From contig NZ_VNWN01000004.1 of the NCBI RefSeq assembly GCF_012720115.1, positions 620,001-684,000 on the forward strand: DNA of 64,000 bases. Direction: 5' to 3'. This document shows positions 1-64,000 of this stretch, one piece after another. The first letter of the stretch is position 1; each line of letters begins with the position of its first letter. The notes below the pieces were generated by a model that was not told where the DNA came from, ran no database searches, and was given only the letters and a program-made list of their open reading frames with translations. This stretch comes from Sneathiella chinensis (lineage in GTDB: Bacteria; Pseudomonadota; Alphaproteobacteria; Sneathiellales; Sneathiellaceae). A program made the translations under genes and the position numbers.

Positions 1-523
1 TGTGCTGGCCCGGAAATCCGCCCTTGAAGCGGCACGAGGCAACAGCCATTCTCTCAGCCTTGATGTTCATGACCAGTGGGTCTACATGAACAAGACGGGG
101 CAATGGCGCTTTACCCCGCCAACCCATACGGTCGTTGCCTTCCGGGAGGCCTTGCACCTGCACGAGAAGGAAGGGGGCGTCACGGGGCGTCTTGCCCGCT
201 ATACCCGAAACCGGGATGTACTGGTGTCCGGGATGCGGGCCCTCGGGTTTGAAACCCTGCTTGAGGATGAATGGCTGTCGCCAATCATCACCACCTTTTT
301 CAGTCCGGCGGACCCCGCCTTTGATTTCGGTCGTTTTTATGATGAAATCAAAGCCCGGGGGTTCGTTATCTATCCCGGCAAGTTGACCGAAGCGGAAAGT
401 TTTCGCATCGGTTGTATCGGCGCACTGGACCACAGGGTCATGGAAGGTGTATTGAAGGCAGTCAAGGAAAGTTGTGAGGCGATCGGGGTGACGAACTTCG
501 GTCCGCCGGATGGAGTGAAATAA
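1..523 (+). CDS. phnW: 2-aminoethylphosphonate--pyruvate transaminase, C-terminal part
   Basis: This is the C-terminal half of the PLP enzyme that converts 2-aminoethylphosphonate and pyruvate to phosphonoacetaldehyde and alanine. About 173 of the usual ~370 residues are in the window and the frame is open to the left edge. The PLP-binding lysine lies just upstream of the window. The tail segment IYPGKL, followed closely by FRIGCIG, is typical of PhnW and separates it from other class V aminotransferases. The next two steps of the same pathway, PhnY and PhnA, are encoded about 20 kb downstream, which supports the call. The next gene starts 6 bases after the stop, so a shared transcript is likely. 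Confidence 0.93.
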
Positions 524-529
524 GAAAAA

Positions 530-2230
530 TTGCATGCAACATCGGTTCTGATCAGTTTGTTAGGTGGCGTGGCCCTTCTTTTGTGGGGGCTGCGCATGGT
601 AAATACAGGTGTGACCCGCGCGTTTGGCCGGGAGCTTGGGAAAATCCTCAATCTTAGCCTGCGGAACCGGGTGAATTCGTTCTTCGGGGGCCTTGGCGTG
701 ACCATGCTGCTGCAAAGCAGTACCGCCACGGCCCTGCTGACCGCCTCGTTCGCCGGGCGGGGGCTTGTCCCTGCGGCGGCGGGCATTGCCATCATGCTGG
801 GGGCCGATGTGGGAACCACGCTGGTGGCTCAGTTGCTGAGTTTCGATCTGTCCTGGCTGGCACCGGTGATGCTGTTTGTCGGCTTTGTGCGTCATTCGTC
901 CGCCAAGTCCACACGGGCCAAGAATCTGGGGCGTATCCTGCTGGGCCTTGGCATGATGCTGACCGCCTTGAAACTGTTGGTCATGGCATCGGAACCGGTG
1001 CGCCAGTCCGATGTGGCCCAATATGTCTTTTCCTCCCTTGCCAACGAACCCGTCCTGACCGTGGTGCTGGGCGCGCTGGTCGCCTTTATCGCCCATTCCA
1101 GTCTGGCGACGGTGCTGTTTATCGTGACGCTGGCCTCTACGGGTGGGGTGCCGCTTGATGTGGGTTATGCCATGATTCTGGGCGCCAATCTGGGCGGTGC
1201 GTTGCCGCCGGTTCTGGCAACCATGAACGGGGATGCAGCGTCGCGCCGTCCGCCGCTTGGCAACTTTATCTGCCGGCTTGCCGGGGTGATTGTCCTGTTG
1301 CCGTTTCTGGACCTTGTGGCCATGGAACTGGTCCGGCTGGAATCAGAACCGGCCCGTCAGTTGGTCAACCTGCATACCTTCTTTAACCTTGGACTGGCCG
1401 CCTTCTTCATTTTCTGGACGGGGCCGCTTGGCCGCCTGACCGAGAAGCTGATCCCGGAAACCCGGAATGCCAATGCCTCGACCCCGGTACCCATGCATCT
1501 GGACAAGGCGGCACTGGCCAGTCCGCAACTGGCACTGGCCAATTCCGTGCGGGATACCCTGCGGATGGGGGATGTGCTGGAGCAGATGTTCCGGGATTTC
1601 CGCCAGGCGTTTGAGAATAACGACAAGGCGCAGCTGGAACCGGTTCGCAAATCCGACGAGTATCTGAAGAATTTCAGTGCCGCCATCAAGCAGTACCTGA
1701 CCGAGCTTGGCCGGGAAACGCTGGAGGAAGAGGATGAGGAACGCTGCACGGAAATCATTTCCTTTTCCAGTGATCTGGAACAGATCGGCAATATTGTCGT
1801 CCTGAATCTGGCCGAATATCTGGAACGCACCAACGAGCAACAGATTGTCTTTTCCGATGCGGACATGAAGGACCAGAACCGGTTGTTTGACATGCTGGTC
1901 GAGAACCTGAAACTGTCCTTCAGTGTGTTGCTGACACGGGACATGACAACCGCAGGCGTATTGGTGCGAAAGAAACAGGCGCTGCGGGATGAGGTCTACA
2001 AGGCCGCCAACGACCATCTGGAACGGCTGCGGTTCGATCAGTCCTTTGCACAGGATGCCAGTGCCCTGCATCTGGGCCTGCTCAGCGATTTGCGGCGGAT
2101 CAGTTCCCTGATCAGCTCCATCGCCTATTCGGTGCGACTGGATGCGGAACGGCTGGCCGCCGGGAAGGGCACGGCAAAACCGGCCTCGACCGACGAGGCA
2201 ACTACGCTGGACCCGTCCGGTAATCTTTAA
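530..2230 (+). CDS. Na/Pi cotransporter family protein with PhoU-like tail
   Basis: This is a 566-residue inner-membrane protein of the NptA/YjbB type. The N-terminal ~310 residues are hydrophobic and hold the two inverted Na/Pi repeats. The first carries the signature QSSTATALL (near residue 63); the second has HSSLATVLF where QSS is usual. From about residue 340 the protein is soluble and helical, like a PhoU domain. The reading frame starts with TTG at 530, a few bases after a GGAG-like stretch; I see no in-frame ATG that fits better. Family members move phosphate with sodium, and YjbB is linked to phosphate export. Lying directly behind phnW, it may dispose of phosphate released from phosphonates; that role is inferred. 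Confidence 0.85.
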   Translation: MHATSVLISLLGGVALLLWGLRMVNTGVTRAFGRELGKILNLSLRNRVNSFFGGLGVTMLLQSSTATALLTASFAGRGLVPAAAGIAIMLGADVGTTLVAQLLSFDLSWLAPVMLFVGFVRHSSAKSTRAKNLGRILLGLGMMLTALKLLVMASEPVRQSDVAQYVFSSLANEPVLTVVLGALVAFIAHSSLATVLFIVTLASTGGVPLDVGYAMILGANLGGALPPVLATMNGDAASRRPPLGNFICRLAGVIVLLPFLDLVAMELVRLESEPARQLVNLHTFFNLGLAAFFIFWTGPLGRLTEKLIPETRNANASTPVPMHLDKAALASPQLALANSVRDTLRMGDVLEQMFRDFRQAFENNDKAQLEPVRKSDEYLKNFSAAIKQYLTELGRETLEEEDEERCTEIISFSSDLEQIGNIVVLNLAEYLERTNEQQIVFSDADMKDQNRLFDMLVENLKLSFSVLLTRDMTTAGVLVRKKQALRDEVYKAANDHLERLRFDQSFAQDASALHLGLLSDLRRISSLISSIAYSVRLDAERLAAGKGTAKPASTDEATTLDPSGNL

Positions 2231-2261
2231 CCCTCCGGAAGACGCAGACAGGAGATAAACC

Positions 2262-3134
2262 ATGACCCTGACAGCACGGCATGGCGCGGATATCCGCAGG
2301 CTTGACGGTTCCCATATGGACGCCCTGATGGCGATCACCGACGAGGTTGGGTGGGGCTTCACCCGTCAATACTGGCAGGTGGTTCTGGCGGCGGGGGCCG
2401 TGTTCGGCCTGTACCGGGACGAAGACACACCGGCGGCCGTGTCGGCCATTTTCGATTATGGACCGGAATTGTCCGCGCTGGGTGTGGTGATTGTCCGGGA
2501 ACGGTATCGCGGGCAGGGGCTGGCGTCCCTTGTGATTGACGCGGCCGAAGGCGGCCTTGAGCGCACCGGTGCCCCGCTTCTGTTGATTTCAACAGCCGAT
2601 GGTCAGCCTGTCTACGAACGGCGGGGCTTTGTCACGGTGTCGGAATGCCGCAAACTGGTCAAGCCGGAAGGCGTGATCGTCGGGGAGCCGCCGAAACTGG
2701 AAAACGGCCGGTTTGTTCCGGTCACTGAAGACAATCTTGACCGTGTTCTGGAACTGGACAGGGCGGTGTTTGGTGCGGACCGGACGCCGGTTATCCGCGC
2801 CATGTTCCATACCTGCCTGCAGGCCTTGGCGGTTGAGCAGGACGGCGATCTGACTGGATATGCCTTCCTCTATGCCCGGCAGGGGATCGAGGCGATCGGG
2901 CCGGTGGTGGCCGAAAATGATGCCATGGCTAAAGCCCTCTGTCAGATGCTGGCCTATGGCCGGGAGGGCGGGGTACGGATTGATGTTCTGTCCCATCAGG
3001 CAACCTTTGGGGAGGCCCTTGGAACCCTTGGCTTCCAGACGGCGGAGGCTGTCCCGCTCATGATGCTGAACGGGAGCAGCGACCTTGTCAGCCGTCCGGG
3101 TGCCTATGCGCTTGTCTCGCAGACCTATGGTTAG
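2262..3134 (+). CDS. GNAT family N-acetyltransferase (two GNAT-like domains)
   Basis: A 290-residue protein with an N-terminal GNAT domain. The acetyl-CoA pyrophosphate-binding loop RYRGQG is at about residues 81-86. A second GNAT-like half begins near residue 145 and lacks a clear RxxGxG loop, so it is probably degenerate. The substrate cannot be read from sequence. A ribosome binding site AGGAG lies just upstream of ATG 2262. The gene follows the Na/Pi transporter on the same strand with a 31-base gap and may be cotranscribed. Its stop codon overlaps the end of the opposite-strand phosphodiesterase gene by 4 bases, so the two converge without any terminator space. Confidence 0.8.
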   Translation: MTLTARHGADIRRLDGSHMDALMAITDEVGWGFTRQYWQVVLAAGAVFGLYRDEDTPAAVSAIFDYGPELSALGVVIVRERYRGQGLASLVIDAAEGGLERTGAPLLLISTADGQPVYERRGFVTVSECRKLVKPEGVIVGEPPKLENGRFVPVTEDNLDRVLELDRAVFGADRTPVIRAMFHTCLQALAVEQDGDLTGYAFLYARQGIEAIGPVVAENDAMAKALCQMLAYGREGGVRIDVLSHQATFGEALGTLGFQTAEAVPLMMLNGSSDLVSRPGAYALVSQTYG

Positions 3135-3874
3135 ATCAGGGGCAGCAGGCGGTCGGGATAGTCGGTGATCACCGCATCGACCCCCCAATCCAGCAGGCGT
3201 TTTGCCTCGTCCTCGTCATTCACCGTATAGACAAGGAACTTGTATCCGGCGGACTGAACGTCCCGGACCGCGGCCTCGGTGACAAATTCCCGCTGCACAT
3301 GCAGGCTGGCGGCGCCGGCCTCGCTAAGACGCTTTTCCCAATCCGGCGCGATGGCCTCGGTCAGGTATCCCAAGGGCAGGTGCGGGGTGATCCGTCCGAT
3401 GGTCACCAGTGCCTCGATATCGAAGGAGGACAGCAGAATGGGGAAACGATCCTTCAGGTGGGTGTTCAGGAACTGCCCGACGGTTTCCGCGGTTGGAACC
3501 TGCCAGCCCGCGCAGGGCTTCACTTCCAGATTGAGACTAATGCCAAGATCGGCAAGGCAATCCAGTGTTTCTTCCAGCGTGGGAATGCGTACACCGCGAT
3601 ACTGGTCGGAGAACCAGCTTCCTGCATCCAGATCGCGAATTTCTTCGAAGGTTTTCAGCAGGATGGGGCCGCTGCCATCGGTGCAGCGCTTGACATCCAT
3701 GTCATGATGGATGACCGGCACCCCGTCGGCGGTCAGTGTTACGTCAATTTCAATACTCTTCGTGCCGACCTCGGCTGCCTTGCGAAAGGATACCAGGGTA
3801 TTTTCCGGGGCCAATCCCCGTGCTCCCCGGTGGCCGATAATGCGTGGCATGGTATCGAAGAATGAAGTGGTCAT
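3131..3874 (-). CDS. glycerophosphodiester phosphodiesterase (cytoplasmic, UgpQ-like)
   Basis: The protein hydrolyses glycerophosphodiesters to sn-glycerol 3-phosphate and an alcohol. The catalytic signature HRGARGLAPENT is at the N-terminus, followed by IEIDV and a metal-binding HHD about 30 residues on, as in the GDPD TIM barrel. I place the start at ATG 3874 (247 residues), which has GGAG upstream; an in-frame TTG at 3889 would add five residues. No signal peptide is visible, which fits UgpQ-like cytoplasmic enzymes rather than periplasmic GlpQ. It lies 24 bases downstream of the uracil-DNA glycosylase gene (9 bases from the TTG) on the same strand. Confidence 0.9.
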   Translation of the reverse strand: MTTSFFDTMPRIIGHRGARGLAPENTLVSFRKAAEVGTKSIEIDVTLTADGVPVIHHDMDVKRCTDGSGPILLKTFEEIRDLDAGSWFSDQYRGVRIPTLEETLDCLADLGISLNLEVKPCAGWQVPTAETVGQFLNTHLKDRFPILLSSFDIEALVTIGRITPHLPLGYLTEAIAPDWEKRLSEAGAASLHVQREFVTEAAVRDVQSAGYKFLVYTVNDEDEAKRLLDWGVDAVITDYPDRLLPLI

Positions 3875-3898
3875 GTAATCAGGCTCCAAATCAGGAAA

Positions 3899-4585
3899 TT
3901 AGTCTGTGTCTGTGATGGACCAGTCGATAGGTGACTGACCTGTTTGTTGTAGATAATCATTTGCCTTGGAAAAATGGCCATTCCCAAGGAACCCCCTGTG
4001 GGCGGACAGGGGGGAGGGATGCGGACTTTCCAGCACCAGATGTCGGCTCCGATCGATCATCCGGCCTTTCTTTCGGGCATAGCCACCCCAGAGAAGGAAA
4101 ACCAGATGGTCCCGCTCTGCGTTCAGGGCGGCCACGGCGGCATCGGTGAAATCCTCCCAGCCCTGCCCCTGATGGGAACCGGCCGCCGCCTCTTCCACTG
4201 TCAGGACCGCATTCAGGAGCAATACCCCCTGTTTCGCCCAGTCTTCCAGATTGCCGTGGCAAGGGACGGGAAGTCCAAGGTCCCGGTTGATTTCCTTATA
4301 GATATTGCGAAGCGAGGGCGGGATCGGAACGCCTTTGCGAACGGAAAAGCTGAGCCCGTGGGCCTGTCCCGGACCGTGATAGGGGTCTTGCCCCAGAATG
4401 ACAACCTTGACCGCGCCGAAGGGGGTAGCGTTGAAGGCGGAAAACACAGCCTGCCCGTCCGGGAAAATCCGCTTTCCCGCCTGTTCCTCGGCGGTCAGGA
4501 ACTTTTCAAGCTGCTGCATATATGGTTTGTCAAACTCGGCGCCCAATATTGACCGCCAGCTTTGGTCCAGATGTCCCGGTATCAC
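3899..4585 (-). CDS. ung: uracil-DNA glycosylase, family 1
   Basis: Removes uracil from DNA at the first step of base excision repair. The water-activating loop GQDPYHG is at residues 65-71 (Asp67 catalytic). The downstream minor-groove loop [10 protein letters not shown] is near residue 190. Length (228 residues) matches the family. The start is GTG at 4585, preceded on the minus strand by AAGGGG at normal spacing. The gene is divergent from the molybdenum hydroxylase operon. The 207-base gap between them holds the promoter of that operon. Confidence 0.95.
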
Positions 4586-4731
4586 AAGTGCCCCTTAAAG
4601 CGTGATCGTTTTCTAAAGGTTCAGGATGCGTTTCAACACGAATCCGGTTAAGTCTTATTATGGGTTGATCGGGAGGAGAAGCGATTTATCTTATAACGCT
4701 TGCAATATGAAGGAAATATGAAACCGGTTGC

Positions 4732-4780
4732 TTGACAGCCTTCCCTGTTTTTCTAATATTGTTCGTACACAAATAAAAAG
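4732..4780 (+). promoter_or_regulatory. Promoter with overlapping operator of the nicotinate-like operon
   Basis: A -35 box TTGACA (4732-4737) and a -10 box TAATAT (4754-4759) are separated by 16 bases. The block ATATTGTTCGTACAC (4756-4770), which runs from the -10 box across the expected start point, contains a TTGT/ACAA dyad around CGTA. Nearly the same block, in the same position relative to -35 and -10, lies before the binding-protein gene at 18546-18593 (20 of 25 bases identical). This placement is typical of a repressor operator. The regulator is not identified. Confidence 0.6.
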
Positions 4781-4792
4781 AGGCGATGGTAA

Positions 4793-5638
4793 ATGGGAGA
4801 TTATTATCGGCCTGCCGTGCTTTCCGATCTGTTACAGCGATTGGAGGCGGGTAATGCAGCCATTCTGGCCGGAGGGACGGATTTTTATCCGGCCCGGGTC
4901 GGTCGGCATCCGCATGAAAATATCATCGATATCACCGCCGTTCAGGCCTTGAAGGGCATTCGCGAAACGGCAGATGGCTGGACCATTGGCGCGGCCACCA
5001 CATGGGCCGATGTGACAGCGGCGGAACTGCCCCCGCTGTTTGATGGGTTGAGAGCGGCGGCGCGGGAAGTGGGCGGACGGCAGATACAGAATGCCGGCAC
5101 CATTGGCGGCAATGTGTGCAACGCATCCCCCGCAGCGGACGGGATGCCCGCGCTTCTCAGTCTTGATGCGGAGGTGGAGATACAGGTGCGACGGGGCTGC
5201 CACAGGATGCCGGTTCGGGATTTTGTTCTTGGAAACCGGAAAACGCAGCTTGAGGCAGGCGAAATTGTTACCGCCTTTCATTTTCCGCGCCGCGATCCGC
5301 AGCGATCAAAGGGCAGTTTCCTGAAACTGGGGGCGCGGCGCTATCTTGTGATCTCGCTGGTGATGGTTGCGGGAAGTGTCGAATGGGACAGCGACCGGAT
5401 CATCACATCCTGCCGCATTGCCGTGGGCGCCTGTTCCGAAGTGGCGGAACGTCTGGCGGCGCTTGAAAATCGTCTGATCGGCCAGAAACTGTCTGGCGGG
5501 CTTGAGGCACTGGTCGGGGATGACTGCCTTGCCGGGCTTGCCCCGATTGATGATGTGCGCGCCACGGCAGCCTATCGGCAGGAAGCCGCGGGGGTGCTTC
5601 TGCGCCGCCTGATCCGGGAATGGGGAGAAATGGCATGA
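4793..5638 (+). CDS. Molybdenum hydroxylase FAD-binding subunit (xanthine dehydrogenase family)
   Basis: The FAD subunit of a xanthine dehydrogenase-type molybdoenzyme, 281 residues like CoxM/NdhF proteins. The two FAD-binding loops are AGGTDFYP at residues 26-33 and TIGGNVCNASPAAD near 103-116. It passes electrons from the iron-sulfur centres to an acceptor. Start ATG 4793 has an AGAGG ribosome binding site. The stop overlaps the start of the catalytic subunit gene (ATGA), so the two are translationally coupled. Downstream ring-reductase and lactamase genes suggest the substrate is an N-heteroaromatic acid such as nicotinate rather than xanthine; that is inference. Confidence 0.9.
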   Translation: MGDYYRPAVLSDLLQRLEAGNAAILAGGTDFYPARVGRHPHENIIDITAVQALKGIRETADGWTIGAATTWADVTAAELPPLFDGLRAAAREVGGRQIQNAGTIGGNVCNASPAADGMPALLSLDAEVEIQVRRGCHRMPVRDFVLGNRKTQLEAGEIVTAFHFPRRDPQRSKGSFLKLGARRYLVISLVMVAGSVEWDSDRIITSCRIAVGACSEVAERLAALENRLIGQKLSGGLEALVGDDCLAGLAPIDDVRATAAYRQEAAGVLLRRLIREWGEMA

Positions 5639-8376
5639 CATCCACGATTTCTTTCAAGGTGAACGGGGCCAGGGCCCGTGTCGATGTCTCCCCGGTGAAG
5701 CGGTTGTCTGATGTGCTGCGGGATGATCTGGGACTGACCGGAACCAAGGTGGGGTGCAATGCCGGGGATTGCGGGGCCTGTACGGTTCTGCTGGATGGGG
5801 AGCAGGTCTGTTCCTGCCTGACAGCCGCGGGACAGGTGGAAGGGCGCAGCGTCACCACGGTTGAAGGGTTGGCCCCGACCGGTGTTCTGAATGATTTGCA
5901 GGCGTCCTTCAAGCGCCATGGTGCGGCCCAATGTGGGATTTGTTCGCCCGGAATGCTGATGGCGGCGAGCAGCCTGTTAAGCCGCTGTTCATCCCCGACC
6001 CGGACACAGGTGGAGGATGCCCTTGGCGGGGTTCTGTGCCGTTGCACCGGATATCAGAAGATCGTCGAGGCGGTGATGGATGCAGGCGGGCAGGGCGAGG
6101 CGTTGACGTGCCCTGGGGCGGGCGCGGCGGTTGGCGCGCCCTTGGCCAAGCTGGACGCCGACCCGAAATTGACAGGGGCTGAAAAATACGGCGCGGACAG
6201 CATTCCGAAGGATGCCTTGTGGGTGCGGATTTTCAGGTCCCCCCACGCCTTCGCCCATGTCCGGTTGGGTGATTTTGGTGATCTTGTCGCCGCGACTGAC
6301 GGGCTTGAGGATATTCTGACCCATGAAGATATTCCGTTTAACCGGTTTGGAATTTATCCGGTCGGCAAGGACCAACCGGTCCTGACAGAAGGGCTGGTCC
6401 GGTACCGGGGGGATGCGCTGGTGGCGGCGGTGGGAACCCGGCAGGCGGTTCAGTCCCTGCAACTGGCAGACCTTCCCGTCACGTTCGAGGCCATGCCGCC
6501 GCTCACCGGGGTGGCAGAGGCAAAAGCCAGTGACGCTTTCCAACTGCACGAGGACAAACCGGGGAACATTCTGATTGAGGGCGCGGTTCGAAAGGGAGAG
6601 GCAAAAGCGGCCTTTGAGAGCGCAGCAGCCCGGTCGGAAGGAGCCTTCACGACCCATTTCGTGGAACATGCCTATATCGAGCCGGAAGCCGGATGGGCGC
6701 GCCCCGTGGGAGACCGGGTCGAGGTTCATGTCACCACACAGGCGGTGCATATGGACCGGGACGAAATTGCCAGCGTTCTGCAAATTCCAAAGGATCGGGT
6801 TCGGGTGATCCCGACCGCCTGCGGCGGCGGCTTTGGCGGCAAGCTGGATGTGTCGGTACAGCCCATTCTGGCGGTGGCGGCGATGAAATACGGGCGGGCG
6901 GTGGCCTGCGTGTATGAACGGCCTGACAGCATGGCATCCAGCACCAAGCGGCACCCGTCTGAAATTACCTGTCGTTTTGCCGCCGATGAACAGGGGCTGC
7001 TGGTGTCCAGTGAACTGATTGCAGATTTTAATACGGGGGCCTATGCGTCGTGGGGGCCGACGGTGGCGGGGCGCGTCCCAGTGCATGGAAGCGGGCCGTA
7101 TTTCGTGCCGAACGTCCATAATATCGGGCGCGGGGTTTTTACCAATGGACCGCCCGCCGGGGCTTTTCGCGGCTTCGGCGTGCCACAGGCGGCCATCGCC
7201 CATGAATGTATGATGGATGATCTTGCAGAACAACTGACCCTTGACCGGTTGGAAATCCGGCTGCGAAATGCCTTGCGGCCGGGCCAGCCAACGGCGACCG
7301 GACAGGTTCTGACCCACAGCGCAGGCATGGCTCCCTGTCTGGAAGCCCTGAAAGAACCGTGGGCGGAATTGAACCGGCAGGCGGATGGGTTCAACAGGGC
7401 ATCATCGGGAAGCCTGCGGCAAGGGGTGGGCATCGGTGCCATGTGGTACGGGATCGGCAATACGGCCCTGTCCAACCCGTCCACCATGGAAGTGGGAATT
7501 GATCCCGGAGGCCAGATTGTCTTTTTCAACGGCGCGGTGGATATCGGGCAGGGGTCAAACACCATTCTGGCCCAGATTTGCGCCGATGCGGCGGGACTGC
7601 CGGTTGAGGCCTTTACCTATATCATGGGGGACAGCGACCTGACGGAAGATGCCGGAAAAACATCGGCATCGCGCCAGACATTTGTTTCAGGCAAGGCGGC
7701 GGAACAGGCCGGGCAGGATTTGCGACTGTCCATCCTGCGGCATGTGAATGCGGGCGAGGGCGCGCGGATCACTTTGTTGCCCGGCTGTCTGGTGGTTGAG
7801 GATGACAGCGCCCGTCACGAAATCCATCTGGAAGACCTTCCCCGGCAGGACAAGGGTATGGTGTTCATGGGGCGGGGCAATTTCGATCCGCCGACCCGTC
7901 CCCTTGATGAAAACGGGCAAGGGGACCCGTATGCTACCTACGGGTTTGCCGCGCAGATTGCGCTGGTTGAGGTGGATACGGACCTTGGAACCACCCGCGT
8001 GCGCAAGATTGTTGCCGCCCATGATGTGGGCCGGGCCATCAATCCGCAACAGGTGGAAGGACAGATTCATGGGGGCATTGCCCAAGGGATGGGCCTTGCC
8101 CTGATGGAGGAATATGTCCCCGGCGTGACCGAGAACCTGCATGATTACCTGATCCCCACCTTTGGCGATATGCCGGCTATGGAGGTGATCATTGTCGAGG
8201 ATGAGGAACCGCTGGGCCCCTATGGTGCCAAGGGGGTTGGCGAGCCGGGACTGGTCCCGACCGCCCCCGCCATCTTTGGGGCGGTGCGTCACGCCACCGG
8301 GGTTCGGGTGACCGAGGCCCCCTTGCTGCCCCACAAATTGAAAGCCGCCCTGACCAATCAAGAGGCCCGAAAATGA
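5635..8376 (+). CDS. Molybdenum hydroxylase, fused 2Fe-2S and molybdopterin subunits
   Basis: A 913-residue fusion of the small iron-sulfur subunit and the large Mo subunit, which are usually separate in three-subunit hydroxylases. Residues ~1-150 hold both 2Fe-2S sites: Cys41, 46, 49 and 59 (plant ferredoxin type) and Cys100, 103, 135 and 137. From ~165 on it is a CoxL/XdhB-type Mo domain with GGGFGGK (near 395) and AGAFRGFGVPQ. The expected catalytic glutamate is in KGVGEPG near residue 870. I start at ATG 5635 because it overlaps the upstream stop and has GGGGAG 7 bases before it. In context it probably hydroxylates nicotinate or a related pyridine next to the ring nitrogen. Confidence 0.9.
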   Translation: MTSTISFKVNGARARVDVSPVKRLSDVLRDDLGLTGTKVGCNAGDCGACTVLLDGEQVCSCLTAAGQVEGRSVTTVEGLAPTGVLNDLQASFKRHGAAQCGICSPGMLMAASSLLSRCSSPTRTQVEDALGGVLCRCTGYQKIVEAVMDAGGQGEALTCPGAGAAVGAPLAKLDADPKLTGAEKYGADSIPKDALWVRIFRSPHAFAHVRLGDFGDLVAATDGLEDILTHEDIPFNRFGIYPVGKDQPVLTEGLVRYRGDALVAAVGTRQAVQSLQLADLPVTFEAMPPLTGVAEAKASDAFQLHEDKPGNILIEGAVRKGEAKAAFESAAARSEGAFTTHFVEHAYIEPEAGWARPVGDRVEVHVTTQAVHMDRDEIASVLQIPKDRVRVIPTACGGGFGGKLDVSVQPILAVAAMKYGRAVACVYERPDSMASSTKRHPSEITCRFAADEQGLLVSSELIADFNTGAYASWGPTVAGRVPVHGSGPYFVPNVHNIGRGVFTNGPPAGAFRGFGVPQAAIAHECMMDDLAEQLTLDRLEIRLRNALRPGQPTATGQVLTHSAGMAPCLEALKEPWAELNRQADGFNRASSGSLRQGVGIGAMWYGIGNTALSNPSTMEVGIDPGGQIVFFNGAVDIGQGSNTILAQICADAAGLPVEAFTYIMGDSDLTEDAGKTSASRQTFVSGKAAEQAGQDLRLSILRHVNAGEGARITLLPGCLVVEDDSARHEIHLEDLPRQDKGMVFMGRGNFDPPTRPLDENGQGDPYATYGFAAQIALVEVDTDLGTTRVRKIVAAHDVGRAINPQQVEGQIHGGIAQGMGLALMEEYVPGVTENLHDYLIPTFGDMPAMEVIIVEDEEPLGPYGAKGVGEPGLVPTAPAIFGAVRHATGVRVTEAPLLPHKLKAALTNQEARK

Positions 8377-9806
8377 CAGATGAAAGCCCCAAGGACGAAG
8401 GTCTGATCCGCTGTGATGCCTGTCCGGTTCTGTGCCGCATTCGCGAGGGCCGGGCCGGAGCCTGTGACCGGTATGCCAATGTACAGGGGGTGCTGACCCG
8501 TGTTGATCCGCTGCTGGTTCTGGAACAGGCAGACAGATTGGTTCCCTTTGCGGAGGGGGCCGCGTCATGGCAGGGGGATCGGGCGGTGCAGGCGGTGCCG
8601 GTGATCACGGGCGTCGGGTCCGGGACGACCTATCCCGATTACAAGCCCGCGCCGTTTATTGTCGGGGCCAGTGTGAAGGGTGTGGATACGGTCACGGTGG
8701 TGTCTGAAGGCATTTTCAGTTACTGCGGGGTCAAGGTGAAGATCGATACCGACCGGTATGTGGGGCCGGAAAGCGCCGCCGTCTTTGCCGAAGGGGAACA
8801 GGTCGGTCATGTGACAACCGCCGAATATGGCAGCCAGATGCTGTCCCTTGGCGGGGTGCGCCATTTGACGGGCGGGTCCAAGAAAGAGGGGTGGGTCACC
8901 TGCGATACCCTTTTGAATTTGTGCAACAAGAAGGCCGTTGAACTGACCGTGGAGGGCGGCGCCCGGATACTTGTCCAGTCCGGCCAGCCCCCGATCATTG
9001 ACGGCGACCGGGAAGAGCGGATGCGGGTTGGCTGTGGGTCGGCCACCATCGGCATTTTCGCCCGGCAGTGGTTTGGCAAGGTGGATGAGGTGATCGTGGT
9101 GGATGACCATATCACCGGCGTCCTGACCGAGCATCAGGCCGGGCAGTTTCTGGATATGCCCGTGTCGGGGATCAAGGTGCGGGGGCGGCGTTCCACACCG
9201 GGGCGGTATTTTCAGGTGGCGGAGCATGGCGCCGGATGGGGCGGCACCGATATCACCAATCCCCTTGATATCATCGACAGGGTGGACCCGAAAAAGGCTC
9301 GGCCCGGCATGACCCTTTTGATGGTTTCCACCACGGGGCAGGATAGTGCATGGTTCGTTTTGGATGACGATCTGGTGCCGAGGCCGGCCCCCATGCCGGA
9401 TGACATCCGGCAGGTGGTTGACCGGATCGCGGAAAATTGTGAACCGGCGCTTTGTACTGTTCTTTTCATGGCTGGGGCGGGCGGGTCGCTTCGGGCCGGT
9501 GTGACGGAAAACCCGGTTCGCCTGACCCGGTCGGTCAAGGATGCCCTGACCCGTGTGACCTGCGGCGGGGCACCGGTTTATGTCTGGCCCGGCGGCGGGA
9601 TCACGGTGCTGGTGGATGTGGCGGCCATGCCGGACAATTCCTTTGGATATGTGCCAACGCCCGCCCTTGTGGCTCCCATCGAATTTTCCATGAGCCGACA
9701 GGATTATGAGGCGCTGGGCGGCCATATGGACAGCATCATTCCCGTCAGCGAGGTTCTGGGACGGGACCGGATCATCACGCTGACCGGCGCGGACACACGC
9801 CCATGA
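8373..9806 (+). CDS. 6-hydroxynicotinate reductase-like iron-sulfur flavoprotein
   Basis: 477 residues, resembling 6-hydroxynicotinate reductase (Hnr), which reduces 6-hydroxynicotinate to 1,4,5,6-tetrahydro-6-oxonicotinate. The N-terminus has Cys14, 17, 21 and 31 in a CxxCxxxCx9C pattern suited to a 4Fe-4S cluster. Further cysteines occur in SYCGVK, VTCDTLLNLC, RVGCGSA and ALC. The Eubacterium barkeri enzyme is reported to carry covalent flavin, one 2Fe-2S and two 4Fe-4S clusters. I see no standard ApbE flavinylation motif here. It overlaps the genes on both sides by ATGA. Family assignment rests on recognising the sequence; the substrate follows from the neighbouring Mo hydroxylase and nicotinamidase-like genes. 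Confidence 0.78.
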   Translation: MTDESPKDEGLIRCDACPVLCRIREGRAGACDRYANVQGVLTRVDPLLVLEQADRLVPFAEGAASWQGDRAVQAVPVITGVGSGTTYPDYKPAPFIVGASVKGVDTVTVVSEGIFSYCGVKVKIDTDRYVGPESAAVFAEGEQVGHVTTAEYGSQMLSLGGVRHLTGGSKKEGWVTCDTLLNLCNKKAVELTVEGGARILVQSGQPPIIDGDREERMRVGCGSATIGIFARQWFGKVDEVIVVDDHITGVLTEHQAGQFLDMPVSGIKVRGRRSTPGRYFQVAEHGAGWGGTDITNPLDIIDRVDPKKARPGMTLLMVSTTGQDSAWFVLDDDLVPRPAPMPDDIRQVVDRIAENCEPALCTVLFMAGAGGSLRAGVTENPVRLTRSVKDALTRVTCGGAPVYVWPGGGITVLVDVAAMPDNSFGYVPTPALVAPIEFSMSRQDYEALGGHMDSIIPVSEVLGRDRIITLTGADTRP

Positions 9807-10672
9807 CGCAGGCAACCGGCAGACTTCTGGAGGATGGCCGGCGATTGCATCTGCAGCATGGCCCGATTGATATCATCGCCGAAGGGGTGGGCCCGGCCGC
9901 AGTGGTCGAGCAGGCCTATGATCAGGGGATGAGGTTTTTCGGCACAATTCTTGCCGATCTGGTGTCGGTTCTGGAGACTTTGCGAACCCCCATCCGGCCG
10001 GGGCCGGTTCCGGCCCTTGACGGGGTTGCCCGATCCATGTGGCTGGCGGCCCACCGGTTTTCGGACAATACGTTCGTCACCCCCATGGCAGCGGTTGCCG
10101 GGGCGGTCGCCGATGCGGTCAAGCAGGCCATGCTGGCAGGGTGCCCGCTGGAAAAGCTGTATGCCAATAATGGCGGGGATATTGCCCTGCATCTGTCGGG
10201 GGATGCCCTGTTCCGCTCCGGGATTGTCAATGATCCGGATGCGCCGTCCGTGGATGCAACCCTGACGCTGGGGGCTGCGGACGGGGTTGGCGGGATTGCC
10301 ACATCCGGGTGGCGGGGCCGGTCTTTGTCGGCGGGGATTGCCGATGCGGTGACGGTGCTGGCGGATACCGCCGCTCATGCCGATGTGGCCGCAACCCTGA
10401 TTGCCGGTGCGGTAAATGTGGACAGCCCCCGTATTGCCCGGAAACCGGCGCGGCAGGTTCGCGATGAAACCGATCTTGGCGACCTGCCGGTAACGGTGCA
10501 GGTTGATCCGCTCTCGCCAGAGGAAATCAATATGGCCCTTGACGCCGGGGTGCGACGGGCGGAACAGTATATGACGGCGGGGTTGGTGACGGGCGTTTAC
10601 CTGTCCCTGCAAGGAACAACAAGAAACATATCAAACAGGATTATCCAATTGGGGAGAACAGAACATGAGTGA
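9803..10672 (+). CDS. UPF0280 family protein (ApbE-like fold)
   Basis: A 289-residue protein of the UPF0280 family, structurally related to the ApbE flavin transferases. Conserved-looking stretches are MAAVAGAVADAV (near 97-108) and NNGGDIALHL (near 122-131), the latter resembling the ApbE NxGGD nucleotide/metal-binding region. No signal peptide is visible. The start overlaps the end of the 6-hydroxynicotinate reductase-like gene (ATGA) and its own end overlaps the AA_synth gene by 8 bases. Because characterised Hnr has covalent flavin, a maturation role for its neighbour is plausible but untested. Confidence 0.8.
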   Translation: MTQATGRLLEDGRRLHLQHGPIDIIAEGVGPAAVVEQAYDQGMRFFGTILADLVSVLETLRTPIRPGPVPALDGVARSMWLAAHRFSDNTFVTPMAAVAGAVADAVKQAMLAGCPLEKLYANNGGDIALHLSGDALFRSGIVNDPDAPSVDATLTLGAADGVGGIATSGWRGRSLSAGIADAVTVLADTAAHADVAATLIAGAVNVDSPRIARKPARQVRDETDLGDLPVTVQVDPLSPEEINMALDAGVRRAEQYMTAGLVTGVYLSLQGTTRNISNRIIQLGRTEHE

Positions 10673-11252
10673 ACTGGTCAAGGTTCGTAAAATTTCAACA
10701 CAGGTCGAGGAAGTCTATCACGAGGGCGGACCCGTCCGGGCCGAACCGGTGCTGAAGGGATCAATCGTGGCGGTGGTCGAGAACCCGTACGCAGGGCGCT
10801 ATGTGGAGGATATTACCCCGTTTATGGAGGCGTTGAAGCCGCTGGGTCTCAAGCTGGCGAAACAACTGATCGAGGCGCTGGGCGGGGATGCCGAGACTAT
10901 CACCAGCTATGGCAAGGGCGCCATTGTGGGTGAGGACGGCGAAAGTGAACATGGTGCCACCTGGCATGTGGCGGGCGGATATGCCATGCGCGAGGCTCTT
11001 GGCAAGGCCTTGGCGATTGTCCCGTCCTCCAAGAAGGTGGGACATATGGGATCGCGCCTTGAAATCCCGCTGACCCACAAGGATGCGTCTTATGTGCGCA
11101 GTCATTTCGATGCCATGGAAGTAGGCCTTGGGGATAGCCCGCGCCGGGGGGAAATCCTGTTTGCACTGGTCATGACCACAGGCGGGCGGCCTCATGCGCG
11201 CCTCGGCGGTTTGGCGGCGGAGGATATTTCCCAGAATGACGGCCTGAGATAA
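10665..11252 (+). CDS. Amino acid synthesis family protein (AA_synth, DUF1185)
   Basis: 195 residues, recognised as the AA_synth/DUF1185 family from segments such as VVENPYAGRYVED (about 37-49) and PLTHKDASYVRSHFD. The family has structures but no established reaction that I know of, and the name is not informative. It is soluble, without a signal peptide or membrane segment. The start overlaps the UPF0280 stop by 8 bases. Being locked into an operon with a ring reductase and an ATP-dependent lactamase, it may act on a ring-reduced or ring-opened intermediate. I do not assign a reaction. Confidence 0.8.
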   Translation: MSELVKVRKISTQVEEVYHEGGPVRAEPVLKGSIVAVVENPYAGRYVEDITPFMEALKPLGLKLAKQLIEALGGDAETITSYGKGAIVGEDGESEHGATWHVAGGYAMREALGKALAIVPSSKKVGHMGSRLEIPLTHKDASYVRSHFDAMEVGLGDSPRRGEILFALVMTTGGRPHARLGGLAAEDISQNDGLR

Positions 11253-11272
11253 CGGGCACAGGCGGGACGCGC

Positions 11273-11319
11273 GGCAGACGGTAAAGGGTAGACGGCAGAC
11301 AGCAGACGGCAGACGGGAG
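11273..11319 (+). repeat. Short GGCAGAC-type repeat tract before hyuA
   Basis: The only sizeable gap inside the operon holds four close copies of GCAGAC within 45 bases, two of them as GACGGCAGAC / GACGGCAGACG. The last copy runs directly into the GGGAGG ribosome binding site of the hyuA gene. The copies are imperfectly spaced, so this is a degenerate direct repeat and not a clean tandem array. Confidence 0.55.
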
Positions 11320-11324
11320 GCAAG

Positions 11325-13373
11325 ATGACAGGAACAGTAATCGGCGTCGATGTGGGCGGGACCTTCACGGACCTGATTTCGGCGGACCCCGAAACCGGAC
11401 AGGTGGCCGTTAGCAAGGTTCCCACAACCCTCGACAATCAGGCCTTCGGGGTTATCGAGGCCATGCAGGGGGTGGGCGTCGATCTTTCCGACGTGGTGGC
11501 CATCAATCACGGGACCACCACCACCACCAATGCGCTGCTGGAGCGGAAAATCGCCCGGGTGGGACTGGTGACCACCCGGGGCTTTCGCGATGTTCTGGAA
11601 CTTGGCCGCCGGACCCGGCCCCAGCCCTATGGCCTGAAAGGCCGGTTCAAGCCACTGATTTCGCGAGAATACCGCATGGAGGTGCCAGAGCGTATCAATG
11701 CGGATGGCGAAGTTGTCGTCCCGCTGGACGAGGCGGCGCTAAGGGATAAAATTCGCACTCTTGTTGAGATGGGGGCGGAAAGCCTCGTCATTCATTTTCT
11801 GCACAGTTATAAAAATCCCGATCATGAAAAACGGGCGTTGGAGATTGCCCGCGAGATGTGGCCCAACCGGTTTGTGACGGCAGGCCATGAAATCCTGTCC
11901 GAATACCGGGAATATGAGCGCGGCACCACGGCGGCTATCAACGGGGCGATCCGGCCGGTGCTGGATCGCTATATCAACCGGCTTCAGGAAGAACTGACCC
12001 GGGGGGGCTTTGCCCATGATCTTCTGGTCATGCAGGGCAACGGGGGCAGTGTTTCCTCGCGCATTGTGGCGGAAAGTGCGGTCAATACGGTCATGTCGGG
12101 GCCAGCCTCAGGCGTGATGGCGGCGGCGGCCACCTGCCGCGAGGCCGGGATTGACAAGGTCATCACCTACGACATGGGGGGGACCAGTTCCGATGTAGGC
12201 ATGGTTCAGGGCGGCGTTCCGCAGGTGACGGCGGAACTGGATCTTGAATATGGCATGCCGATCCATGTTCCCATGGTGGATGTGCATACCATCGGGGCGG
12301 GCGGGGGGTCCATCGCCTTTGTCAATGAGGCGGGCCTGTTGCAGGTCGGGCCGGAAAGTGCCGGGGCCACGCCAGGGCCGATCTGTTACGGTCGCGGCGG
12401 CACGCAGCCCACCATCACCGATGCCAACCTTGTGCTGGGCCGGTTGGATGCGGAAAAGCTGCTGGCAGTCGATCATCCGGTGTCATTAGAGGATGTCCGC
12501 CGGGCGTTTGAACGCGAGATCGGCCACCATTTCGGCATGACCGCAGAGGAAGTCGCCACGGCAATTCTGCAGGTTGCCAACAACCGGATGGCCGGGGCAA
12601 TCCGTATGGTCAGTCTGTCGCGGGGCCATGATCCGCGGGACTTTGCCCTGTTCGCCTTTGGGGGCGCTGGCCCGTTGCATGGGGGCGCATTGGCGCGGGA
12701 ACTTGGCATTCCGCGTGTGGTGATCCCGGCCCGGCCCGGCATCACCAATGCCCTTGGATGTGTGGTGTCCGACCTCCGGCATGATTTCGTCAATACGGTC
12801 AACACCCCGCTGGCCGCCGTGAAGATCGAGCAGGTGCGCGAGATCATCCGCCAGCAGATCAATGATGGCAAGGCCATGATCGAGCGGGACGGGGTCGCGA
12901 CCCGTGAACTGGTCTATCTGTTTTCCGCCGATATGCAGTTTCAGGGACAAAGCCACATGCTGAGTGTGGAGATCAGTGGCCCGGACGTGACACGGGAGGA
13001 GTTACAGCGACGCTTTGACGAGGTTTACTGGAAACGGTTCGCGGTGGAACTACCGGAAATCAAGGCGGTGCTGGTCAATCTGCATACGGCCGTGATCGGC
13101 AAGCGGGACAGTGTTGATCTGAAAACCCTTGCCGGGACAGCACAGGCGGATCGGCTTGAGGCCGCACAGCGGACAACGCGCCGGGTCATGTTTGCCGGTG
13201 ACTGGTTCGAGACGCCCGTTTTTTGGCGGGAAAAACTGCCGCAAAGCCTGAGTTTGACCGGTCCCGCCATTCTGGAGCAACTGGACACCACCATTGTGAT
13301 CGAGCCGGGTGACCGGGTGACAGCGGATCCTGTCGGCAACCTGATTGTGGAGGTGCATGATGAAAGAGCTTGA
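11325..13373 (+). CDS. Hydantoinase/oxoprolinase subunit A (HyuA-type, ATP-dependent)
   Basis: A 682-residue HyuA/OplA-A subunit. With HyuB it couples ATP hydrolysis to opening of a lactam or cyclic amide ring (hydantoins, 5-oxoproline and related). The actin-like phosphate-binding loop GVDVGGTFTDL is at residues 6-16; MGGTSSDVG near 285 and GAGGGSIA near 325 complete the nucleotide site. GGGAGG precedes ATG 11325. The end overlaps the hyuB start by 14 bases. The operon has no enamidase, so this pair is the best candidate to open the six-membered lactam made by the reductase; that substrate is inferred. Confidence 0.9.
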   Translation: MTGTVIGVDVGGTFTDLISADPETGQVAVSKVPTTLDNQAFGVIEAMQGVGVDLSDVVAINHGTTTTTNALLERKIARVGLVTTRGFRDVLELGRRTRPQPYGLKGRFKPLISREYRMEVPERINADGEVVVPLDEAALRDKIRTLVEMGAESLVIHFLHSYKNPDHEKRALEIAREMWPNRFVTAGHEILSEYREYERGTTAAINGAIRPVLDRYINRLQEELTRGGFAHDLLVMQGNGGSVSSRIVAESAVNTVMSGPASGVMAAAATCREAGIDKVITYDMGGTSSDVGMVQGGVPQVTAELDLEYGMPIHVPMVDVHTIGAGGGSIAFVNEAGLLQVGPESAGATPGPICYGRGGTQPTITDANLVLGRLDAEKLLAVDHPVSLEDVRRAFEREIGHHFGMTAEEVATAILQVANNRMAGAIRMVSLSRGHDPRDFALFAFGGAGPLHGGALARELGIPRVVIPARPGITNALGCVVSDLRHDFVNTVNTPLAAVKIEQVREIIRQQINDGKAMIERDGVATRELVYLFSADMQFQGQSHMLSVEISGPDVTREELQRRFDEVYWKRFAVELPEIKAVLVNLHTAVIGKRDSVDLKTLAGTAQADRLEAAQRTTRRVMFAGDWFETPVFWREKLPQSLSLTGPAILEQLDTTIVIEPGDRVTADPVGNLIVEVHDERA

Positions 13374-15093
13374 TCCCATTACCCTGTCGGTCATCCAGAA
13401 TGGCCTGATCCAGGTCTGCAATGAAATGGATCTGGCCTTTGTGCGCGCGGCCTTCAGCCCGGTTATCTCTGAGGCGCTGGACCGGTCGGACGGGATTTAT
13501 GCCGCCGATACCGGCGAGTTGATCGCGCAAGGGGAACTGGGCCTGCCGATCTTTGTCGGGACCATGCAATTCTCGACGCAGGCGGTGATTGAACGGGCGA
13601 AAGAGGTGCGGCCCGGGGACATCTATATTGTCAACGATCCCTATCTTGGGGGAACGCATCTGATGGATGTGAAGTTCGTCCGCCCGTTTTTCTATAAGGG
13701 GAAATTGTGGGCGTGGCTGGCCAATACAGGGCACTGGCCGGATCTTGGTGGTGCGGTCCCCGGCGGTTTTTCCGCCAATGCCACAGAAGTGGAGCAGGAA
13801 GGATTGCGCCTGCCGCCGGTAAAATTGTTCAAGGAAGGTACGCTGGACGAGGAAATCCTGTCTATCATCCTGTCCAATATCCGGATCGCGGACCAGCGGA
13901 TTGGCGATATCAAGGCGCAGGCCGCGGCGCTCTCCATCGGGGATCAGCGCCTGACCGAACTTCTGGACCGGTATGGCGAGGATGTGGTCACCCGGTCCAT
14001 TCGGGAATTGAAGGTCCGGGCGTCCGAGCAGATGCAGGCCAAGATCGCCGATATTCCCGATGGATGCTATCACGGGGTGGCGTATGTGGATTCCGATGGG
14101 GTTGTGGATGAACCCTTGAAAATCGATATGAAGGTGACTTCAAAGGGGAACCGCTTGCATTTCGACATGTCCGGTTCCAGCGCGCCCTGTATGGGGCCCA
14201 TGAATTCGGTGCTGGCGACGACCAAATCCTCCATCTATCTGGCCATGAAGCATATTTTCCCGGATATCCCCATCAATGCGGGTACGTTTGAACCGCTGGA
14301 TATTGACGATCCCGAGGGAACGTTTCTTTATGCCCGTTATCCCCGGCCCGTGTCGGGATGCGCCGCCGAGGTCAGCCAGCGGATTGCGGAGGCGGTGTTC
14401 AATGCGCTGGTCGATGTGATCCCCGACCTGCTGTTCGCGGCCCCGGCGGGGACATCAGGCAATCTTGCGGTAGGCGGATATGACCCTGAGCGAGAGAAGG
14501 CCTATGTGATGTATGTGATTTCGGGTGGGGGCTATGGGGGCTACCGGGAGGGGGACGGTCTGTCAAACGGCTGTTCCACGATCGGTATTTCCAAGACCAC
14601 ACCCATTGAGGTGATGGAGCAATATTACCCCGTTCTGTTCGAGGAATATTCCCTGCATGAAGGGTCCGGCGGTGCCGGGCGGCAGCGCGGCGGGTTCGGG
14701 GTGAATTACCGGATACGCCTGCGTCGCGGCGAGGCGCGGGCCTCCATGGTTATGGATCATGGCCGGTTTGGCCCGCTGGGGGCACTGGGCGGTGAGGATG
14801 GCGGCACCAACAAGGTGCTGGTGGAGGCCGGCGGTCAGGCGTATGTGCCGCCGCACCTGTCCAAGGATCAGGATATCCAGATCCGGGCCGGGGATTGCAT
14901 TTCCGTATCCACACCGGGCGGCGGCGGTTTTGGTGATCCGTTTGATCGGTCGCCGGACCTTGTGGCCCGCGATGTCCGGCGGGGATATTACACAGCTGAA
15001 CAGGTTCGCGAACGGTTCGGGGTGGTTATTGACCCCGGTACCGGCACTGTGGATGAACTGGAGACCTACCGCCTCAGGACGGCGGCGGAGTAG
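13360..15093 (+). CDS. Hydantoinase subunit B (HyuB-type)
   Basis: The partner subunit of HyuA, 577 residues. Typical features are DPITLSVIQNGL at the N-terminus, VNDPYLGGTHLMDV (near 88-101), and the glycine-rich SPGG-like TPGGGGFGDP near the C-terminus. I chose ATG 13360 because GGAGG at 13349-13353 is 6 bases upstream; the adjacent ATG 13357 is also possible. It is the last gene of the seven-gene operon. Its stop lies 20 bases inside the end of the convergent permease gene, in a strong GC hairpin. Confidence 0.9.
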   Translation: MKELDPITLSVIQNGLIQVCNEMDLAFVRAAFSPVISEALDRSDGIYAADTGELIAQGELGLPIFVGTMQFSTQAVIERAKEVRPGDIYIVNDPYLGGTHLMDVKFVRPFFYKGKLWAWLANTGHWPDLGGAVPGGFSANATEVEQEGLRLPPVKLFKEGTLDEEILSIILSNIRIADQRIGDIKAQAAALSIGDQRLTELLDRYGEDVVTRSIRELKVRASEQMQAKIADIPDGCYHGVAYVDSDGVVDEPLKIDMKVTSKGNRLHFDMSGSSAPCMGPMNSVLATTKSSIYLAMKHIFPDIPINAGTFEPLDIDDPEGTFLYARYPRPVSGCAAEVSQRIAEAVFNALVDVIPDLLFAAPAGTSGNLAVGGYDPEREKAYVMYVISGGGYGGYREGDGLSNGCSTIGISKTTPIEVMEQYYPVLFEEYSLHEGSGGAGRQRGGFGVNYRIRLRRGEARASMVMDHGRFGPLGALGGEDGGTNKVLVEAGGQAYVPPHLSKDQDIQIRAGDCISVSTPGGGGFGDPFDRSPDLVARDVRRGYYTAEQVRERFGVVIDPGTGTVDELETYRLRTAAE

Positions 15094-16054
15094 GCCGCCG
15101 CCGCCGGGTCAGGGCCTGCAGCGGTGTGGCGATCAGGCCGCGCGGCAGCAGGACGACGCTTGCCATAAAGGCAAGGCCAAGGATCAATGTCCAGAAATCG
15201 CCGAACAGTTCTGACAGCCAGCCTTCGGAAAAACGGGTCAGCAGCGCCCCCAGAAACGCCGCAAGCAGCATTTCTTTGCCGCCGATGGCAACCCAGATCA
15301 GAACCTCGGTTGATAGGGAAAAGCCGATCAGGGTGGGCGAGACAAAGCCGTCAACGGTAACAAACAGCGCCCCGGACAGACCCGCCAGTGCGGCACTTGC
15401 CGCAAAGACCACCAGCTTGATCTGAAGCACACTGAACCCGAAAAAAGCCAGTCGGTCGGGATGGTTTCGAAGGGCAGTCAGGACCAGCCCGAATGAGGAT
15501 CGGGTGAGAATGTTGAGCGCAAGGAACAGCGTGACCACGATGGCCAGAATGACATAATAGGTCGGCAGCGCATCCCAAAGTTCATAACTGTATCCGAACA
15601 GGCCGATATCGAGGGGCGGAATATCCAGAAGCCCGTTATATCCGCCAAGGGCGTACCAGTTGCTCATCAGGCGTTCCAGAACCACGGCAATGGCCAGCGT
15701 GACAATCGCCAGATAGGCCCCGCCGATGCCCCGGCCCGCAAACAGGAACCAGCCAAGGGCCAGCGCCAGAAGGGCCGGTCCCGTGATCGCCACCAGCAAG
15801 CCAAGGTAACTGTTTGTCAGGTCCGGGAAGATCATGCCCTTGGTGACGATGGCCATCAGGTATCCCCCCGTCCCGAAGAAAATCGCCTGCCCCAGACAGA
15901 GAATACCGCCATAGCCCCAGACAAGGGACAGGGACAGGGCAAACAGGCCATAGATCAGGTAATAGGTGAACTGACCGGTCCAATAGTCCCCGGCAAACAG
16001 GGGCAGGGCGGCAAGGGCGGCAAAAATCGCGACAGTGACAAGGTTATTTCCCAC
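15074..16054 (-). CDS. Branched-chain-type ABC transporter permease (LivM-like)
   Basis: An inner-membrane permease of the LivM/UrtC type with about nine hydrophobic segments in 326 residues. I place the start at GTG 16054: it has GGGAGG at good spacing on the minus strand and overlaps the upstream permease gene by 11 bases. A longer frame to 16120 would add a poorly hydrophobic leader. It is the last gene of the four-gene minus-strand transporter operon and ends within the tail of hyuB. The cargo is unknown; the binding protein resembles the amide/urea branch of the family. Confidence 0.9.
   Translation of the reverse strand: MGNNLVTVAIFAALAALPLFAGDYWTGQFTYYLIYGLFALSLSLVWGYGGILCLGQAIFFGTGGYLMAIVTKGMIFPDLTNSYLGLLVAITGPALLALALGWFLFAGRGIGGAYLAIVTLAIAVVLERLMSNWYALGGYNGLLDIPPLDIGLFGYSYELWDALPTYYVILAIVVTLFLALNILTRSSFGLVLTALRNHPDRLAFFGFSVLQIKLVVFAASAALAGLSGALFVTVDGFVSPTLIGFSLSTEVLIWVAIGGKEMLLAAFLGALLTRFSEGWLSELFGDFWTLILGLAFMASVVLLPRGLIATPLQALTRRRRPTPPPS
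15081..15102. terminator. GC-rich hairpin at the convergent hyuB / permease gene ends
   Basis: GGCGGCGG (15081-15088) and CCGCCGCC (15095-15102) form a perfect 8-bp stem around a 6-base loop that includes the hyuB stop codon. It lies where the two convergent genes overlap. No T-run follows on either strand, so it is not a standard intrinsic terminator. It could still slow converging polymerases. Confidence 0.35.
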
Positions 16055-16904
16055 GGCGCCCTCCCAGCAGGCCTTCGGGGCGAAGGCGGATGACAAGAAT
16101 GGCCATGATGAAAACTGCAATCTGGGCCGCGACCGGCGATATCCAGACGGTCAGCAGGCTGTTGGTTCCGCCAACGGCAGCCCCGCCCGCCAGAACACCG
16201 GCAAGGGGACCGGCCCCGCCCACCAGAATGGACAGGAAACCGGGGATCAGATAGCCAAGACCCATTTGCGGATCAACACTGATCAGCGGGGCGACAAGGG
16301 CGCCGGCAATTCCGGCAAGGGTGGTGCCAATCACAAAGCTGCGGCGATACAGGCTGCGGGTGTTGATCCCGAGCGTGGCCGCCGTATCAGGCCGCGCAAT
16401 CACGGCACGGGCGGTGAGGCCAAAATCCGTTTTCAGGAACAGCCAGAAGGTCAGGCCGATCAGGGCAATGGATGCCCCCATCAGAAGCAATCGGTACAGC
16501 GGATAGGAAAATTCCCCAAGTGACACGGTGTCGCTCAAAGGGGAGATAACGCTTTGCGCCTCGGGGCCGAAAATCAGCACAATGCCCTGTTTCAGGGCGA
16601 TGGAAAGCCCCCATGTGGCAAGAATGGTGTCCAGCGTCCGGGTATAGATATGCCGGATCAGGGCGGCCTCGATCAGCAGGCCAAGCAACCCGACAAGGAT
16701 CCCGGAAAACAGAACCCCGACCAGAAACGGTAGGCCCAAAGACTGGCACACAACCATCACATAGGCCCCGACCATGAACAATTCACCATGGGCCATGTTG
16801 ATGACACCCATCATGCCAAAAACGATCATCAGGCCAAGGGCAACAAGGATCAGCACCAGAATATAAGACAGGGCGTCCAGAAGGGGGGGCAGGATTTCAA
16901 TCAT
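16044..16904 (-). CDS. Branched-chain-type ABC transporter permease (LivH-like)
   Basis: A 286-residue LivH/UrtB-type inner-membrane permease. The N-terminal stretch GVINMAHGELFMVGAY (about residues 33-48) is a family hallmark. A second mark is GIAGALVAPLISVDPQMG in the C-terminal half. It pairs with the LivM-like permease to form the channel. It is 12 bases downstream of the LivF-like gene and overlaps the next permease gene by 11 bases, consistent with one transcript reading G-F-H-M. Confidence 0.92.
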   Translation of the reverse strand: MIEILPPLLDALSYILVLILVALGLMIVFGMMGVINMAHGELFMVGAYVMVVCQSLGLPFLVGVLFSGILVGLLGLLIEAALIRHIYTRTLDTILATWGLSIALKQGIVLIFGPEAQSVISPLSDTVSLGEFSYPLYRLLLMGASIALIGLTFWLFLKTDFGLTARAVIARPDTAATLGINTRSLYRRSFVIGTTLAGIAGALVAPLISVDPQMGLGYLIPGFLSILVGGAGPLAGVLAGGAAVGGTNSLLTVWISPVAAQIAVFIMAILVIRLRPEGLLGGRRGK

Positions 16905-16916
16905 TCTTTTGCCTTC

Positions 16917-17618
16917 TCAAATGGACAGATACCGGTGGATCAGGGTCTCGTCCGACCGCAGTTCCTCGGCGCTGCACTGGTCCGCCAACTGGCCGTTTTC
17001 CATGAACAGGATATGGTCGGCCATGGTCCTGACCATATCCACATTTTGTTCGACCACCAAAATGGTCAGGCCGGTTTCCCGGGCGATCCGGGCCAGTTGC
17101 AGACTGATTTCGTGGACGATATTGGGCTGGATCCCCTCGGTCGGTTCATCCAGCAGCAGGATTTCAGGACCGGTCATCAGGGCGCGGGCAATGGCCAGAA
17201 CCTGTTGCTGTCCGCCTGAAAAGGTGCCCGCTTTCTGGTCGTGCCGTTCTTTCAGGATGGGAAACCAGTCATGAATTTGCGGCAACCTGTCAAGGTTGGA
17301 CAGGCTGGAGCCAAGGGCGGCAAGACGCAGGTTCTCGGCAACGGTGAATTGTTCAAAAACTTCCCGCCCTTGCGGAACATAGCCGATACCGGCGCGGGAG
17401 ATTTTATAGGTTTCCTTGCCGTTGATCTGGATGCCGTTCAGGTGGATGGTGCCGGATTTTACCGGTATCAGACCCATGATGGATTTCATCAGGGTGGTCT
17501 TTCCCATGCCGTTTCTGCCCATCAGGGCGGTGACCTGTCCGGTTTCAATACGGCAGGAAAAATTCCTGAGGACGGTGACCTCGCCATATCCGGCATTCAG
17601 GTTGGATATCTCAAGCAT
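16917..17618 (-). CDS. ABC transporter ATP-binding protein (LivF-like)
   Basis: One of the two cytoplasmic ATPases of the Liv-type importer, 233 residues. Walker A is GRNGMGKTT near residue 34, the signature is FSGGQQQ, and Walker B is LLLDEPTEGIQP. I use ATG 17618, which has GGAGG 6 bases upstream on the minus strand; a longer frame to 17663 overlaps LivG more and has no better site. It overlaps the end of the LivG-like gene by 8 bases. Confidence 0.92.
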   Translation of the reverse strand: MLEISNLNAGYGEVTVLRNFSCRIETGQVTALMGRNGMGKTTLMKSIMGLIPVKSGTIHLNGIQINGKETYKISRAGIGYVPQGREVFEQFTVAENLRLAALGSSLSNLDRLPQIHDWFPILKERHDQKAGTFSGGQQQVLAIARALMTGPEILLLDEPTEGIQPNIVHEISLQLARIARETGLTILVVEQNVDMVRTMADHILFMENGQLADQCSAEELRSDETLIHRYLSI

Positions 17619-18354
17619 GGGGGGCCTCCGTCCGTCCGAAATAGAGTTCCTGTACCTGTTCATCCTGACGAATGGACTGGAAATTCCCGGATTTCAGGAT
17701 TTGCCCCTTGGCCATGACAAGCAGGGGGCATTCAAGCTGTTCGATAAACCGGATGTCATGCTCAATCACCAGAACCGTAATCCCGCCGGTTTGGTTGATC
17801 TGGCGAATGAGGGCGGCGGTGGCAGCGGTTTCCGCTGCGGTCATGCCAGCGGTGGGCTCATCCAGAAGGATCAGTTCCGGCGCTTGTGCCAGCAGCATCC
17901 CGATTTCCAGCCATTGTTTTTCCCCGTGGGAAAGATGCTCCGCCTTCCAGTCGGCCTTGTCAGTCAGCAATACTTGATCAAGGATTGCTGTGGTCCGGGC
18001 GTTGTTGGTATCGTTGCGAATAGAGGTGATGCGCCCCTTCATGGCGGGCAGGGCCAGATTTTCCCGAACGCTGAGTTCCCCAAAAACGGCGGGAACCTGA
18101 AATTTCCGTCCAATCCCGAGGCGGGCGATCTTGTGCGGGGGCAGTCCGGTAATATCCCGGCCCTTGAACAGAATGGTTCCCCGGTCCGGTGTCAGGGCGC
18201 CGGTGATCAGGTTGAACAGGGTGGATTTGCCGCATCCATTGGGGCCGACAATGGCCGTCAGGCTGCCGGCGTCCAGCGACATGTGAAAGTCGTCAACTGC
18301 GCGCAAGCCACCGAATGTTTTGTCCAAGTCTGTAATCTGGAGAAAGGGCATCAT
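17611..18354 (-). CDS. ABC transporter ATP-binding protein (LivG-like)
   Basis: The first gene of the minus-strand transporter operon, 247 residues. Walker A is GPNGCGKST near residue 36. The signature loop is LSHGEKQW instead of LSGGQ, the variant common in UrtD and other amide/urea-type systems. Walker B is ILLDEPTAGM. The UrtD-like LSHGE variant fits with the UrtA/AmiC-like binding protein encoded divergently. The 253-base intergenic region upstream carries the promoters for both directions. Confidence 0.92.
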   Translation of the reverse strand: MMPFLQITDLDKTFGGLRAVDDFHMSLDAGSLTAIVGPNGCGKSTLFNLITGALTPDRGTILFKGRDITGLPPHKIARLGIGRKFQVPAVFGELSVRENLALPAMKGRITSIRNDTNNARTTAILDQVLLTDKADWKAEHLSHGEKQWLEIGMLLAQAPELILLDEPTAGMTAAETAATAALIRQINQTGGITVLVIEHDIRFIEQLECPLLVMAKGQILKSGNFQSIRQDEQVQELYFGRTEAPHA

Positions 18355-18411
18355 CCCAACCCATGATCATAAGTATACTGACAATTAAGGGATGTATTAT
18401 GTAGGCAGACA

Positions 18412-18426
18412 TATGAATATTTCATA
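18412..18426. promoter_or_regulatory. Inverted repeat in the divergent transporter promoter region
   Basis: TATGAA (18412-18417) and TTCATA (18421-18426) form a perfect 6-bp dyad with a 3-base centre, about 60 bases upstream of the LivG-like start. Nearby at 18436-18443 the minus strand reads TCGTTCGT, matching the core of the operator-like block at 18569-18593. Either could be a regulator site for the minus-strand operon. Confidence 0.35.
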
Positions 18427-18545
18427 GGCATACAGACGAACGAGCCCCCTGTTTGAAGAAATTGACCTTAAAATTGGCCATATTGTGCGACAGTCACTTG
18501 CAGGTCGCCGGTAAAACGACATACACCTGTGGGCAGTCAACTGGT

Positions 18546-18593
18546 TTGACCCTATGTAAAACATAACAATATCGTTCGTAAACGGATAAAAAA
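18546..18593 (+). promoter_or_regulatory. Promoter with overlapping operator, matching 4732-4780
   Basis: TTGACC (18546-18551) and CAATAT (18567-18572) are spaced by 15 bases. The following block ATATCGTTCGTAAAC (18569-18583) and its A-rich flank match the operator-like block before the FAD subunit gene at 20 of 25 positions. Here the core is a CGTT-CGTA-AACG dyad. The block ends a few bases before the ribosome binding site of the binding-protein gene, again in a position where a bound repressor would block transcription. Confidence 0.6.
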
Positions 18594-18607
18594 GAAGGTG
18601 GGCGAAG

Positions 18608-19774
18608 ATGAATATCACGCGCAGAAATTTTATGGCCTCTGTCGGGGCGGTCACCGCCGCCAGTACATTCCCCATGCCGTCCCTGGCATCCGGGACGACC
18701 ATCAAGGTCGGGGCGGTACAGCCTTTTTCCGGTGGATTGGAACTGTTTGGCAAGCAGGCAAAGATGGGCCTGGACCTCGCCATGGCGGAAATCAATGCGG
18801 CGGGCGGTATCATGGGGCATCCGGTTGAGGTCCTGTATGAGGATAACAAGACCGACCCGAAAACATCCGTCGAGCGGGCCCGCAAGGTCATCCAGCGGGA
18901 TGGTGCCATGGCCGTTTCCGGCCCGATTACCTCGGCGGCGAAGGATGCCATGGCCGGGACCATGCGCCGTCTGAAGACCCCGCTTTTCTATGCCACCAAT
19001 TATGAGGGCGGCATTTGCGACCGGTATCTGTTCTCGTTCAATACGGTGCCCAATCAGGATACGGCCCCGCTGATCCCGTATCTGAAAGAGATCGGTGCTG
19101 GCAGCCGATATTATATGTTCGGGGCCGATTATGTCTGGCCGCGCAACATGTTCAAGGCGGCCAACAGCATGATTGATACCATTGGCGGTGAGACAATCGC
19201 CGAGGAATATACGCCCTTTGGCGTCAAGGATTTCTCGTCCGTCATTCGCAAGATTGCCGATAGCGGGGCGGAAATCCTGCTGTTCGCCCTGCCGGGGGCC
19301 GATGGCATCACCTTTATCAAGCAGGCCGAGGAGTTTGGCCTGATGCAGAAGGTAACCGTGGCGTTTCTCGGTTTTGCGGAAACCTATCTTGGGGCGTTTG
19401 GTCCGGGCAAGGGGGAAGGCATGTATGCGGGGCTGCCGCTGATTGCCAGTTCCGAGGAGCCGGGGGTTCAGGAATTTGTCTCCAAAATCCGCAAGCAGGA
19501 AGGAGACGATGCGGTCGTGTCCTTCTATGTGATGACCCATTATAACTCGCTGATGGCCATGAAGGCCGGGATGGAAAAGGCAGGGAAGGTGGACCGGGAG
19601 GCCCTGATCGACGGGATGGCCGGGCTGACCTTTGACATTCCCACCGGAAAGGCCAGAATAACCGAGCAGGATCACCATATTGCCATGAACATGTATATCG
19701 GCAAGACGGCGGATGGCAGCCTGAAGGTTGAAAAGGCGCTTGGCATGATCGAACCCGCCAACCAGTGCGGTTGA
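18608..19774 (+). CDS. ABC transporter substrate-binding protein (amide/urea type, Tat signal)
   Basis: A 388-residue periplasmic binding protein of the branched-chain/amide/urea group. The N-terminus reads TRRNFMASVGAVTAAS, a twin-arginine signal with a typical hydrophobic stretch, cleaved probably near ASG at 28-29. The motif VGAVQPFSGGLELFG followed by INAAGGIMGHPVEV is typical of the family. Similarity is closest to UrtA/AmiC-like proteins, which bind small amides. Next to a nicotinamidase-like gene, nicotinamide or nicotinate is a reasonable ligand, but this is inferred. It is transcribed away from the permease/ATPase operon. Confidence 0.88.
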   Translation: MNITRRNFMASVGAVTAASTFPMPSLASGTTIKVGAVQPFSGGLELFGKQAKMGLDLAMAEINAAGGIMGHPVEVLYEDNKTDPKTSVERARKVIQRDGAMAVSGPITSAAKDAMAGTMRRLKTPLFYATNYEGGICDRYLFSFNTVPNQDTAPLIPYLKEIGAGSRYYMFGADYVWPRNMFKAANSMIDTIGGETIAEEYTPFGVKDFSSVIRKIADSGAEILLFALPGADGITFIKQAEEFGLMQKVTVAFLGFAETYLGAFGPGKGEGMYAGLPLIASSEEPGVQEFVSKIRKQEGDDAVVSFYVMTHYNSLMAMKAGMEKAGKVDREALIDGMAGLTFDIPTGKARITEQDHHIAMNMYIGKTADGSLKVEKALGMIEPANQCG

Positions 19775-19811
19775 GCGATGATCGATCACAACAGCAGGTA
19801 TGAGGGCAGGA

Positions 19812-20543
19812 ATGCAAACCAGTGAGATTACAAACCAGTTGAAGGGGGTCATGCCCCTTTCCCTTGAAACCCTGGATTTGACAGGAGGCGACCGCAAGGT
19901 TGGCCTGATCATCGTGGATGAGGTTGTCGGGTTCGCATCGGTTGGCGGCGGGAACCTTGCGCCGCCGGTGCCCAATGAACAGGTCTCCGTAATGGTTTCT
20001 GAAACCGACCGGTTGGCGCGGCATTTTGATGCCGAAGGCTGGCCCGTTCTGGCGTTTCTGGATACCCATACACCGGGCAAGCCCGAGCCGCCTTATCCCC
20101 CGCATTGCGAGGAAGGCAGCGGCGAGGAGGAACTGGTGCCGGAGCTGAAATGGCTTCAGGACGAGGGCAAGGCCACGCTGGTCCGAAAAGATTGTATCAA
20201 CGGGTTTGTCGGTGCCTTTGGCAAGGACGGGCGGAACGCCGTGGTCGATTGGGTTAACGAAAACCACATCACCGATCTGGTGATTGTGGGCATTTGCACG
20301 GATATCTGTGTGATGGATTTTGTCCTGACCATGCTGAGTGCCCGAAACCACGACATGATGCCGCCGCTGAAAGAGATCCATGTCTATGAAAAGGGATGCT
20401 CCACCTACAGCCTTCCCCGGGAGACCGCAATTGAGGTCGGCCTGCCGGAGGTTGCGGCCCATCCACAGGATATCACCCATTATATGGGTCTGTATTTCAT
20501 GGCGTCCCGCGGGGCGCGGCTGGTTGCCGATATCCGTCTTTGA
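19812..20543 (+). CDS. Cysteine hydrolase, nicotinamidase-like (isochorismatase superfamily)
   Basis: 243 residues of the isochorismatase-like superfamily. The three catalytic positions are visible: Asp in LIIVDEVVGF (near 32), Lys in LVRKDCINGF and Cys in VGICTDICVMDF. The stretch around KDC..GF and GICTDICV resembles plant-type nicotinamidases. It would release ammonia and nicotinate from nicotinamide. I prefer ATG 19812, with GAGGG 5 bases upstream; ATG 19800 would add four residues. It follows the binding-protein gene by 37 bases. The substrate fits the Mo hydroxylase and reductase of the same island. Other amides cannot be excluded. Confidence 0.78.
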   Translation: MQTSEITNQLKGVMPLSLETLDLTGGDRKVGLIIVDEVVGFASVGGGNLAPPVPNEQVSVMVSETDRLARHFDAEGWPVLAFLDTHTPGKPEPPYPPHCEEGSGEEELVPELKWLQDEGKATLVRKDCINGFVGAFGKDGRNAVVDWVNENHITDLVIVGICTDICVMDFVLTMLSARNHDMMPPLKEIHVYEKGCSTYSLPRETAIEVGLPEVAAHPQDITHYMGLYFMASRGARLVADIRL

Positions 20544-20569
20544 GGCGGTTTTCCCTGTTGTAAAACACT

Positions 20570-20615
20570 ATAAATCAAATCGATGTTTTAAATTATAAAT
20601 ATCGATTTGATTTAT
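20570..20615. promoter_or_regulatory. 15-bp perfect inverted repeat, AT-rich
   Basis: ATAAATCAAATCGAT (20570-20584) is repeated in reverse complement at 20601-20615, with a 16-base AT-rich centre that can extend the stem with a G-T pair and three A-T pairs. It lies between the nicotinamidase-like gene and phnA. No T-run follows, so it looks more like a regulator site or cruciform-prone element than a terminator. Confidence 0.6.
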
Positions 20616-20732
20616 TTATTACCGCTTTTCATACTCCTCACACTCTTGAAACATGACGGGGCTATCCTGACCGGGTAAGGTTGGGGCGTATCCCCCTGAA
20701 AAACGTGCATTTTTGTTGTGAAGGACCACAGT

Positions 20733-21977
20733 ATGTCAAAGACCCCCGCCACAGTCACGGTGAACGACCGGACCTATGCCTGGCCGAAGCAGCCGGTGGT
20801 TGTTGTCTGTATTGATGGCAGTGAACCCGCTTATATCGAGCAGGCCATCAAGGACGGTGTCATGCCCTATATGGAAAAGGCGCTGGCGGGCGGGGCGGAC
20901 CTGCGCGCCGATTGTGTGGTTCCCAGTTTCACCAACCCCAACAACCTGTCCATTGTGACAGGCCAGCCGCCCCGTGTGCACGGAATTTGCGGTAACTACT
21001 TCTATGACGTGGAAAATGACGTCGAGGTCATGATGAATGACCCGAAATTCCTGCGCGTTCCAACAATCTTCAAGGCGTTTTTTGATGAAGGCGCGAAGAT
21101 TGCGGTGGTGACCGCAAAGGACAAGCTGCGGACCCTTCTTGGCAACGGTCTGGATGTCACCAGCGGCCGGGCGATCTGTTTCTCGTCCGAAAAATCCGCA
21201 GAGGCCACGATGGCCGAGAACGGGATTGATAACGCCTCCGAATGGATCGGGCGCGAGGTGCCGTCCGTCTACTCCGCTGAACTGAGCGAGTTTATCTTTG
21301 CCTGCGGGGTCAAGCTGATGGACGAGTTCAAGCCGGACCTGATGTATCTTTCCACAACCGATTATATCCAGCACAAACATGCGCCGGGAACGCCGGTGGC
21401 CAATGAATTTTATGCCATGCTGGATGGGTATCTGGCGGAACTGGAGGCCCGGGGGGCCGTGATCGCCCTGACGGCGGATCATGGTATGAAGCACAAGCAT
21501 ACGGACGCCGGAGAGCCGGACGTGATTTTCCTGCAGGATGTTCTGGATGACTGGCTGGGGCAGGGCGCTGCCCGGGTGATCCTGCCGATCACCGACCCTT
21601 ACGTGGTGCATCACGGGGCGCTGGGGTCTTTTGCAACCGCGTATTTGCCCGAGGAAAACCGCGAGGAAACCATTGCCCGGTTGGCGGCGATGGACGGCAT
21701 CATGGTGGCGCTGGATCGCAAGGCGGGGTGTGAGCGGTTTGAATTGCCGGAGGATCGGACCGGGGATGTCATCATTGTGTCCACGGATCACAAGGTTCTG
21801 GGAACCAGTGCCAGCCGCCATGACCTCAGTGCATTGAAAGAGCCGCTTCGCTCTCATGGTGGGATATCAGAGCAGCGGGTGCCGCTTCTGTGTAACCGTC
21901 CGGTGGATGGAATGGCAACAAGCCGCCCCTTGCGCAATTTCGATATTTTCGATCTGGCGCTGAACTACGCCCAGTAA
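20733..21977 (+). CDS. phnA: Phosphonoacetate hydrolase
   Basis: Cleaves the C-P bond of phosphonoacetate to acetate and phosphate. It is a 414-residue member of the alkaline phosphatase/nucleotide pyrophosphatase superfamily. The nucleophile Thr67 is in [10 protein letters not shown]; metal ligands are in CIDGS (Asp28), TTDYIQHKH and ADHGMKHKH. The sequence and length match the characterised Sinorhizobium enzyme closely. ATG 20733 has AAGGA 7 bases upstream; an in-frame GTG at 20718 is less likely. The phosphonoacetaldehyde dehydrogenase gene follows after 38 bases. Confidence 0.93.
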
Positions 21978-22015
21978 CCGAACCCGTAACAGAACCAGCA
22001 ACAGGAAGGTTCACG

Positions 22016-23446
22016 ATGTCCGTTCAGATACGTGTTGAGGCCATGCGCATTGCGGGAGAGAAAGTCACGACCCCGGATGTAGTAGAGGTGAGAAGCCCCT
22101 ACAACGGGGAGGTTGTTGGCACCATTCCCAAGGGGCAGGTCGCTCATGTGCAGGCGGCGTTTCGCGCCGCTGCTGCCTATCAACCGACCCTCAGCCGTCA
22201 TGAAAGATACGAAATTCTGCAAAAGGCCGCCGATATTCTGGTGGCCCGGAAGGAAGAGATTTCCGACCTGATCACGGCCGAGTCGGGTCTTTGCAAGAAA
22301 GACAGTCTGTACGAAGTGGGCCGTGCCTATGATGTGTTCAGCCTGTCGGCCCGCCTTTGCATCATGGATGACGGGGAGGTTTATTCCTGTGATATCACGC
22401 CCCACGGCAAGAAGCGGAAAATCTTCACGGTTCGGGAGCCGCTGACCGCGATCAGTGCGATCACCCCGTTCAACCATCCGCTCAATCAGGTGGCGCACAA
22501 GGTGGCCCCGTCCATCGCTACAAATAATTGCATGGTCCTGAAGCCTACGGAAAAAACGCCACTGACCGCGTTGTTGCTGGCCGATATTCTATATGATGCC
22601 GGGTTGCCGCCCGCCATGTTCTCGGTTGTGACAGGGGCACCGGAAGACATCGCCGATGAAATGCTGACCAACCCGGATGCGGAACTGGTCACCTTTACCG
22701 GTGGGGTGCCGATCGGCAAGTATATTGCCGAAAAGGCGGGGTATAAACGCAAAGTTCTGGAACTGGGCGGGAACGATCCGCTGATCGTGATGGAGGATGC
22801 GGATCTGGACAAGGCGTCCGATCTGGCCGTCGCGGGTGCGTATAAGAATTCCGGTCAGCGCTGTACGGCGGTCAAGCGTATTCTGGTGGCGGACAGTGTG
22901 GCGGACCGGTTCGTGGACTTGCTGACGGAAAAGACGGCGGTGCTTAAATACGGGAATCCGTTCGATCCTGAAATGGATATGGGTACCGTGATTACCGAGC
23001 AGTCCGCCAAGCTGTTCGAGGCGCGGGTTAATGATGCTGTCGCAAAAGGGGCTGTCCTGAAATATGGAAACAAGCGGGACGGGGCGGTTTACTCCCCCAC
23101 GGTGGTGGATCATGTCCCCTTTGATTGCGATCTGGTGCGCGAGGAAACCTTTGGCCCGGTGGCACCGGTTATTCGCTTTACCGATATTGACGATGCCATC
23201 CGGATTTCAAACTCAACCGCTTTCGGTCTGTCGTCCGGGGTGTGTACGGATAACTGGCCGCATATCCAGCGATTTATCCGGGACCTTCGGGTGGGTACGG
23301 TGAATATCTGGGAAGTGCCCGGATACCGGATCGAGATGTCGCCTTTTGGGGGGATCAAAGATTCCGGGCTCGGATACAAGGAAGGGGTTCTTGAAGCCAT
23401 GAAAAGTTTCACCAACCTGAAAACCTATTCCCTCCCGTGGGAGTGA
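22016..23446 (+). CDS. phnY: Phosphonoacetaldehyde dehydrogenase
   Basis: A 476-residue aldehyde dehydrogenase that oxidises phosphonoacetaldehyde to phosphonoacetate with NAD. The catalytic cysteine is Cys283 in GQRCTAVKR, and the general-base glutamate is in VLELGGNDP near residue 247. The N-terminus and the position behind phnA match rhizobial PhnY. With PhnW and PhnA it completes the route from 2-aminoethylphosphonate to acetate and phosphate. AGGAAGG precedes the ATG. A strong terminator follows. Confidence 0.93.
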
Positions 23447-23486
23447 TCCCCAACCATTTCTCCAGGAGCTATTGCTCCGTTCAGTG

Positions 23487-23527
23487 AAAAAGGCCAGAGA
23501 CCGGGCATTCGGTCTTTGGCCTTTTTT
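23487..23527 (+). terminator. Intrinsic terminator after phnY
   Basis: AAAAGGCCAGAGACCG (23487-23502 region) pairs with CGGTCTTTGGCC (23510-23521) around a 6-base loop. It is followed by six T residues. It separates the phnAY unit from the next transporter operon. Confidence 0.85.
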
Positions 23528-23584
23528 GCATCGCTCCCTGTCTGACCGCCCTGATTGTCCTAGATGACGGCAGATCACGGATTT

Positions 23585-23613
23585 TTGAGGGCAATCTCCC
23601 GCCGACTTATATA
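23585..23613 (+). promoter_or_regulatory. Probable sigma-70-type promoter of the YnjBD-like operon
   Basis: TTGAGG (23585-23590) and TATATA (23608-23613) are spaced by exactly 17 bases. They lie about 37-65 bases upstream of the ATPase gene and just after the phnY terminator, as expected for a new transcription unit. Confidence 0.45.
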
Positions 23614-23649
23614 GAGTATGCCCAAAATAATGATTGGGGTTAGGTGGGT

Positions 23650-24744
23650 ATGAGCGGATTGAGGCTGGACGGGATTGTATCCGCGTTTGAGGATGGTACC
23701 CGGATCGGGCCCGTTTCAATGACGGTGCCTGAAGGCCGCATGGTGGCCCTTCTCGGGCCCTCCGGTTGCGGGAAGACCACCAGCCTGCGCGTTGTTGCCG
23801 GATTGGCACCGGTCCATTTGGGACGCGTGACCTTTCGCGGGCAGGACATGACGAACGCGCCTGCGGCCCGCCGGTCGGTCGGGATGGTGTTCCAGAATGC
23901 GGGACTGTTCCCCCATATGACCGTGGCAGAGAATATCTCGTTCGGTCTTCGCATGGGAAAACGGCCCCGGCAGGAAATTCGGGACAAGCTGGACTGGATC
24001 ACGGAAAAAACAAACCTGTCCGGTCTTGAACACCGATTGCCGGCCCAATTGTCCGGCGGCCAGAAACAGCGGGTGGCGCTGGCCCGGTCTCTTGTTCTGG
24101 ACCCGGATATCCTGTTGCTGGATGAACCCCTGTCCGGGCTGGATGCAAATTTACGCGAAAGAATGGCCGGGTTTATCCGCGATCTGCAACAAGACCTTGC
24201 CATCACCACCTTATTCGTCACCCATGATCAGGAAGAGGCCCTGATGCTGGCGGACGAGGTGGCCGTTATGGCGGCGGGCCGGGTTTTGCAGCAGGGCACA
24301 CCGCAGGCCGTCTATTCCCGGCCCGCCTGTCTTGAGGTGGCGACCTTTATGGGGGGCACCAATTTCCTGTCGGTCACGGGCTGCCGGGATGGTGCCTTTG
24401 AAACCGAAATTGGCCGGATTGCAGGGCCGGTCAGCACCAGCGCGGCAGGCGGGGTGAGCCACCTGATGATCCGCCCGGAAAATATCGGCATTGAGCCCGC
24501 CGGGGAGGCACCGGGAAATGCCAAAGATGGCGGCGGCGCGGCGCTGAATGTTTGGCCCGCGAAGATTATATCCGTCCGCTATCATGGCGGGCTTGAAACC
24601 ATCCTTCTGGAGGTTGCCGGGCGCCAACTGGTTGCGCGCCAGAAGGCAGGCCAGCTTCCCGCAGCAAGCGCGGCGGTGCGGATCGTGCTGTCCCCAGACC
24701 ATATATGTCCCTTGAACGATGAGATACCGGGAGAAAAAGTATGA
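23650..24744 (+). CDS. ABC transporter ATP-binding protein (YnjD/PotA-like)
   Basis: A 364-residue importer ATPase. Walker A is GPSGCGKTT near residue 36, the signature is LSGGQKQR near 133, and Walker B is ILLLDEPLSGLD. A TOBE-type C-terminal extension follows, with the MIRPENIGI stretch typical of PotA/UgpC-like proteins. I chose ATG 23650; GTG 23644 is an alternative. It opens an operon of ATPase, binding protein and two permeases and overlaps the binding-protein gene by 4 bases. The cargo is not known. Confidence 0.88.
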   Translation: MSGLRLDGIVSAFEDGTRIGPVSMTVPEGRMVALLGPSGCGKTTSLRVVAGLAPVHLGRVTFRGQDMTNAPAARRSVGMVFQNAGLFPHMTVAENISFGLRMGKRPRQEIRDKLDWITEKTNLSGLEHRLPAQLSGGQKQRVALARSLVLDPDILLLDEPLSGLDANLRERMAGFIRDLQQDLAITTLFVTHDQEEALMLADEVAVMAAGRVLQQGTPQAVYSRPACLEVATFMGGTNFLSVTGCRDGAFETEIGRIAGPVSTSAAGGVSHLMIRPENIGIEPAGEAPGNAKDGGGAALNVWPAKIISVRYHGGLETILLEVAGRQLVARQKAGQLPAASAAVRIVLSPDHICPLNDEIPGEKV

Positions 24745-26078
24745 CGTTGAAACTTCCAATGATGGCCCTTGCCGGTTTTGTGGCGCTGGGCATGGTCCCA
24801 TCCGTTGCGGCGGCTGCCGATACGGCGGCGGAACAGTTCCGGGATCAGTTTCTGAACGGTGAATTGACATGGGACGATGTTTCGGCCCGCGCCCGGCAGG
24901 AAGGCGAGGTCAACTGGTTCCATTGGGGCGGCAGTGAGCAACTGAACAGCTGGATTGAACAGGTCGCGGCCCCGGAAATGAAAAAGCTGGGGGTTACCCT
25001 GAAGACTACACGGTTGGCCGGAACACGGGAAGCCGTCGATCTGGTCCTGACAGAGAAGCAGGCCGGGCGCGGTGTTGGTGAAGGCAGTGTGGACCTGATC
25101 TGGCTGAACGGCGATAATTTTTATACCCTGTCCAGTCAGGACGCCCTGTTTGGGTCCTTCGCGGAAAAACTGCCCCAGTCCCGGAATTTCGAGTTTGATA
25201 GCACCGATCCCCGGTCCCAGTTGAACCTGTCCGATTTCGGAACCCCGACGGGCGGGCAGGAAATGCCGTGGTCCGGTGAGCAATATATCTGCTACGCGGA
25301 TATGGCCCGCCTGCCGAGGCAGGAGGCCCCGGCGGATTTTGAAGAACTGGAAGGCTGGCTGAAGGAAAATCCGGGCCGGTTCACCTATGTCAAACCACCG
25401 CATTATATCGGCAATACCTTTGTTCAAACCGTGCTGTATGCCTTTAATCCGAGCGGGCGCGGGTATCAGGATTTCCAAAAACCGATTGAGGAATTTACAC
25501 CGGAGGCTCTGGCGGAGATTATGCTGCCGGGGTTTGAGTATCTGAAACGGATCGAGCCGCATCTGCTGCCGGTCTATCCCCAGAACCAGCAGGCCAATCA
25601 GGCGCTTTATAATAACGGCGAAGTGGATCTGGCCTGCGAGTTCGGATTGTATCTGGTCGACAGCTACCGGAAAACCGGTGCCTTTTCCGAAACAACAGAG
25701 ACCTTGCTGTTTCCCAATACGGGCATGATCAAGAACAAGAACTTCCTGACCATCCCGGTCAACGCACCCCATCCGGCGGCGGCGCTGGTCTTTGCCGACC
25801 TGATGTCGCGCTTTGACATGCAGGCCTCAAAGCTGGAAAAGATCGGGTATCCGCTTGGCATTGATCGCTGGAAACTCAGCAAGCAGCAGCAGGAGACAGC
25901 GAACAGTGTTGCCCCGTCCCATTTTGGTGTAACGGCCGAGGATCTGGCGGCGGTTGCGGTTCCCGATACCAATGCCTCCCTCGTCAAGGTGATCGAGCGG
26001 GTCTGGCAGGCCTATATTGAACGAAAGTCGGACAAGCCGTTCCCGGAAATTGTCCTGAACGCCATGAAGGCCGGTTAA
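24741..26078 (+). CDS. ABC transporter substrate-binding protein (YnjB-like)
   Basis: A 445-residue periplasmic binding protein resembling YnjB (COG4134). A signal peptide ends at about residue 26 (VAAAADTAAE). The N-terminal region has EGEVNWFHWGGSEQLNSW, close to the family pattern. Ligands of the family are not firmly established. The gene overlaps the ATPase gene by 4 bases and the first permease follows after 4 bases. The neighbouring kinase and hydrolase may hint at the cargo (see findings). Confidence 0.82.
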   Translation: MTLKLPMMALAGFVALGMVPSVAAAADTAAEQFRDQFLNGELTWDDVSARARQEGEVNWFHWGGSEQLNSWIEQVAAPEMKKLGVTLKTTRLAGTREAVDLVLTEKQAGRGVGEGSVDLIWLNGDNFYTLSSQDALFGSFAEKLPQSRNFEFDSTDPRSQLNLSDFGTPTGGQEMPWSGEQYICYADMARLPRQEAPADFEELEGWLKENPGRFTYVKPPHYIGNTFVQTVLYAFNPSGRGYQDFQKPIEEFTPEALAEIMLPGFEYLKRIEPHLLPVYPQNQQANQALYNNGEVDLACEFGLYLVDSYRKTGAFSETTETLLFPNTGMIKNKNFLTIPVNAPHPAAALVFADLMSRFDMQASKLEKIGYPLGIDRWKLSKQQQETANSVAPSHFGVTAEDLAAVAVPDTNASLVKVIERVWQAYIERKSDKPFPEIVLNAMKAG

Positions 26079-26082
26079 GGCA

Positions 26083-26973
26083 ATGAACGGCAAAGAAGGG
26101 CGCTTGACCCTGACGAAATGGCTGGGACTGCTTCCGGCCCTGACAGTGTTGGCGGTTCTGTTTGCCGGCGCCCTTGTCTTTGCTGCCGTTCAAAGTTTTG
26201 GTCATGCCCCCCAATATGGGGTGACCGAGTTCCCAACCCTGAAATATTACAGGGGAGTTCTTGGGGATGATGGCTTCTGGGTGTCTCTCGGGATCACGTT
26301 TTATTATGCACTGGTTCCAACCGTGTTGGGGGGTGCCCTCAGTCTGGCGCTGGCCCTCAGTTTGTCCCGGCGGTTCCGGGGCAAGGCGCTGGCCCTGTTC
26401 CTCTATCGCATTCCCATGGTTGTTCCCTATCTGGTGGGGGTCAGTCTGGCCATTCTGCTCTTTGCCAATGGGGGGCTTTTTGCCCGGCTTTTTCATGCGC
26501 TTGGGGTGATCGCAACACCCGCAGACTTTCCCCGCCTGATCCAGACAAGTGGCGGGGTCGGGATCATGATGGTTTACCTTTGGAAGCAGGTGCCGTTCAT
26601 GACGGCCATGCTCTATGCCAACCTGATTGTGATCGGCCGCCAGCCAGAGGAAGCGGCCACGTTGCTGGGGGCGTCGCCGTGGCAAACCTTTCGCCATGTC
26701 ACCCTGCCGCGTCTCATGCCGGCGCTGGTCGGCAGTACCCTGATTGTGTTTGCCTTCAATTTCGGGGCGTTCGAGGTGCCGTTCATTCTTGGGGCCGGGT
26801 ATCCCAACACCCTGACTGTGGAAGCGTGGCGTCTGTTTGATAATCCTGACTATAGCCAGCGACCCGCCGCCATGGCGATTGTCTGCCTGTTGACGCTGAT
26901 ATCCGCGGTTTGTGTCCTTTTATACCTGATGCTGTCCCGGCGTTTTGACAGAACCGTGGGGCGGGCCGCATGA
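26083..26973 (+). CDS. ABC transporter permease 1 (binding-protein-dependent type)
   Basis: A 296-residue inner-membrane permease with six predicted membrane segments. The EAA loop, which contacts the ATPase, reads EEAATLLGASPWQTFRHV near residue 186. E. coli YnjC is a single fused permease; here two separate genes provide the two halves. The gene overlaps the second permease gene by 4 bases. Confidence 0.88.
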   Translation: MNGKEGRLTLTKWLGLLPALTVLAVLFAGALVFAAVQSFGHAPQYGVTEFPTLKYYRGVLGDDGFWVSLGITFYYALVPTVLGGALSLALALSLSRRFRGKALALFLYRIPMVVPYLVGVSLAILLFANGGLFARLFHALGVIATPADFPRLIQTSGGVGIMMVYLWKQVPFMTAMLYANLIVIGRQPEEAATLLGASPWQTFRHVTLPRLMPALVGSTLIVFAFNFGAFEVPFILGAGYPNTLTVEAWRLFDNPDYSQRPAAMAIVCLLTLISAVCVLLYLMLSRRFDRTVGRAA

Positions 26974-27812
26974 TCGGAAAACTGGCCCCGTGGCAGCGGA
27001 TCTTGCTGCTGTTCTTCCTGTTCGTGATTGCCGGACCGTTCCTTCCGGTTGCCGTTGCCTCGTTCGCGTTTCGCTGGGGCTGGCCCGATTTGCTCCCCTC
27101 CATCTGGTGGTGGGAGCGGCGGGACGCGGCCCCTTTCCCGCTGGGGTGGGATTATATTTTTGATCCGGTGTCCCGTGTGGTGCCAGCGTTGGGAAACACG
27201 CTTCTGATTGCGGGGCTGGTCACGCTGATTGCGCTGGCACTCAGTATCCCGGCGGCAAGAACCTTGGCCCGGCACCGGTTTCGCGGGCGCAGCGGCATCG
27301 AACTGTTCCTGACCTTTCCCCTGATCGTGCCGGAAATCGCCGTCGGGATCGGCATGTTGTTCATTTTTATCAGCCTTGGGCTGTATGGCAGCCTGTGGGC
27401 CGTGGTTCTGGCCCATCTGGTGCCGGTATTGCCCTATATGATCCGGGTGCTGATCCCGGTTTACCGGGAACTGGATGCGGGACTGCTGGAGCAGGCGGCC
27501 CTATTGGGGGCGGGGCGACGGCAAACCTTTTTCCATGTGGAACTGCCGCTGATTGCACCGGGGGCCTTGGCGGCGGCCCTGTTTTCGGTGGTGATTTCCA
27601 CGAATATCTTTCTGCTGACCTTCTATATGGGGCGGGGGCAGATTGATACGCTGGCCACGTTGCTGTTTTCCAAGGTCAGCGGGGGCGGGGCCCTTGATCC
27701 CGTGGCCGCCGGCCTGACCCTGATCATCTGCATTCCGGGTTTTCTGTTCCTTGCCTTGTCGCACCGGATCATTCGTGAAAACGTGTTTTCGGACGGCATA
27801 GATAATTCGTGA
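26970..27812 (+). CDS. ABC transporter permease 2 (binding-protein-dependent type)
   Basis: A 280-residue inner-membrane permease, the second half of the channel. Its EAA loop reads LEQAALLGAGRRQTFFHV near residue 172. Six membrane segments can be seen. It is the last gene of the transporter block. The following hydrolase gene begins 63 bases later and has its own GGGAGG site. Confidence 0.88.
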   Translation: MIGKLAPWQRILLLFFLFVIAGPFLPVAVASFAFRWGWPDLLPSIWWWERRDAAPFPLGWDYIFDPVSRVVPALGNTLLIAGLVTLIALALSIPAARTLARHRFRGRSGIELFLTFPLIVPEIAVGIGMLFIFISLGLYGSLWAVVLAHLVPVLPYMIRVLIPVYRELDAGLLEQAALLGAGRRQTFFHVELPLIAPGALAAALFSVVISTNIFLLTFYMGRGQIDTLATLLFSKVSGGGALDPVAAGLTLIICIPGFLFLALSHRIIRENVFSDGIDNS

Positions 27813-27875
27813 CCAGACGACATTTTCCGCTTATAGATCGAAGAACAAATAAAAGAGCCGCAAAGGGAGGCCGGA

Positions 27876-28661
27876 ATGTTTGTGACCGTTAATGGAAATC
27901 GGTTCGAAGCATTGCTTGAGGGGCCGGACGGGGCGCCTGTCGTTACCCTCAGCCATTCACTCTGTACGAACCTGAAGGCATGGGATGACCTGACCGAGGC
28001 GCTGGTCCCGGATTTTCGGGTGCTGCGCTACAGTATGCGCGGGCACGGCCGTAGCGGCGCGACCCCCGGACCTTACAGCCTGTCCGGTCTTGCCGCGGAT
28101 GTGGCCGCCTTGCAAACGTCTTTCGGGATTACGAAAAGCCACTTTGTCGGCCTGTCCATTGGCGGCATGATCGCCCAGACCTTTGCCCTTGAGCATCCTG
28201 AACGACTGGACAAGCTGGTCATTGCCAGTTCCCTGTGCGAATTGCCGGAAGGGAGTGCCCCTCTTTGGGCTGAGCGGATCGCCGCCGCACAGCAAAACGG
28301 GATAGAGGCATTGGTAGAGCCAACGGCGGAGCGGTGGTTCACCAAGGCAGCCTTTGATGCGGGGCATCCCGCCATTGAACGGGCGCGAGCCATGATCCGG
28401 GAAACATCGCTTGAGGGCTATATCGGTTGCTGCCACGCGATTTCCAATCTGGACCTGTCCGGCAGGCTGCCTGGGGTCAAGGCTGAAACCCTCGTCATTG
28501 TGGGGCGGGAGGATCAGGGAACGCCCGTTGCCGCGTCAGAGCGGATCGCCGCCTGTATTCCCGGAGCGGTATTAAAGGTTGTCGAGGAAGCCTCCCATCA
28601 GGTGGCGCTGGAGCAGCCGGAGATTTTCCAGTCCACCCTAGTTGATTTCCTGAAATCCTGA
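27876..28661 (+). CDS. Alpha/beta hydrolase, 3-oxoadipate enol-lactonase-like
   Basis: A 261-residue alpha/beta hydrolase similar to PcaD. The nucleophile elbow is GLSIGGM (Ser near residue 92), the acid is in VGREDQGTP and the histidine in EEASHQVALE. The length matches enol-lactonases. No other beta-ketoadipate pathway genes are nearby, so the true substrate may be another lactone or ester. It lies between a YnjB-like importer and a ribokinase-like gene, 8 bases before the latter. Confidence 0.75.
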   Translation: MFVTVNGNRFEALLEGPDGAPVVTLSHSLCTNLKAWDDLTEALVPDFRVLRYSMRGHGRSGATPGPYSLSGLAADVAALQTSFGITKSHFVGLSIGGMIAQTFALEHPERLDKLVIASSLCELPEGSAPLWAERIAAAQQNGIEALVEPTAERWFTKAAFDAGHPAIERARAMIRETSLEGYIGCCHAISNLDLSGRLPGVKAETLVIVGREDQGTPVAASERIAACIPGAVLKVVEEASHQVALEQPEIFQSTLVDFLKS

Positions 28662-28669
28662 GAGGTTCC

Positions 28670-29569
28670 ATGATTGTCGTTTTCGGGTCCATTAATATTG
28701 ATCAGGTCTATCAGATGGCATCCCTGCCTGAACCGGGAGAAACGGTTCTGGGTACAGCCTATTTTCAGGTTCCGGGCGGCAAGGGAGCCAATCAGGCGCT
28801 GGCGGCCCGGCGGGCCGGGGCCCCTGTCACCATGATCGGGTGCGTAGGGCGGGATGCCAATGCGGAACCGGCCCTGCACCTGATGCGAGAGGGCGGGGTG
28901 AATCTGGATCATGTGGTTGAGGACAGTGCCCCAACGGGCAGCGCTTCCATCTGGGTGGACCGTCAGGGTGAAAACTCGATTGTTGTCTGCGCCGGGGCAA
29001 ACGGTTCCCTCGCGGCGGAGCATGTGCCTGATGCGGTCCTGAAAAAGAACGGGCTGTTGCTGCTTCAGATGGAGACCGACCCGGAAGAAAACTGGAAGCT
29101 GCTAACGCGGGCCAAGGCGCGGGGCATGAAGACCCTTCTTAATCTTGCCCCGGCGGGAGAGGTTCCGAAAACGGCCCTGAGCGCCGTCGACTACCTGATC
29201 ATCAACGAGGGAGAAGGCCGGGCCCTGACCACGCAATATGATCTTGGAGACAAGCAGGGGGCGGCGTTGGCCGTTTCCCTGTCTGACCGGTTTAACCTGT
29301 GTTGTATCCTGACCCTTGGCGGGAAGGGGGTTGTTGCAGCCAGAGACGGCGATGTCATGGCCCAGCCGGCGCTGGAGGTCACACCGGTGGATACAACCGC
29401 AGCCGGTGACAGCTTCATTGGCGGTTTTGCGGCTGCCCTTTGGGAAGGCCGCGACCTGCGGTCGGCATTGCGCTTTGCCACGGCAACCGCCGGGCTTGCC
29501 TGTACCGTCGCCGGGGCACAATCCAGCCTGCCGGAGCGGGCGGATATAGACCGGGTTCTGGAAGGCTAG
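28670..29569 (+). CDS. PfkB-family sugar kinase (ribokinase-like)
   Basis: A 299-residue carbohydrate kinase. The sugar-binding GGKGANQALAARRAG is near residues 37-51. The catalytic/ATP motif DTTAAGDSFIGGF is near 241-253, with Asp in GDS as the base. These match RbsK-type ribokinases most closely. No other ribose genes are present. With the preceding hydrolase and importer it suggests uptake of a glycoside or nucleoside-like compound and phosphorylation of the released sugar; this is inferred from order only. Confidence 0.82.
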   Translation: MIVVFGSINIDQVYQMASLPEPGETVLGTAYFQVPGGKGANQALAARRAGAPVTMIGCVGRDANAEPALHLMREGGVNLDHVVEDSAPTGSASIWVDRQGENSIVVCAGANGSLAAEHVPDAVLKKNGLLLLQMETDPEENWKLLTRAKARGMKTLLNLAPAGEVPKTALSAVDYLIINEGEGRALTTQYDLGDKQGAALAVSLSDRFNLCCILTLGGKGVVAARDGDVMAQPALEVTPVDTTAAGDSFIGGFAAALWEGRDLRSALRFATATAGLACTVAGAQSSLPERADIDRVLEG

Positions 29570-29905
29570 CGCTTCCGTCAAGGGGAACCCGAAACATTTT
29601 CTGTATAAAAGGCAGGTCTTAGGCTGATTCTCGTGCGTCAGGCGCAGGGTCGGTGTTTCTGCTGTTGTCGGCATCCTCTAAATTATGATATTTTAATTTA
29701 GTATCTCCCGGAAAATATTGAGAAACTGCCCGGCAGAGGGGCATCGCCGCAAAACCTTATAAAATTAGAACTTGTATTCTAATTCAAAATCGTAATTATT
29801 ATTATGTTTTTTGTAAAAAGGCCGATTTTTAGGTGTTTGCACGTATCAGCATCTACCAGGCGCTTTCCTATAATTCGGAAGAGACCATGCGTTAGGGGGG
29901 TAAGT
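29570..29905 (+). promoter_or_regulatory. 336-base AT-rich intergenic region with two inverted repeats
   Basis: No gene is visible here. There are two perfect 8-bp dyads. One is CTAAATTA (29678-29685) with TAATTTAG (29694-29701). The other is AATTAGAA (29763-29770) with TTCTAATT (29777-29784). Both lie upstream of the GntR/FCD regulator gene and could be autoregulatory operators. The region is clearly more AT-rich than the flanking genes. Confidence 0.5.
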
Positions 29906-30658
29906 ATGTTCGAAGTGTGTAGTCGAGGATATCCGGAAACCGGTATCCATGGGCGGGTTGTACATGAATTGGGTCGCGATATTGTGGGCGGCCGTTTCAA
30001 GCCGGGCGAAAAATTACCGGAAGAAGCCTGGATGATCGACAGGTTCTGCGGTAGCCGGACCGCCATTCGGGAGGCGTTGCGGGTTCTGACGGCCAAGGGC
30101 CTGTTGGAGGCGCGGCAAAGATATGGAACCAGTGTCCGGGAAAAGCGGTTCTGGAACCTGTTGGACCCGGACGTCCTTTCTTGGCAGGCGCTCGATGAAC
30201 TGGATGAAGAGGCTGTTCGCAATCTGATGGAAATAAGGGTGTCTGTTGCCCCGCTGGTGGCCCGAATGGTGTCGGAGCGGTCAACGATTGATGAACTGCG
30301 GGCCATTAATGGCGCCTGTGAGGCGATGGAGCAGGCGGAAAGGCTTGGCAACAAGCATGACTTTTTCCGGGCAGCGGTCGAGTTCAACATGTGCCTTTTC
30401 GAAGCTTGCCACAATGATTTCATTGTTCGGCTTCGGGATGCCATCAAACTGTTGCTTGAATATGGGTATCGGCAAACGGAACTGAAACGGTGTCAGCCGT
30501 TTGCATCCTCGCGGATGTATCGGGCGGTGCTGGAAAAAATCAGGAAAAGGGATGCCAACGGGGCAGAACTGGCCATGCAGTCCATCATTGCGCAGGCCAC
30601 CGAAGCGTTGGAGATTGCCTTCGCGTTTGAGCGGCGGGAGTTCAGGGAGCGGGCCTGA
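29906..30658 (+). CDS. GntR family regulator with FCD (FadR-type) effector domain
   Basis: A 250-residue regulator. The N-terminal winged helix includes GRDIVGGRFKPGEKLPEE and GSRTAIREALRVLTAKGLLE (read with its first residue omitted), as in FadR-subfamily GntR proteins. The helical C-terminal FCD domain binds small carboxylates in known members. I place the start at ATG 29906, with AGGGGGG 5 bases upstream; a longer frame to 29804 has no site. It may control the upstream transporter-kinase genes or the island with the GTTCGTA operators. Neither link is shown by sequence alone. Confidence 0.88.
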   Translation: MFEVCSRGYPETGIHGRVVHELGRDIVGGRFKPGEKLPEEAWMIDRFCGSRTAIREALRVLTAKGLLEARQRYGTSVREKRFWNLLDPDVLSWQALDELDEEAVRNLMEIRVSVAPLVARMVSERSTIDELRAINGACEAMEQAERLGNKHDFFRAAVEFNMCLFEACHNDFIVRLRDAIKLLLEYGYRQTELKRCQPFASSRMYRAVLEKIRKRDANGAELAMQSIIAQATEALEIAFAFERREFRERA

Positions 30659-30666
30659 AACCCGCT
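30648..30666. terminator. Weak hairpin between convergent genes
   Basis: AGCGGG and CCCGCT form a 6-bp stem with a 7-base loop spanning the stop codon of the GntR-type gene. It has no clear T-run. It lies between this gene and the convergent carbonic anhydrase gene. Confidence 0.25.
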
Positions 30667-30697
30667 ACCCTGTTGATGGGAAAAGATAAGATAGGGA

Positions 30698-31351
30698 TTA
30701 GCTGTTGATACGGTAGGCCGGGTGAATCTGGTCATTCCCGGTAATATCCACCTTCAGGTCGCGCATCCGGCCGTCTGTCAAACCGTAGATCCAGCCATGG
30801 ATGGTGACATTCTTTTTATTGCGCCATGCCTTCTGGATAATGGAGGTCTTGGCCACATTGCGGACCTGCTGGATGACATTCAATTCACACAGCCGGTCAA
30901 CCTTGTCATTTTCATCCGGGATGGCTTCGATTTCCGCGTAGTTGTTGCGCAGGACATCCTTGATATTTGCCAGCCAGTTATCAATCTGGCCATGATCCTT
31001 GTCACCGAGTGCCGCCCGGATGCCGCCGCACCCGTAATGTCCGGTGACGGAGATATGCTCAACGCCCAGAACCTCGACGGCATACTGGATAACGGCCAGA
31101 CAGTTGGCGTCACTATGGGGCACCACATTGGCCACATTTCGGTGAACGAACAGTTCCCCCGGGTCCATTCCGACAATTTCGTTTGCCGGTACACGGCTGT
31201 CTGAACAACCAATCCACAGGTAGTTGGGCCTTTGAATCTCACTCAGTCGGGTAAAATACTCGCTGTCTTCCTCCAGTTTTTTCTTGGCCCATTTCTCGTT
31301 CCGAATAAACAGTTCCTCGGGTTTTATGCACATGAGATTATCCACAATCAA
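30698..31351 (-). CDS. can: Carbonic anhydrase, beta class
   Basis: A 217-residue beta-type carbonic anhydrase that interconverts CO2 and bicarbonate. Zinc ligands are visible: Cys and Asp in CSDSRVPANE (near residues 49-58) and His-x2-Cys in GHYGCGG (near 103-109). Length and motifs match the Can/CynT group. It is divergent from paaA; the 178-base gap holds both promoters. No functional link to phenylacetate breakdown is implied. Confidence 0.95.
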   Translation of the reverse strand: MIVDNLMCIKPEELFIRNEKWAKKKLEEDSEYFTRLSEIQRPNYLWIGCSDSRVPANEIVGMDPGELFVHRNVANVVPHSDANCLAVIQYAVEVLGVEHISVTGHYGCGGIRAALGDKDHGQIDNWLANIKDVLRNNYAEIEAIPDENDKVDRLCELNVIQQVRNVAKTSIIQKAWRNKKNVTIHGWIYGLTDGRMRDLKVDITGNDQIHPAYRINS

Positions 31352-31457
31352 AAGAATGAAAGACTAGCAATGTCAACATTGTATGACGCGAAAATAATCT
31401 AGCTTGAGTTTTTTTCAAGGATTTTAGCAGGGACGCTGGGTTGCCAAAAATTCATTG

Positions 31458-31496
31458 TGATACATTTTTTATTGATAATATTTTTCAATTGTATCA
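31458..31496. promoter_or_regulatory. Inverted repeat upstream of paaA
   Basis: TGATACA (31458-31464) and TGTATCA (31490-31496) form a perfect 7-bp dyad with a 25-base AT-rich centre. The second arm is 34 bases before paaA. The half-site GTGATAC resembles, from memory, PaaX-type TGATTC sites of enterobacteria. No paaX or paaR gene lies in the window. Confidence 0.4.
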
Positions 31497-31529
31497 TTTT
31501 TATATGAGGCAATTGAAAGGTAGTCCGGC

Positions 31530-32534
31530 ATGGCGGAAGAAACAGCGACTGCTGCCGTTCTGGTTCGAAAAGAGCCGGATCGGGAGGTTTTGGAAGAGGC
31601 GTTTCAGGTCAAGGTGGATGCGGAAACCCGCATTGAGCCAAAGGACTGGATGCCGGATGCTTACCGGAAAAACCTGATCCGCCAGATGTCGCAACATGCC
31701 CATTCGGAAGTCGTGGGGATGTTGCCGGAAGGAAACTGGCTGACCCGCGCCCCATCGCTGAAGCGGAAGGCGATCCTGATGGCGAAGATACAGGATGAAG
31801 GCGGGCACGGCCTGTATCTGTATAGCGCCGCCGAGACACTGGGAATAACCCGCGACCAGATGTATGACCAGCTTCTGGACGGGTCCGCAAAATATTCCAG
31901 CATCTTCAATTACCCCACCCTGAATTGGGCTGATATCGGCGCCATCGGCTGGCTTGTGGACGGGGCGGCAATTACCAACCAGATCGCCCTTTGCCGGTGT
32001 TCCTATGGCCCCTATGCGCGGGCCATGGTGAAAATCTGCAAGGAGGAAAGTTTTCATCAGCGTCAGGGCTACGACATCATGATGGTCATGGCAGAGGGGA
32101 CTGCGGAACAACGCCGCATGGCGCAGGATGCCCTGAACCGGTGGTGGTGGCCTGCCCTGATGATGTTTGGGCCCCACGATGCGGAAAGTGCCCATACCAG
32201 CCAGTCCATGAAATGGAAGATCAAACGATCGTCCAATGACGAACTGCGCCAGAAATTCATCGATGCTACGGTTCCGCAGGCGGAGTATCTGGGGCTGACC
32301 ATTCCCGATGATCAGTTGGCCTGGAACGCGGCAGAGGGGAAATATGACTGGGGGGAAATCGACTGGGATGAGTTTCGGAATGTGGTCAACGGCAATGGCC
32401 TGTGTAACCGGGAGCGTCTGGAAACCCGCCGCAAGGCCCATGAAGGCGGCCAATGGGTGCGCGAGGCTGCGCTTGCCTATGCGGAAAAACGGCAGCAACG
32501 GGCGGCGTCCGCGCCTGAAAAGAAGGAGATTTAG
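31530..32534 (+). CDS. paaA: Phenylacetyl-CoA epoxidase, catalytic subunit PaaA
   Basis: The diiron oxygenase subunit that epoxidises the ring of phenylacetyl-CoA. It has 334 residues, as expected. Iron ligands are visible in [10 protein letters not shown] and [12 protein letters not shown], both part of the ExxH pairs of the ferritin-like fold. It opens the paaABCDE operon. GAAAGG precedes the ATG. The other phenylacetate genes (paaK, paaG, paaZ, paaJ) are not in the window. Confidence 0.96.
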
Positions 32535-32537
32535 GTC

Positions 32538-32837
32538 ATGACGGACAAAGCCCCCCTTCACGAGTTGCCCCTTTTTGAGGTGTTTATTCGCAGCAAGAAC
32601 GGCCTGCATCACAGGCATGTGGGAAGCCTGCATGCCGCAGACGCGGAGATGGCATTGACGGCAGCGCGGGATGTTTATACCCGCCGCAGTGAAGGGGTCA
32701 GTATCTGGGTGGTCAGGACCAAGGATATCACCGCCTCTTCGCCTGAGGACAGGGGACCGTTCTTTGATCCCAACGAAGACAAGATGTATCGCCATCCCAC
32801 CTTTTATGACTTACCGGATGAAGTGGGGCACATGTGA
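32538..32837 (+). CDS. paaB: Phenylacetyl-CoA epoxidase subunit PaaB
   Basis: A 99-residue small subunit that bridges the PaaAC heterodimers. The motif LPLFEVFIRSKNGLHHRHVG is near residues 10-29, followed by SIWVVR. It begins 3 bases after the paaA stop. Length and order match known paa operons. Confidence 0.95.
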   Translation: MTDKAPLHELPLFEVFIRSKNGLHHRHVGSLHAADAEMALTAARDVYTRRSEGVSIWVVRTKDITASSPEDRGPFFDPNEDKMYRHPTFYDLPDEVGHM

Positions 32838-32875
32838 GGGGCGTATCCGGGCAGAAGACGGGGGAGGAGAAGATC

Positions 32876-33643
32876 ATGATGAACCGACCGGAGACCGACC
32901 CCCATTTTGAATATCTGCTTCGATTGGGGGATAGCAGCCTGATTTTGGGGCAGCGTCTGGCAGAATGGTGCGGCAAGGCCCCGATCCTTGAGGAAGAACT
33001 GGCCCTGATGAATATCGGGCTGGACCTGATCGGGCAGGCCCGGTTACTGCTGTCCCATGCGGGGCAGGTGGAGGGCCGGGGCCGGGATGAAGACCGACTG
33101 GCGTTCTTCCGGGATGTGCAGGAATGGCGAAACCTTCTGCTTGTGGAGCAGGAAAATGGGGACTTCGCGAAGACCATGGCGCGGCAATTCCTGTTCGATA
33201 CCTTTCAGGGGTTGCAGTATCGGGAGCTTGCCGCTTCGGCCGACAGCACGCTTGCTGAAATCGCGGTAAAGTCCCTGAAGGAAGCGGAATATCATCAGCG
33301 TCACAGCCGGAACTGGATGCTGCGGATGGGGGACGGAACCGAGGAGAGCCACACCCGTCTTCAAAAGGCCCTTGATGAGTTGTGGGGATATGTGCCGGAA
33401 CTGTTCGAAATGGATGAGGTTGATCAGGCCATGATCGCCGCAGGGATTGGCATTGACACGAACGCCTTGCGGGCGGAATGGGACAGCCGGGTGAGGGAGG
33501 TCCTGTCTGAGGCCACGTTGACGGTCCCCGATGTGGGGTGGGCGGTGAGTGGCAGCCGGAAGGGACAGCATACAGAGCATCTGGGATATCTGCTGGCGGA
33601 GATGCAGTTCCTGCCCCGTGCCTATCCTGATGCCCGGTGGTAG
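32876..33643 (+). CDS. paaC: Phenylacetyl-CoA epoxidase structural subunit PaaC
   Basis: A 255-residue ferritin-like partner of PaaA that lacks the active diiron site and stabilises the catalytic subunit. Typical stretches are LGDSSLILGQRLAEWCG near the N-terminus and KEAEYHQRHSRNW near the middle. I start at ATG 32876, preceded by GGGAGGAGA; an upstream frame to 32834 has no good site. Confidence 0.94.
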   Translation: MMNRPETDPHFEYLLRLGDSSLILGQRLAEWCGKAPILEEELALMNIGLDLIGQARLLLSHAGQVEGRGRDEDRLAFFRDVQEWRNLLLVEQENGDFAKTMARQFLFDTFQGLQYRELAASADSTLAEIAVKSLKEAEYHQRHSRNWMLRMGDGTEESHTRLQKALDELWGYVPELFEMDEVDQAMIAAGIGIDTNALRAEWDSRVREVLSEATLTVPDVGWAVSGSRKGQHTEHLGYLLAEMQFLPRAYPDARW

Positions 33644-33650
33644 AACCGTC

Positions 33651-34148
33651 ATGGCCCCCCTTTCCCAAGCGACGGAGCAGGAGCGGATCCGGGAAATTCT
33701 GACGATGGTCAAGGATCCGGAAATCCCCGTTCTTTCCATTCAGGATATGGGGATCCTTCAGTCCGTTCAGGTGACGGCGGGCAACGCAGTCCAAGTCTCA
33801 ATCATTCCCACCTATTCCGGGTGTCCTGCGATGGATGTGATCCGCGAGGAAATCAAAACGGTTCTGTTGCTTCATGGATATGGGGATGTGTGCGTCAAAA
33901 CGATCCTGTCGCCGGCGTGGAGTTCGGATCTGATCACTGCACACGGACGCCGGAAACTGCAGGAGTTTGGCATTGCCCCGCCTGCGGGAAAATCGTCGGA
34001 TCAGACAGGGGAGGGACCGGATGTCGCCTGCCCTTACTGTCAGTCCACCGATACCCGTCTAGTCAGTCAATTCGGGTCGACGGCATGCAAGGCCCTTTAC
34101 AAATGCAACAATTGCCTTGAACCTTTCGATTATTTCAAATGCGTATAG
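33651..34148 (+). CDS. paaD: Phenylacetyl-CoA epoxidase assembly factor PaaD
   Basis: A 165-residue MIP18/DUF59-type protein needed for maturation of the epoxidase iron centres. The N-terminal DUF59 part has VKDPEIPVLSIQDMGI. The C-terminal zinc-ribbon has CPYC and CNNC about 30 residues apart. ATG 33651 lies 7 bases after the paaC stop with only a weak GGTGG site; ATG 33630 inside paaC is an alternative. Confidence 0.93.
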   Translation: MAPLSQATEQERIREILTMVKDPEIPVLSIQDMGILQSVQVTAGNAVQVSIIPTYSGCPAMDVIREEIKTVLLLHGYGDVCVKTILSPAWSSDLITAHGRRKLQEFGIAPPAGKSSDQTGEGPDVACPYCQSTDTRLVSQFGSTACKALYKCNNCLEPFDYFKCV

Positions 34149-34158
34149 GATTTCCCGA

Positions 34159-35238
34159 ATGACACCCTTTCATCCCCTTGAAATCATCGATGTGAGACGC
34201 GAGACAGAGGAGGCGATTTCCGTTGCCTTTCGTGTGCCGGAGGCGTTGCGGGAAGCGTATGTCTATTATCCGGGGCAGCATCTGACCCTGAAGGCTCGCG
34301 TTGACGGGGAAGAATTGCGCCGGTCCTATTCCATTTGCAGCTCCCTGAAAGAGCAGAATTTGCGTGTTGTCATCAAGCAGATCGAGGGCGGCACGTTTTC
34401 AACCTTCGCCAACCGGATGTTCCAGAAGGGGCAGATTGTAGATGTGATGGTTCCGCAGGGGCGCTTTTTCACCCGCCTGATGCCGGACCACAAGAAGCGG
34501 TACCTGTTCGTTGCGGCGGGAAGTGGCATTACCCCCATATATTCCCTGTTGAAATCCGTTCTGGAGGAGGAGCCGGAGAGCAGTGTCACGCTGGTTTATG
34601 GCAATCGCAGGGCATCAAGTGTCGTGTTTCTGGAGGCGCTGGAAGACCTGAAGAACCAGTATGCTGAGCGGGTCAACCTGATCTACATCATGAGCCGGGA
34701 GCCGCAGGATATTCCGCTGTTCAATGGTCGGATCGATCGGGCCAAATGTGCTGAGCTGTTTTCGGGCCCGCTGGCCGGAGAGCCGTTTGACGAGGTGTTC
34801 CTGTGTGGCCCGGAACAGGTGATTACCGAGGTGCGGGATTATCTTCTGGAAGAAGGTATGGCGCCCGCACGGATCCATTTTGAACTGTTCGTCACCGATA
34901 CCGTGCGAGAGGCGGCCGCCCGCGCACCGGAGGATATCCACAAGTTTGATACCGGGCCGGAGCGGCAGGTGACAGTAATCCTCGATGGACGCAGAACAGA
35001 CGTTGGCATCCCGGCAGAAGGAGTTTCCATTCTGGATGCCGCGCTGGAAGCCGGGGTGGACCTTCCCTATGCCTGTAAGGGCGGGGTGTGCTGCACGTGC
35101 CGGGCCAAGGTGGTAGAGGGGGATGTGCGTATGGACGTGAATTATGCCCTTGATGATGACGAGGTGGAGGACGGGTATGTCCTGACCTGCCAGTCTCATC
35201 CGCTGAGCGATGGCGTGGTCGTCGATTTTGACGCCTGA
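34159..35238 (+). CDS. paaE: Phenylacetyl-CoA epoxidase reductase PaaE
   Basis: A 359-residue reductase that feeds electrons from NADPH to PaaA. It has an N-terminal FAD domain (RRSYSICS near residue 54), an NAD(P) domain (GSGITPIYSLL near 120) and a C-terminal plant-type 2Fe-2S domain (CKGGVCCTCRAKV near 307, last Cys in LTCQ). Start ATG 34159 follows the paaD stop by 10 bases. It is the last gene of the operon; no terminator is evident in the 100-base gap that follows. Confidence 0.95.
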   Translation: MTPFHPLEIIDVRRETEEAISVAFRVPEALREAYVYYPGQHLTLKARVDGEELRRSYSICSSLKEQNLRVVIKQIEGGTFSTFANRMFQKGQIVDVMVPQGRFFTRLMPDHKKRYLFVAAGSGITPIYSLLKSVLEEEPESSVTLVYGNRRASSVVFLEALEDLKNQYAERVNLIYIMSREPQDIPLFNGRIDRAKCAELFSGPLAGEPFDEVFLCGPEQVITEVRDYLLEEGMAPARIHFELFVTDTVREAAARAPEDIHKFDTGPERQVTVILDGRRTDVGIPAEGVSILDAALEAGVDLPYACKGGVCCTCRAKVVEGDVRMDVNYALDDDEVEDGYVLTCQSHPLSDGVVVDFDA

Positions 35239-35340
35239 GCCTGGCGGACCATAAAAGACGTTTCACCCTTGCATTGAATTGATCCTGAATTGTTCTATTA
35301 TCTCCGGGGGCGGCCCGACCGGGGCGCCCACAAGGGGAGG

Positions 35341-37053
35341 ATGGACGTGTTCGGACAGGCGGAAAACGCAGCGATCTATTATGAAAGGGAGGGGTTCAGT
35401 ACCGACGGCAATCGGTTGCTGGGGCGCCAATCTGCGGGTGAAAGTTTCCTGAAAGGCTTTGTCCAGCACGGGGATGTGGACCGATTATATTGCTACACGG
35501 ATCATCCCGGAAAGTTCGAAGCCTTTAAGCAGCAGGTGCGTGCGTGGGGGGCAGACTGTCCGCCGCAAACATGGATCAACCCTCTGACCGCCGGGGGGCT
35601 TGAGCAGGCCGGGTGCCTTTTCTATTCGGGGCCGGGCATTGGCAATTTTGCGTGGCAGCGCCGCCATGTGGGGCCAAACCGGTACAGCCTGTGCGGGCTG
35701 ACCCATACCATCTCCAGCATGGAGGTCATGCAAGCCTTCGGTGATTTCGCCATTGCCCCGGTAGAACCGTGGGACGCCCTGATCTGTACGTCCCGGTCCG
35801 TCAGGAAGACCGTTACGCATGTGCTGGAGGAATGGGCCGACTATCTGGAGAGGCGTAATGGCGGCGAGGTAAGGCTGCCCGTCCAGTTGCCGGTTATTCC
35901 GCTGGGGATCAATTGTGATGACTTCGGCCACCCGCCGGACGGAGAGCGGGACAGCTTTGTCCGGTCTTTTCGCGCCCGCCACGGGATTGGGGAGGGGGAC
36001 GTGGTTTTTCTTTATGTGGGGCGTTTGTCCTCCCACGCAAAGGCGCATCCGCTTCCCCTGTATCAGGCGCTGGAAAAGGCGGCCCGTCGGACCGACCGTA
36101 ACATTCATCTGGTTCAGGCGGGCTGGTTTGCCTCCCGCGCCATAGAAGATCAGTTTGTCAAAGGGGCAGCGCGGTTCTGTCCTTCCGTGAATTGTATTTT
36201 TCTGGATGGCCGCAAGCCGGATATTCGCAAGCATATCTGGCATGTGGCGGATGTTTTCACGTCCCTGTCCGATAATATTCAGGAAACCTTTGGCATTACG
36301 CCAGTGGAAGCCATGGCCGCAGGCCTGCCGGTGGTGGTCAGCGATTGGGACGGTTACCGGGAAACGGTGCGGGACGGTGTCGATGGCCTATTGGTTCCGA
36401 CCTCCTTGCCCGGGGCGGGGCACGGCCGGGATCTTGCCTATCGGTATCTGGTGGGTGTGGATGGATATGACCGCTTTGTCGGGCAGGTCAGCCTGTTCAC
36501 GGATGTGGAGACAGAGGCGGCTGCGAACGCGTATCTTTCCCTGATTGAAAATCCCGACCTGCGGCGAAAAATGGGCAGTGCCGGTGCCAGACGGGCGCGG
36601 GAGACGTTCGACTGGAAGGTGATCATCAGGGCGTATCAGGATTTATGGGCAGAACTGGCCTCGCGCCGGCGGGCGGCGGCAGACCCTTCCCCAAAGGTTT
36701 ATCAGGTGAACCCGGTTCCGCTGATGCAGGACCCATTTGCCCTGTTCGAGAATTACCCGACCCACCTGCTGACGGCCCGGACCCGCATAAAAGGCAAGCC
36801 CCGAGAAGAAGGACGGGCCGCGGACTATCTTTCCAGCTCTCTTGGCAATGGTGTTGCCCATCTGCTGCCAAAGGCAGAGGTTCTGGATAAAATGCTCGAT
36901 CACTTGCGCACAGCAGGGGTTATGAGCGCAGGAGAGCTTGGGGCGCTCTATTCACTGGGGGAAAGCAAAAGCGTGCGGATCGTCGGCTGGCTTCTCAAAA
37001 TGGGGCTGGTCCAGCGTGTCGATGACGGAGAGCCAACCGCCCCTGATCAATAG
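35341..37053 (+). CDS. Glycosyltransferase family 4-like protein with C-terminal extension
   Basis: About 570 residues. The GT-B donor site is near residues 313-340 with an E-x7-E element (ETFGITPVEAMAAGLP), typical of GT4 retaining enzymes. A tail of more than 100 residues after the GT domain has no recognised motif. GGGGAGG directly abuts ATG 35341, so GTG 35347 may be the real start. The gene converges with the small secreted protein gene, overlapping it by 7 bases. The acceptor is unknown; a surface glycan is likely given the second transferase nearby. Confidence 0.8.
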   Translation: MDVFGQAENAAIYYEREGFSTDGNRLLGRQSAGESFLKGFVQHGDVDRLYCYTDHPGKFEAFKQQVRAWGADCPPQTWINPLTAGGLEQAGCLFYSGPGIGNFAWQRRHVGPNRYSLCGLTHTISSMEVMQAFGDFAIAPVEPWDALICTSRSVRKTVTHVLEEWADYLERRNGGEVRLPVQLPVIPLGINCDDFGHPPDGERDSFVRSFRARHGIGEGDVVFLYVGRLSSHAKAHPLPLYQALEKAARRTDRNIHLVQAGWFASRAIEDQFVKGAARFCPSVNCIFLDGRKPDIRKHIWHVADVFTSLSDNIQETFGITPVEAMAAGLPVVVSDWDGYRETVRDGVDGLLVPTSLPGAGHGRDLAYRYLVGVDGYDRFVGQVSLFTDVETEAAANAYLSLIENPDLRRKMGSAGARRARETFDWKVIIRAYQDLWAELASRRRAAADPSPKVYQVNPVPLMQDPFALFENYPTHLLTARTRIKGKPREEGRAADYLSSSLGNGVAHLLPKAEVLDKMLDHLRTAGVMSAGELGALYSLGESKSVRIVGWLLKMGLVQRVDDGEPTAPDQ

Positions 37054-37391
37054 TGATCCACACCCTGTATTTGGCAGCTTCCCCGGGTATAGATGCTTCG
37101 CACGGCGCAGGATGTATTTGTGCGAATAACCAGATTGCCGGTGCATTCGTTGAAACTGACCCATGCTTCCGCACCAACGGTGTGGTTGCCGCTGCGGTGC
37201 GTCTTGATGACATCGGAAATGGATATCTTGCTGATCGTCAGGGCGCCGGTATCAAGGGACCGTATGGTCTGCTGCAGTTCCTGCTGACATATCTGCTGTC
37301 CGCCGGCCGCGGCACCGGTTGCTGTCAGGGCGGTGAAAAGAAAGCTGGCCGCCAGCAGGGTGGTTTGTTCCTTTAAAAGTCGGTCCATCAT
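37047..37391 (-). CDS. Small secreted protein with four cysteines, unknown function
   Basis: 114 residues, not recognised as a known family. A signal peptide is clear: basic start, hydrophobic TLLAASFLFTALTATGAAAG, then mature QQIC. Four cysteines (in QICQQ, NECTG, TSCAV and SCQIQ) could make two disulfides. I start at ATG 37391 with AGGAGA 6-7 bases upstream on the minus strand. Its start lies 51 bases downstream of the stop of the glycosyltransferase at 37442-38677, on the same strand, so they may share a transcript. Confidence 0.65.
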   Translation of the reverse strand: MMDRLLKEQTTLLAASFLFTALTATGAAAGGQQICQQELQQTIRSLDTGALTISKISISDVIKTHRSGNHTVGAEAWVSFNECTGNLVIRTNTSCAVRSIYTRGSCQIQGVDHY

Positions 37392-37441
37392 GGGCGTTCT
37401 CCTTTCATCCAGTGGGGGCGGGCCTGCCTCCCCTTTGGCTG

Positions 37442-38677
37442 TCAGCTTTTGGGGCGCCATTGAAGGGTGTTGGATGTTCCCTCCAGAATGGCATCCCGCT
37501 CCTGAAAGCGGAGGCGGGCCAGCCTGTTAACATTGGTCAGGCCGTCCAGCAGTCCGGGAATGACAATCTCGGACGGCTTCTTTTGTTGATAGAGTTGCTT
37601 CAGGGCCGTTGACATCATCTCGGCGGACCGGACCCCGTCATCAATCAGGACACTGATCAAGCCCAGTTCAGCAGCACGGGTCGCCCGGATATATTGCTCA
37701 AGGCGGGGAACCGTGCGCGGGATGATCAAGGCCCGCTTGTCAAGGGATAGCACCTCGCAGAACGTATTATAGCCGCCCATGGCCACAACCGCCGTTGCAT
37801 GCTGCATCAGGCTTTCCATATGGTTGTTGAAGGTCACGGCCCGCACATTGTCAAGCTGGGCGATCCGTTCCCGGAAACTGGTCCGGGTTTCCGGTGGCAT
37901 GAAGGGCCCCAGCACAAACAGGGCATCCATGGGCGGGCGCTCATCCGCTTCATAGGCGCGAAGAACCCAGTCAATGAGGACCTCGCCATCGCCGCCGCCG
38001 CCAACCGTGATCAGCACATAGGGGTTCTCGATTTCTTCCAGAATGGCAGGTTCGTTGCTGATCTGCTCGTTGCGGGGCAGGTACCCGGTATAGGTGACCT
38101 TGCGTTTCACATCGGCGGGCAGATTGATTTCCTGTAAGGGGTTGTAAAGCTGCTCAACCCCGAAAATCCAGATGTCATCATACAGCGACTTGAGGGCCGG
38201 CATGACATTCTTGCGAGTCCATTCAGGGACCAGCAGGGCAGGGTCGTCAAGAACATCCCGAAGACCAAGGACCAGTCGCGTTCCCTTTTCCTTCAGCATG
38301 TGGAGGGTTTCCTCCACCTCGCCGCGAAGGCCGAACGGTTCCTTGTCCACAATGAAGATATCGGGGTCGAACGTTTCAGCCGTATGGCGAATGATCGAGG
38401 ACCGCATGGCCAGTGTCTGTTCGGTGTCGATATGCAGGCTGAGGGATGTATATTCCCCGTTTCTCAGCTTGATAATGCCGGGAATACGAACGAAATCCAC
38501 CCGCGCCTTGAAATCGAAACTTCCAATAATCGGAGAGCCGGAAAGGATGAGAACGGAAAGGTTGGGGTTTTGTTCGACCAGGGCATGGGCCAATGTGCGG
38601 CATCGTCTCAGATGTCCCAGTCCAAAGGAATCGTGGCTATAGATCAGCACACGTCTTGCCTTGTTTGTACCCGCCAT
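37442..38677 (-). CDS. Glycosyltransferase, MurG/GT28-like GT-B fold
   Basis: A 411-residue protein with an N-terminal SHDSFGLGHLRRCRTLA stretch like the glycine-rich GxGHxxR loop of GT28 enzymes. The C-terminal VVAMGGYNTFCEVLSLDKR resembles their UDP-sugar-binding region. I use ATG 38677; the longer frame to 38767 begins in the AT-rich intergenic region. No membrane segment is visible. It may act with the GT4-like enzyme on an exopolysaccharide or glycolipid. The sugar and acceptor cannot be told from sequence. Confidence 0.75.
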   Translation of the reverse strand: MAGTNKARRVLIYSHDSFGLGHLRRCRTLAHALVEQNPNLSVLILSGSPIIGSFDFKARVDFVRIPGIIKLRNGEYTSLSLHIDTEQTLAMRSSIIRHTAETFDPDIFIVDKEPFGLRGEVEETLHMLKEKGTRLVLGLRDVLDDPALLVPEWTRKNVMPALKSLYDDIWIFGVEQLYNPLQEINLPADVKRKVTYTGYLPRNEQISNEPAILEEIENPYVLITVGGGGDGEVLIDWVLRAYEADERPPMDALFVLGPFMPPETRTSFRERIAQLDNVRAVTFNNHMESLMQHATAVVAMGGYNTFCEVLSLDKRALIIPRTVPRLEQYIRATRAAELGLISVLIDDGVRSAEMMSTALKQLYQQKKPSEIVIPGLLDGLTNVNRLARLRFQERDAILEGTSNTLQWRPKS

Positions 38678-39218
38678 ACCTTTTCCTTCCCAAACATCGA
38701 TTCCGGTACAGGTACAGTACCAATGTCCCGACGGTATAAACCCTGTCTTGCCAGAATGCACGATCAAAACAAAAAGGCGTATCGGAAATCACAGGATGTG
38801 ACATGGAATCATCACCGGGGAATCGATCACACCGGATTTGATACTTGGCCGTTATTCGACACATAAGCTAATTTTTTCGATTTTTAAAAAGCTATTTTTT
38901 TGGGCTTTTGTATTTACGGTTTTCGCAAATTTTAACGAATATTATAAATTCATTTATGTTCAAAAATGGCGCTAAAATATTATAAGAATATTATATTGCC
39001 GAATTTTGATGACAGGGGCGGCGGCGTTTTCTATTCAAATTTCCTGTTAAGTCTTTCGTTTTGTTTTGATTTTTTTGTCTTGTGTCAGGTCGTCTCACCC
39101 CGGCACGGAAGATGTGAACCCGTGCGGGAAAAGCGGCGCTTTTTATGAATTTGGTAAAATAACAAAACCGCTGTTTGTCAAAAAATCAGATCAATAGGGA
39201 AACAGCAAGGGGGGGAAC
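38678..39218. other. 541-base AT-rich intergenic region upstream of the pilus locus
   Basis: No convincing gene. It is strikingly AT-rich from about 38865 to 39080. A direct repeat AAGCTA plus a T-run occurs at 38865 and 38889. A hairpin with a GCACGG/CCGTGC stem lies around 39101-39128. A near match to a CtrA site (TTAA, 7 bases, TATA) is at 38932-38946. The region must hold the promoter of the flp operon. An open frame at 38966-39148 has no ribosome binding site and is not called. Confidence 0.5.
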
Positions 39219-39437
39219 ATGAAAATACATCTGAAAAGGGTGCTTCTGGATGAAAGCGGCGTGACCTCGGTTGAATATGCGCTGCTGGCGGCGGCGGCGG
39301 CCGTCGGGATCGGCGCAGTTGCCGGGGATTTCTACGGCAAGGTTGGCACTTTCCTGTCGAATATCGACCTCAACGGAACAGACGCTGGCGCAGGAGGGGA
39401 AACCGGAGGGCCGCCGAACCCGGATGGAGGCGGTTGA
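39219..39437 (+). CDS. flp: Flp/Fap-type pilin
   Basis: A 72-residue prepilin, the major subunit of a type IVc (Tad) pilus. The processing site is visible: ESG then VTSVEYALLAAA, i.e. G-x4-E-Y, with cleavage after Gly14 expected. A hydrophobic helix follows, then a glycine/asparagine-rich tail. AAGGGGGG precedes the ATG. The prepilin peptidase gene follows 49 bases later. The gene opens the pilus locus. Confidence 0.93.
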   Translation: MKIHLKRVLLDESGVTSVEYALLAAAAAVGIGAVAGDFYGKVGTFLSNIDLNGTDAGAGGETGGPPNPDGGG

Positions 39438-39486
39438 TTGTTCCGCAAAAGAGAAATGCCATAGTCATAAAGATGGGGGGAGCCTT

Positions 39487-39978
39487 ATGCCGAATATTCT
39501 GCCGGTGACAGTGCTGGCCATTCTGGCGACGGTTTCCTTCTATGATCTGAAGGATCGCCGTATCCCTAACCTTTGTCTTCTGGCGCTGCTGGTCCTGTTT
39601 CCGGTTTTCATCTGGCAGACCGCAAACTGGGAGAATATCGGCCTGCATCTGTTGTGGGGAGGCGGGGCCTTTGCCGCCCTGTTTCCTTTTTTTGTTCTGG
39701 GGGGTATGGGCGGCGGCGATGTGAAGCTGATTGCTGTTCTTGCTCTGTGGGCAGGCCCAAAGGCAGGAGCTGATTTTCTGTTAATCACCGCGCTGCTGGG
39801 GGGCGGGTTGTCGCTGATTGTCTTGATGCCGGGGGTGCAAAATCTGGTTGAGCGTGTGTTGGCGCAGGGGGGGATGATCCACCTGATGCGCTGTTATCCA
39901 ACGCCCCGGTCCATTCCCTATGGCGTTCCGGTGGCGATGGGCGGGGGATTGGCCCTCTATCAGGCATGGTGGCAATAG
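39487..39978 (+). CDS. cpaA: Prepilin peptidase (CpaA/TadV)
   Basis: A 163-residue membrane aspartyl protease that cuts the leader of Flp and the pseudopilins. The catalytic aspartates are in FYDLKDRRIPN (near residue 19) and in the GxGD motif GMGGGDVK (near 82). I start at ATG 39487 with GGGGGGAG upstream; the open frame extends further left but lacks membrane character there. Confidence 0.9.
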   Translation: MPNILPVTVLAILATVSFYDLKDRRIPNLCLLALLVLFPVFIWQTANWENIGLHLLWGGGAFAALFPFFVLGGMGGGDVKLIAVLALWAGPKAGADFLLITALLGGGLSLIVLMPGVQNLVERVLAQGGMIHLMRCYPTPRSIPYGVPVAMGGGLALYQAWWQ

Positions 39979-40008
39979 GCAAGGCAGCGAGAGAAAAGGG
40001 GGGGCGGC

Positions 40009-40866
40009 ATGAAATCGGTGTTTTTGTTTCTGTGCAGTTTCGCCTTCATGGTCGCGACAGCCTATCTGTCGGTGCTGCTGCTGGGCGGGGGGCGCCCGGA
40101 ACAGGCCGCGTCTCCTTCATCCGTTGCCGTGCAAGCAGAGAAGGCGGCCTTTGCCGTGCAGCCCCTAAAGGCGGGGGACATTCTGCAACCGTCGGACATT
40201 GTCTGGCGACCGATCCGGGATGGTGAGCGGAAAGACGCCTTTTTATTGGCGTCCGCCTTCCCGTCCGGGATCGGTGGATATGGGGTTGTGCGGGCCGTCC
40301 GTTCCGGGCAGCCGGTTTTGATCAAGGATGTGATCGCCCCGGATAGCCCGGTATTCCTGTCAGAGATTATCCCGCCGGATAGCCGTGCGGTTCCGATTTC
40401 CCTTCCTGTGCAGGCGTCCTATCACGCGCTTCTTATCCCCGGAAAATGGTTTGATCTTTTTGCAGGCCCCCCGGCGGGACCAGAGACACACCGTACCGAT
40501 GCCGGACCGCAGGTTCTTGAAAGCCTTCGTTTGCTGAAGGTCGGGGACAGGCAGGCCGGACGGGTGAACCTGATTGTCGAGGTGCCAGACCGCGAGGTGC
40601 AAGCTCTGGCCATGTTGGCGAGGAAGAAAGAAGTGATCCTTGTCGCAAGGCCGGACGGCGCACCTTCCCGGCCTCAATTTGGAAACCGGCAACCTGAGAC
40701 TGTGCCGACAGAGACGTTTCCGAAAGCGGATCAGGATGCAGGGGGGAATACCGTGTTCGAAAGTCCGGTCAGCGCCGGTTATCGGACGGTAGTTTTCCAC
40801 CGGGCGGACAAACGGACCGTTCTGAAATTACCCGCCCTTGAGGCGACAGGCGGGAACGGGGGATAG
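40009..40866 (+). CDS. cpaB: Flp pilus assembly protein CpaB/RcpC
   Basis: A 285-residue inner-membrane-anchored periplasmic protein with one N-terminal membrane segment (residues ~4-25) and a SAF-like domain after it (FAVQPLKAGDILQPSDIVW near 45-63). CpaB works with the secretin at the outer membrane. GGGGGGCGGC precedes the ATG. Position between cpaA and cpaC matches the standard order. Confidence 0.88.
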   Translation: MKSVFLFLCSFAFMVATAYLSVLLLGGGRPEQAASPSSVAVQAEKAAFAVQPLKAGDILQPSDIVWRPIRDGERKDAFLLASAFPSGIGGYGVVRAVRSGQPVLIKDVIAPDSPVFLSEIIPPDSRAVPISLPVQASYHALLIPGKWFDLFAGPPAGPETHRTDAGPQVLESLRLLKVGDRQAGRVNLIVEVPDREVQALAMLARKKEVILVARPDGAPSRPQFGNRQPETVPTETFPKADQDAGGNTVFESPVSAGYRTVVFHRADKRTVLKLPALEATGGNGG

Positions 40867-40874
40867 GGCGGCGC

Positions 40875-42266
40875 ATGATGTTGGTGATATTCCGATATGC
40901 CGGCTGTTTGGCAATGTTCTTTCTTGCAGGGTTGATGGGGGCGCACCCGGCCTATGCCGGTGCGGAGAGGCTTGACCTCCATGTCAATGAGGGGAGCTTT
41001 TATAAGCTGACGGAACCGGTTGTGGATGTTCTGGTAACCAACCCCGCTATTGCCGATGCCCAGTTCACGCAAGGGAATGGCCTGTTCGTGTACGGGAAGC
41101 GGGCGGGCCGGACCCATATCCTGGCTGTGGCAAAAAACGACAAAATCATTTTTAACCGGTTAATTGAGGTAAGGAGGAGCCTTGCGGCGTTGGAAACCAC
41201 CTTGGACGATGAGTTCGGCGCGGCCTCTGTCCGGGTTGTCTCCTCTGCGGGGCGGTTGATTGTCAGTGGACAGGCCACCAGCCATGACGAGGCCGGGCGT
41301 ATTCTGGATGTGATCCGGGGCTATCTTGACGAGGGAGAGGAAATCGTCAACCGGATTGCGGTGCCCGGCCCGGGGCAGGTGAACCTGAAGGTCAGGATCG
41401 TTGAGGTGAACCGGAGGGCGACAAAGGATTTGGGGATCAACTGGGATATCCTTCTCAATCCCGGTTCCATAACGGTGGGCCTGTTAAGCGGGCGCAGCCC
41501 CTTTCTGGCGGGGGGCAGGATCATCCCCCAGCGCAGTCTTGCCGGGGGGCAGAGCAGTGCCGTCTTTGGGTATGCCGGGGACGGGTTTTCTGTCAATTCC
41601 GTGATTGATGCCCTGGTGGAGGATAATCTGGTCACCGTCTTGGCGGAGCCAAACCTGACTTCCCGTTCGGGAGAGAAGGCGAGTTTCTTCGCGGGGGGAG
41701 AGTTTCCCGTTCCCGTATCGGCATCGGATGATCGCATTACCGTTCAGTTCAAGCAATTCGGGGTCATTCTGGACATGACGCCAACGGTTCTGTCACCGGA
41801 CAGGATCAGTTTGCATATCCGGCCAGAGGTGAGCGAGTTGTCTTCATCCGGCGCGGTGGTGATCGATGATGTGAGCATCCCCGGTATCTCGATCCGGCGC
41901 ACAGAGGCCACCATTGAACTGGCCAGCGGACAGAGTTTTGCTGTTGCCGGGTTGCTTCAGAACCGCAATCGCAATCTGGTGAAGGAGGTGCCGTGGCTGG
42001 CGGACCTGAATGTGCTGGGGCCGTTGTTCCGGTCGTCCCGCTATCAGAATGAGGAAACCGAACTGGTCATTATCGCCACGGCCAATCTGGTGCAGCCTTT
42101 GTCCCGCGATGATTACACAACGCCGCTGGCAGGTCTTCGCGAAAATTCCCAGAGCCGGAAATTGAAAACCGGGCGCAATCTGACCCCTTCCCCGGTCCCG
42201 GAAATACCGGATGGCCCGGCGGGGAAAGGCGGCCGGGTGTATGGGGCGCATGGGTATATTTACTGA
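40875..42266 (+). CDS. cpaC: Flp pilus secretin CpaC/RcpA
   Basis: The outer-membrane channel of the Tad pilus, 463 residues. A signal peptide ends near AYAGAER (residue ~33). An N-terminal pilus/N1-type domain and a BON-like domain (VRVVSSAGRLIVSGQA near 117) are followed by the secretin domain (about 230-420) with VPWLADLNVLGPLFRS. It starts 8 bases after cpaB. Confidence 0.92.
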   Translation: MMLVIFRYAGCLAMFFLAGLMGAHPAYAGAERLDLHVNEGSFYKLTEPVVDVLVTNPAIADAQFTQGNGLFVYGKRAGRTHILAVAKNDKIIFNRLIEVRRSLAALETTLDDEFGAASVRVVSSAGRLIVSGQATSHDEAGRILDVIRGYLDEGEEIVNRIAVPGPGQVNLKVRIVEVNRRATKDLGINWDILLNPGSITVGLLSGRSPFLAGGRIIPQRSLAGGQSSAVFGYAGDGFSVNSVIDALVEDNLVTVLAEPNLTSRSGEKASFFAGGEFPVPVSASDDRITVQFKQFGVILDMTPTVLSPDRISLHIRPEVSELSSSGAVVIDDVSIPGISIRRTEATIELASGQSFAVAGLLQNRNRNLVKEVPWLADLNVLGPLFRSSRYQNEETELVIIATANLVQPLSRDDYTTPLAGLRENSQSRKLKTGRNLTPSPVPEIPDGPAGKGGRVYGAHGYIY

Positions 42267-42281
42267 GCAGGCGGGTCGGAA

Positions 42282-42899
42282 ATGAAAAGATTTGCGCAAA
42301 TACTGGGATTGACGGCGGCGGGCCTCTCGGTCGGGGGATGCCTTCTGGTGGAAGACGATATTCCGCCTATCCCCCTGACGGCACAGGCCCCGGAATTGGG
42401 CATCTCGCAGGTTGCGCGGGACTTTGAATATCATGCCGGACAAAGCCGGTTCCTGACGGCGGGTGGTGTGTGGGTGGAACAGGCCCTGTCCGAATTTCAA
42501 TCACAAGGCGGCCGTCATGTCCATGTGCTTGCAAGAACCGAAAGGGCCGCAGAATATATGGCCGGGTTACAGACAGTGTTTCCTGCGCTGACCCTGACCG
42601 TTGAGGAACGGCCCATTTCCGAAGACAAGGAGCGCGTCACGGGGGCAGAACTGGTAATGACCCTTAACCGGTATCTGTTGCAGGTGCCGGATTGCGTGAT
42701 GGGAGACCGGCGGCGCCCGCTTGGCTGCGCGGTGGAGAGGAACCGGGCGTTGAGCCTTGTCGATCCGGCAGAACTGCACGGAGGAAGGCCCGTGCCGGCG
42801 GGGGAAGGCGGTTCTTTTGTCCTGTCCTTGTTCCCACCGGAAAAGGCGCAAGCCGAAGGCATTTCCCCCGCACCGGAAAAGGGAGGGGGGAATGAATAG
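42282..42899 (+). CDS. cpaD: Pilus assembly lipoprotein CpaD
   Basis: A 205-residue putative outer-membrane lipoprotein. The lipobox is LSVGGC with lipidation at Cys20. The sequence is otherwise poorly conserved, and I assign CpaD mainly from its place between cpaC and cpaE and from the lipoprotein signal. The stop overlaps the cpaE start by 8 bases. Confidence 0.75.
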   Translation: MKRFAQILGLTAAGLSVGGCLLVEDDIPPIPLTAQAPELGISQVARDFEYHAGQSRFLTAGGVWVEQALSEFQSQGGRHVHVLARTERAAEYMAGLQTVFPALTLTVEERPISEDKERVTGAELVMTLNRYLLQVPDCVMGDRRRPLGCAVERNRALSLVDPAELHGGRPVPAGEGGSFVLSLFPPEKAQAEGISPAPEKGGGNE

Positions 42900-44103
42900 C
42901 GTCGCCCCGGTCCTTTCCGTACAGGCCCCCCTGACCGTGACCGTGTTTGCCAGTGACCGGGAAACCATGGCCGGGATCAGGACCCTTCTATCCGGCCAGC
43001 TTCGAATGGAGCCGGAATGCCGGTCTGGCAATGTTACGGCGGCGACGGCCTATTTCGCCAGAAATCCATCGCCGGATGTGCTGATTGTCGATATTTCCGG
43101 GGTCGATCTGCCCCTGTCGCACATGAACGAACTGGCCAAGGTTTGCGCACCGGATGTCAAGGTGATTGCCATCGGGGATCGGGATGCGGTGGGCCTGTAC
43201 AGGAACCTTCTGGATATCGGGGTGCAGGATTATCTGGTGACACCGGTTCCGGCGGATATTCTGCACCGGGCGATCCTGCGGGCCACCCGTCCGGATAATC
43301 AATCAACCCCATCGGCGGTGCGCGGAAAGATCGTTTCTGTCTTGGGGGCATCAGGCGGGGCCGGGGTTACCAGCATCCTGTCCCTGCTTGGCCTGTCCCT
43401 GTCCGGGAGCCGGGGCCGGCGGGTCATGATCGTTGATCTGGACGCGGGCCATGATGGTGTGGGCGGCTTTTTCAAACAGGAGCCGGAAGCACAGGATCAG
43501 GGGTTCCTGCAATCGCCTGAACGGATCGACCAGCTATATCTGGACCGGGTGATGCGACCGGTGACAGAGCGCCTGCATATCCTGTCATCTCGCGGGTCGG
43601 TCTCCCGTGTGTCCCGATATGGCCCCGAGATGCAGGACAGGCTGACCAGCCTTCTGGAGAACCGGTATCATTTTCTGTTTATGGATTTTTCAGGGCTGCC
43701 GATCAGTCAGGCGGTCCCGCTTGTTGCCAAAAGCGATATCCGGTTGATCCTGTGTCAGCCTACCGTTCCTGCTGCCCGGCAGGTTGATGCCCTGTTGAAA
43801 GCCTTCAACGGAAATGAGGTCGGCAAGGAACTGGTTTTGCTGAACCGCTGCCGGCCCGGCACCTCCCTTGATGTTCCCGTTCAGCGTCTTGAAGCGCATC
43901 TGGACCGGCAGATTGATGGGGAAATACCGTTTGATGGTGCCGGTTTTGCGGCGCAAGGGGTTTATCCGCCGGACCTGTCCCGACTGTCCGCGCGAACGCA
44001 GGCCAGCCTGAACCGCTTTGCCGATCTGCTGACAGGGGAGGGACGCCGGAAAGCTACAGGCATGTTGGGCCGGATCAGGGAGGCCACGCGCCATGTTTGG
44101 TAA
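42892..44103 (+). CDS. cpaE: Pilus localisation ATPase-like protein CpaE/TadZ
   Basis: A 403-residue protein with an N-terminal receiver-like domain (VLIVDISGVDLPL near 59-71) and a C-terminal MinD/ParA-like domain. The P-loop region reads LGASGGAGVTS near 149, without the signature lysine of active MinD proteins, as often seen in CpaE/TadZ. It directs the pilus machine to the pole. I start at ATG 42892 with GGGAGGGGGG just upstream, rather than the longer frame that runs back into cpaD. Confidence 0.9.
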   Translation: MNSVAPVLSVQAPLTVTVFASDRETMAGIRTLLSGQLRMEPECRSGNVTAATAYFARNPSPDVLIVDISGVDLPLSHMNELAKVCAPDVKVIAIGDRDAVGLYRNLLDIGVQDYLVTPVPADILHRAILRATRPDNQSTPSAVRGKIVSVLGASGGAGVTSILSLLGLSLSGSRGRRVMIVDLDAGHDGVGGFFKQEPEAQDQGFLQSPERIDQLYLDRVMRPVTERLHILSSRGSVSRVSRYGPEMQDRLTSLLENRYHFLFMDFSGLPISQAVPLVAKSDIRLILCQPTVPAARQVDALLKAFNGNEVGKELVLLNRCRPGTSLDVPVQRLEAHLDRQIDGEIPFDGAGFAAQGVYPPDLSRLSARTQASLNRFADLLTGEGRRKATGMLGRIREATRHVW

Positions 44104-45445
44104 AAAGAATGATCCGTTCCCCACTGGTCTGGAGGATCCCGCCGCCCCGTTTCAGGGGCCGGAGGGGGCGGCGGCAGACCCGCCCGCCGATCCGGTGGTT
44201 ATAGAGCCCCCTATAAGGGCGCGGGTGGAAGCCCTGTTTTATCAGCAGGTCAATCCGGCCCGCGTTACGGGCCTTTCCCGCTCGGAACTGGCCATTCAGG
44301 TGACGCAGGCGGTGTCTCAAATCGTCGAGAATGAGAAGATCCCGCTCAACTGGAAAGAGCAGTCCTCCCTGACACGGGAGTTGCTGGATGATCTGCTGGG
44401 CACCGGCCCGATCCAGCCCTTGCTGCGGGACCCGGAGGTGAGCGACATTCTGGTAAACGGGCCGAATTCCGTGTTCGTTGAGAAAAAGGGGACACTGGTC
44501 GAGACTGCAATCCGCTTCCGCGATGATGCGCATGTCTTGTCGGTGGCGCGGCGCATGGCAGGGTCGGTCGGGCGGCGGGTGGATGAAAGCAGCCCGATGG
44601 TTGATGCGCGTCTTCCCGATGGCAGTCGGGTCAACATTATTGCGCCGCCCTTGTCCATTCACGGCACGATTATCTCTATCCGAAAATTCTCGGAGCGGGG
44701 GTTGAGCCTTGAAGATCTTGTCAGCCGGAACAGTGCGTCGGACGAAATGGTCCGGTTTCTGGGGGCGGCTGTGGCCAGTCGGATGAATATTCTGATTTCG
44801 GGCGGCACCGGCGCCGGAAAGACAACCGTCCTGAATGCCCTGTCCGGCTGTATCGGCAAGACAGAGCGGATTGTCACCATTGAGGATGCCGCCGAGATCA
44901 ATCTTCAGCAGACCCATGTGATCAGTCTGGAAACCCGACAGCGCAGCGCCGAAGGGGTGGGAGAGGTAACACAGCGCGACCTGCTTCGAAATGCCCTCAG
45001 GATGCGCCCCGACAGGATCGTCATTGGCGAGGTTCGGGGGGATGAGGTTGTCGATATGCTGCAGGCTATGAATACGGGACATGACGGGTCCATGTCCACG
45101 GTCCATGCGAATTCAGCGCGGGAGGCGTTGGTTCGCCTTGAGCATCTGATGCTGTCCAGTTCCGGGAACTTTCAGGTGGAAACAATCCAGCGGCAGATTG
45201 CGTCGGCGCTGGACCTTGTGGTGCATGTGAAACGGGACCCCGCTGGACACCGGTCCATCCGGGCCATCACCGAGGTTATCGGGATTGAAAGTGGCACTAT
45301 TGTAACGCAGGACCTGTTCAGGGCATCCGCATCCCCGCCGGGCGCAGGTGGGGGCGGGTTTGAACAGGTCCGGGTCCGGCCCCATTGCCTGACAAAGGCC
45401 GCGCAATATGGGCTGGATCAGGACATCCGGGAGATCCTGTCATGA
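44093..45445 (+). CDS. cpaF: Pilus assembly ATPase CpaF/TadA
   Basis: The motor ATPase of the Tad secretion system, 450 residues. Walker A is GGTGAGKTT at residues 237-245, followed by the Asp box ([16 protein letters not shown]) and the Walker B region ([12 protein letters not shown]). A helical N-terminal domain precedes. It overlaps the cpaE stop by 11 bases and the tadB start by ATGA. Confidence 0.96.
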
Positions 45446-46380
45446 GCGCGCTTACCCCGGAATTTGCATTTCTGTTTGTTCTGATCCTGTGCGGGATCGG
45501 GGGCACGGTTTGCCTGTTTTTATTGTTCCGGCATGTATTGGCAGGGCGGTGGCCTTCGTGGGACAGGTATCTTTCCGCTTCACCGGGGAGGGGGGCGTCC
45601 GGGCCTCCCGCACGATCGGAACAGGAACCCCGAACGGAGGCCCTGTTGCTGACACTGGCGCGGGGGACACCCGGCCGGGGCAAGGTGGGTCTGGCTCGCC
45701 TGCTGGCGATCTTTTTGATGCTGTTGGTTTTGCTTGCCCTGCTGTTGGTCTTTCTCGGGATTTGGTGGGGGGCATTGTTGGCGGCAAGTCTGGCGTTCCT
45801 TCTTAAGGGGGCCTTCCGAAAACAGGGCGCGCGCCGGGATCGATATCTCAGGGAACAGTTTCCTGAAGCCCTTGATTTGCTGGTGCGCGGGGCGCGGGTC
45901 GGGGTCTCGCTGGAGGAAAACCTGCGCACGGTGGCCCGTGAAATGCCCGCCCCGACGGGCCCGTTCTTCGCGGGGATGGTCGGGCAACTGGATATGGGGG
46001 TGCCGTTTGAAACTGTCCTGAAAAAGGTGGCGGGGCAGACAGGTCTTCGGGAATACCGGTATTTCGTCGCCACCCTGTCCATTCAGCGTCTTACCGGGGG
46101 TGCCTATGCAGATGTCCTGCACCGGCTCAGCCGGATGCTGCGGGACTATGAGGAACAGGCAAAAAGGGCGGATGTGGCAACGTCCGAAGCCAGATTGTCC
46201 GCCCGGATTGTTGCCGGGCTGGGGATCGTTTCCACGATTTCGCTGTTTTTCCTCAACCGCCAACAGTTCGAATTTCTGGCGACAGACCCGGAGGGGCAGC
46301 AGATCCTGCTTTATTGTCTGGGCAGTGTGTTGACAGGGTTTGCCGTGATTTCCCACCTTGTCGGACGAATTCGGGAGTGA
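45442..46380 (+). CDS. tadB: Tad inner-membrane platform protein TadB
   Basis: A 312-residue type II secretion F-like protein. One membrane segment sits at the N-terminus, a pair near 95-125, and the T2SSF domain (FPEALDLLVRGARVGVSL near 140-157) precedes more C-terminal segments. ATG 45442 overlaps the cpaF stop. It forms the membrane platform with TadC. Confidence 0.92.
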   Translation: MSALTPEFAFLFVLILCGIGGTVCLFLLFRHVLAGRWPSWDRYLSASPGRGASGPPARSEQEPRTEALLLTLARGTPGRGKVGLARLLAIFLMLLVLLALLLVFLGIWWGALLAASLAFLLKGAFRKQGARRDRYLREQFPEALDLLVRGARVGVSLEENLRTVAREMPAPTGPFFAGMVGQLDMGVPFETVLKKVAGQTGLREYRYFVATLSIQRLTGGAYADVLHRLSRMLRDYEEQAKRADVATSEARLSARIVAGLGIVSTISLFFLNRQQFEFLATDPEGQQILLYCLGSVLTGFAVISHLVGRIRE

Positions 46381-46384
46381 CGGG

Positions 46385-47335
46385 ATGAGCGGCGCGACTA
46401 TGACCGTTATGGGGGCTGTGGTTCTTATGGGTACGGGCGTTTTTCTGGTGATCTGGACCTTCCGGGCCGCCCTTGCCGCCCGGCGGGCCAGAAAGATTGA
46501 CCATTGCCTTGCCCCGGAACCGGTATCCGGGAAAATCCCCCCGGACATCGTCAGGGAAACCGTCCCCGCACGGGCGCAGGCATGGCTTGCCGCGTGGATC
46601 AGCGAAGGCGGGATATGGCCTTGGGGGGTGAGCTCGCGCTCGGAGGACAGAGCAGATGACGGGCACGGGGCCATTCCTCTGGTCCCAGGCAATGGCGTGA
46701 AGGGGGTGTTCGCGCTGCTTGGCATGGGGGGCGCAGCCATCGGATTGATGCTGCTATCAGATCTTCCGCTTGTGTCTGCAAAAGGAATTTCGGCCCTGTT
46801 TGTGGGGGGCGTTGCTGGCTGGATGATCCCCGAACAGATCGGCAAGGGGATCAGGCTGTATCGCCGCCGCAGACTGGATCGGCTGGCCCCGGATATGATC
46901 GACCTGTTGATGTTGGGGGTTGAGGCCGGGATGACCTTTGATGCGGCTTTACTGGAAACCGAGGGGCATATTCGGGATTTCGCCCCCGAACTTGCCGGTC
47001 AGATGCAGCGGCTTTCGGCGGATCTTTTGGTGTTGCCACGGCGCCGGGATGCGTTTGACAAGCTGTATGCCCGAACCGGCGCGGAAACGTTGCGCTATCT
47101 GGCGGTTGCCATCGCACAGGGAGAGCATTACGGAACGCCACTTGCAGCGTCTTTACGGGTGGTGGCCGAGGAAAGCCGCCGTCACCGTCTGATCGAGCGG
47201 GAACGGCAGGCGGCCCGGCTGCCGGTTTTGCTGAGCCTGCCACTGATCCTTTTTATTGTGATCCCCATCGTGGTGATTTCGGCGGGGCCGGGTTTTGTGT
47301 CCGTGATGCGCCTGTTTGACGGAGGCGGACATTGA
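46385..47335 (+). CDS. tadC: Tad inner-membrane platform protein TadC
   Basis: A 316-residue partner of TadB with the T2SSF domain in its C-terminal half (LAPDMIDLLMLGVEAGMTFD near 169-188). Membrane segments are at the N-terminus, near 108-145 and at the C-terminus. ATG 46385 has GGGAG upstream and lies 4 bases after the tadB stop. It overlaps the start of the next gene. Confidence 0.92.
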   Translation: MSGATMTVMGAVVLMGTGVFLVIWTFRAALAARRARKIDHCLAPEPVSGKIPPDIVRETVPARAQAWLAAWISEGGIWPWGVSSRSEDRADDGHGAIPLVPGNGVKGVFALLGMGGAAIGLMLLSDLPLVSAKGISALFVGGVAGWMIPEQIGKGIRLYRRRRLDRLAPDMIDLLMLGVEAGMTFDAALLETEGHIRDFAPELAGQMQRLSADLLVLPRRRDAFDKLYARTGAETLRYLAVAIAQGEHYGTPLAASLRVVAEESRRHRLIERERQAARLPVLLSLPLILFIVIPIVVISAGPGFVSVMRLFDGGGH

Positions 47336-48141
47336 GACATGTATTGGCAATGCTTCTGCTGGGGATCACGCTGTCCGCCTGTTCGGGGAGCAGTTCGTCC
47401 TTGCGGGACCAGTTTTTTGCTTCCCCTCCCGATACGGGGCTGGCCGGACAGAGTGTGGCCGTCGCCGCGGCACAAAACGGGGATTATGTCTCTGCTGCCC
47501 GGATATACGCGGCTCTTCTCGGGGCGGGGAGGGAGACACCGGCACTTTGGGCAGGGTATGCGGAGGCCCTTTTCCGGCTGGAAGCCTACCCGGAAGCGCT
47601 GGGCGCTTATGACCGTCTGGCGGTGTTGACCGAAAAGGGCTGTACCGCCCGGATCGGGCAGGGCAAGACCAGCCTGCGATTGAAGCAGCCGTCCGTTGCC
47701 GTTCTGCATTTTCAAGGCTGCATCGGGCGGGAGCCGGAGAACCGGGCCGCCCTTGCGGGATTGGCCGTTGCCCATGACATGGCGGGAAAGCCAGATCAAT
47801 CTGCCCCCCTGTATCAAAGGCTTTTGGAAAGCCGGCCCGACGATATCCAAATCCTGAACAATTATGGGGTTTCCCTGTTGCTGGCGGGCCGCCTTAAGGA
47901 GGCCATCACCCGGCTGTCCCAAATCGCCTTTGGGCCTGCTTCCACGCGTCGGGTTCGGCAAAATCTGGCCTTGGCCTACGCCCTGAACGGGGACAGCGGT
48001 GCAGCTTTCAATATCGGCTTGCTGGACCTTGGCGCGGAGGAGGCGACCGCCAACCTGAAATACTATGAGTTGCTTCGATCCATGAAGAGCAATGTGGCCC
48101 TCCGCGCTTTTCTGTTCGCCGGGGAGGGGCCGAAAACATGA
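47332..48141 (+). CDS. tadD: TPR-repeat lipoprotein of the pilus locus (TadD-like)
   Basis: A 269-residue protein with a lipobox LSAC (lipidation at Cys17) and tetratricopeptide-like repeats over about residues 40-200, e.g. ETPALWAGYAEALFRLEAY and IQILNNYGVSLLLAGRLKEA. It starts with TTG at 47332, overlapping the tadC stop (TTGA), with GGAGGCGG upstream. TadD is an outer-membrane assembly lipoprotein, matching the features seen. Confidence 0.85.
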   Translation: MRHVLAMLLLGITLSACSGSSSSLRDQFFASPPDTGLAGQSVAVAAAQNGDYVSAARIYAALLGAGRETPALWAGYAEALFRLEAYPEALGAYDRLAVLTEKGCTARIGQGKTSLRLKQPSVAVLHFQGCIGREPENRAALAGLAVAHDMAGKPDQSAPLYQRLLESRPDDIQILNNYGVSLLLAGRLKEAITRLSQIAFGPASTRRVRQNLALAYALNGDSGAAFNIGLLDLGAEEATANLKYYELLRSMKSNVALRAFLFAGEGPKT

Positions 48142-48632
48142 TGATCAGAAAGGCCCGTCGCCCGTCGCCCGCCCGTCCGCCGCTGCTTGCCGCGTTTCTG
48201 GCAAGTTGCCGGGGGGTGACCAGCGTCGAATTGGCCCTGACCCTGCCGGTCCTTCTGGCAATGATCTTTCTGGTTATCGATCTGCAACGGCTTTCCTTGA
48301 CCGATAGTCTGCTGCGGCGGACGGGCGGGCATATTGATCCGCCGGGGGGGCAGGCGGTGACATTGCCCCTGCCATCGGAAGCGGAGGTTCTGGCGGGGTT
48401 GCAATCGGGGATCGGCGGGGGGCTGCCAGACTGGCTGGAGTTGGCGGGGCTGACCGTGGCCCGAACCGGGATAGAGAATGCTCCTTCCGGGGATTGGCTG
48501 TTTGTCACCTACCGTCTTGCCTATACGCCGCCGCTAATCTCGCCGGTGGGGTTCCTGATCCCGGCGGATGTTCGCCGGCGGCAGTCCCACCATGTTGTCA
48601 CCCTTCGGCTTGCACCACAGCAAGGGGGGTAG
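48138..48632 (+). CDS. TadE-like minor pseudopilin (first copy)
   Basis: 164 residues. After a basic leader, CRGVTSVELALTLPVLLA shows the G-x4-E pattern of TadE/Flp-like pseudopilins followed by the hydrophobic helix (about 24-46). The prepilin peptidase likely processes it. It overlaps the tadD-like gene by 4 bases. The rest is not distinctive. Confidence 0.82.
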   Translation: MMIRKARRPSPARPPLLAAFLASCRGVTSVELALTLPVLLAMIFLVIDLQRLSLTDSLLRRTGGHIDPPGGQAVTLPLPSEAEVLAGLQSGIGGGLPDWLELAGLTVARTGIENAPSGDWLFVTYRLAYTPPLISPVGFLIPADVRRRQSHHVVTLRLAPQQGG

Positions 48633-48635
48633 GGA

Positions 48636-49220
48636 ATGTTTCTGCCTGAGGCATTTGCGCGGTCAGAAGGGGGCAGCGTGTTTGTGGAAACGGCCCTTCT
48701 GATGCCGGTTCTGGTATTTCTTCTTGTGCTTGGTTTTGATCTTGTGCGGCTTGTCCAACTGGATCATGAGGCAGAAGAAATGCTGACGCAGGGGTTGGTA
48801 CACCTGAGCGAGGCTGACTATCCCGATCAGGAGACCGTCCAGTCTCTCCATGGCCGGTTTCAGGCCCAGTTGCACGAGGATATCAAGGCGGTGGGGCTTG
48901 GGCTTTCGGCCCATATCCTGCACCTGCCGGGAGAGGGGGGCGAGGGATTGCCGCTTTCGTTGTCGGGGCGTCTTGTGGGGCGCGATTGCCCGCAAGCGGG
49001 GCGGGCATGGCTGAAGGGCGGCAGCCAGAGTGAACCGGCGCCTTTCGAAACCGGGCAAATAAATGCCCCAGTCCTGCCAGACCAATATCTTGCGGTTTTG
49101 ACCCTGTGCCTGTATCCGGCGGACGCCTTTTTTCTGACCGGCTTTTTTGAAGCATCGGCAGAGGGCATGACAGTCAGCGGTGCCCGCCCTTTGTCCTATC
49201 GTCAGGTTCCCCCGGAATGA
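48636..49220 (+). CDS. TadE/TadF-like minor pseudopilin (second copy)
   Basis: 194 residues with EGGSVFVETALLMPVLVFLL near the N-terminus, again G-x4-E followed by a hydrophobic helix. By order and pattern it is a second TadE/TadF-type pseudopilin. It begins 3 bases after the first and overlaps the next gene by 4 bases. Confidence 0.82.
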   Translation: MFLPEAFARSEGGSVFVETALLMPVLVFLLVLGFDLVRLVQLDHEAEEMLTQGLVHLSEADYPDQETVQSLHGRFQAQLHEDIKAVGLGLSAHILHLPGEGGEGLPLSLSGRLVGRDCPQAGRAWLKGGSQSEPAPFETGQINAPVLPDQYLAVLTLCLYPADAFFLTGFFEASAEGMTVSGARPLSYRQVPPE

Positions 49221-50557
49221 CCCGTTCGAAGGGGACGGGGGCAGGTCGCATTCCCTTCTTCCGGTGTGAAAGCGGCAGCATGGTACCAATGGCGGTTCTG
49301 GGCGTGATCCTGATTGTGGGCAGTCTGGCGCTTGCCGTGGATATGACCCGCCTTTTCAGGGTGGAGGCTCAAATCCAGAGGATTGCCGAGAATGCCGCCC
49401 GCCTTACCGCGCAGAACCTGTATCTGATGGAGGATCAGGCGCTGATCCCGATGGTGGAAGGGTTCATCCGCCAGAGCCTTGTTGACGGAAGCGGTGTTTC
49501 TGCTGAGGGGGCGGGCACAAACATCGTCTTTATTGAGGTGGTGCAGGACCGGCAGGCGGGGCAGGTATCTGTTGCCTTTGAGGTTGCGGTGCCGACGGTT
49601 TTGATCTCCCTGTTCGGGGCGGGGGAGGGGAATGTCCTGCATGCAGAAAGCAGGTGGCAGATTTCCCTGCCGCCCTCGGAAATTATTCTGGTTTTGGACC
49701 GGACAGAACAGGCCGCCTTGCAATCCGCGCTGGAGGGCATGAAGGTAGGGGCTGCGCATTTTTCTCGCATTCTGGATGCCCTTCCAAAACAGCCCGAAAC
49801 CGTGCGTATGGGCGTTGTTCCTTTGGGCGGGGATCGTGTCAATGTGGCCCCAAGGAAGGCATGGACGCGACCAGAGGAATGGCCGGTTCTGGTGCCGCCC
49901 GCAGTACCCGGCATCAAGGGGTGGTCCGGCCCGCTGGAGGAGGAGCGCTGGTGCGTGCTGCCGCGCTATGGGGAGGGCCGGAATATGCCGATCCCGCCGT
50001 CGGTGGAAAGGTTCCCGGTCTATTTGGAAATCACGGTTACCCCGGACCCGGAGACCGGCCTAGACCGATATGAGGTGACCACACCGGAGGATTGTGACCT
50101 TTTGCGCCTGTTGCCGCCGGAGGGTCAGCCGGGCCTTGTTCAGGCGTATCTTGAGGGTGTGACGGGACATGGGGTCGCCGCGACGGGCACTGCCCTTACA
50201 TGGGCGGAACGCATGCTGGCCCCTGAATGGAGCGGGGTCTGGCAGGCGGGAACCTCCTTCCCGGCGGCATACGGGGCGGCGCAGAAGGCGGTTATTCTGG
50301 TGAGTGGCAGTGCCAATGCCGACGCCGCCCTTCAGGATCCCCTGATGGGGGCGGTGTGCGACCGGCTGAAAAGCGAGGGGGTTGCAATCCATGTGGTGGA
50401 TTATCAGTCCCCGCCGGAGACCCGCGCTGGGTTGCAACAATGCGCCAGTGAGCCGGCCCGGTATTTCCGGGTGGAAAACAGCGGGCAACTGATCCGGGCC
50501 TTTCTGGATGTGATCCGCTTCCTGACGGAAATAGAGTCGGTATCGCCTTGGACCTGA
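49217..50557 (+). CDS. tadG: TadG-like pilus protein with degenerate VWA region
   Basis: A 446-residue protein with an N-terminal hydrophobic segment (MVPMAVLGVILIVGSLALAV, about 24-43) followed by DMTRLFRVEAQIQRIAENAA, typical of TadG. A VWA-like part begins near residue 156 with EIILVLDRTEQ. The usual metal site DxSxS is not kept. The C-terminal IHVVDYQ and RYFRVENSGQLIRAF fit the end of a VWA fold. It is the last gene of the pilus locus and abuts the convergent DUF1853 gene. Confidence 0.8.
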   Translation: MTRSKGTGAGRIPFFRCESGSMVPMAVLGVILIVGSLALAVDMTRLFRVEAQIQRIAENAARLTAQNLYLMEDQALIPMVEGFIRQSLVDGSGVSAEGAGTNIVFIEVVQDRQAGQVSVAFEVAVPTVLISLFGAGEGNVLHAESRWQISLPPSEIILVLDRTEQAALQSALEGMKVGAAHFSRILDALPKQPETVRMGVVPLGGDRVNVAPRKAWTRPEEWPVLVPPAVPGIKGWSGPLEEERWCVLPRYGEGRNMPIPPSVERFPVYLEITVTPDPETGLDRYEVTTPEDCDLLRLLPPEGQPGLVQAYLEGVTGHGVAATGTALTWAERMLAPEWSGVWQAGTSFPAAYGAAQKAVILVSGSANADAALQDPLMGAVCDRLKSEGVAIHVVDYQSPPETRAGLQQCASEPARYFRVENSGQLIRAFLDVIRFLTEIESVSPWT

Positions 50558-51493
50558 TCAGGGCCAGTCATTCGGCGTCACAAAAAGCCGCCGGATTTCA
50601 GTGAAATGGTCCGCGTCCTGCCGGGCCAGCAGAATGAGGTGAGGGGCCGCGTGGCCTTGGAAGCAATGGGCCAGCGCGGCTGAGGCCACGGTCTGGTCCC
50701 CTCTGACCAGATCATCGAAGTCACGGATCGGGCTGATCCAGCGGGGTTTTTTCAGGATACGAAAATGGGTGAAGGGTAAGCTGCTGTCCGCTTGGAACTG
50801 GTGGAGGGTCATCCAACAGCTTTGCAGGCATTGGGGGGATAGCGAGGGCGGTAACGGTGTGGTGCCCGGTTCGTAGGCGCTGTCTTGCCTTGCTGCGCTG
50901 AAAAGCATCCCCTTGACCATGGGGGAGGAGGTGACCTCCTTTATCCCGAGGCGGGAAAGGCAGGCCTGTCCAGCCGGTGTTTCCGGCAGGGTTAGCTGGT
51001 GAGAGAAAAGCCGGTCCAGCTTGCGCCCCAAGGTATCCCGTTTCATGGGGCCAACCCACTGCCACGGGTCCATCCTGTCGCCCGCATTCAGGTAGAACTT
51101 GACCGCCAGTTCCCAGTGCCAGCAGGCCCCGTCATAGTCGAACAGGACATCCATTTCGCCAAGGGTTTGCTTGTCTTCCCGGACCTGAAGGTTTTTACCC
51201 CGAACCTGCACGCCTGGCATGTTTTCAAGCCAGAAGAAAATCAGATGCTCGAAATAGGTGCCAAGATTTTGCCGCTTCATGGTGAGGAGCGTATCCAGCA
51301 GGGGGGATGGGTCGTTGCGAACCCTGTCAATCAGGGCGCGGGTTTCCGGCAGGCGGGCGAGATGGGCCTGAAGGCTGTTGGGAAGCAGGGGCGGGGACAG
51401 GATCGCCCATTCCAGATCACCGGCAAGAAAGGGGCGAAAACGGGCGGTCAGCCGCGCCTTCAATGTTTCCCTTTCCTGCCGGTCCGCGGTCAT
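50558..51493 (-). CDS. DUF1853 family protein
   Basis: A 311-residue soluble protein of the DUF1853 family. The stretch GEMDVLFDYDGACWHWELAVKF (read as GEMDVLFD and HWELAVKF, near 111-132) has spaced acidic residues and a lysine, like a PD-(D/E)xK nuclease core; that fold link is my inference. It overlaps the TauE/SafE permease gene by 4 bases, so the two are coupled. Confidence 0.78.
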   Translation of the reverse strand: MTADRQERETLKARLTARFRPFLAGDLEWAILSPPLLPNSLQAHLARLPETRALIDRVRNDPSPLLDTLLTMKRQNLGTYFEHLIFFWLENMPGVQVRGKNLQVREDKQTLGEMDVLFDYDGACWHWELAVKFYLNAGDRMDPWQWVGPMKRDTLGRKLDRLFSHQLTLPETPAGQACLSRLGIKEVTSSPMVKGMLFSAARQDSAYEPGTTPLPPSLSPQCLQSCWMTLHQFQADSSLPFTHFRILKKPRWISPIRDFDDLVRGDQTVASAALAHCFQGHAAPHLILLARQDADHFTEIRRLFVTPNDWP

Positions 51494-52320
51494 GACAGCA
51501 GGCTATAGAACATCCTGACAGATGTCAGGAACAGGAAGAAGGCAAAGGCTTTTTTCAGGGCGTTGGTGTTGATGCTGTGGGCGATATGGACGCCGACAGG
51601 GGCAAACAGCATGGTCATGGGAACGATGATCAGGAAGCCCAGAATATTGACATAGCCGATATTCCCCGGCGGCAGATCGGGCACGGAAAAGCCCGAAATC
51701 AAAAACCCGATGGTCCCCGGCACGGCAATGATCAGACCGATGGCAGAGGCAGTGCCGACGGCAAGGCGAATGGGGTAGTTGAACAGGGTCAGGATCGGGA
51801 CCGTGAAGGTGCCGCCGCCAATGCCCATCATGGCAGAGAACCAGCCGATAAAGACGGCAATCGCTTCCTTGAGGGGAGAGCGCGGCAGTTGGTTGGAAAT
51901 ATGCACATCCGCCGGACGAAAGGCCATATTCGCCGCAACAACAAGGGCAAGAACCGCAAAAACACCGGTCAGAACGGCCGCGTTTGCCACGCTGGCAAGG
52001 GCGGTCCCGCCAAGAACCCCAAGAAAGATAAACGGTCCCCAGCGTTTCAGGAGGTCCACATCAATGGACCCTTTCTTGTAATGGGACCGGGCGGACGAGA
52101 TGGAGGTCAGGATGATGGTCGCCAGCGAGGTGCCGACCGCGATATGCATGCGGATGTCATCCCCGACCCCGAAATAGGGTAAGGTGTTGTACAGGACGGG
52201 AACAATCACGATGCCGCCGCCAACCCCAAGGAGCCCGGCAAGAATGCCGCCAAAAATACCGGTGCCAATCAAGACAAGGACAAGACCGAGAAGAAGGGAA
52301 ATATCAAGGGACTCAAACAT
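51490..52320 (-). CDS. Sulfite exporter TauE/SafE family permease (TSUP)
   Basis: A 276-residue membrane protein with about eight segments. The two family repeats carry GLLGVGGGIVIVPVL (near 30) and MMGIGGGTFTVPIL (near 165). Members export sulfite, sulfoacetate or other organosulfonates. The substrate here is unknown. It is the upstream gene of a two-gene unit with DUF1853. Confidence 0.9.
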   Translation of the reverse strand: MFESLDISLLLGLVLVLIGTGIFGGILAGLLGVGGGIVIVPVLYNTLPYFGVGDDIRMHIAVGTSLATIILTSISSARSHYKKGSIDVDLLKRWGPFIFLGVLGGTALASVANAAVLTGVFAVLALVVAANMAFRPADVHISNQLPRSPLKEAIAVFIGWFSAMMGIGGGTFTVPILTLFNYPIRLAVGTASAIGLIIAVPGTIGFLISGFSVPDLPPGNIGYVNILGFLIIVPMTMLFAPVGVHIAHSINTNALKKAFAFFLFLTSVRMFYSLLS

Positions 52321-52428
52321 GGATACGGGTGCCTGCTGGTTAGTGGATTAAGGACAGGTTCTTGCCCAAGTCGTACCACGTTTGGGCGACCCTTAGTAGA
52401 AGAAAGGTTTCTGCACGATAGAAATTGC

Positions 52429-53697
52429 TCAAGGGCGGGAAAAGCGGGAGGGGGCGGTCGGGCTGCTGGAAAAGCCTCGCCCGGGCAAGGTGGAACCATG
52501 CCCGAGGGAAGGAGAGCGGAACTGGCTGTTTCCCATGGGCGCCGAGGGGCGGCTGTTGCGGGGACTGACGCGGGGTTTCAGGCCTTCCGGACGGTATTTA
52601 TACTGGCGGTCGATTGCGGGGACCTCATGGGTCGGGGCAACCTCCGGCATCATGTCTCCGTGAATGCCGAACTCGTTTTCCAGTATGGCGCTGCCGCCCA
52701 TTGTCAGGGCGGACCCCAGCACAAGTGTTGCCAGCAACATGGTCTCTCTCCCGCGGAAGGGATTTACGAGGAATTTCCAGTGGGTTTCAAACAGGATGCC
52801 GTCATAGGCCACATTCCGGCGCATGGTCTTGCGAATATCAAGATGCCCCCGGTTCTTGACCTTGCGGACCCGTGAATTCATGTCGGTCAGGCGCTTTGCC
52901 ATGCGGCGGACCATTTCCCGCATCAGCTTGAAGTCCCGTGTCTCGATATTGTTGAGCTTGACCTTCTTCAGGATTTCCTGCCGGAACTGGGTGTTTTTCC
53001 CCTCACTGGTCAGGGCCAGTTGCCGTTCCACCATGTCGCGGACCGCCTCGAACAGGATGTCCAACCGCTCGCTCAGTTGATCGGCCCCGGCGTCGTTGCC
53101 TTCCCGGCGACGATCGAAAATGGTCTGGTTGACATCGGCCAGTCCCATTTCCTCCATGATCCGGCGGGCAAAAAGACCGCGCTGGGTCATCAGGACGATG
53201 GAGCCCAGATTGACCTGATCGGCGGCGGATGTCATGGCCAGCGCCAGTTCGGTCCGATCGCCCTTTTCCAGAAGGTCGGTCAGGGAAGGGGAGGAGCCAT
53301 CCGGGGCGCCTTCGCCGCTGCTGTCATTGCCTGTTCCGCTGCCCCCGCCATTCCCGCCGGAGCTTTGTTGCTGACCGCCGGCGGGTAACTGATCCAGCAG
53401 GGAGGACGCGTCCTCAAGGTCACTATTTTGTTCAGCGGTTTCCTGATCCCCTGCGGGCAGGGCGGTCTCCAGATCGAGGGAGATACCGGGCGTGAAGAAT
53501 TCCTCAAAACAGGAATTGAAGATTTCCATTTCCTCGGTCGTCTTGGCCATCACCTGTGACAGAGCGGCTTTCAGCAGTCCCCGGTCGTCATATCCCAGTA
53601 GGTCGATGGTCCGGGCTGCATCCATTGTTTCCCCGATGGAGACCGGCACGCCCCCGTACCGCAACATGTTGACGAAATCGGCAAGGGGACGATCCAT
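52429..53697 (-). CDS. CoxE-like protein lacking the VWA domain, fused to a Ser/Pro/Arg-rich tail
   Basis: 422 residues. The first ~300 match the N-terminal part of CoxE-like VWA proteins: YGGVPVSIGETMDA near 14, and RKTMRRNVAYDGILFETHWK near 283. At that point a VWA domain with DVSGSM-type metal site should begin. Instead a short hydrophobic stretch (MLLATLVLGSALTMGGSA) and a basic Ser/Pro-rich tail follow. Inside the frame, ATG 52740 has its own GGGAGAGA site, so the tail could also be made as a separate small protein. ATG 53697 has AAGGAAAG upstream. No MoxR ATPase partner is nearby. It may be a decayed gene or a natural fusion. Confidence 0.65.
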   Translation of the reverse strand: MDRPLADFVNMLRYGGVPVSIGETMDAARTIDLLGYDDRGLLKAALSQVMAKTTEEMEIFNSCFEEFFTPGISLDLETALPAGDQETAEQNSDLEDASSLLDQLPAGGQQQSSGGNGGGSGTGNDSSGEGAPDGSSPSLTDLLEKGDRTELALAMTSAADQVNLGSIVLMTQRGLFARRIMEEMGLADVNQTIFDRRREGNDAGADQLSERLDILFEAVRDMVERQLALTSEGKNTQFRQEILKKVKLNNIETRDFKLMREMVRRMAKRLTDMNSRVRKVKNRGHLDIRKTMRRNVAYDGILFETHWKFLVNPFRGRETMLLATLVLGSALTMGGSAILENEFGIHGDMMPEVAPTHEVPAIDRQYKYRPEGLKPRVSPRNSRPSAPMGNSQFRSPSLGHGSTLPGRGFSSSPTAPSRFSRP

Positions 53698-54004
53698 CAG
53701 CGGCTTTCCTTGATCGCGACAGTCACCAGGATCTTTGTCGATTACTGTCACGTGGATTTCCCGATTGTTTTTATTAAGGGCGATAACACGCTTTCTGTTA
53801 TTGTTGATTATTGTGTACCGCGTTAATCAATTCCATATCAGGATTGTAAGCGTAATGCCAGTACAAGCGTATCCGTTTGCTGGAAGGGCGTGTTGTTTCT
53901 GGACACACCCTCGTCTGCACGGTAAAAGGCACGTTTGCTAATGATGGAAAGCAAACCGTAACTGATTTTTCATGTCCGCCGTGAAGGGGACGGGGTTAGA
54001 GAAA
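53698..54004. other. 307-base divergent intergenic region between CoxE-like gene and alaS
   Basis: No gene is seen. TTGATTA (53804-53810) and TAATCAA (53824-53830) form a 7-bp dyad with a 13-base centre, in an AT-rich patch that likely holds promoters in both directions. Confidence 0.35.
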
Positions 54005-56656
<2,652 letters not shown>

Positions 56657-56680
56657 CTGATTGCCTTATGGGATAACGGA

Positions 56681-56711
56681 AAACGGCAGGATTTCTCCTG
56701 CCGTTTTTTTG
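56681..56711 (+). terminator. Intrinsic terminator after alaS
   Basis: AAACGGCAGGA (56681-56691) and TCCTGCCGTTT (56696-56706) form an 11-bp stem with a TTTC loop, followed by a run of T residues. Confidence 0.92.
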
Positions 56712-56883
56712 TTCCCGAAGGAACCTTTACACTCCCTGTGACCAGCCGCTCTTCGGTGCTACTTCACAATGTATATCAAGCATTTGTAAATTAAACTTTA
56801 TGCTTAAGGTGAAGCTAGCGCGATCCATTGACAGATCAAGTTCTTTCTGGAAAATCGGGGCCGGTGAAATGAGGCGTACCTCC

Positions 56884-56913
56884 CTTGAAGACGGGCCCGA
56901 TTTTACCAATATA
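56884..56913 (+). promoter_or_regulatory. Heat-shock (sigma-32-type) promoter of htpX
   Basis: CTTGAAG (56884-56890), 14 bases, then ACCAATATA (56905-56913). This fits the sigma-32 pattern CTTGAAA, 13-15 bases, CCCCATNTA with one change in the first box and two in the second. The inferred start lies about 30 bases before the htpX ATG. Confidence 0.6.
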
Positions 56914-56950
56914 GGGAGAGAAACCGACTTCTTTTCAGGGTATTGCGTTT

Positions 56951-57907
56951 ATGAACTTCGTTAAAACCGGAATGTTGATTGCCGCCATTACGGCCCTTTT
57001 TCTTGGGGTTGGCTTTCTGATTGGCGGAGAGGCGGGCATGCTGATTGCGTTGGTTGTGGCCATCGCCATGAACGGCTTTGCCTACTGGAATTCTGACAAG
57101 ATGGTCCTGCGCATGTATGGCGCCCGCGAAGTGGGCATGGCCGATGCACCGGAATTTGTCGGATTGGTGCAGGATCTTGCGACACGGGCAGGATTGCCCA
57201 TGCCGCGGGTCTACCTGATTGATACCCCGCAGCCAAACGCGTTCGCCACAGGCCGGAACCCGGAAAATGCCGCCGTTGCCGCCACCACCGGATTGATGCG
57301 GATCATGACCCGTGAGGAACTGGCCGGGGTGATGGCCCATGAACTGGCCCATATCCGCAACCGGGATACCCTGATCATGACCATCACGGCGACCATTGCC
57401 GGTGCCATCAGCATGTTGGCCAACTTTGCCCTGTTTTTTGGCGGCAACCGGAACAACAATATGGGCATTATCGGGACGCTTGCCCTGATGATCCTGGCCC
57501 CGTTTGCGGCCATGCTGGTGCAGATGGCCATCAGCCGGACCCGCGAATATTCGGCGGATCAGGCGGGCGGCGAAATTTGCGGCAACCCGGAATGGCTTGC
57601 CAGTGCCCTGCTGAAACTGGAAAAGGGCGCTGCCCATATCGATAACGAGGTGGCCGAACGTAACCCGGCATCGGCGAGCATGTTTATCATCAACCCGCTG
57701 CACGGACGGGGGGCGGATAATCTGTTCTCGACCCACCCGGCGACGGCGAACCGTGTGGCGCGGCTTCGCGAACTGGCGGCATCTGTCTTTACAGGATCAG
57801 GGCGCGCCGCCCGGCGCAGCGCTGACGTGCCGCTTCGCACTGGCGGGGCGGTGCCTCATACGCGGCCGGGAAAAACATCGGGGAAAAGAAAGGGGCCCTG
57901 GTCGTAA
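56951..57907 (+). CDS. htpX: Membrane zinc metalloprotease HtpX
   Basis: A 318-residue inner-membrane protease that degrades misfolded membrane proteins. Two N-terminal membrane segments (about 5-40) are followed by the zinc motif HELAH in [12 protein letters not shown] near residue 131, and two more segments near 145-195. The third ligand glutamate is in [14 protein letters not shown] basic tail of ~35 residues after residue 285 is longer than in E. coli HtpX. The upstream promoter looks heat-shock type. Confidence 0.95.
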
Positions 57908-57925
57908 AGACCGGGCTCTACCCGT

Positions 57926-58555
57926 CTACAGGCGTTCCGGATTGCGAACCATGCCGCGGGTCAGGAAGTTGGCCATCAGGGAGACATATTGCTCGCGGCT
58001 TTTGCCCATACGATAGGCCTGCGGGGCGGATGCCTGTATCATGCCCATCATGGCGTGGCCCATCAATTCCGGGTCCACATCATCATAGAGTTCGCCGTTT
58101 TTCCGCGCCCGTTCCAGCACCTTGATAAAGCCGGAGGCAAAGCGGCTGCGAACCACCTTACCGGTGGTGTCGGAAGGATCGAATACTTTTGTGTCCACAA
58201 GCGCGGAGCGGAGCAGGCCGGGGTTCTGTTCGGCGAATTCCTGAATGGCGGTCAGGGCGTAATTCAGATATTCCTCGAAACTGTTGACCTCTGGCACGCG
58301 GCTGGAGACGAAATTATGCAGGTCTTCCTGTGCTTCGCTGGCAAAGGCGAGGAAAATTTCCCGTTTGTCATTGAAGTGGCTGTAAAAGGTGCCGTGGGCC
58401 ACATCTGCTTCGCGGGCGATATCCTGGGGGCGGGTTTCGTGGTAGCCCCGTGTGATGAAAAGTTTTCGTGCCGCGGCCAGCAAACGTTCGCGCTTTTCCG
58501 CCTTGCGCTTGGAGGCGCGATCTGTTCCCAGTGCACCCTCTGCCGAATCCGTCAT
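57926..58555 (-). CDS. TetR family transcriptional regulator
   Basis: A 209-residue repressor-type regulator. The helix-turn-helix region reads LFITRGYHETRPQDIAREA then VAHGTFYSHFNDKREIF, residues ~32-68. The C-terminal domain is helical and unassigned. It is divergent from the acyl-CoA ligase operon, and the 133-base gap contains two overlapping dyads. It most likely represses that operon in response to an acyl-CoA or aromatic ligand (inference from layout). Confidence 0.9.
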   Translation of the reverse strand: MTDSAEGALGTDRASKRKAEKRERLLAAARKLFITRGYHETRPQDIAREADVAHGTFYSHFNDKREIFLAFASEAQEDLHNFVSSRVPEVNSFEEYLNYALTAIQEFAEQNPGLLRSALVDTKVFDPSDTTGKVVRSRFASGFIKVLERARKNGELYDDVDPELMGHAMMGMIQASAPQAYRMGKSREQYVSLMANFLTRGMVRNPERL

Positions 58556-58609
58556 TTTTCGTATCCTGTTTACTTTTTTATTTTTTGCGGCTGGCGCTGG
58601 AATTTTTCA

Positions 58610-58638
58610 TGACAATTTGTCAATATTCGCCAGAATAT
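58610..58638. promoter_or_regulatory. Two adjacent palindromes in the tetR / ligase intergenic region
   Basis: TGACAATTTGTCA (58610-58622) is a perfect 6-bp dyad around one base. ATATTC (58623-58628) and GAATAT (58633-58638) form a second perfect dyad right next to it. Both lie between the divergent regulator and ligase genes, where a TetR operator is expected. Confidence 0.55.
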
Positions 58639-58688
58639 CAGTCTGCCAATAAAAACTGAAACAAAAATTAATGGGAGAAAGCGGCTGT

Positions 58689-60542
58689 ATGACTCAAGAG
58701 ATTCTGTTTAAACCTTTGAACCGTCCAGTTCCGGATATCTCCGTTAACAAAAGAAAGGACGGCTCATATCTGATTGAGAGCAACATTGCAATCGGGGACT
58801 ACGAAAAAAATGTTGCGGTTTATTGGCGCCGGGCCGCAGAGGAACTCCCGGACCGGCCGTTTCTGGTGCAATGCCAACCGGCGGCGGACTGGCCGGAGCT
58901 AACCTATGCCGAGGCGCGGGATCAGGCGGACAGGGTCAGTACATGGCTGCTGCAGCAGGGTTATGGCCCGGACACGCCGCTGTTGATCCTGTCGGGCAAC
59001 AGCCTTGCCCATGCGGTCCTGTCCATGGGGGCGATCCAGATCGGGGTTCCGATTGTGCCGGTATCGCCGTCCTTCTCCCTGATGACCGGGGATTATTCCA
59101 AACTGAAATACGCGGCGGAACTGGTCGGTGCCCGCATGATTTTCGCCGAAAGCGGGGATGTATACGGCAAGGCCATCCAGACGATCCTGAAACCGGGAAT
59201 GGATGTGGTGACTGTCGGCGGCGAGGCGCATGGCGGCCTGCGTTTTCAGGATATGCTTGCAGGCATGGACGCGGCATTGGTTGCGGAGGCCTATGACAAG
59301 GTGGACCGGTTGTCGCTGGCCAAAATCCTGTTCACGTCCGGGTCGACCGGCATGCCGAAGGCGGTCCCCAACACGCAGGGCATGATTTGTTCCGCCCTGA
59401 AAATGCACGAACTGATTGGGGAGCCACGCGATCCGATCAACAACCCCATGATCACGCTGGACTGGCTGCCCTGGCATCATACCTATGGCGGGAACGTCAA
59501 TTTCTTTGGCACCATGCGCCTTGCCGGGACCCTGTATATGGATGATGGCAAGCCCATGCCGGGCATGTTCCAGCGAACCATCGATAACATTCGCCGGGTC
59601 AGGCCGACACGGTTCAGCAGTGTACCCATGGCGTTCAGTTTCCTGCTGGACGAACTGGAGGCCGACGAAATCCTTGCCGAGGCGTTTTTTGACCGTCTGA
59701 ATGTCTGCAATTACGGCGGCGCGGCCCTGTCGCAGGAATTGTATGAACGGACGCAGGTGCTGTCCATCCGCCACACCGGATACCGTATGCCGTTTGGCAC
59801 AGGCTGGGGATCAACCGAGACGGTGGGGACCGGTACGGCGGTTTACTGGAACACGGAAAAGGTGGGTTTGATCGGGGTGCCCTATTCGGGAGTTCAGGTC
59901 AAGCTGGTGCCAGTGGCGGACAAGTATGAAATTCGCATTCGGGGCCCCCATGTTCACGACGGATATTACAAACGCCCCGACCTGACCGACCAGTATTTCG
60001 ATGACGAGGGGTTTTATTGTATCGGCGATGCGGTCAGCTTCGAGGATCCGGACAGCCCGGAAAAGGGATTGCGGTTCAGCGGCCGGGTTTCCGAGGATTT
60101 CAAGCTGTCCAATGGCACATGGGTCAATATGGGGGCCTTGCGGCTGTCCATTATTGACGCGCTGGACCCGCTGGTTCGGGATGTGGTGATCACGGGGCAT
60201 GACCGCGAGGCATTGGGCATTCTGATTGTTCCGGCGGAAGGGTTGCTGAAAAGAAGCGGCCTGCCGGATGTTGCCCGTTCTGATGTGACGGCGGTTATAA
60301 AGGATGCGTCCATACTTGACGAAATCCGGTCAAGGCTTGAAACTTACAACAGGAGGAACCCCTCGAAAAGCCGGTGGGTCGGACATGCGCTTGTCATGGC
60401 GGCCCCGCTGTCGGTGGATCGGAATGAAATAACAGACAAGCAATATATCAACCAGAATGCGGTGCTGGAGAACCGGGCAGAGCTTGTCCGGCGCCTTTAC
60501 GAGGATACCGCATCGGATCAAATCCTGACCTTTAACGAATAG
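58689..60542 (+). CDS. Acyl-CoA synthetase, feruloyl-CoA synthase-like
   Basis: A 617-residue AMP-forming ligase close to the feruloyl-CoA synthase group. The ATP motif is TSGSTGMPKAVP near residue 216, and GWGSTETVG near 371 is the second core motif. YDRFKLSNG-type ending is represented by EDFKLSNGTWVN. It would activate an aromatic or long side-chain acid to its CoA ester. I start at ATG 58689, about 11 bases after GGAG; ATG 58671 is an alternative. No separate feruloyl-CoA hydratase follows, so ferulate itself is not certain. Confidence 0.8.
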   Translation: MTQEILFKPLNRPVPDISVNKRKDGSYLIESNIAIGDYEKNVAVYWRRAAEELPDRPFLVQCQPAADWPELTYAEARDQADRVSTWLLQQGYGPDTPLLILSGNSLAHAVLSMGAIQIGVPIVPVSPSFSLMTGDYSKLKYAAELVGARMIFAESGDVYGKAIQTILKPGMDVVTVGGEAHGGLRFQDMLAGMDAALVAEAYDKVDRLSLAKILFTSGSTGMPKAVPNTQGMICSALKMHELIGEPRDPINNPMITLDWLPWHHTYGGNVNFFGTMRLAGTLYMDDGKPMPGMFQRTIDNIRRVRPTRFSSVPMAFSFLLDELEADEILAEAFFDRLNVCNYGGAALSQELYERTQVLSIRHTGYRMPFGTGWGSTETVGTGTAVYWNTEKVGLIGVPYSGVQVKLVPVADKYEIRIRGPHVHDGYYKRPDLTDQYFDDEGFYCIGDAVSFEDPDSPEKGLRFSGRVSEDFKLSNGTWVNMGALRLSIIDALDPLVRDVVITGHDREALGILIVPAEGLLKRSGLPDVARSDVTAVIKDASILDEIRSRLETYNRRNPSKSRWVGHALVMAAPLSVDRNEITDKQYINQNAVLENRAELVRRLYEDTASDQILTFNE

Positions 60543-60555
60543 AACGGAAATCAGA

Positions 60556-61590
60556 ATGACTGAAATGAACAAGCAATGGCTTTTGAAATCCCGCCCTGTG
60601 GGAGAGCCCACACCGGACAATTTTGAGCTGGCGGAAAGCCCGGTTTCTGAACCCGCCGAAGGGCAGTTTCTGGTCAAGGTGATCTATATGTCGCTGGACC
60701 CCTATATGCGGGGCCGGATGAATGCCTCGAAAAGCTATGCCGTCAGTGCCGAACTGGGCCAACCCATGACCGGCAGCGGCGTTGGCGTTGTGGTGAAATC
60801 CCGGCACAAGGGGTTTGCCGAAGGGGATTACGTCATGGGGATGACCAACTGGCAATCCTATTGGCTGTCCGATGGGACCGGTGTGATGAAGCTGGACCCG
60901 GCACGGGCGCCCATTTCCACTGCTGTCGGTGTGTTGGGGATGCCCGGTCTGACGGCCTATGTGGGGTTGCTGGATATCGGTCAGCCCAAGGAAGGGGAAA
61001 CCGTTGTGGTTGCCGCCGCCTCCGGTGCTGTGGGCAGCGTCGTGGGTCAGGTTGCCAAAATCAAGGGGGCCCGCGCCGTCGGCATTGCCGGGTCGAAAGA
61101 GAAATGTGATTTTGTCGAAAAGGAACTGGGTTTCGACATCTGTTTGAATTACAAAGACCCGGACTTTGTCGCAAAGTTGCATGAGGCCTGCCCAAAGGGT
61201 ATTGATGTCTACTTCGAGAATGTGGGCGGCGCGGTTTTCGAGGCGGTTTTCCCGCTGATGAACGATTTTGCCCGTATCCCGCTGTGCGGCCGCATTGCGA
61301 ATTACAACATGACCGCCGATCCGGAAGGTCCCAACAAGCTGCCTGCCTTCTTCGGGGATATGCTTGTCAAGCGGATGACCCTGCAAGGGTTCATTATTTC
61401 GGATCGGTATAATCGTCTGCCCGACTTCCTGCGAGACATGGGGGCTTGGGTGGCCGCAGGCGAGGTGAAATACAAGGAAGATATCGTCAAAGGTATTGAA
61501 AAAGCACCGGAAGCCTTTATTGGTTTGTTGAAAGGGGCGAATTTCGGAAAACTGCTGGTTCAGGTTTCCGACGATCCGACCCGAAAATAA
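60556..61590 (+). CDS. NADP-dependent MDR-family oxidoreductase (CurA-like)
   Basis: A 344-residue medium-chain dehydrogenase/reductase of the zinc-free CurA/leukotriene B4 reductase group. The cofactor loop is AAASGAVGSVVGQ near residue 154, and SLDPYMRGRM near 48-57 is a group hallmark. Such enzymes reduce activated C=C bonds. It lies between the ligase (13 bases) and the FadJ-like gene (42 bases) and may saturate the side chain of the same substrate. Confidence 0.88.
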   Translation: MTEMNKQWLLKSRPVGEPTPDNFELAESPVSEPAEGQFLVKVIYMSLDPYMRGRMNASKSYAVSAELGQPMTGSGVGVVVKSRHKGFAEGDYVMGMTNWQSYWLSDGTGVMKLDPARAPISTAVGVLGMPGLTAYVGLLDIGQPKEGETVVVAAASGAVGSVVGQVAKIKGARAVGIAGSKEKCDFVEKELGFDICLNYKDPDFVAKLHEACPKGIDVYFENVGGAVFEAVFPLMNDFARIPLCGRIANYNMTADPEGPNKLPAFFGDMLVKRMTLQGFIISDRYNRLPDFLRDMGAWVAAGEVKYKEDIVKGIEKAPEAFIGLLKGANFGKLLVQVSDDPTRK

Positions 61591-61632
61591 GAAATTTTCA
61601 GTCAGAATAATCTGGGAAAGGAATAATAACCC

Positions 61633-63717
61633 ATGACTGCCATTACAGAATTTGTCAGCTACGAGGCGGAAGGTGACGTTGGTGTCATTACAGTCGACAG
61701 CCCTCCTGTAAACGCCCTGAGCTTCGGCGTGCGTGCCGGTATCAAAGGAGGTATCGAGGCCGCCGATGCAGACAGTTCAGTGTCTTCTGTCGTTCTGGTT
61801 TGTGCTGGCCGGACCTTTATCGCTGGTGCGGATATCACCGAATTCGGCAAGCCGCCAAAAGCCCCGAGCCTGCATGAAGTCATTGCCGCGATGGAGGCTT
61901 GCAGCAAGCCGGTCGTTGCTGCCATTCACGGAACGGCGCTGGGCGGCGGACTGGAAACGGCGCTTGGCTGTCATTACCGCGTTGCCAGTCCGACCGCAAA
62001 GGTCGGCCTGCCGGAAGTGAAGCTGGGGATCCTGCCGGGTGCCGGCGGTACGCAGCGTCTGCCGCGTGTGGTCGGTGTTCCCATGGCACTGGAAATGATT
62101 ACCTCTGGCAACCCGATCGGCGCCAGCAAGGCACTGGAAGTGGGTCTGGTCAGCGAAATCATTGACGGCGACCTGAAGGAAGGCGCGAAAGCCTTTGCCC
62201 GCAAGGTTGTGGCTGATGGCCTGCCGCTGGTGAAAATCAGCGATCAGAACGACAAGCTGAAGGAAGCCCGGGAAAATCCCGGCATGTTTGCTGACTTCCG
62301 CAAGTCCATTGCCCGCAAGACCCGCAACTTCGAAGCCCCGGAAAACTGCATCAAGGCCATTGAGGCCGCTGTTGAACTGCCGTTCCCGGATGGTTTGAAG
62401 CGCGAGCGCGAACTGTTCATGGAACTGATGCAGGGCGAGCAGTCCTTCAGCCAGCGTTACTTCTTCTTCGCGGAGCGTCAGGCTGCGAAAATCCCGGATG
62501 TCCCGAAAGACACCCCGCTGATCGATATCAAGACAGCCGGTATCATCGGTGCGGGCACCATGGGCGGCGGTATCGCCATGAACTTCCTGCAGGCAGGTAT
62601 CCCGGTGATCATCGTGGAAACCACCCAGGAAGCACTGGATAACGGTATTGCGATCATCAAGAAGAACTATGCCGCCACGGTTTCCAAAGGCCGCATGAGC
62701 CAGGACGCCATGGACAAGTGCCTGTCCCTTCTGACCGGTACCACCAACCTTGAGGATATCAAGGATGTGGATATCGTTATTGAAGCCGTGTTCGAGAACA
62801 TGGACGTGAAGAAGGAAATCTTCACCAAGCTGGATGCGATCTGTAAGGATGGGGCCATTCTGGCGACCAACACATCCACGCTGGATATCAACGAAATCGG
62901 TGCTGTGACCAAGCGTCCGGAATATGTCATCGGCCTGCATTTCTTCAGCCCGGCCAACGTCATGAAACTTCTGGAAGAAGTCCGTACAGACAAGACCAGC
63001 AAGTCTGTCATGGCAACCTGTATGGCACTGGCCAAGCGGATCGGCAAGGTTCCGGCCATGGTTGGTGTTTGCGATGGCTTTGTTGGTAACCGTATCCTGC
63101 ACCGCCGTGCGGAACAGGCAACCCAGCTGATCCTGGAAGGCGCCCTGCCGCAGGATGTGGACCGGGTTCTCTATGACTTCGGTCTGCCCATGGGTCCGTT
63201 CGCCATGGCCGATCTGGCCGGCAACGACGTTAGCTGGCGTATCCGTCAGGGTAAGGGGCAGAAGAGCCCGATTGCCGATGCCATTTGCGAACTGGGCCGT
63301 TTCGGCCAGAAGACAGGCGCCGGTTATTACCTGTACAAGGATGGCAGCCGCACCCCGACACCGGACCCGGTTGTTGAGGACATCATCCTGAAGGCTTCAA
63401 AGGACGCCGGGATTGAACGCCGCGAGATTTCCGATGAGGAAATCCTGAAGCGGTGCATCTATCCGATGATCAACGAAGGCGCGAAAATCCTGGAAGAGGG
63501 CATTGCCACCCGGGCCAGCGACATCGATGTTATCTGGGTTTACGGATATGGCTGGCCGATCTATCGGGGCGGCCCGATGCGCTATGCCGACTATATCGGT
63601 CTCGACAATGTGGTGAAAACCCTGCGCGAGTATCAGGAGCAGTACGGCGATTACTGGAAGCCGGCACCGCTTCTGGAACGTCTGGCGAGTGAAGGAAAGA
63701 CCTTTCAGGACGCCTGA
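61633..63717 (+). CDS. Enoyl-CoA hydratase / 3-hydroxyacyl-CoA dehydrogenase (FadJ/FadB-like)
   Basis: A 694-residue bifunctional beta-oxidation enzyme. The N-terminal crotonase domain has the oxyanion hole AGADITEF (near 63) and catalytic glutamates in GGGLETALG (near 109) and [11 protein letters not shown]. The dehydrogenase begins at [15 protein letters not shown] (near 300), with [10 protein letters not shown] as the active-site histidine region. Codon choice (GGT, GTT, CTG, ATC-rich) differs a little from nearby genes and suggests high expression. It closes the operon and is followed by a terminator. Confidence 0.94.
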
Positions 63718-63748
63718 TCGTTTCGCGTAATCGTGACGTAAAAAACGG

Positions 63749-63789
63749 GAACCCCGCCGGATCTAGGTCTGGCGGGGTTCTTCTTTTTT
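63749..63789. terminator. Terminator shared by convergent genes
   Basis: GAACCCCGCC (63749-63758) and GGCGGGGTTC (63771-63780) form a perfect 10-bp stem, followed by a T-rich tract TTCTTTTTT on the plus strand. The minus-strand gene ends inside the loop, and the A-rich stretch before the stem gives a T-run on that strand too, so it may work both ways. Confidence 0.85.
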
Positions 63790-64000
63790 GCGGTCCCGCT
63801 CGGTTCGGATGGCAATATACAGGCCGGGGATCAGCGAGAGGGAGAAAACCAGCAGGGTGATCAGGAAACAGTCCTGAAAGGTCTGGGTTTCGGCCTCAAT
63901 GCGCTGTGCTTCCGTCAGGAGGGAGACACCGTATTTCTGCGCGGTTTCCTCCAGATGAAAACTGCTGCGGGCGGTGATCAGGATGGCTGTCAGGTTGACG
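63763..64000 (-). CDS. C-terminal end of a DHA2/EmrB-type efflux permease (partial)
   Basis: An open minus-strand frame runs from the right window edge to a stop at 63763-63765 (78 residues seen). It has a polar helix (SSFHLEETAQKYG, then TEAQRIEAETQTFQD) followed by one membrane segment CFLITLLVFSLSLIPGLYIA and a basic tail. That layout matches the last segment of 14-TM drug-efflux permeases of the DHA2 family. The start lies outside the window, so the family call is tentative. Confidence 0.55.
   Translation of the reverse strand, partial: VNLTAILITARSSFHLEETAQKYGVSLLTEAQRIEAETQTFQDCFLITLLVFSLSLIPGLYIAIRTERDRKKEEPRQT

Follow-up and report, generated by a model that had tools for sequence, protein, structure and literature searches.

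UPF0280 proteins as candidate ApbE-derived maturation factors of 6-hydroxynicotinate reductase homologues

INTRODUCTION

What is the role of a UPF0280 protein that is encoded directly behind a reductase of the nicotinate type? In the window, a 64,000-nucleotide stretch of the Sneathiella chinensis genome, such a gene overlaps the end of a gene for a homologue of 6-hydroxynicotinate reductase (Hnr). The preliminary description of this DNA proposed a dedicated flavin transferase related to ApbE. The window protein is recognized by the NCBIfam model NF003322 (PRK04334 type 2; 323.9 bits versus a cutoff of 290), which is annotated merely as "hypothetical protein," and the term "UPF0280" was not found in a literature search. 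Purified Hnr of Eubacterium barkeri reportedly contains covalent flavin, one [2Fe-2S] cluster, and two [4Fe-4S] clusters; it is the only Hnr known to have a covalent flavin and to use 6-hydroxynicotinate as a substrate. The current analysis asks whether the UPF0280 protein is tied to Hnr, and whether its fold and active site are compatible with a function in flavin attachment.

RESULTS

Organization of the locus

The hnr-like gene, whose product is the proposed client (positions 8373 to 9806; forward strand, as for all features below), encodes 477 amino acids with 43% identity to full-length E. barkeri Hnr. The open reading frame calls bear out the previously described ATGA overlap, in which the start codon of the UPF0280 gene (ATG, 9803 to 9805) lies on the hnr stop codon (TGA, 9804 to 9806). 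The UPF0280 gene (9803 to 10672; 289 amino acids) belongs to the long, Hnr-type variant and encodes a candidate maturation factor with an ApbE fold; its end overlaps the start of an AA_synth gene (10665 to 11252; PF06684, 237 bits), the usual third gene of the block. The upstream pathway context consists of genes for a molybdenum hydroxylase FAD subunit (4793 to 5638; PF00941, PF03450) and a fused [2Fe-2S]/molybdenum hydroxylase subunit (5620 to 8376; PF02738, PF20256, PF01799), a candidate nicotinate hydroxylase whose gene overlaps hnr by 4 bases. Homology and the adjoining molybdenum hydroxylase suggest 6-hydroxynicotinate as the substrate of the window Hnr, and a related N-heterocycle is possible instead.

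Downstream, ABC transporter genes are found in addition to AA_synth and two hydantoinase-like genes, namely, a hydantoinase/oxoprolinase A-like gene (11325 to 13373; PF01968, related to the caprolactamase alpha model NF050156) and its partner, a hydantoinase B-like gene (13345 to 15093; PF02538, related to NF050157). The two genes (11325 to 15093) adjoin the hnr-UPF0280 pair where other clusters carry an enamidase, and their caprolactamase-related products may open the lactam ring. Further downstream (20718 to 23446), a phosphonoacetate hydrolase-like gene is followed by an aldehyde dehydrogenase gene; judged from their ORF sequences, they probably represent a separate phosphonate cluster.

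Four cysteines near the N terminus of Hnr (C14-x2-C17-x3-C21-x9-C31; 8412 to 8465) are conserved to at least 99% in 121 Hnr proteins and are likely Fe-S ligands; the window protein and E. barkeri Hnr have this motif and Cys221 in common. The same N terminus (8400 to 8490) contains a CxxCPxxCxxxxGxxGxCxxRY-like module that resembles the N terminus of AmmeMemoRadiSam-type radical SAM proteins, with weak matches, some of them to ORFs of about 340 amino acids. An additional N-terminal 2x[4Fe-4S] domain is present in Hnr of Firmicutes and of locus L075 and is absent from the window Hnr and its proteobacterial relatives. No relative of Hnr was found in the PDB by sequence or by a Foldseek fold search. 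The Hnr structure model has a mean pLDDT of 71.8, and the structure search returned no match at an E value below 0.07, so that fold comparison does not locate the flavin site. Residues 119 to 154 (8720 to 8840) show a weak likeness to the C-terminal barrel of the glycine cleavage T-protein (Pfam score below the cutoff; Foldseek). The ApbE target motif D-x-x-[ST]-G-A-[ST] is present in none of the 121 Hnr sequences, and its absence, described before for the window reductase, thus extends to the whole set; invariant Ser and Thr residues of Hnr, among them T108, T149, T166, T292, T320, T321, and T429, are candidates for flavin attachment.

Association of hnr and UPF0280 across genomes

When the E. 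barkeri enamidase (sequence from PDB 2vun) was used as the query, nicotinate clusters were retrieved from E. barkeri, E. aggregans, Acetobacterium bakii, other Firmicutes, and one deltaproteobacterial metagenome-assembled genome (MAG). In these loci, UPF0280 immediately follows hnr. The Hespellia locus ends at a contig edge, and the other contig carries the tail of hnr followed by UPF0280. In four Firmicutes loci AA_synth is located about 7 kb away, and hnr and UPF0280 are still together. The species in which a covalent flavin has reportedly been found on Hnr accordingly possesses the gene pair. The nicotinate cluster of E. barkeri (hnr, enamidase; locus L066) is like the window in that UPF0280 directly follows hnr; it differs in the extra N-terminal 2x[4Fe-4S] ferredoxin domain of its Hnr, which the window protein lacks, and in the hydantoinase A/B-like genes that the window and some relatives have beside the pair. 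For Azorhizobium caulinodans and Bradyrhizobiaceae, the consulted passages on the nicotinate cluster (PMC3511419) do not propose a link to flavin attachment.

Among 289 genomes of Alphaproteobacteria, Hnr was detected in 44 and UPF0280 in the same 44, one extra marginal UPF0280 match of 19 bits being discounted. In a second phylum, to which the deltaproteobacterial MAG belongs, Hnr and long UPF0280 proteins occur in the same 27 of 148 genomes, so that every Hnr genome of this sample has the long type (Fisher P value, 3e-30, which overstates the case because the genomes are not independent). UPF0280 is located directly 3' of hnr in 30/30 loci of the first search and in 29/29 loci of a phylum-wide search, most of them from Alphaproteobacteria and a few of the latter from genomes that were also in the first sample. 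Their linkage in both genome samples goes far beyond chance, and chance adjacency was rejected as an explanation. The preliminary description had suggested tabulating how often UPF0280 and Hnr genes are neighbors, and the outcome is essentially all-or-none, E. barkeri included.

The association extends to plasmids, where all 26 records with Hnr also encode UPF0280. The sole plasmid UPF0280 gene without Hnr, from Hydrogenophaga (L033:8926-9858), is located directly after IS1071 and is probably the remnant of an hnr-UPF0280 pair. Relatives of the two proteins were not found in the viral contigs scanned. Pairwise distances of Hnr and UPF0280 are correlated (r = 0.91; 74 pairs). The neighboring catabolic genes differ, e.g., enamidase or hydantoinase-like genes and different hydroxylases, and the hnr-UPF0280 pair is constant; in several phyla, AA_synth (PF06684) usually comes third behind the pair. 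Two irregular loci were observed. In genome G028 (C1:2969811-2971201), the hnr match is distributed over two frames beside an intact UPF0280 gene, which reflects a frameshift or a sequencing error, and genome G687 has two Hnr proteins (second hnr gene at C240:6470-7972) and a single long UPF0280 as far as found, which breaks the one-to-one copy number.

Two UPF0280 types and their proposed clients

A second, shorter UPF0280 protein is encoded in A. bakii, one Bacillota MAG, and the deltaproteobacterial MAG, and exactly these three genomes have DUF39 (PF01837); in the remaining six of the nine genomes a single UPF0280 gene is present and DUF39 was not found. The gene order in loci L087 and L088 is DUF39, NIL/ferredoxin, UPF0280, and methionine synthase, the NIL and methionine synthase genes being assigned from their sequences and from PMC5764234. 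In the 148 genomes of the second phylum, DUF39 occurs in 99, the short UPF0280 in 100, and both in 93 (Fisher P value, 4e-23, likewise overstated by the nonindependence of the genomes). DUF39 (PF01837) was found in none of 399 Pseudomonadota genomes, including that of the window. In a tree rooted with ApbE, the DUF39-type clade is fully supported, whereas the long type is recovered only as the remainder, and its monophyly is therefore not claimed.

The short type corresponds to COG2122 (MA1715, DvMF_0044); DUF39-dependent synthesis of homocysteine requires it, as shown by genetics (PMC5764234). This requirement was reported for Desulfovibrio, with a cofitness of 0.98 with DUF39 (PMC5764234), and for M. 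acetivorans at low sulfide (PMC5764234; PMC12068725), and MA1715/COG2122 has been proposed to act in persulfide formation on DUF39 (PMC5764234). The assumption of the preliminary description that the family has no assigned function hence does not hold for this sister clade. COG2122 (structure 2o34, DVU1097) and the Hnr type have the UPF0280 family and fold in common, and both track a client gene, in the case of COG2122 in 93 of the 99 DUF39 genomes. COG2122 differs in forming a separate clade, in its shorter length, in usually having GHS in place of GRS, and in having DUF39 instead of Hnr as its client. A relationship between the two clients was not established: comparison of Hnr with DUF39/COG1900 by hhalign in several modes gave nonsignificant probabilities of <1%, and the best local match (VDxVT...SG) spans the DUF39 Cys region. 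No DUF39 structure was found in the PDB by sequence.

Fold and active site of the UPF0280 protein

The closest PDB chain to the window UPF0280 protein is 2o34 (DVU1097). Its AlphaFold2 model (mean pLDDT, 87.7) retrieved DVU1097 from the PDB by Foldseek (E value, 7e-11), followed exclusively by ApbE, FmnB, and Ftp structures (E values down to 1e-5, probability near 1, TM scores of 0.31 to 0.53) and then noise; the ApbE-like fold put forward previously is thus corroborated. A profile comparison with ApbE (hhalign) gave a probability of 95.7% over residues ~99 to 200 only. An earlier study cited in PMC5764234 likewise found that the homology stops short of the ApbE flavin-binding region. The window protein has no match to the Pfam ApbE model (PF02424), and its E. 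barkeri orthologue scores 29.5 bits against a cutoff of 25.6; several UPF0280 proteins passed this cutoff when the Hnr genomes were searched for ApbE, which supports the homology.

The NNGGD motif (residues 122 to 126; 10166 to 10180), noted before for its likeness to ApbE, is a genuine resemblance, with G124, G125, and D126 being invariant in 81 Hnr-type proteins. Also invariant in this set are Ser168, Arg173, Ser174, Asp194, and Thr198. Ser168 belongs to a TSG motif (10301 to 10309) and aligns with the Ser of the ApbE ATSG motif (Ser241 in Vibrio cholerae), and the ADxxAT motif (10379 to 10396; A193, D194, and T198 all 100% conserved) aligns with the Asp at the Mg site of ApbE (Asp285 in V. 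cholerae). The conserved ApbE residues are Ser241, His257, and Asp285, of which His257 is the general base (PMC12052999). In the Hnr type, this His is missing together with its segment, which corresponds to a gap in the hhalign alignment at the GRS motif (residues 172 to 174; 10316 to 10324; 100% conserved), and the 81 proteins contain neither a conserved His nor a conserved Cys. The former argues against an unchanged ApbE mechanism, so that the straightforward reading of the protein as "an ApbE" is not licensed by the NNGGD likeness, and the latter argues against a Cys-borne sulfur carrier in the Hnr type. In summary of the comparison with the FAD:protein FMN transferases ApbE, Ftp, and FmnB (PF02424), UPF0280 has the fold, the TSG Ser, the Asp of ADxxAT, and a motif of the GGD type in common with them and differs in the lack of the SH[IT]xDP His segment and of an export signal, in a client without D-x-x-[ST]-G-A-[ST], and in the limited range of sequence homology. 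Inspection of the sequence and a simple hydropathy check revealed no export leader on the UPF0280 protein, and Hnr likewise has none.

DISCUSSION

The near-obligate genetic coupling, together with UPF0280 copy numbers that track the clients and a second UPF0280 in DUF39 genomes, makes it very probable that the Hnr-type protein is dedicated to Hnr. It would represent a cytosolic, ApbE-derived maturation factor that serves Hnr alone. It would use a metal and nucleotide site of the ApbE type whose catalysis is altered, with Ser168, Arg173, Ser174, Asp194, and Thr198 invariant and no His base. We infer that the protein acts on Hnr, that this action concerns the flavin, and that a bond is formed; loading or covalent attachment of the Hnr flavin, with a covalent outcome, is the reading that we favor by a modest degree. 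Several points count against a flavin role, namely, the association of the sister clade COG2122 with the metabolism of sulfide and homocysteine, in which a flavin is not known to take part, the absent His, the restriction of ApbE homology to residues ~99 to 200, and the lack of an ApbE target motif in Hnr.

The link of COG2122 to sulfur metabolism leads to the alternative that UPF0280 matures Hnr by sulfur delivery or Fe-S cluster assembly instead of flavin attachment, as proposed for MA1715/COG2122. Both the genetic requirement with its suggested persulfide role (PMC5764234) and the conserved Cys motif of Hnr would fit, but Hnr does not catalyze sulfur transfer, the Hnr-type proteins have no conserved Cys, and they are folded like the flavin transferases; we regard this alternative as unlikely. 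Many covalent flavins form autocatalytically. UPF0280 might accordingly bind FMN, FAD, or another nucleotide and either insert it or associate noncovalently with Hnr as a partner or subunit, and the covalent bond would arise by itself. Retention of the metal-site Asp and the Ser with loss of the general base is in line with such a role, but the ApbE fold is known for phosphoester flavin bonds, and this proposal is considered just as improbable as sulfur delivery.

The location of UPF0280 in a nicotinate-type cluster, where AA_synth is a similarly frequent neighbor, could also indicate one more enzyme of nicotinate breakdown that is tied to the pathway and not to the client. However, the pair stays together while the catabolic neighbors vary, and the second UPF0280 goes with DUF39 of an unrelated pathway, which leaves this explanation with very little plausibility. 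Finally, a canonical ApbE might flavinylate Hnr while UPF0280 has another role, and the genome of the window does encode one canonical ApbE. This protein has an RRSF export-type (Tat-like) leader, the ApbE target motif is missing from Hnr, and a search of 78 Hnr genomes failed to find canonical ApbE in 34, among them single-contig genomes and 15 alphaproteobacterial genomes that are at least 98% complete. Its distribution and leader make ApbE an unlikely substitute for UPF0280, and it was rejected as the Hnr flavinylator; we give this explanation almost no credence.

With respect to flavin attachment by the Hnr-type protein, a wider version can be formulated, according to which the UPF0280 proteins make up a cytosolic branch of the flavin transferase superfamily in which each client has its own type, one flavinylating Hnr and the other the DUF39 aspartate-semialdehyde sulfurtransferase. 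This version is tentative and rather doubtful. If true, the DUF39 enzymes would be unrecognized covalent flavoproteins, as might be MMP16, a related coenzyme M synthase, and transfer would proceed by a His-free chemistry at a new attachment site. Flavin attachment by UPF0280 would give a biochemical task to a family that is known solely from genetics and would explain how a cytosolic Fe-S reductase acquires a covalent flavin where canonical ApbE is lacking. It would also predict which redox cofactor is missing from the DUF39 pathway of homocysteine synthesis in methanogens and sulfate reducers.
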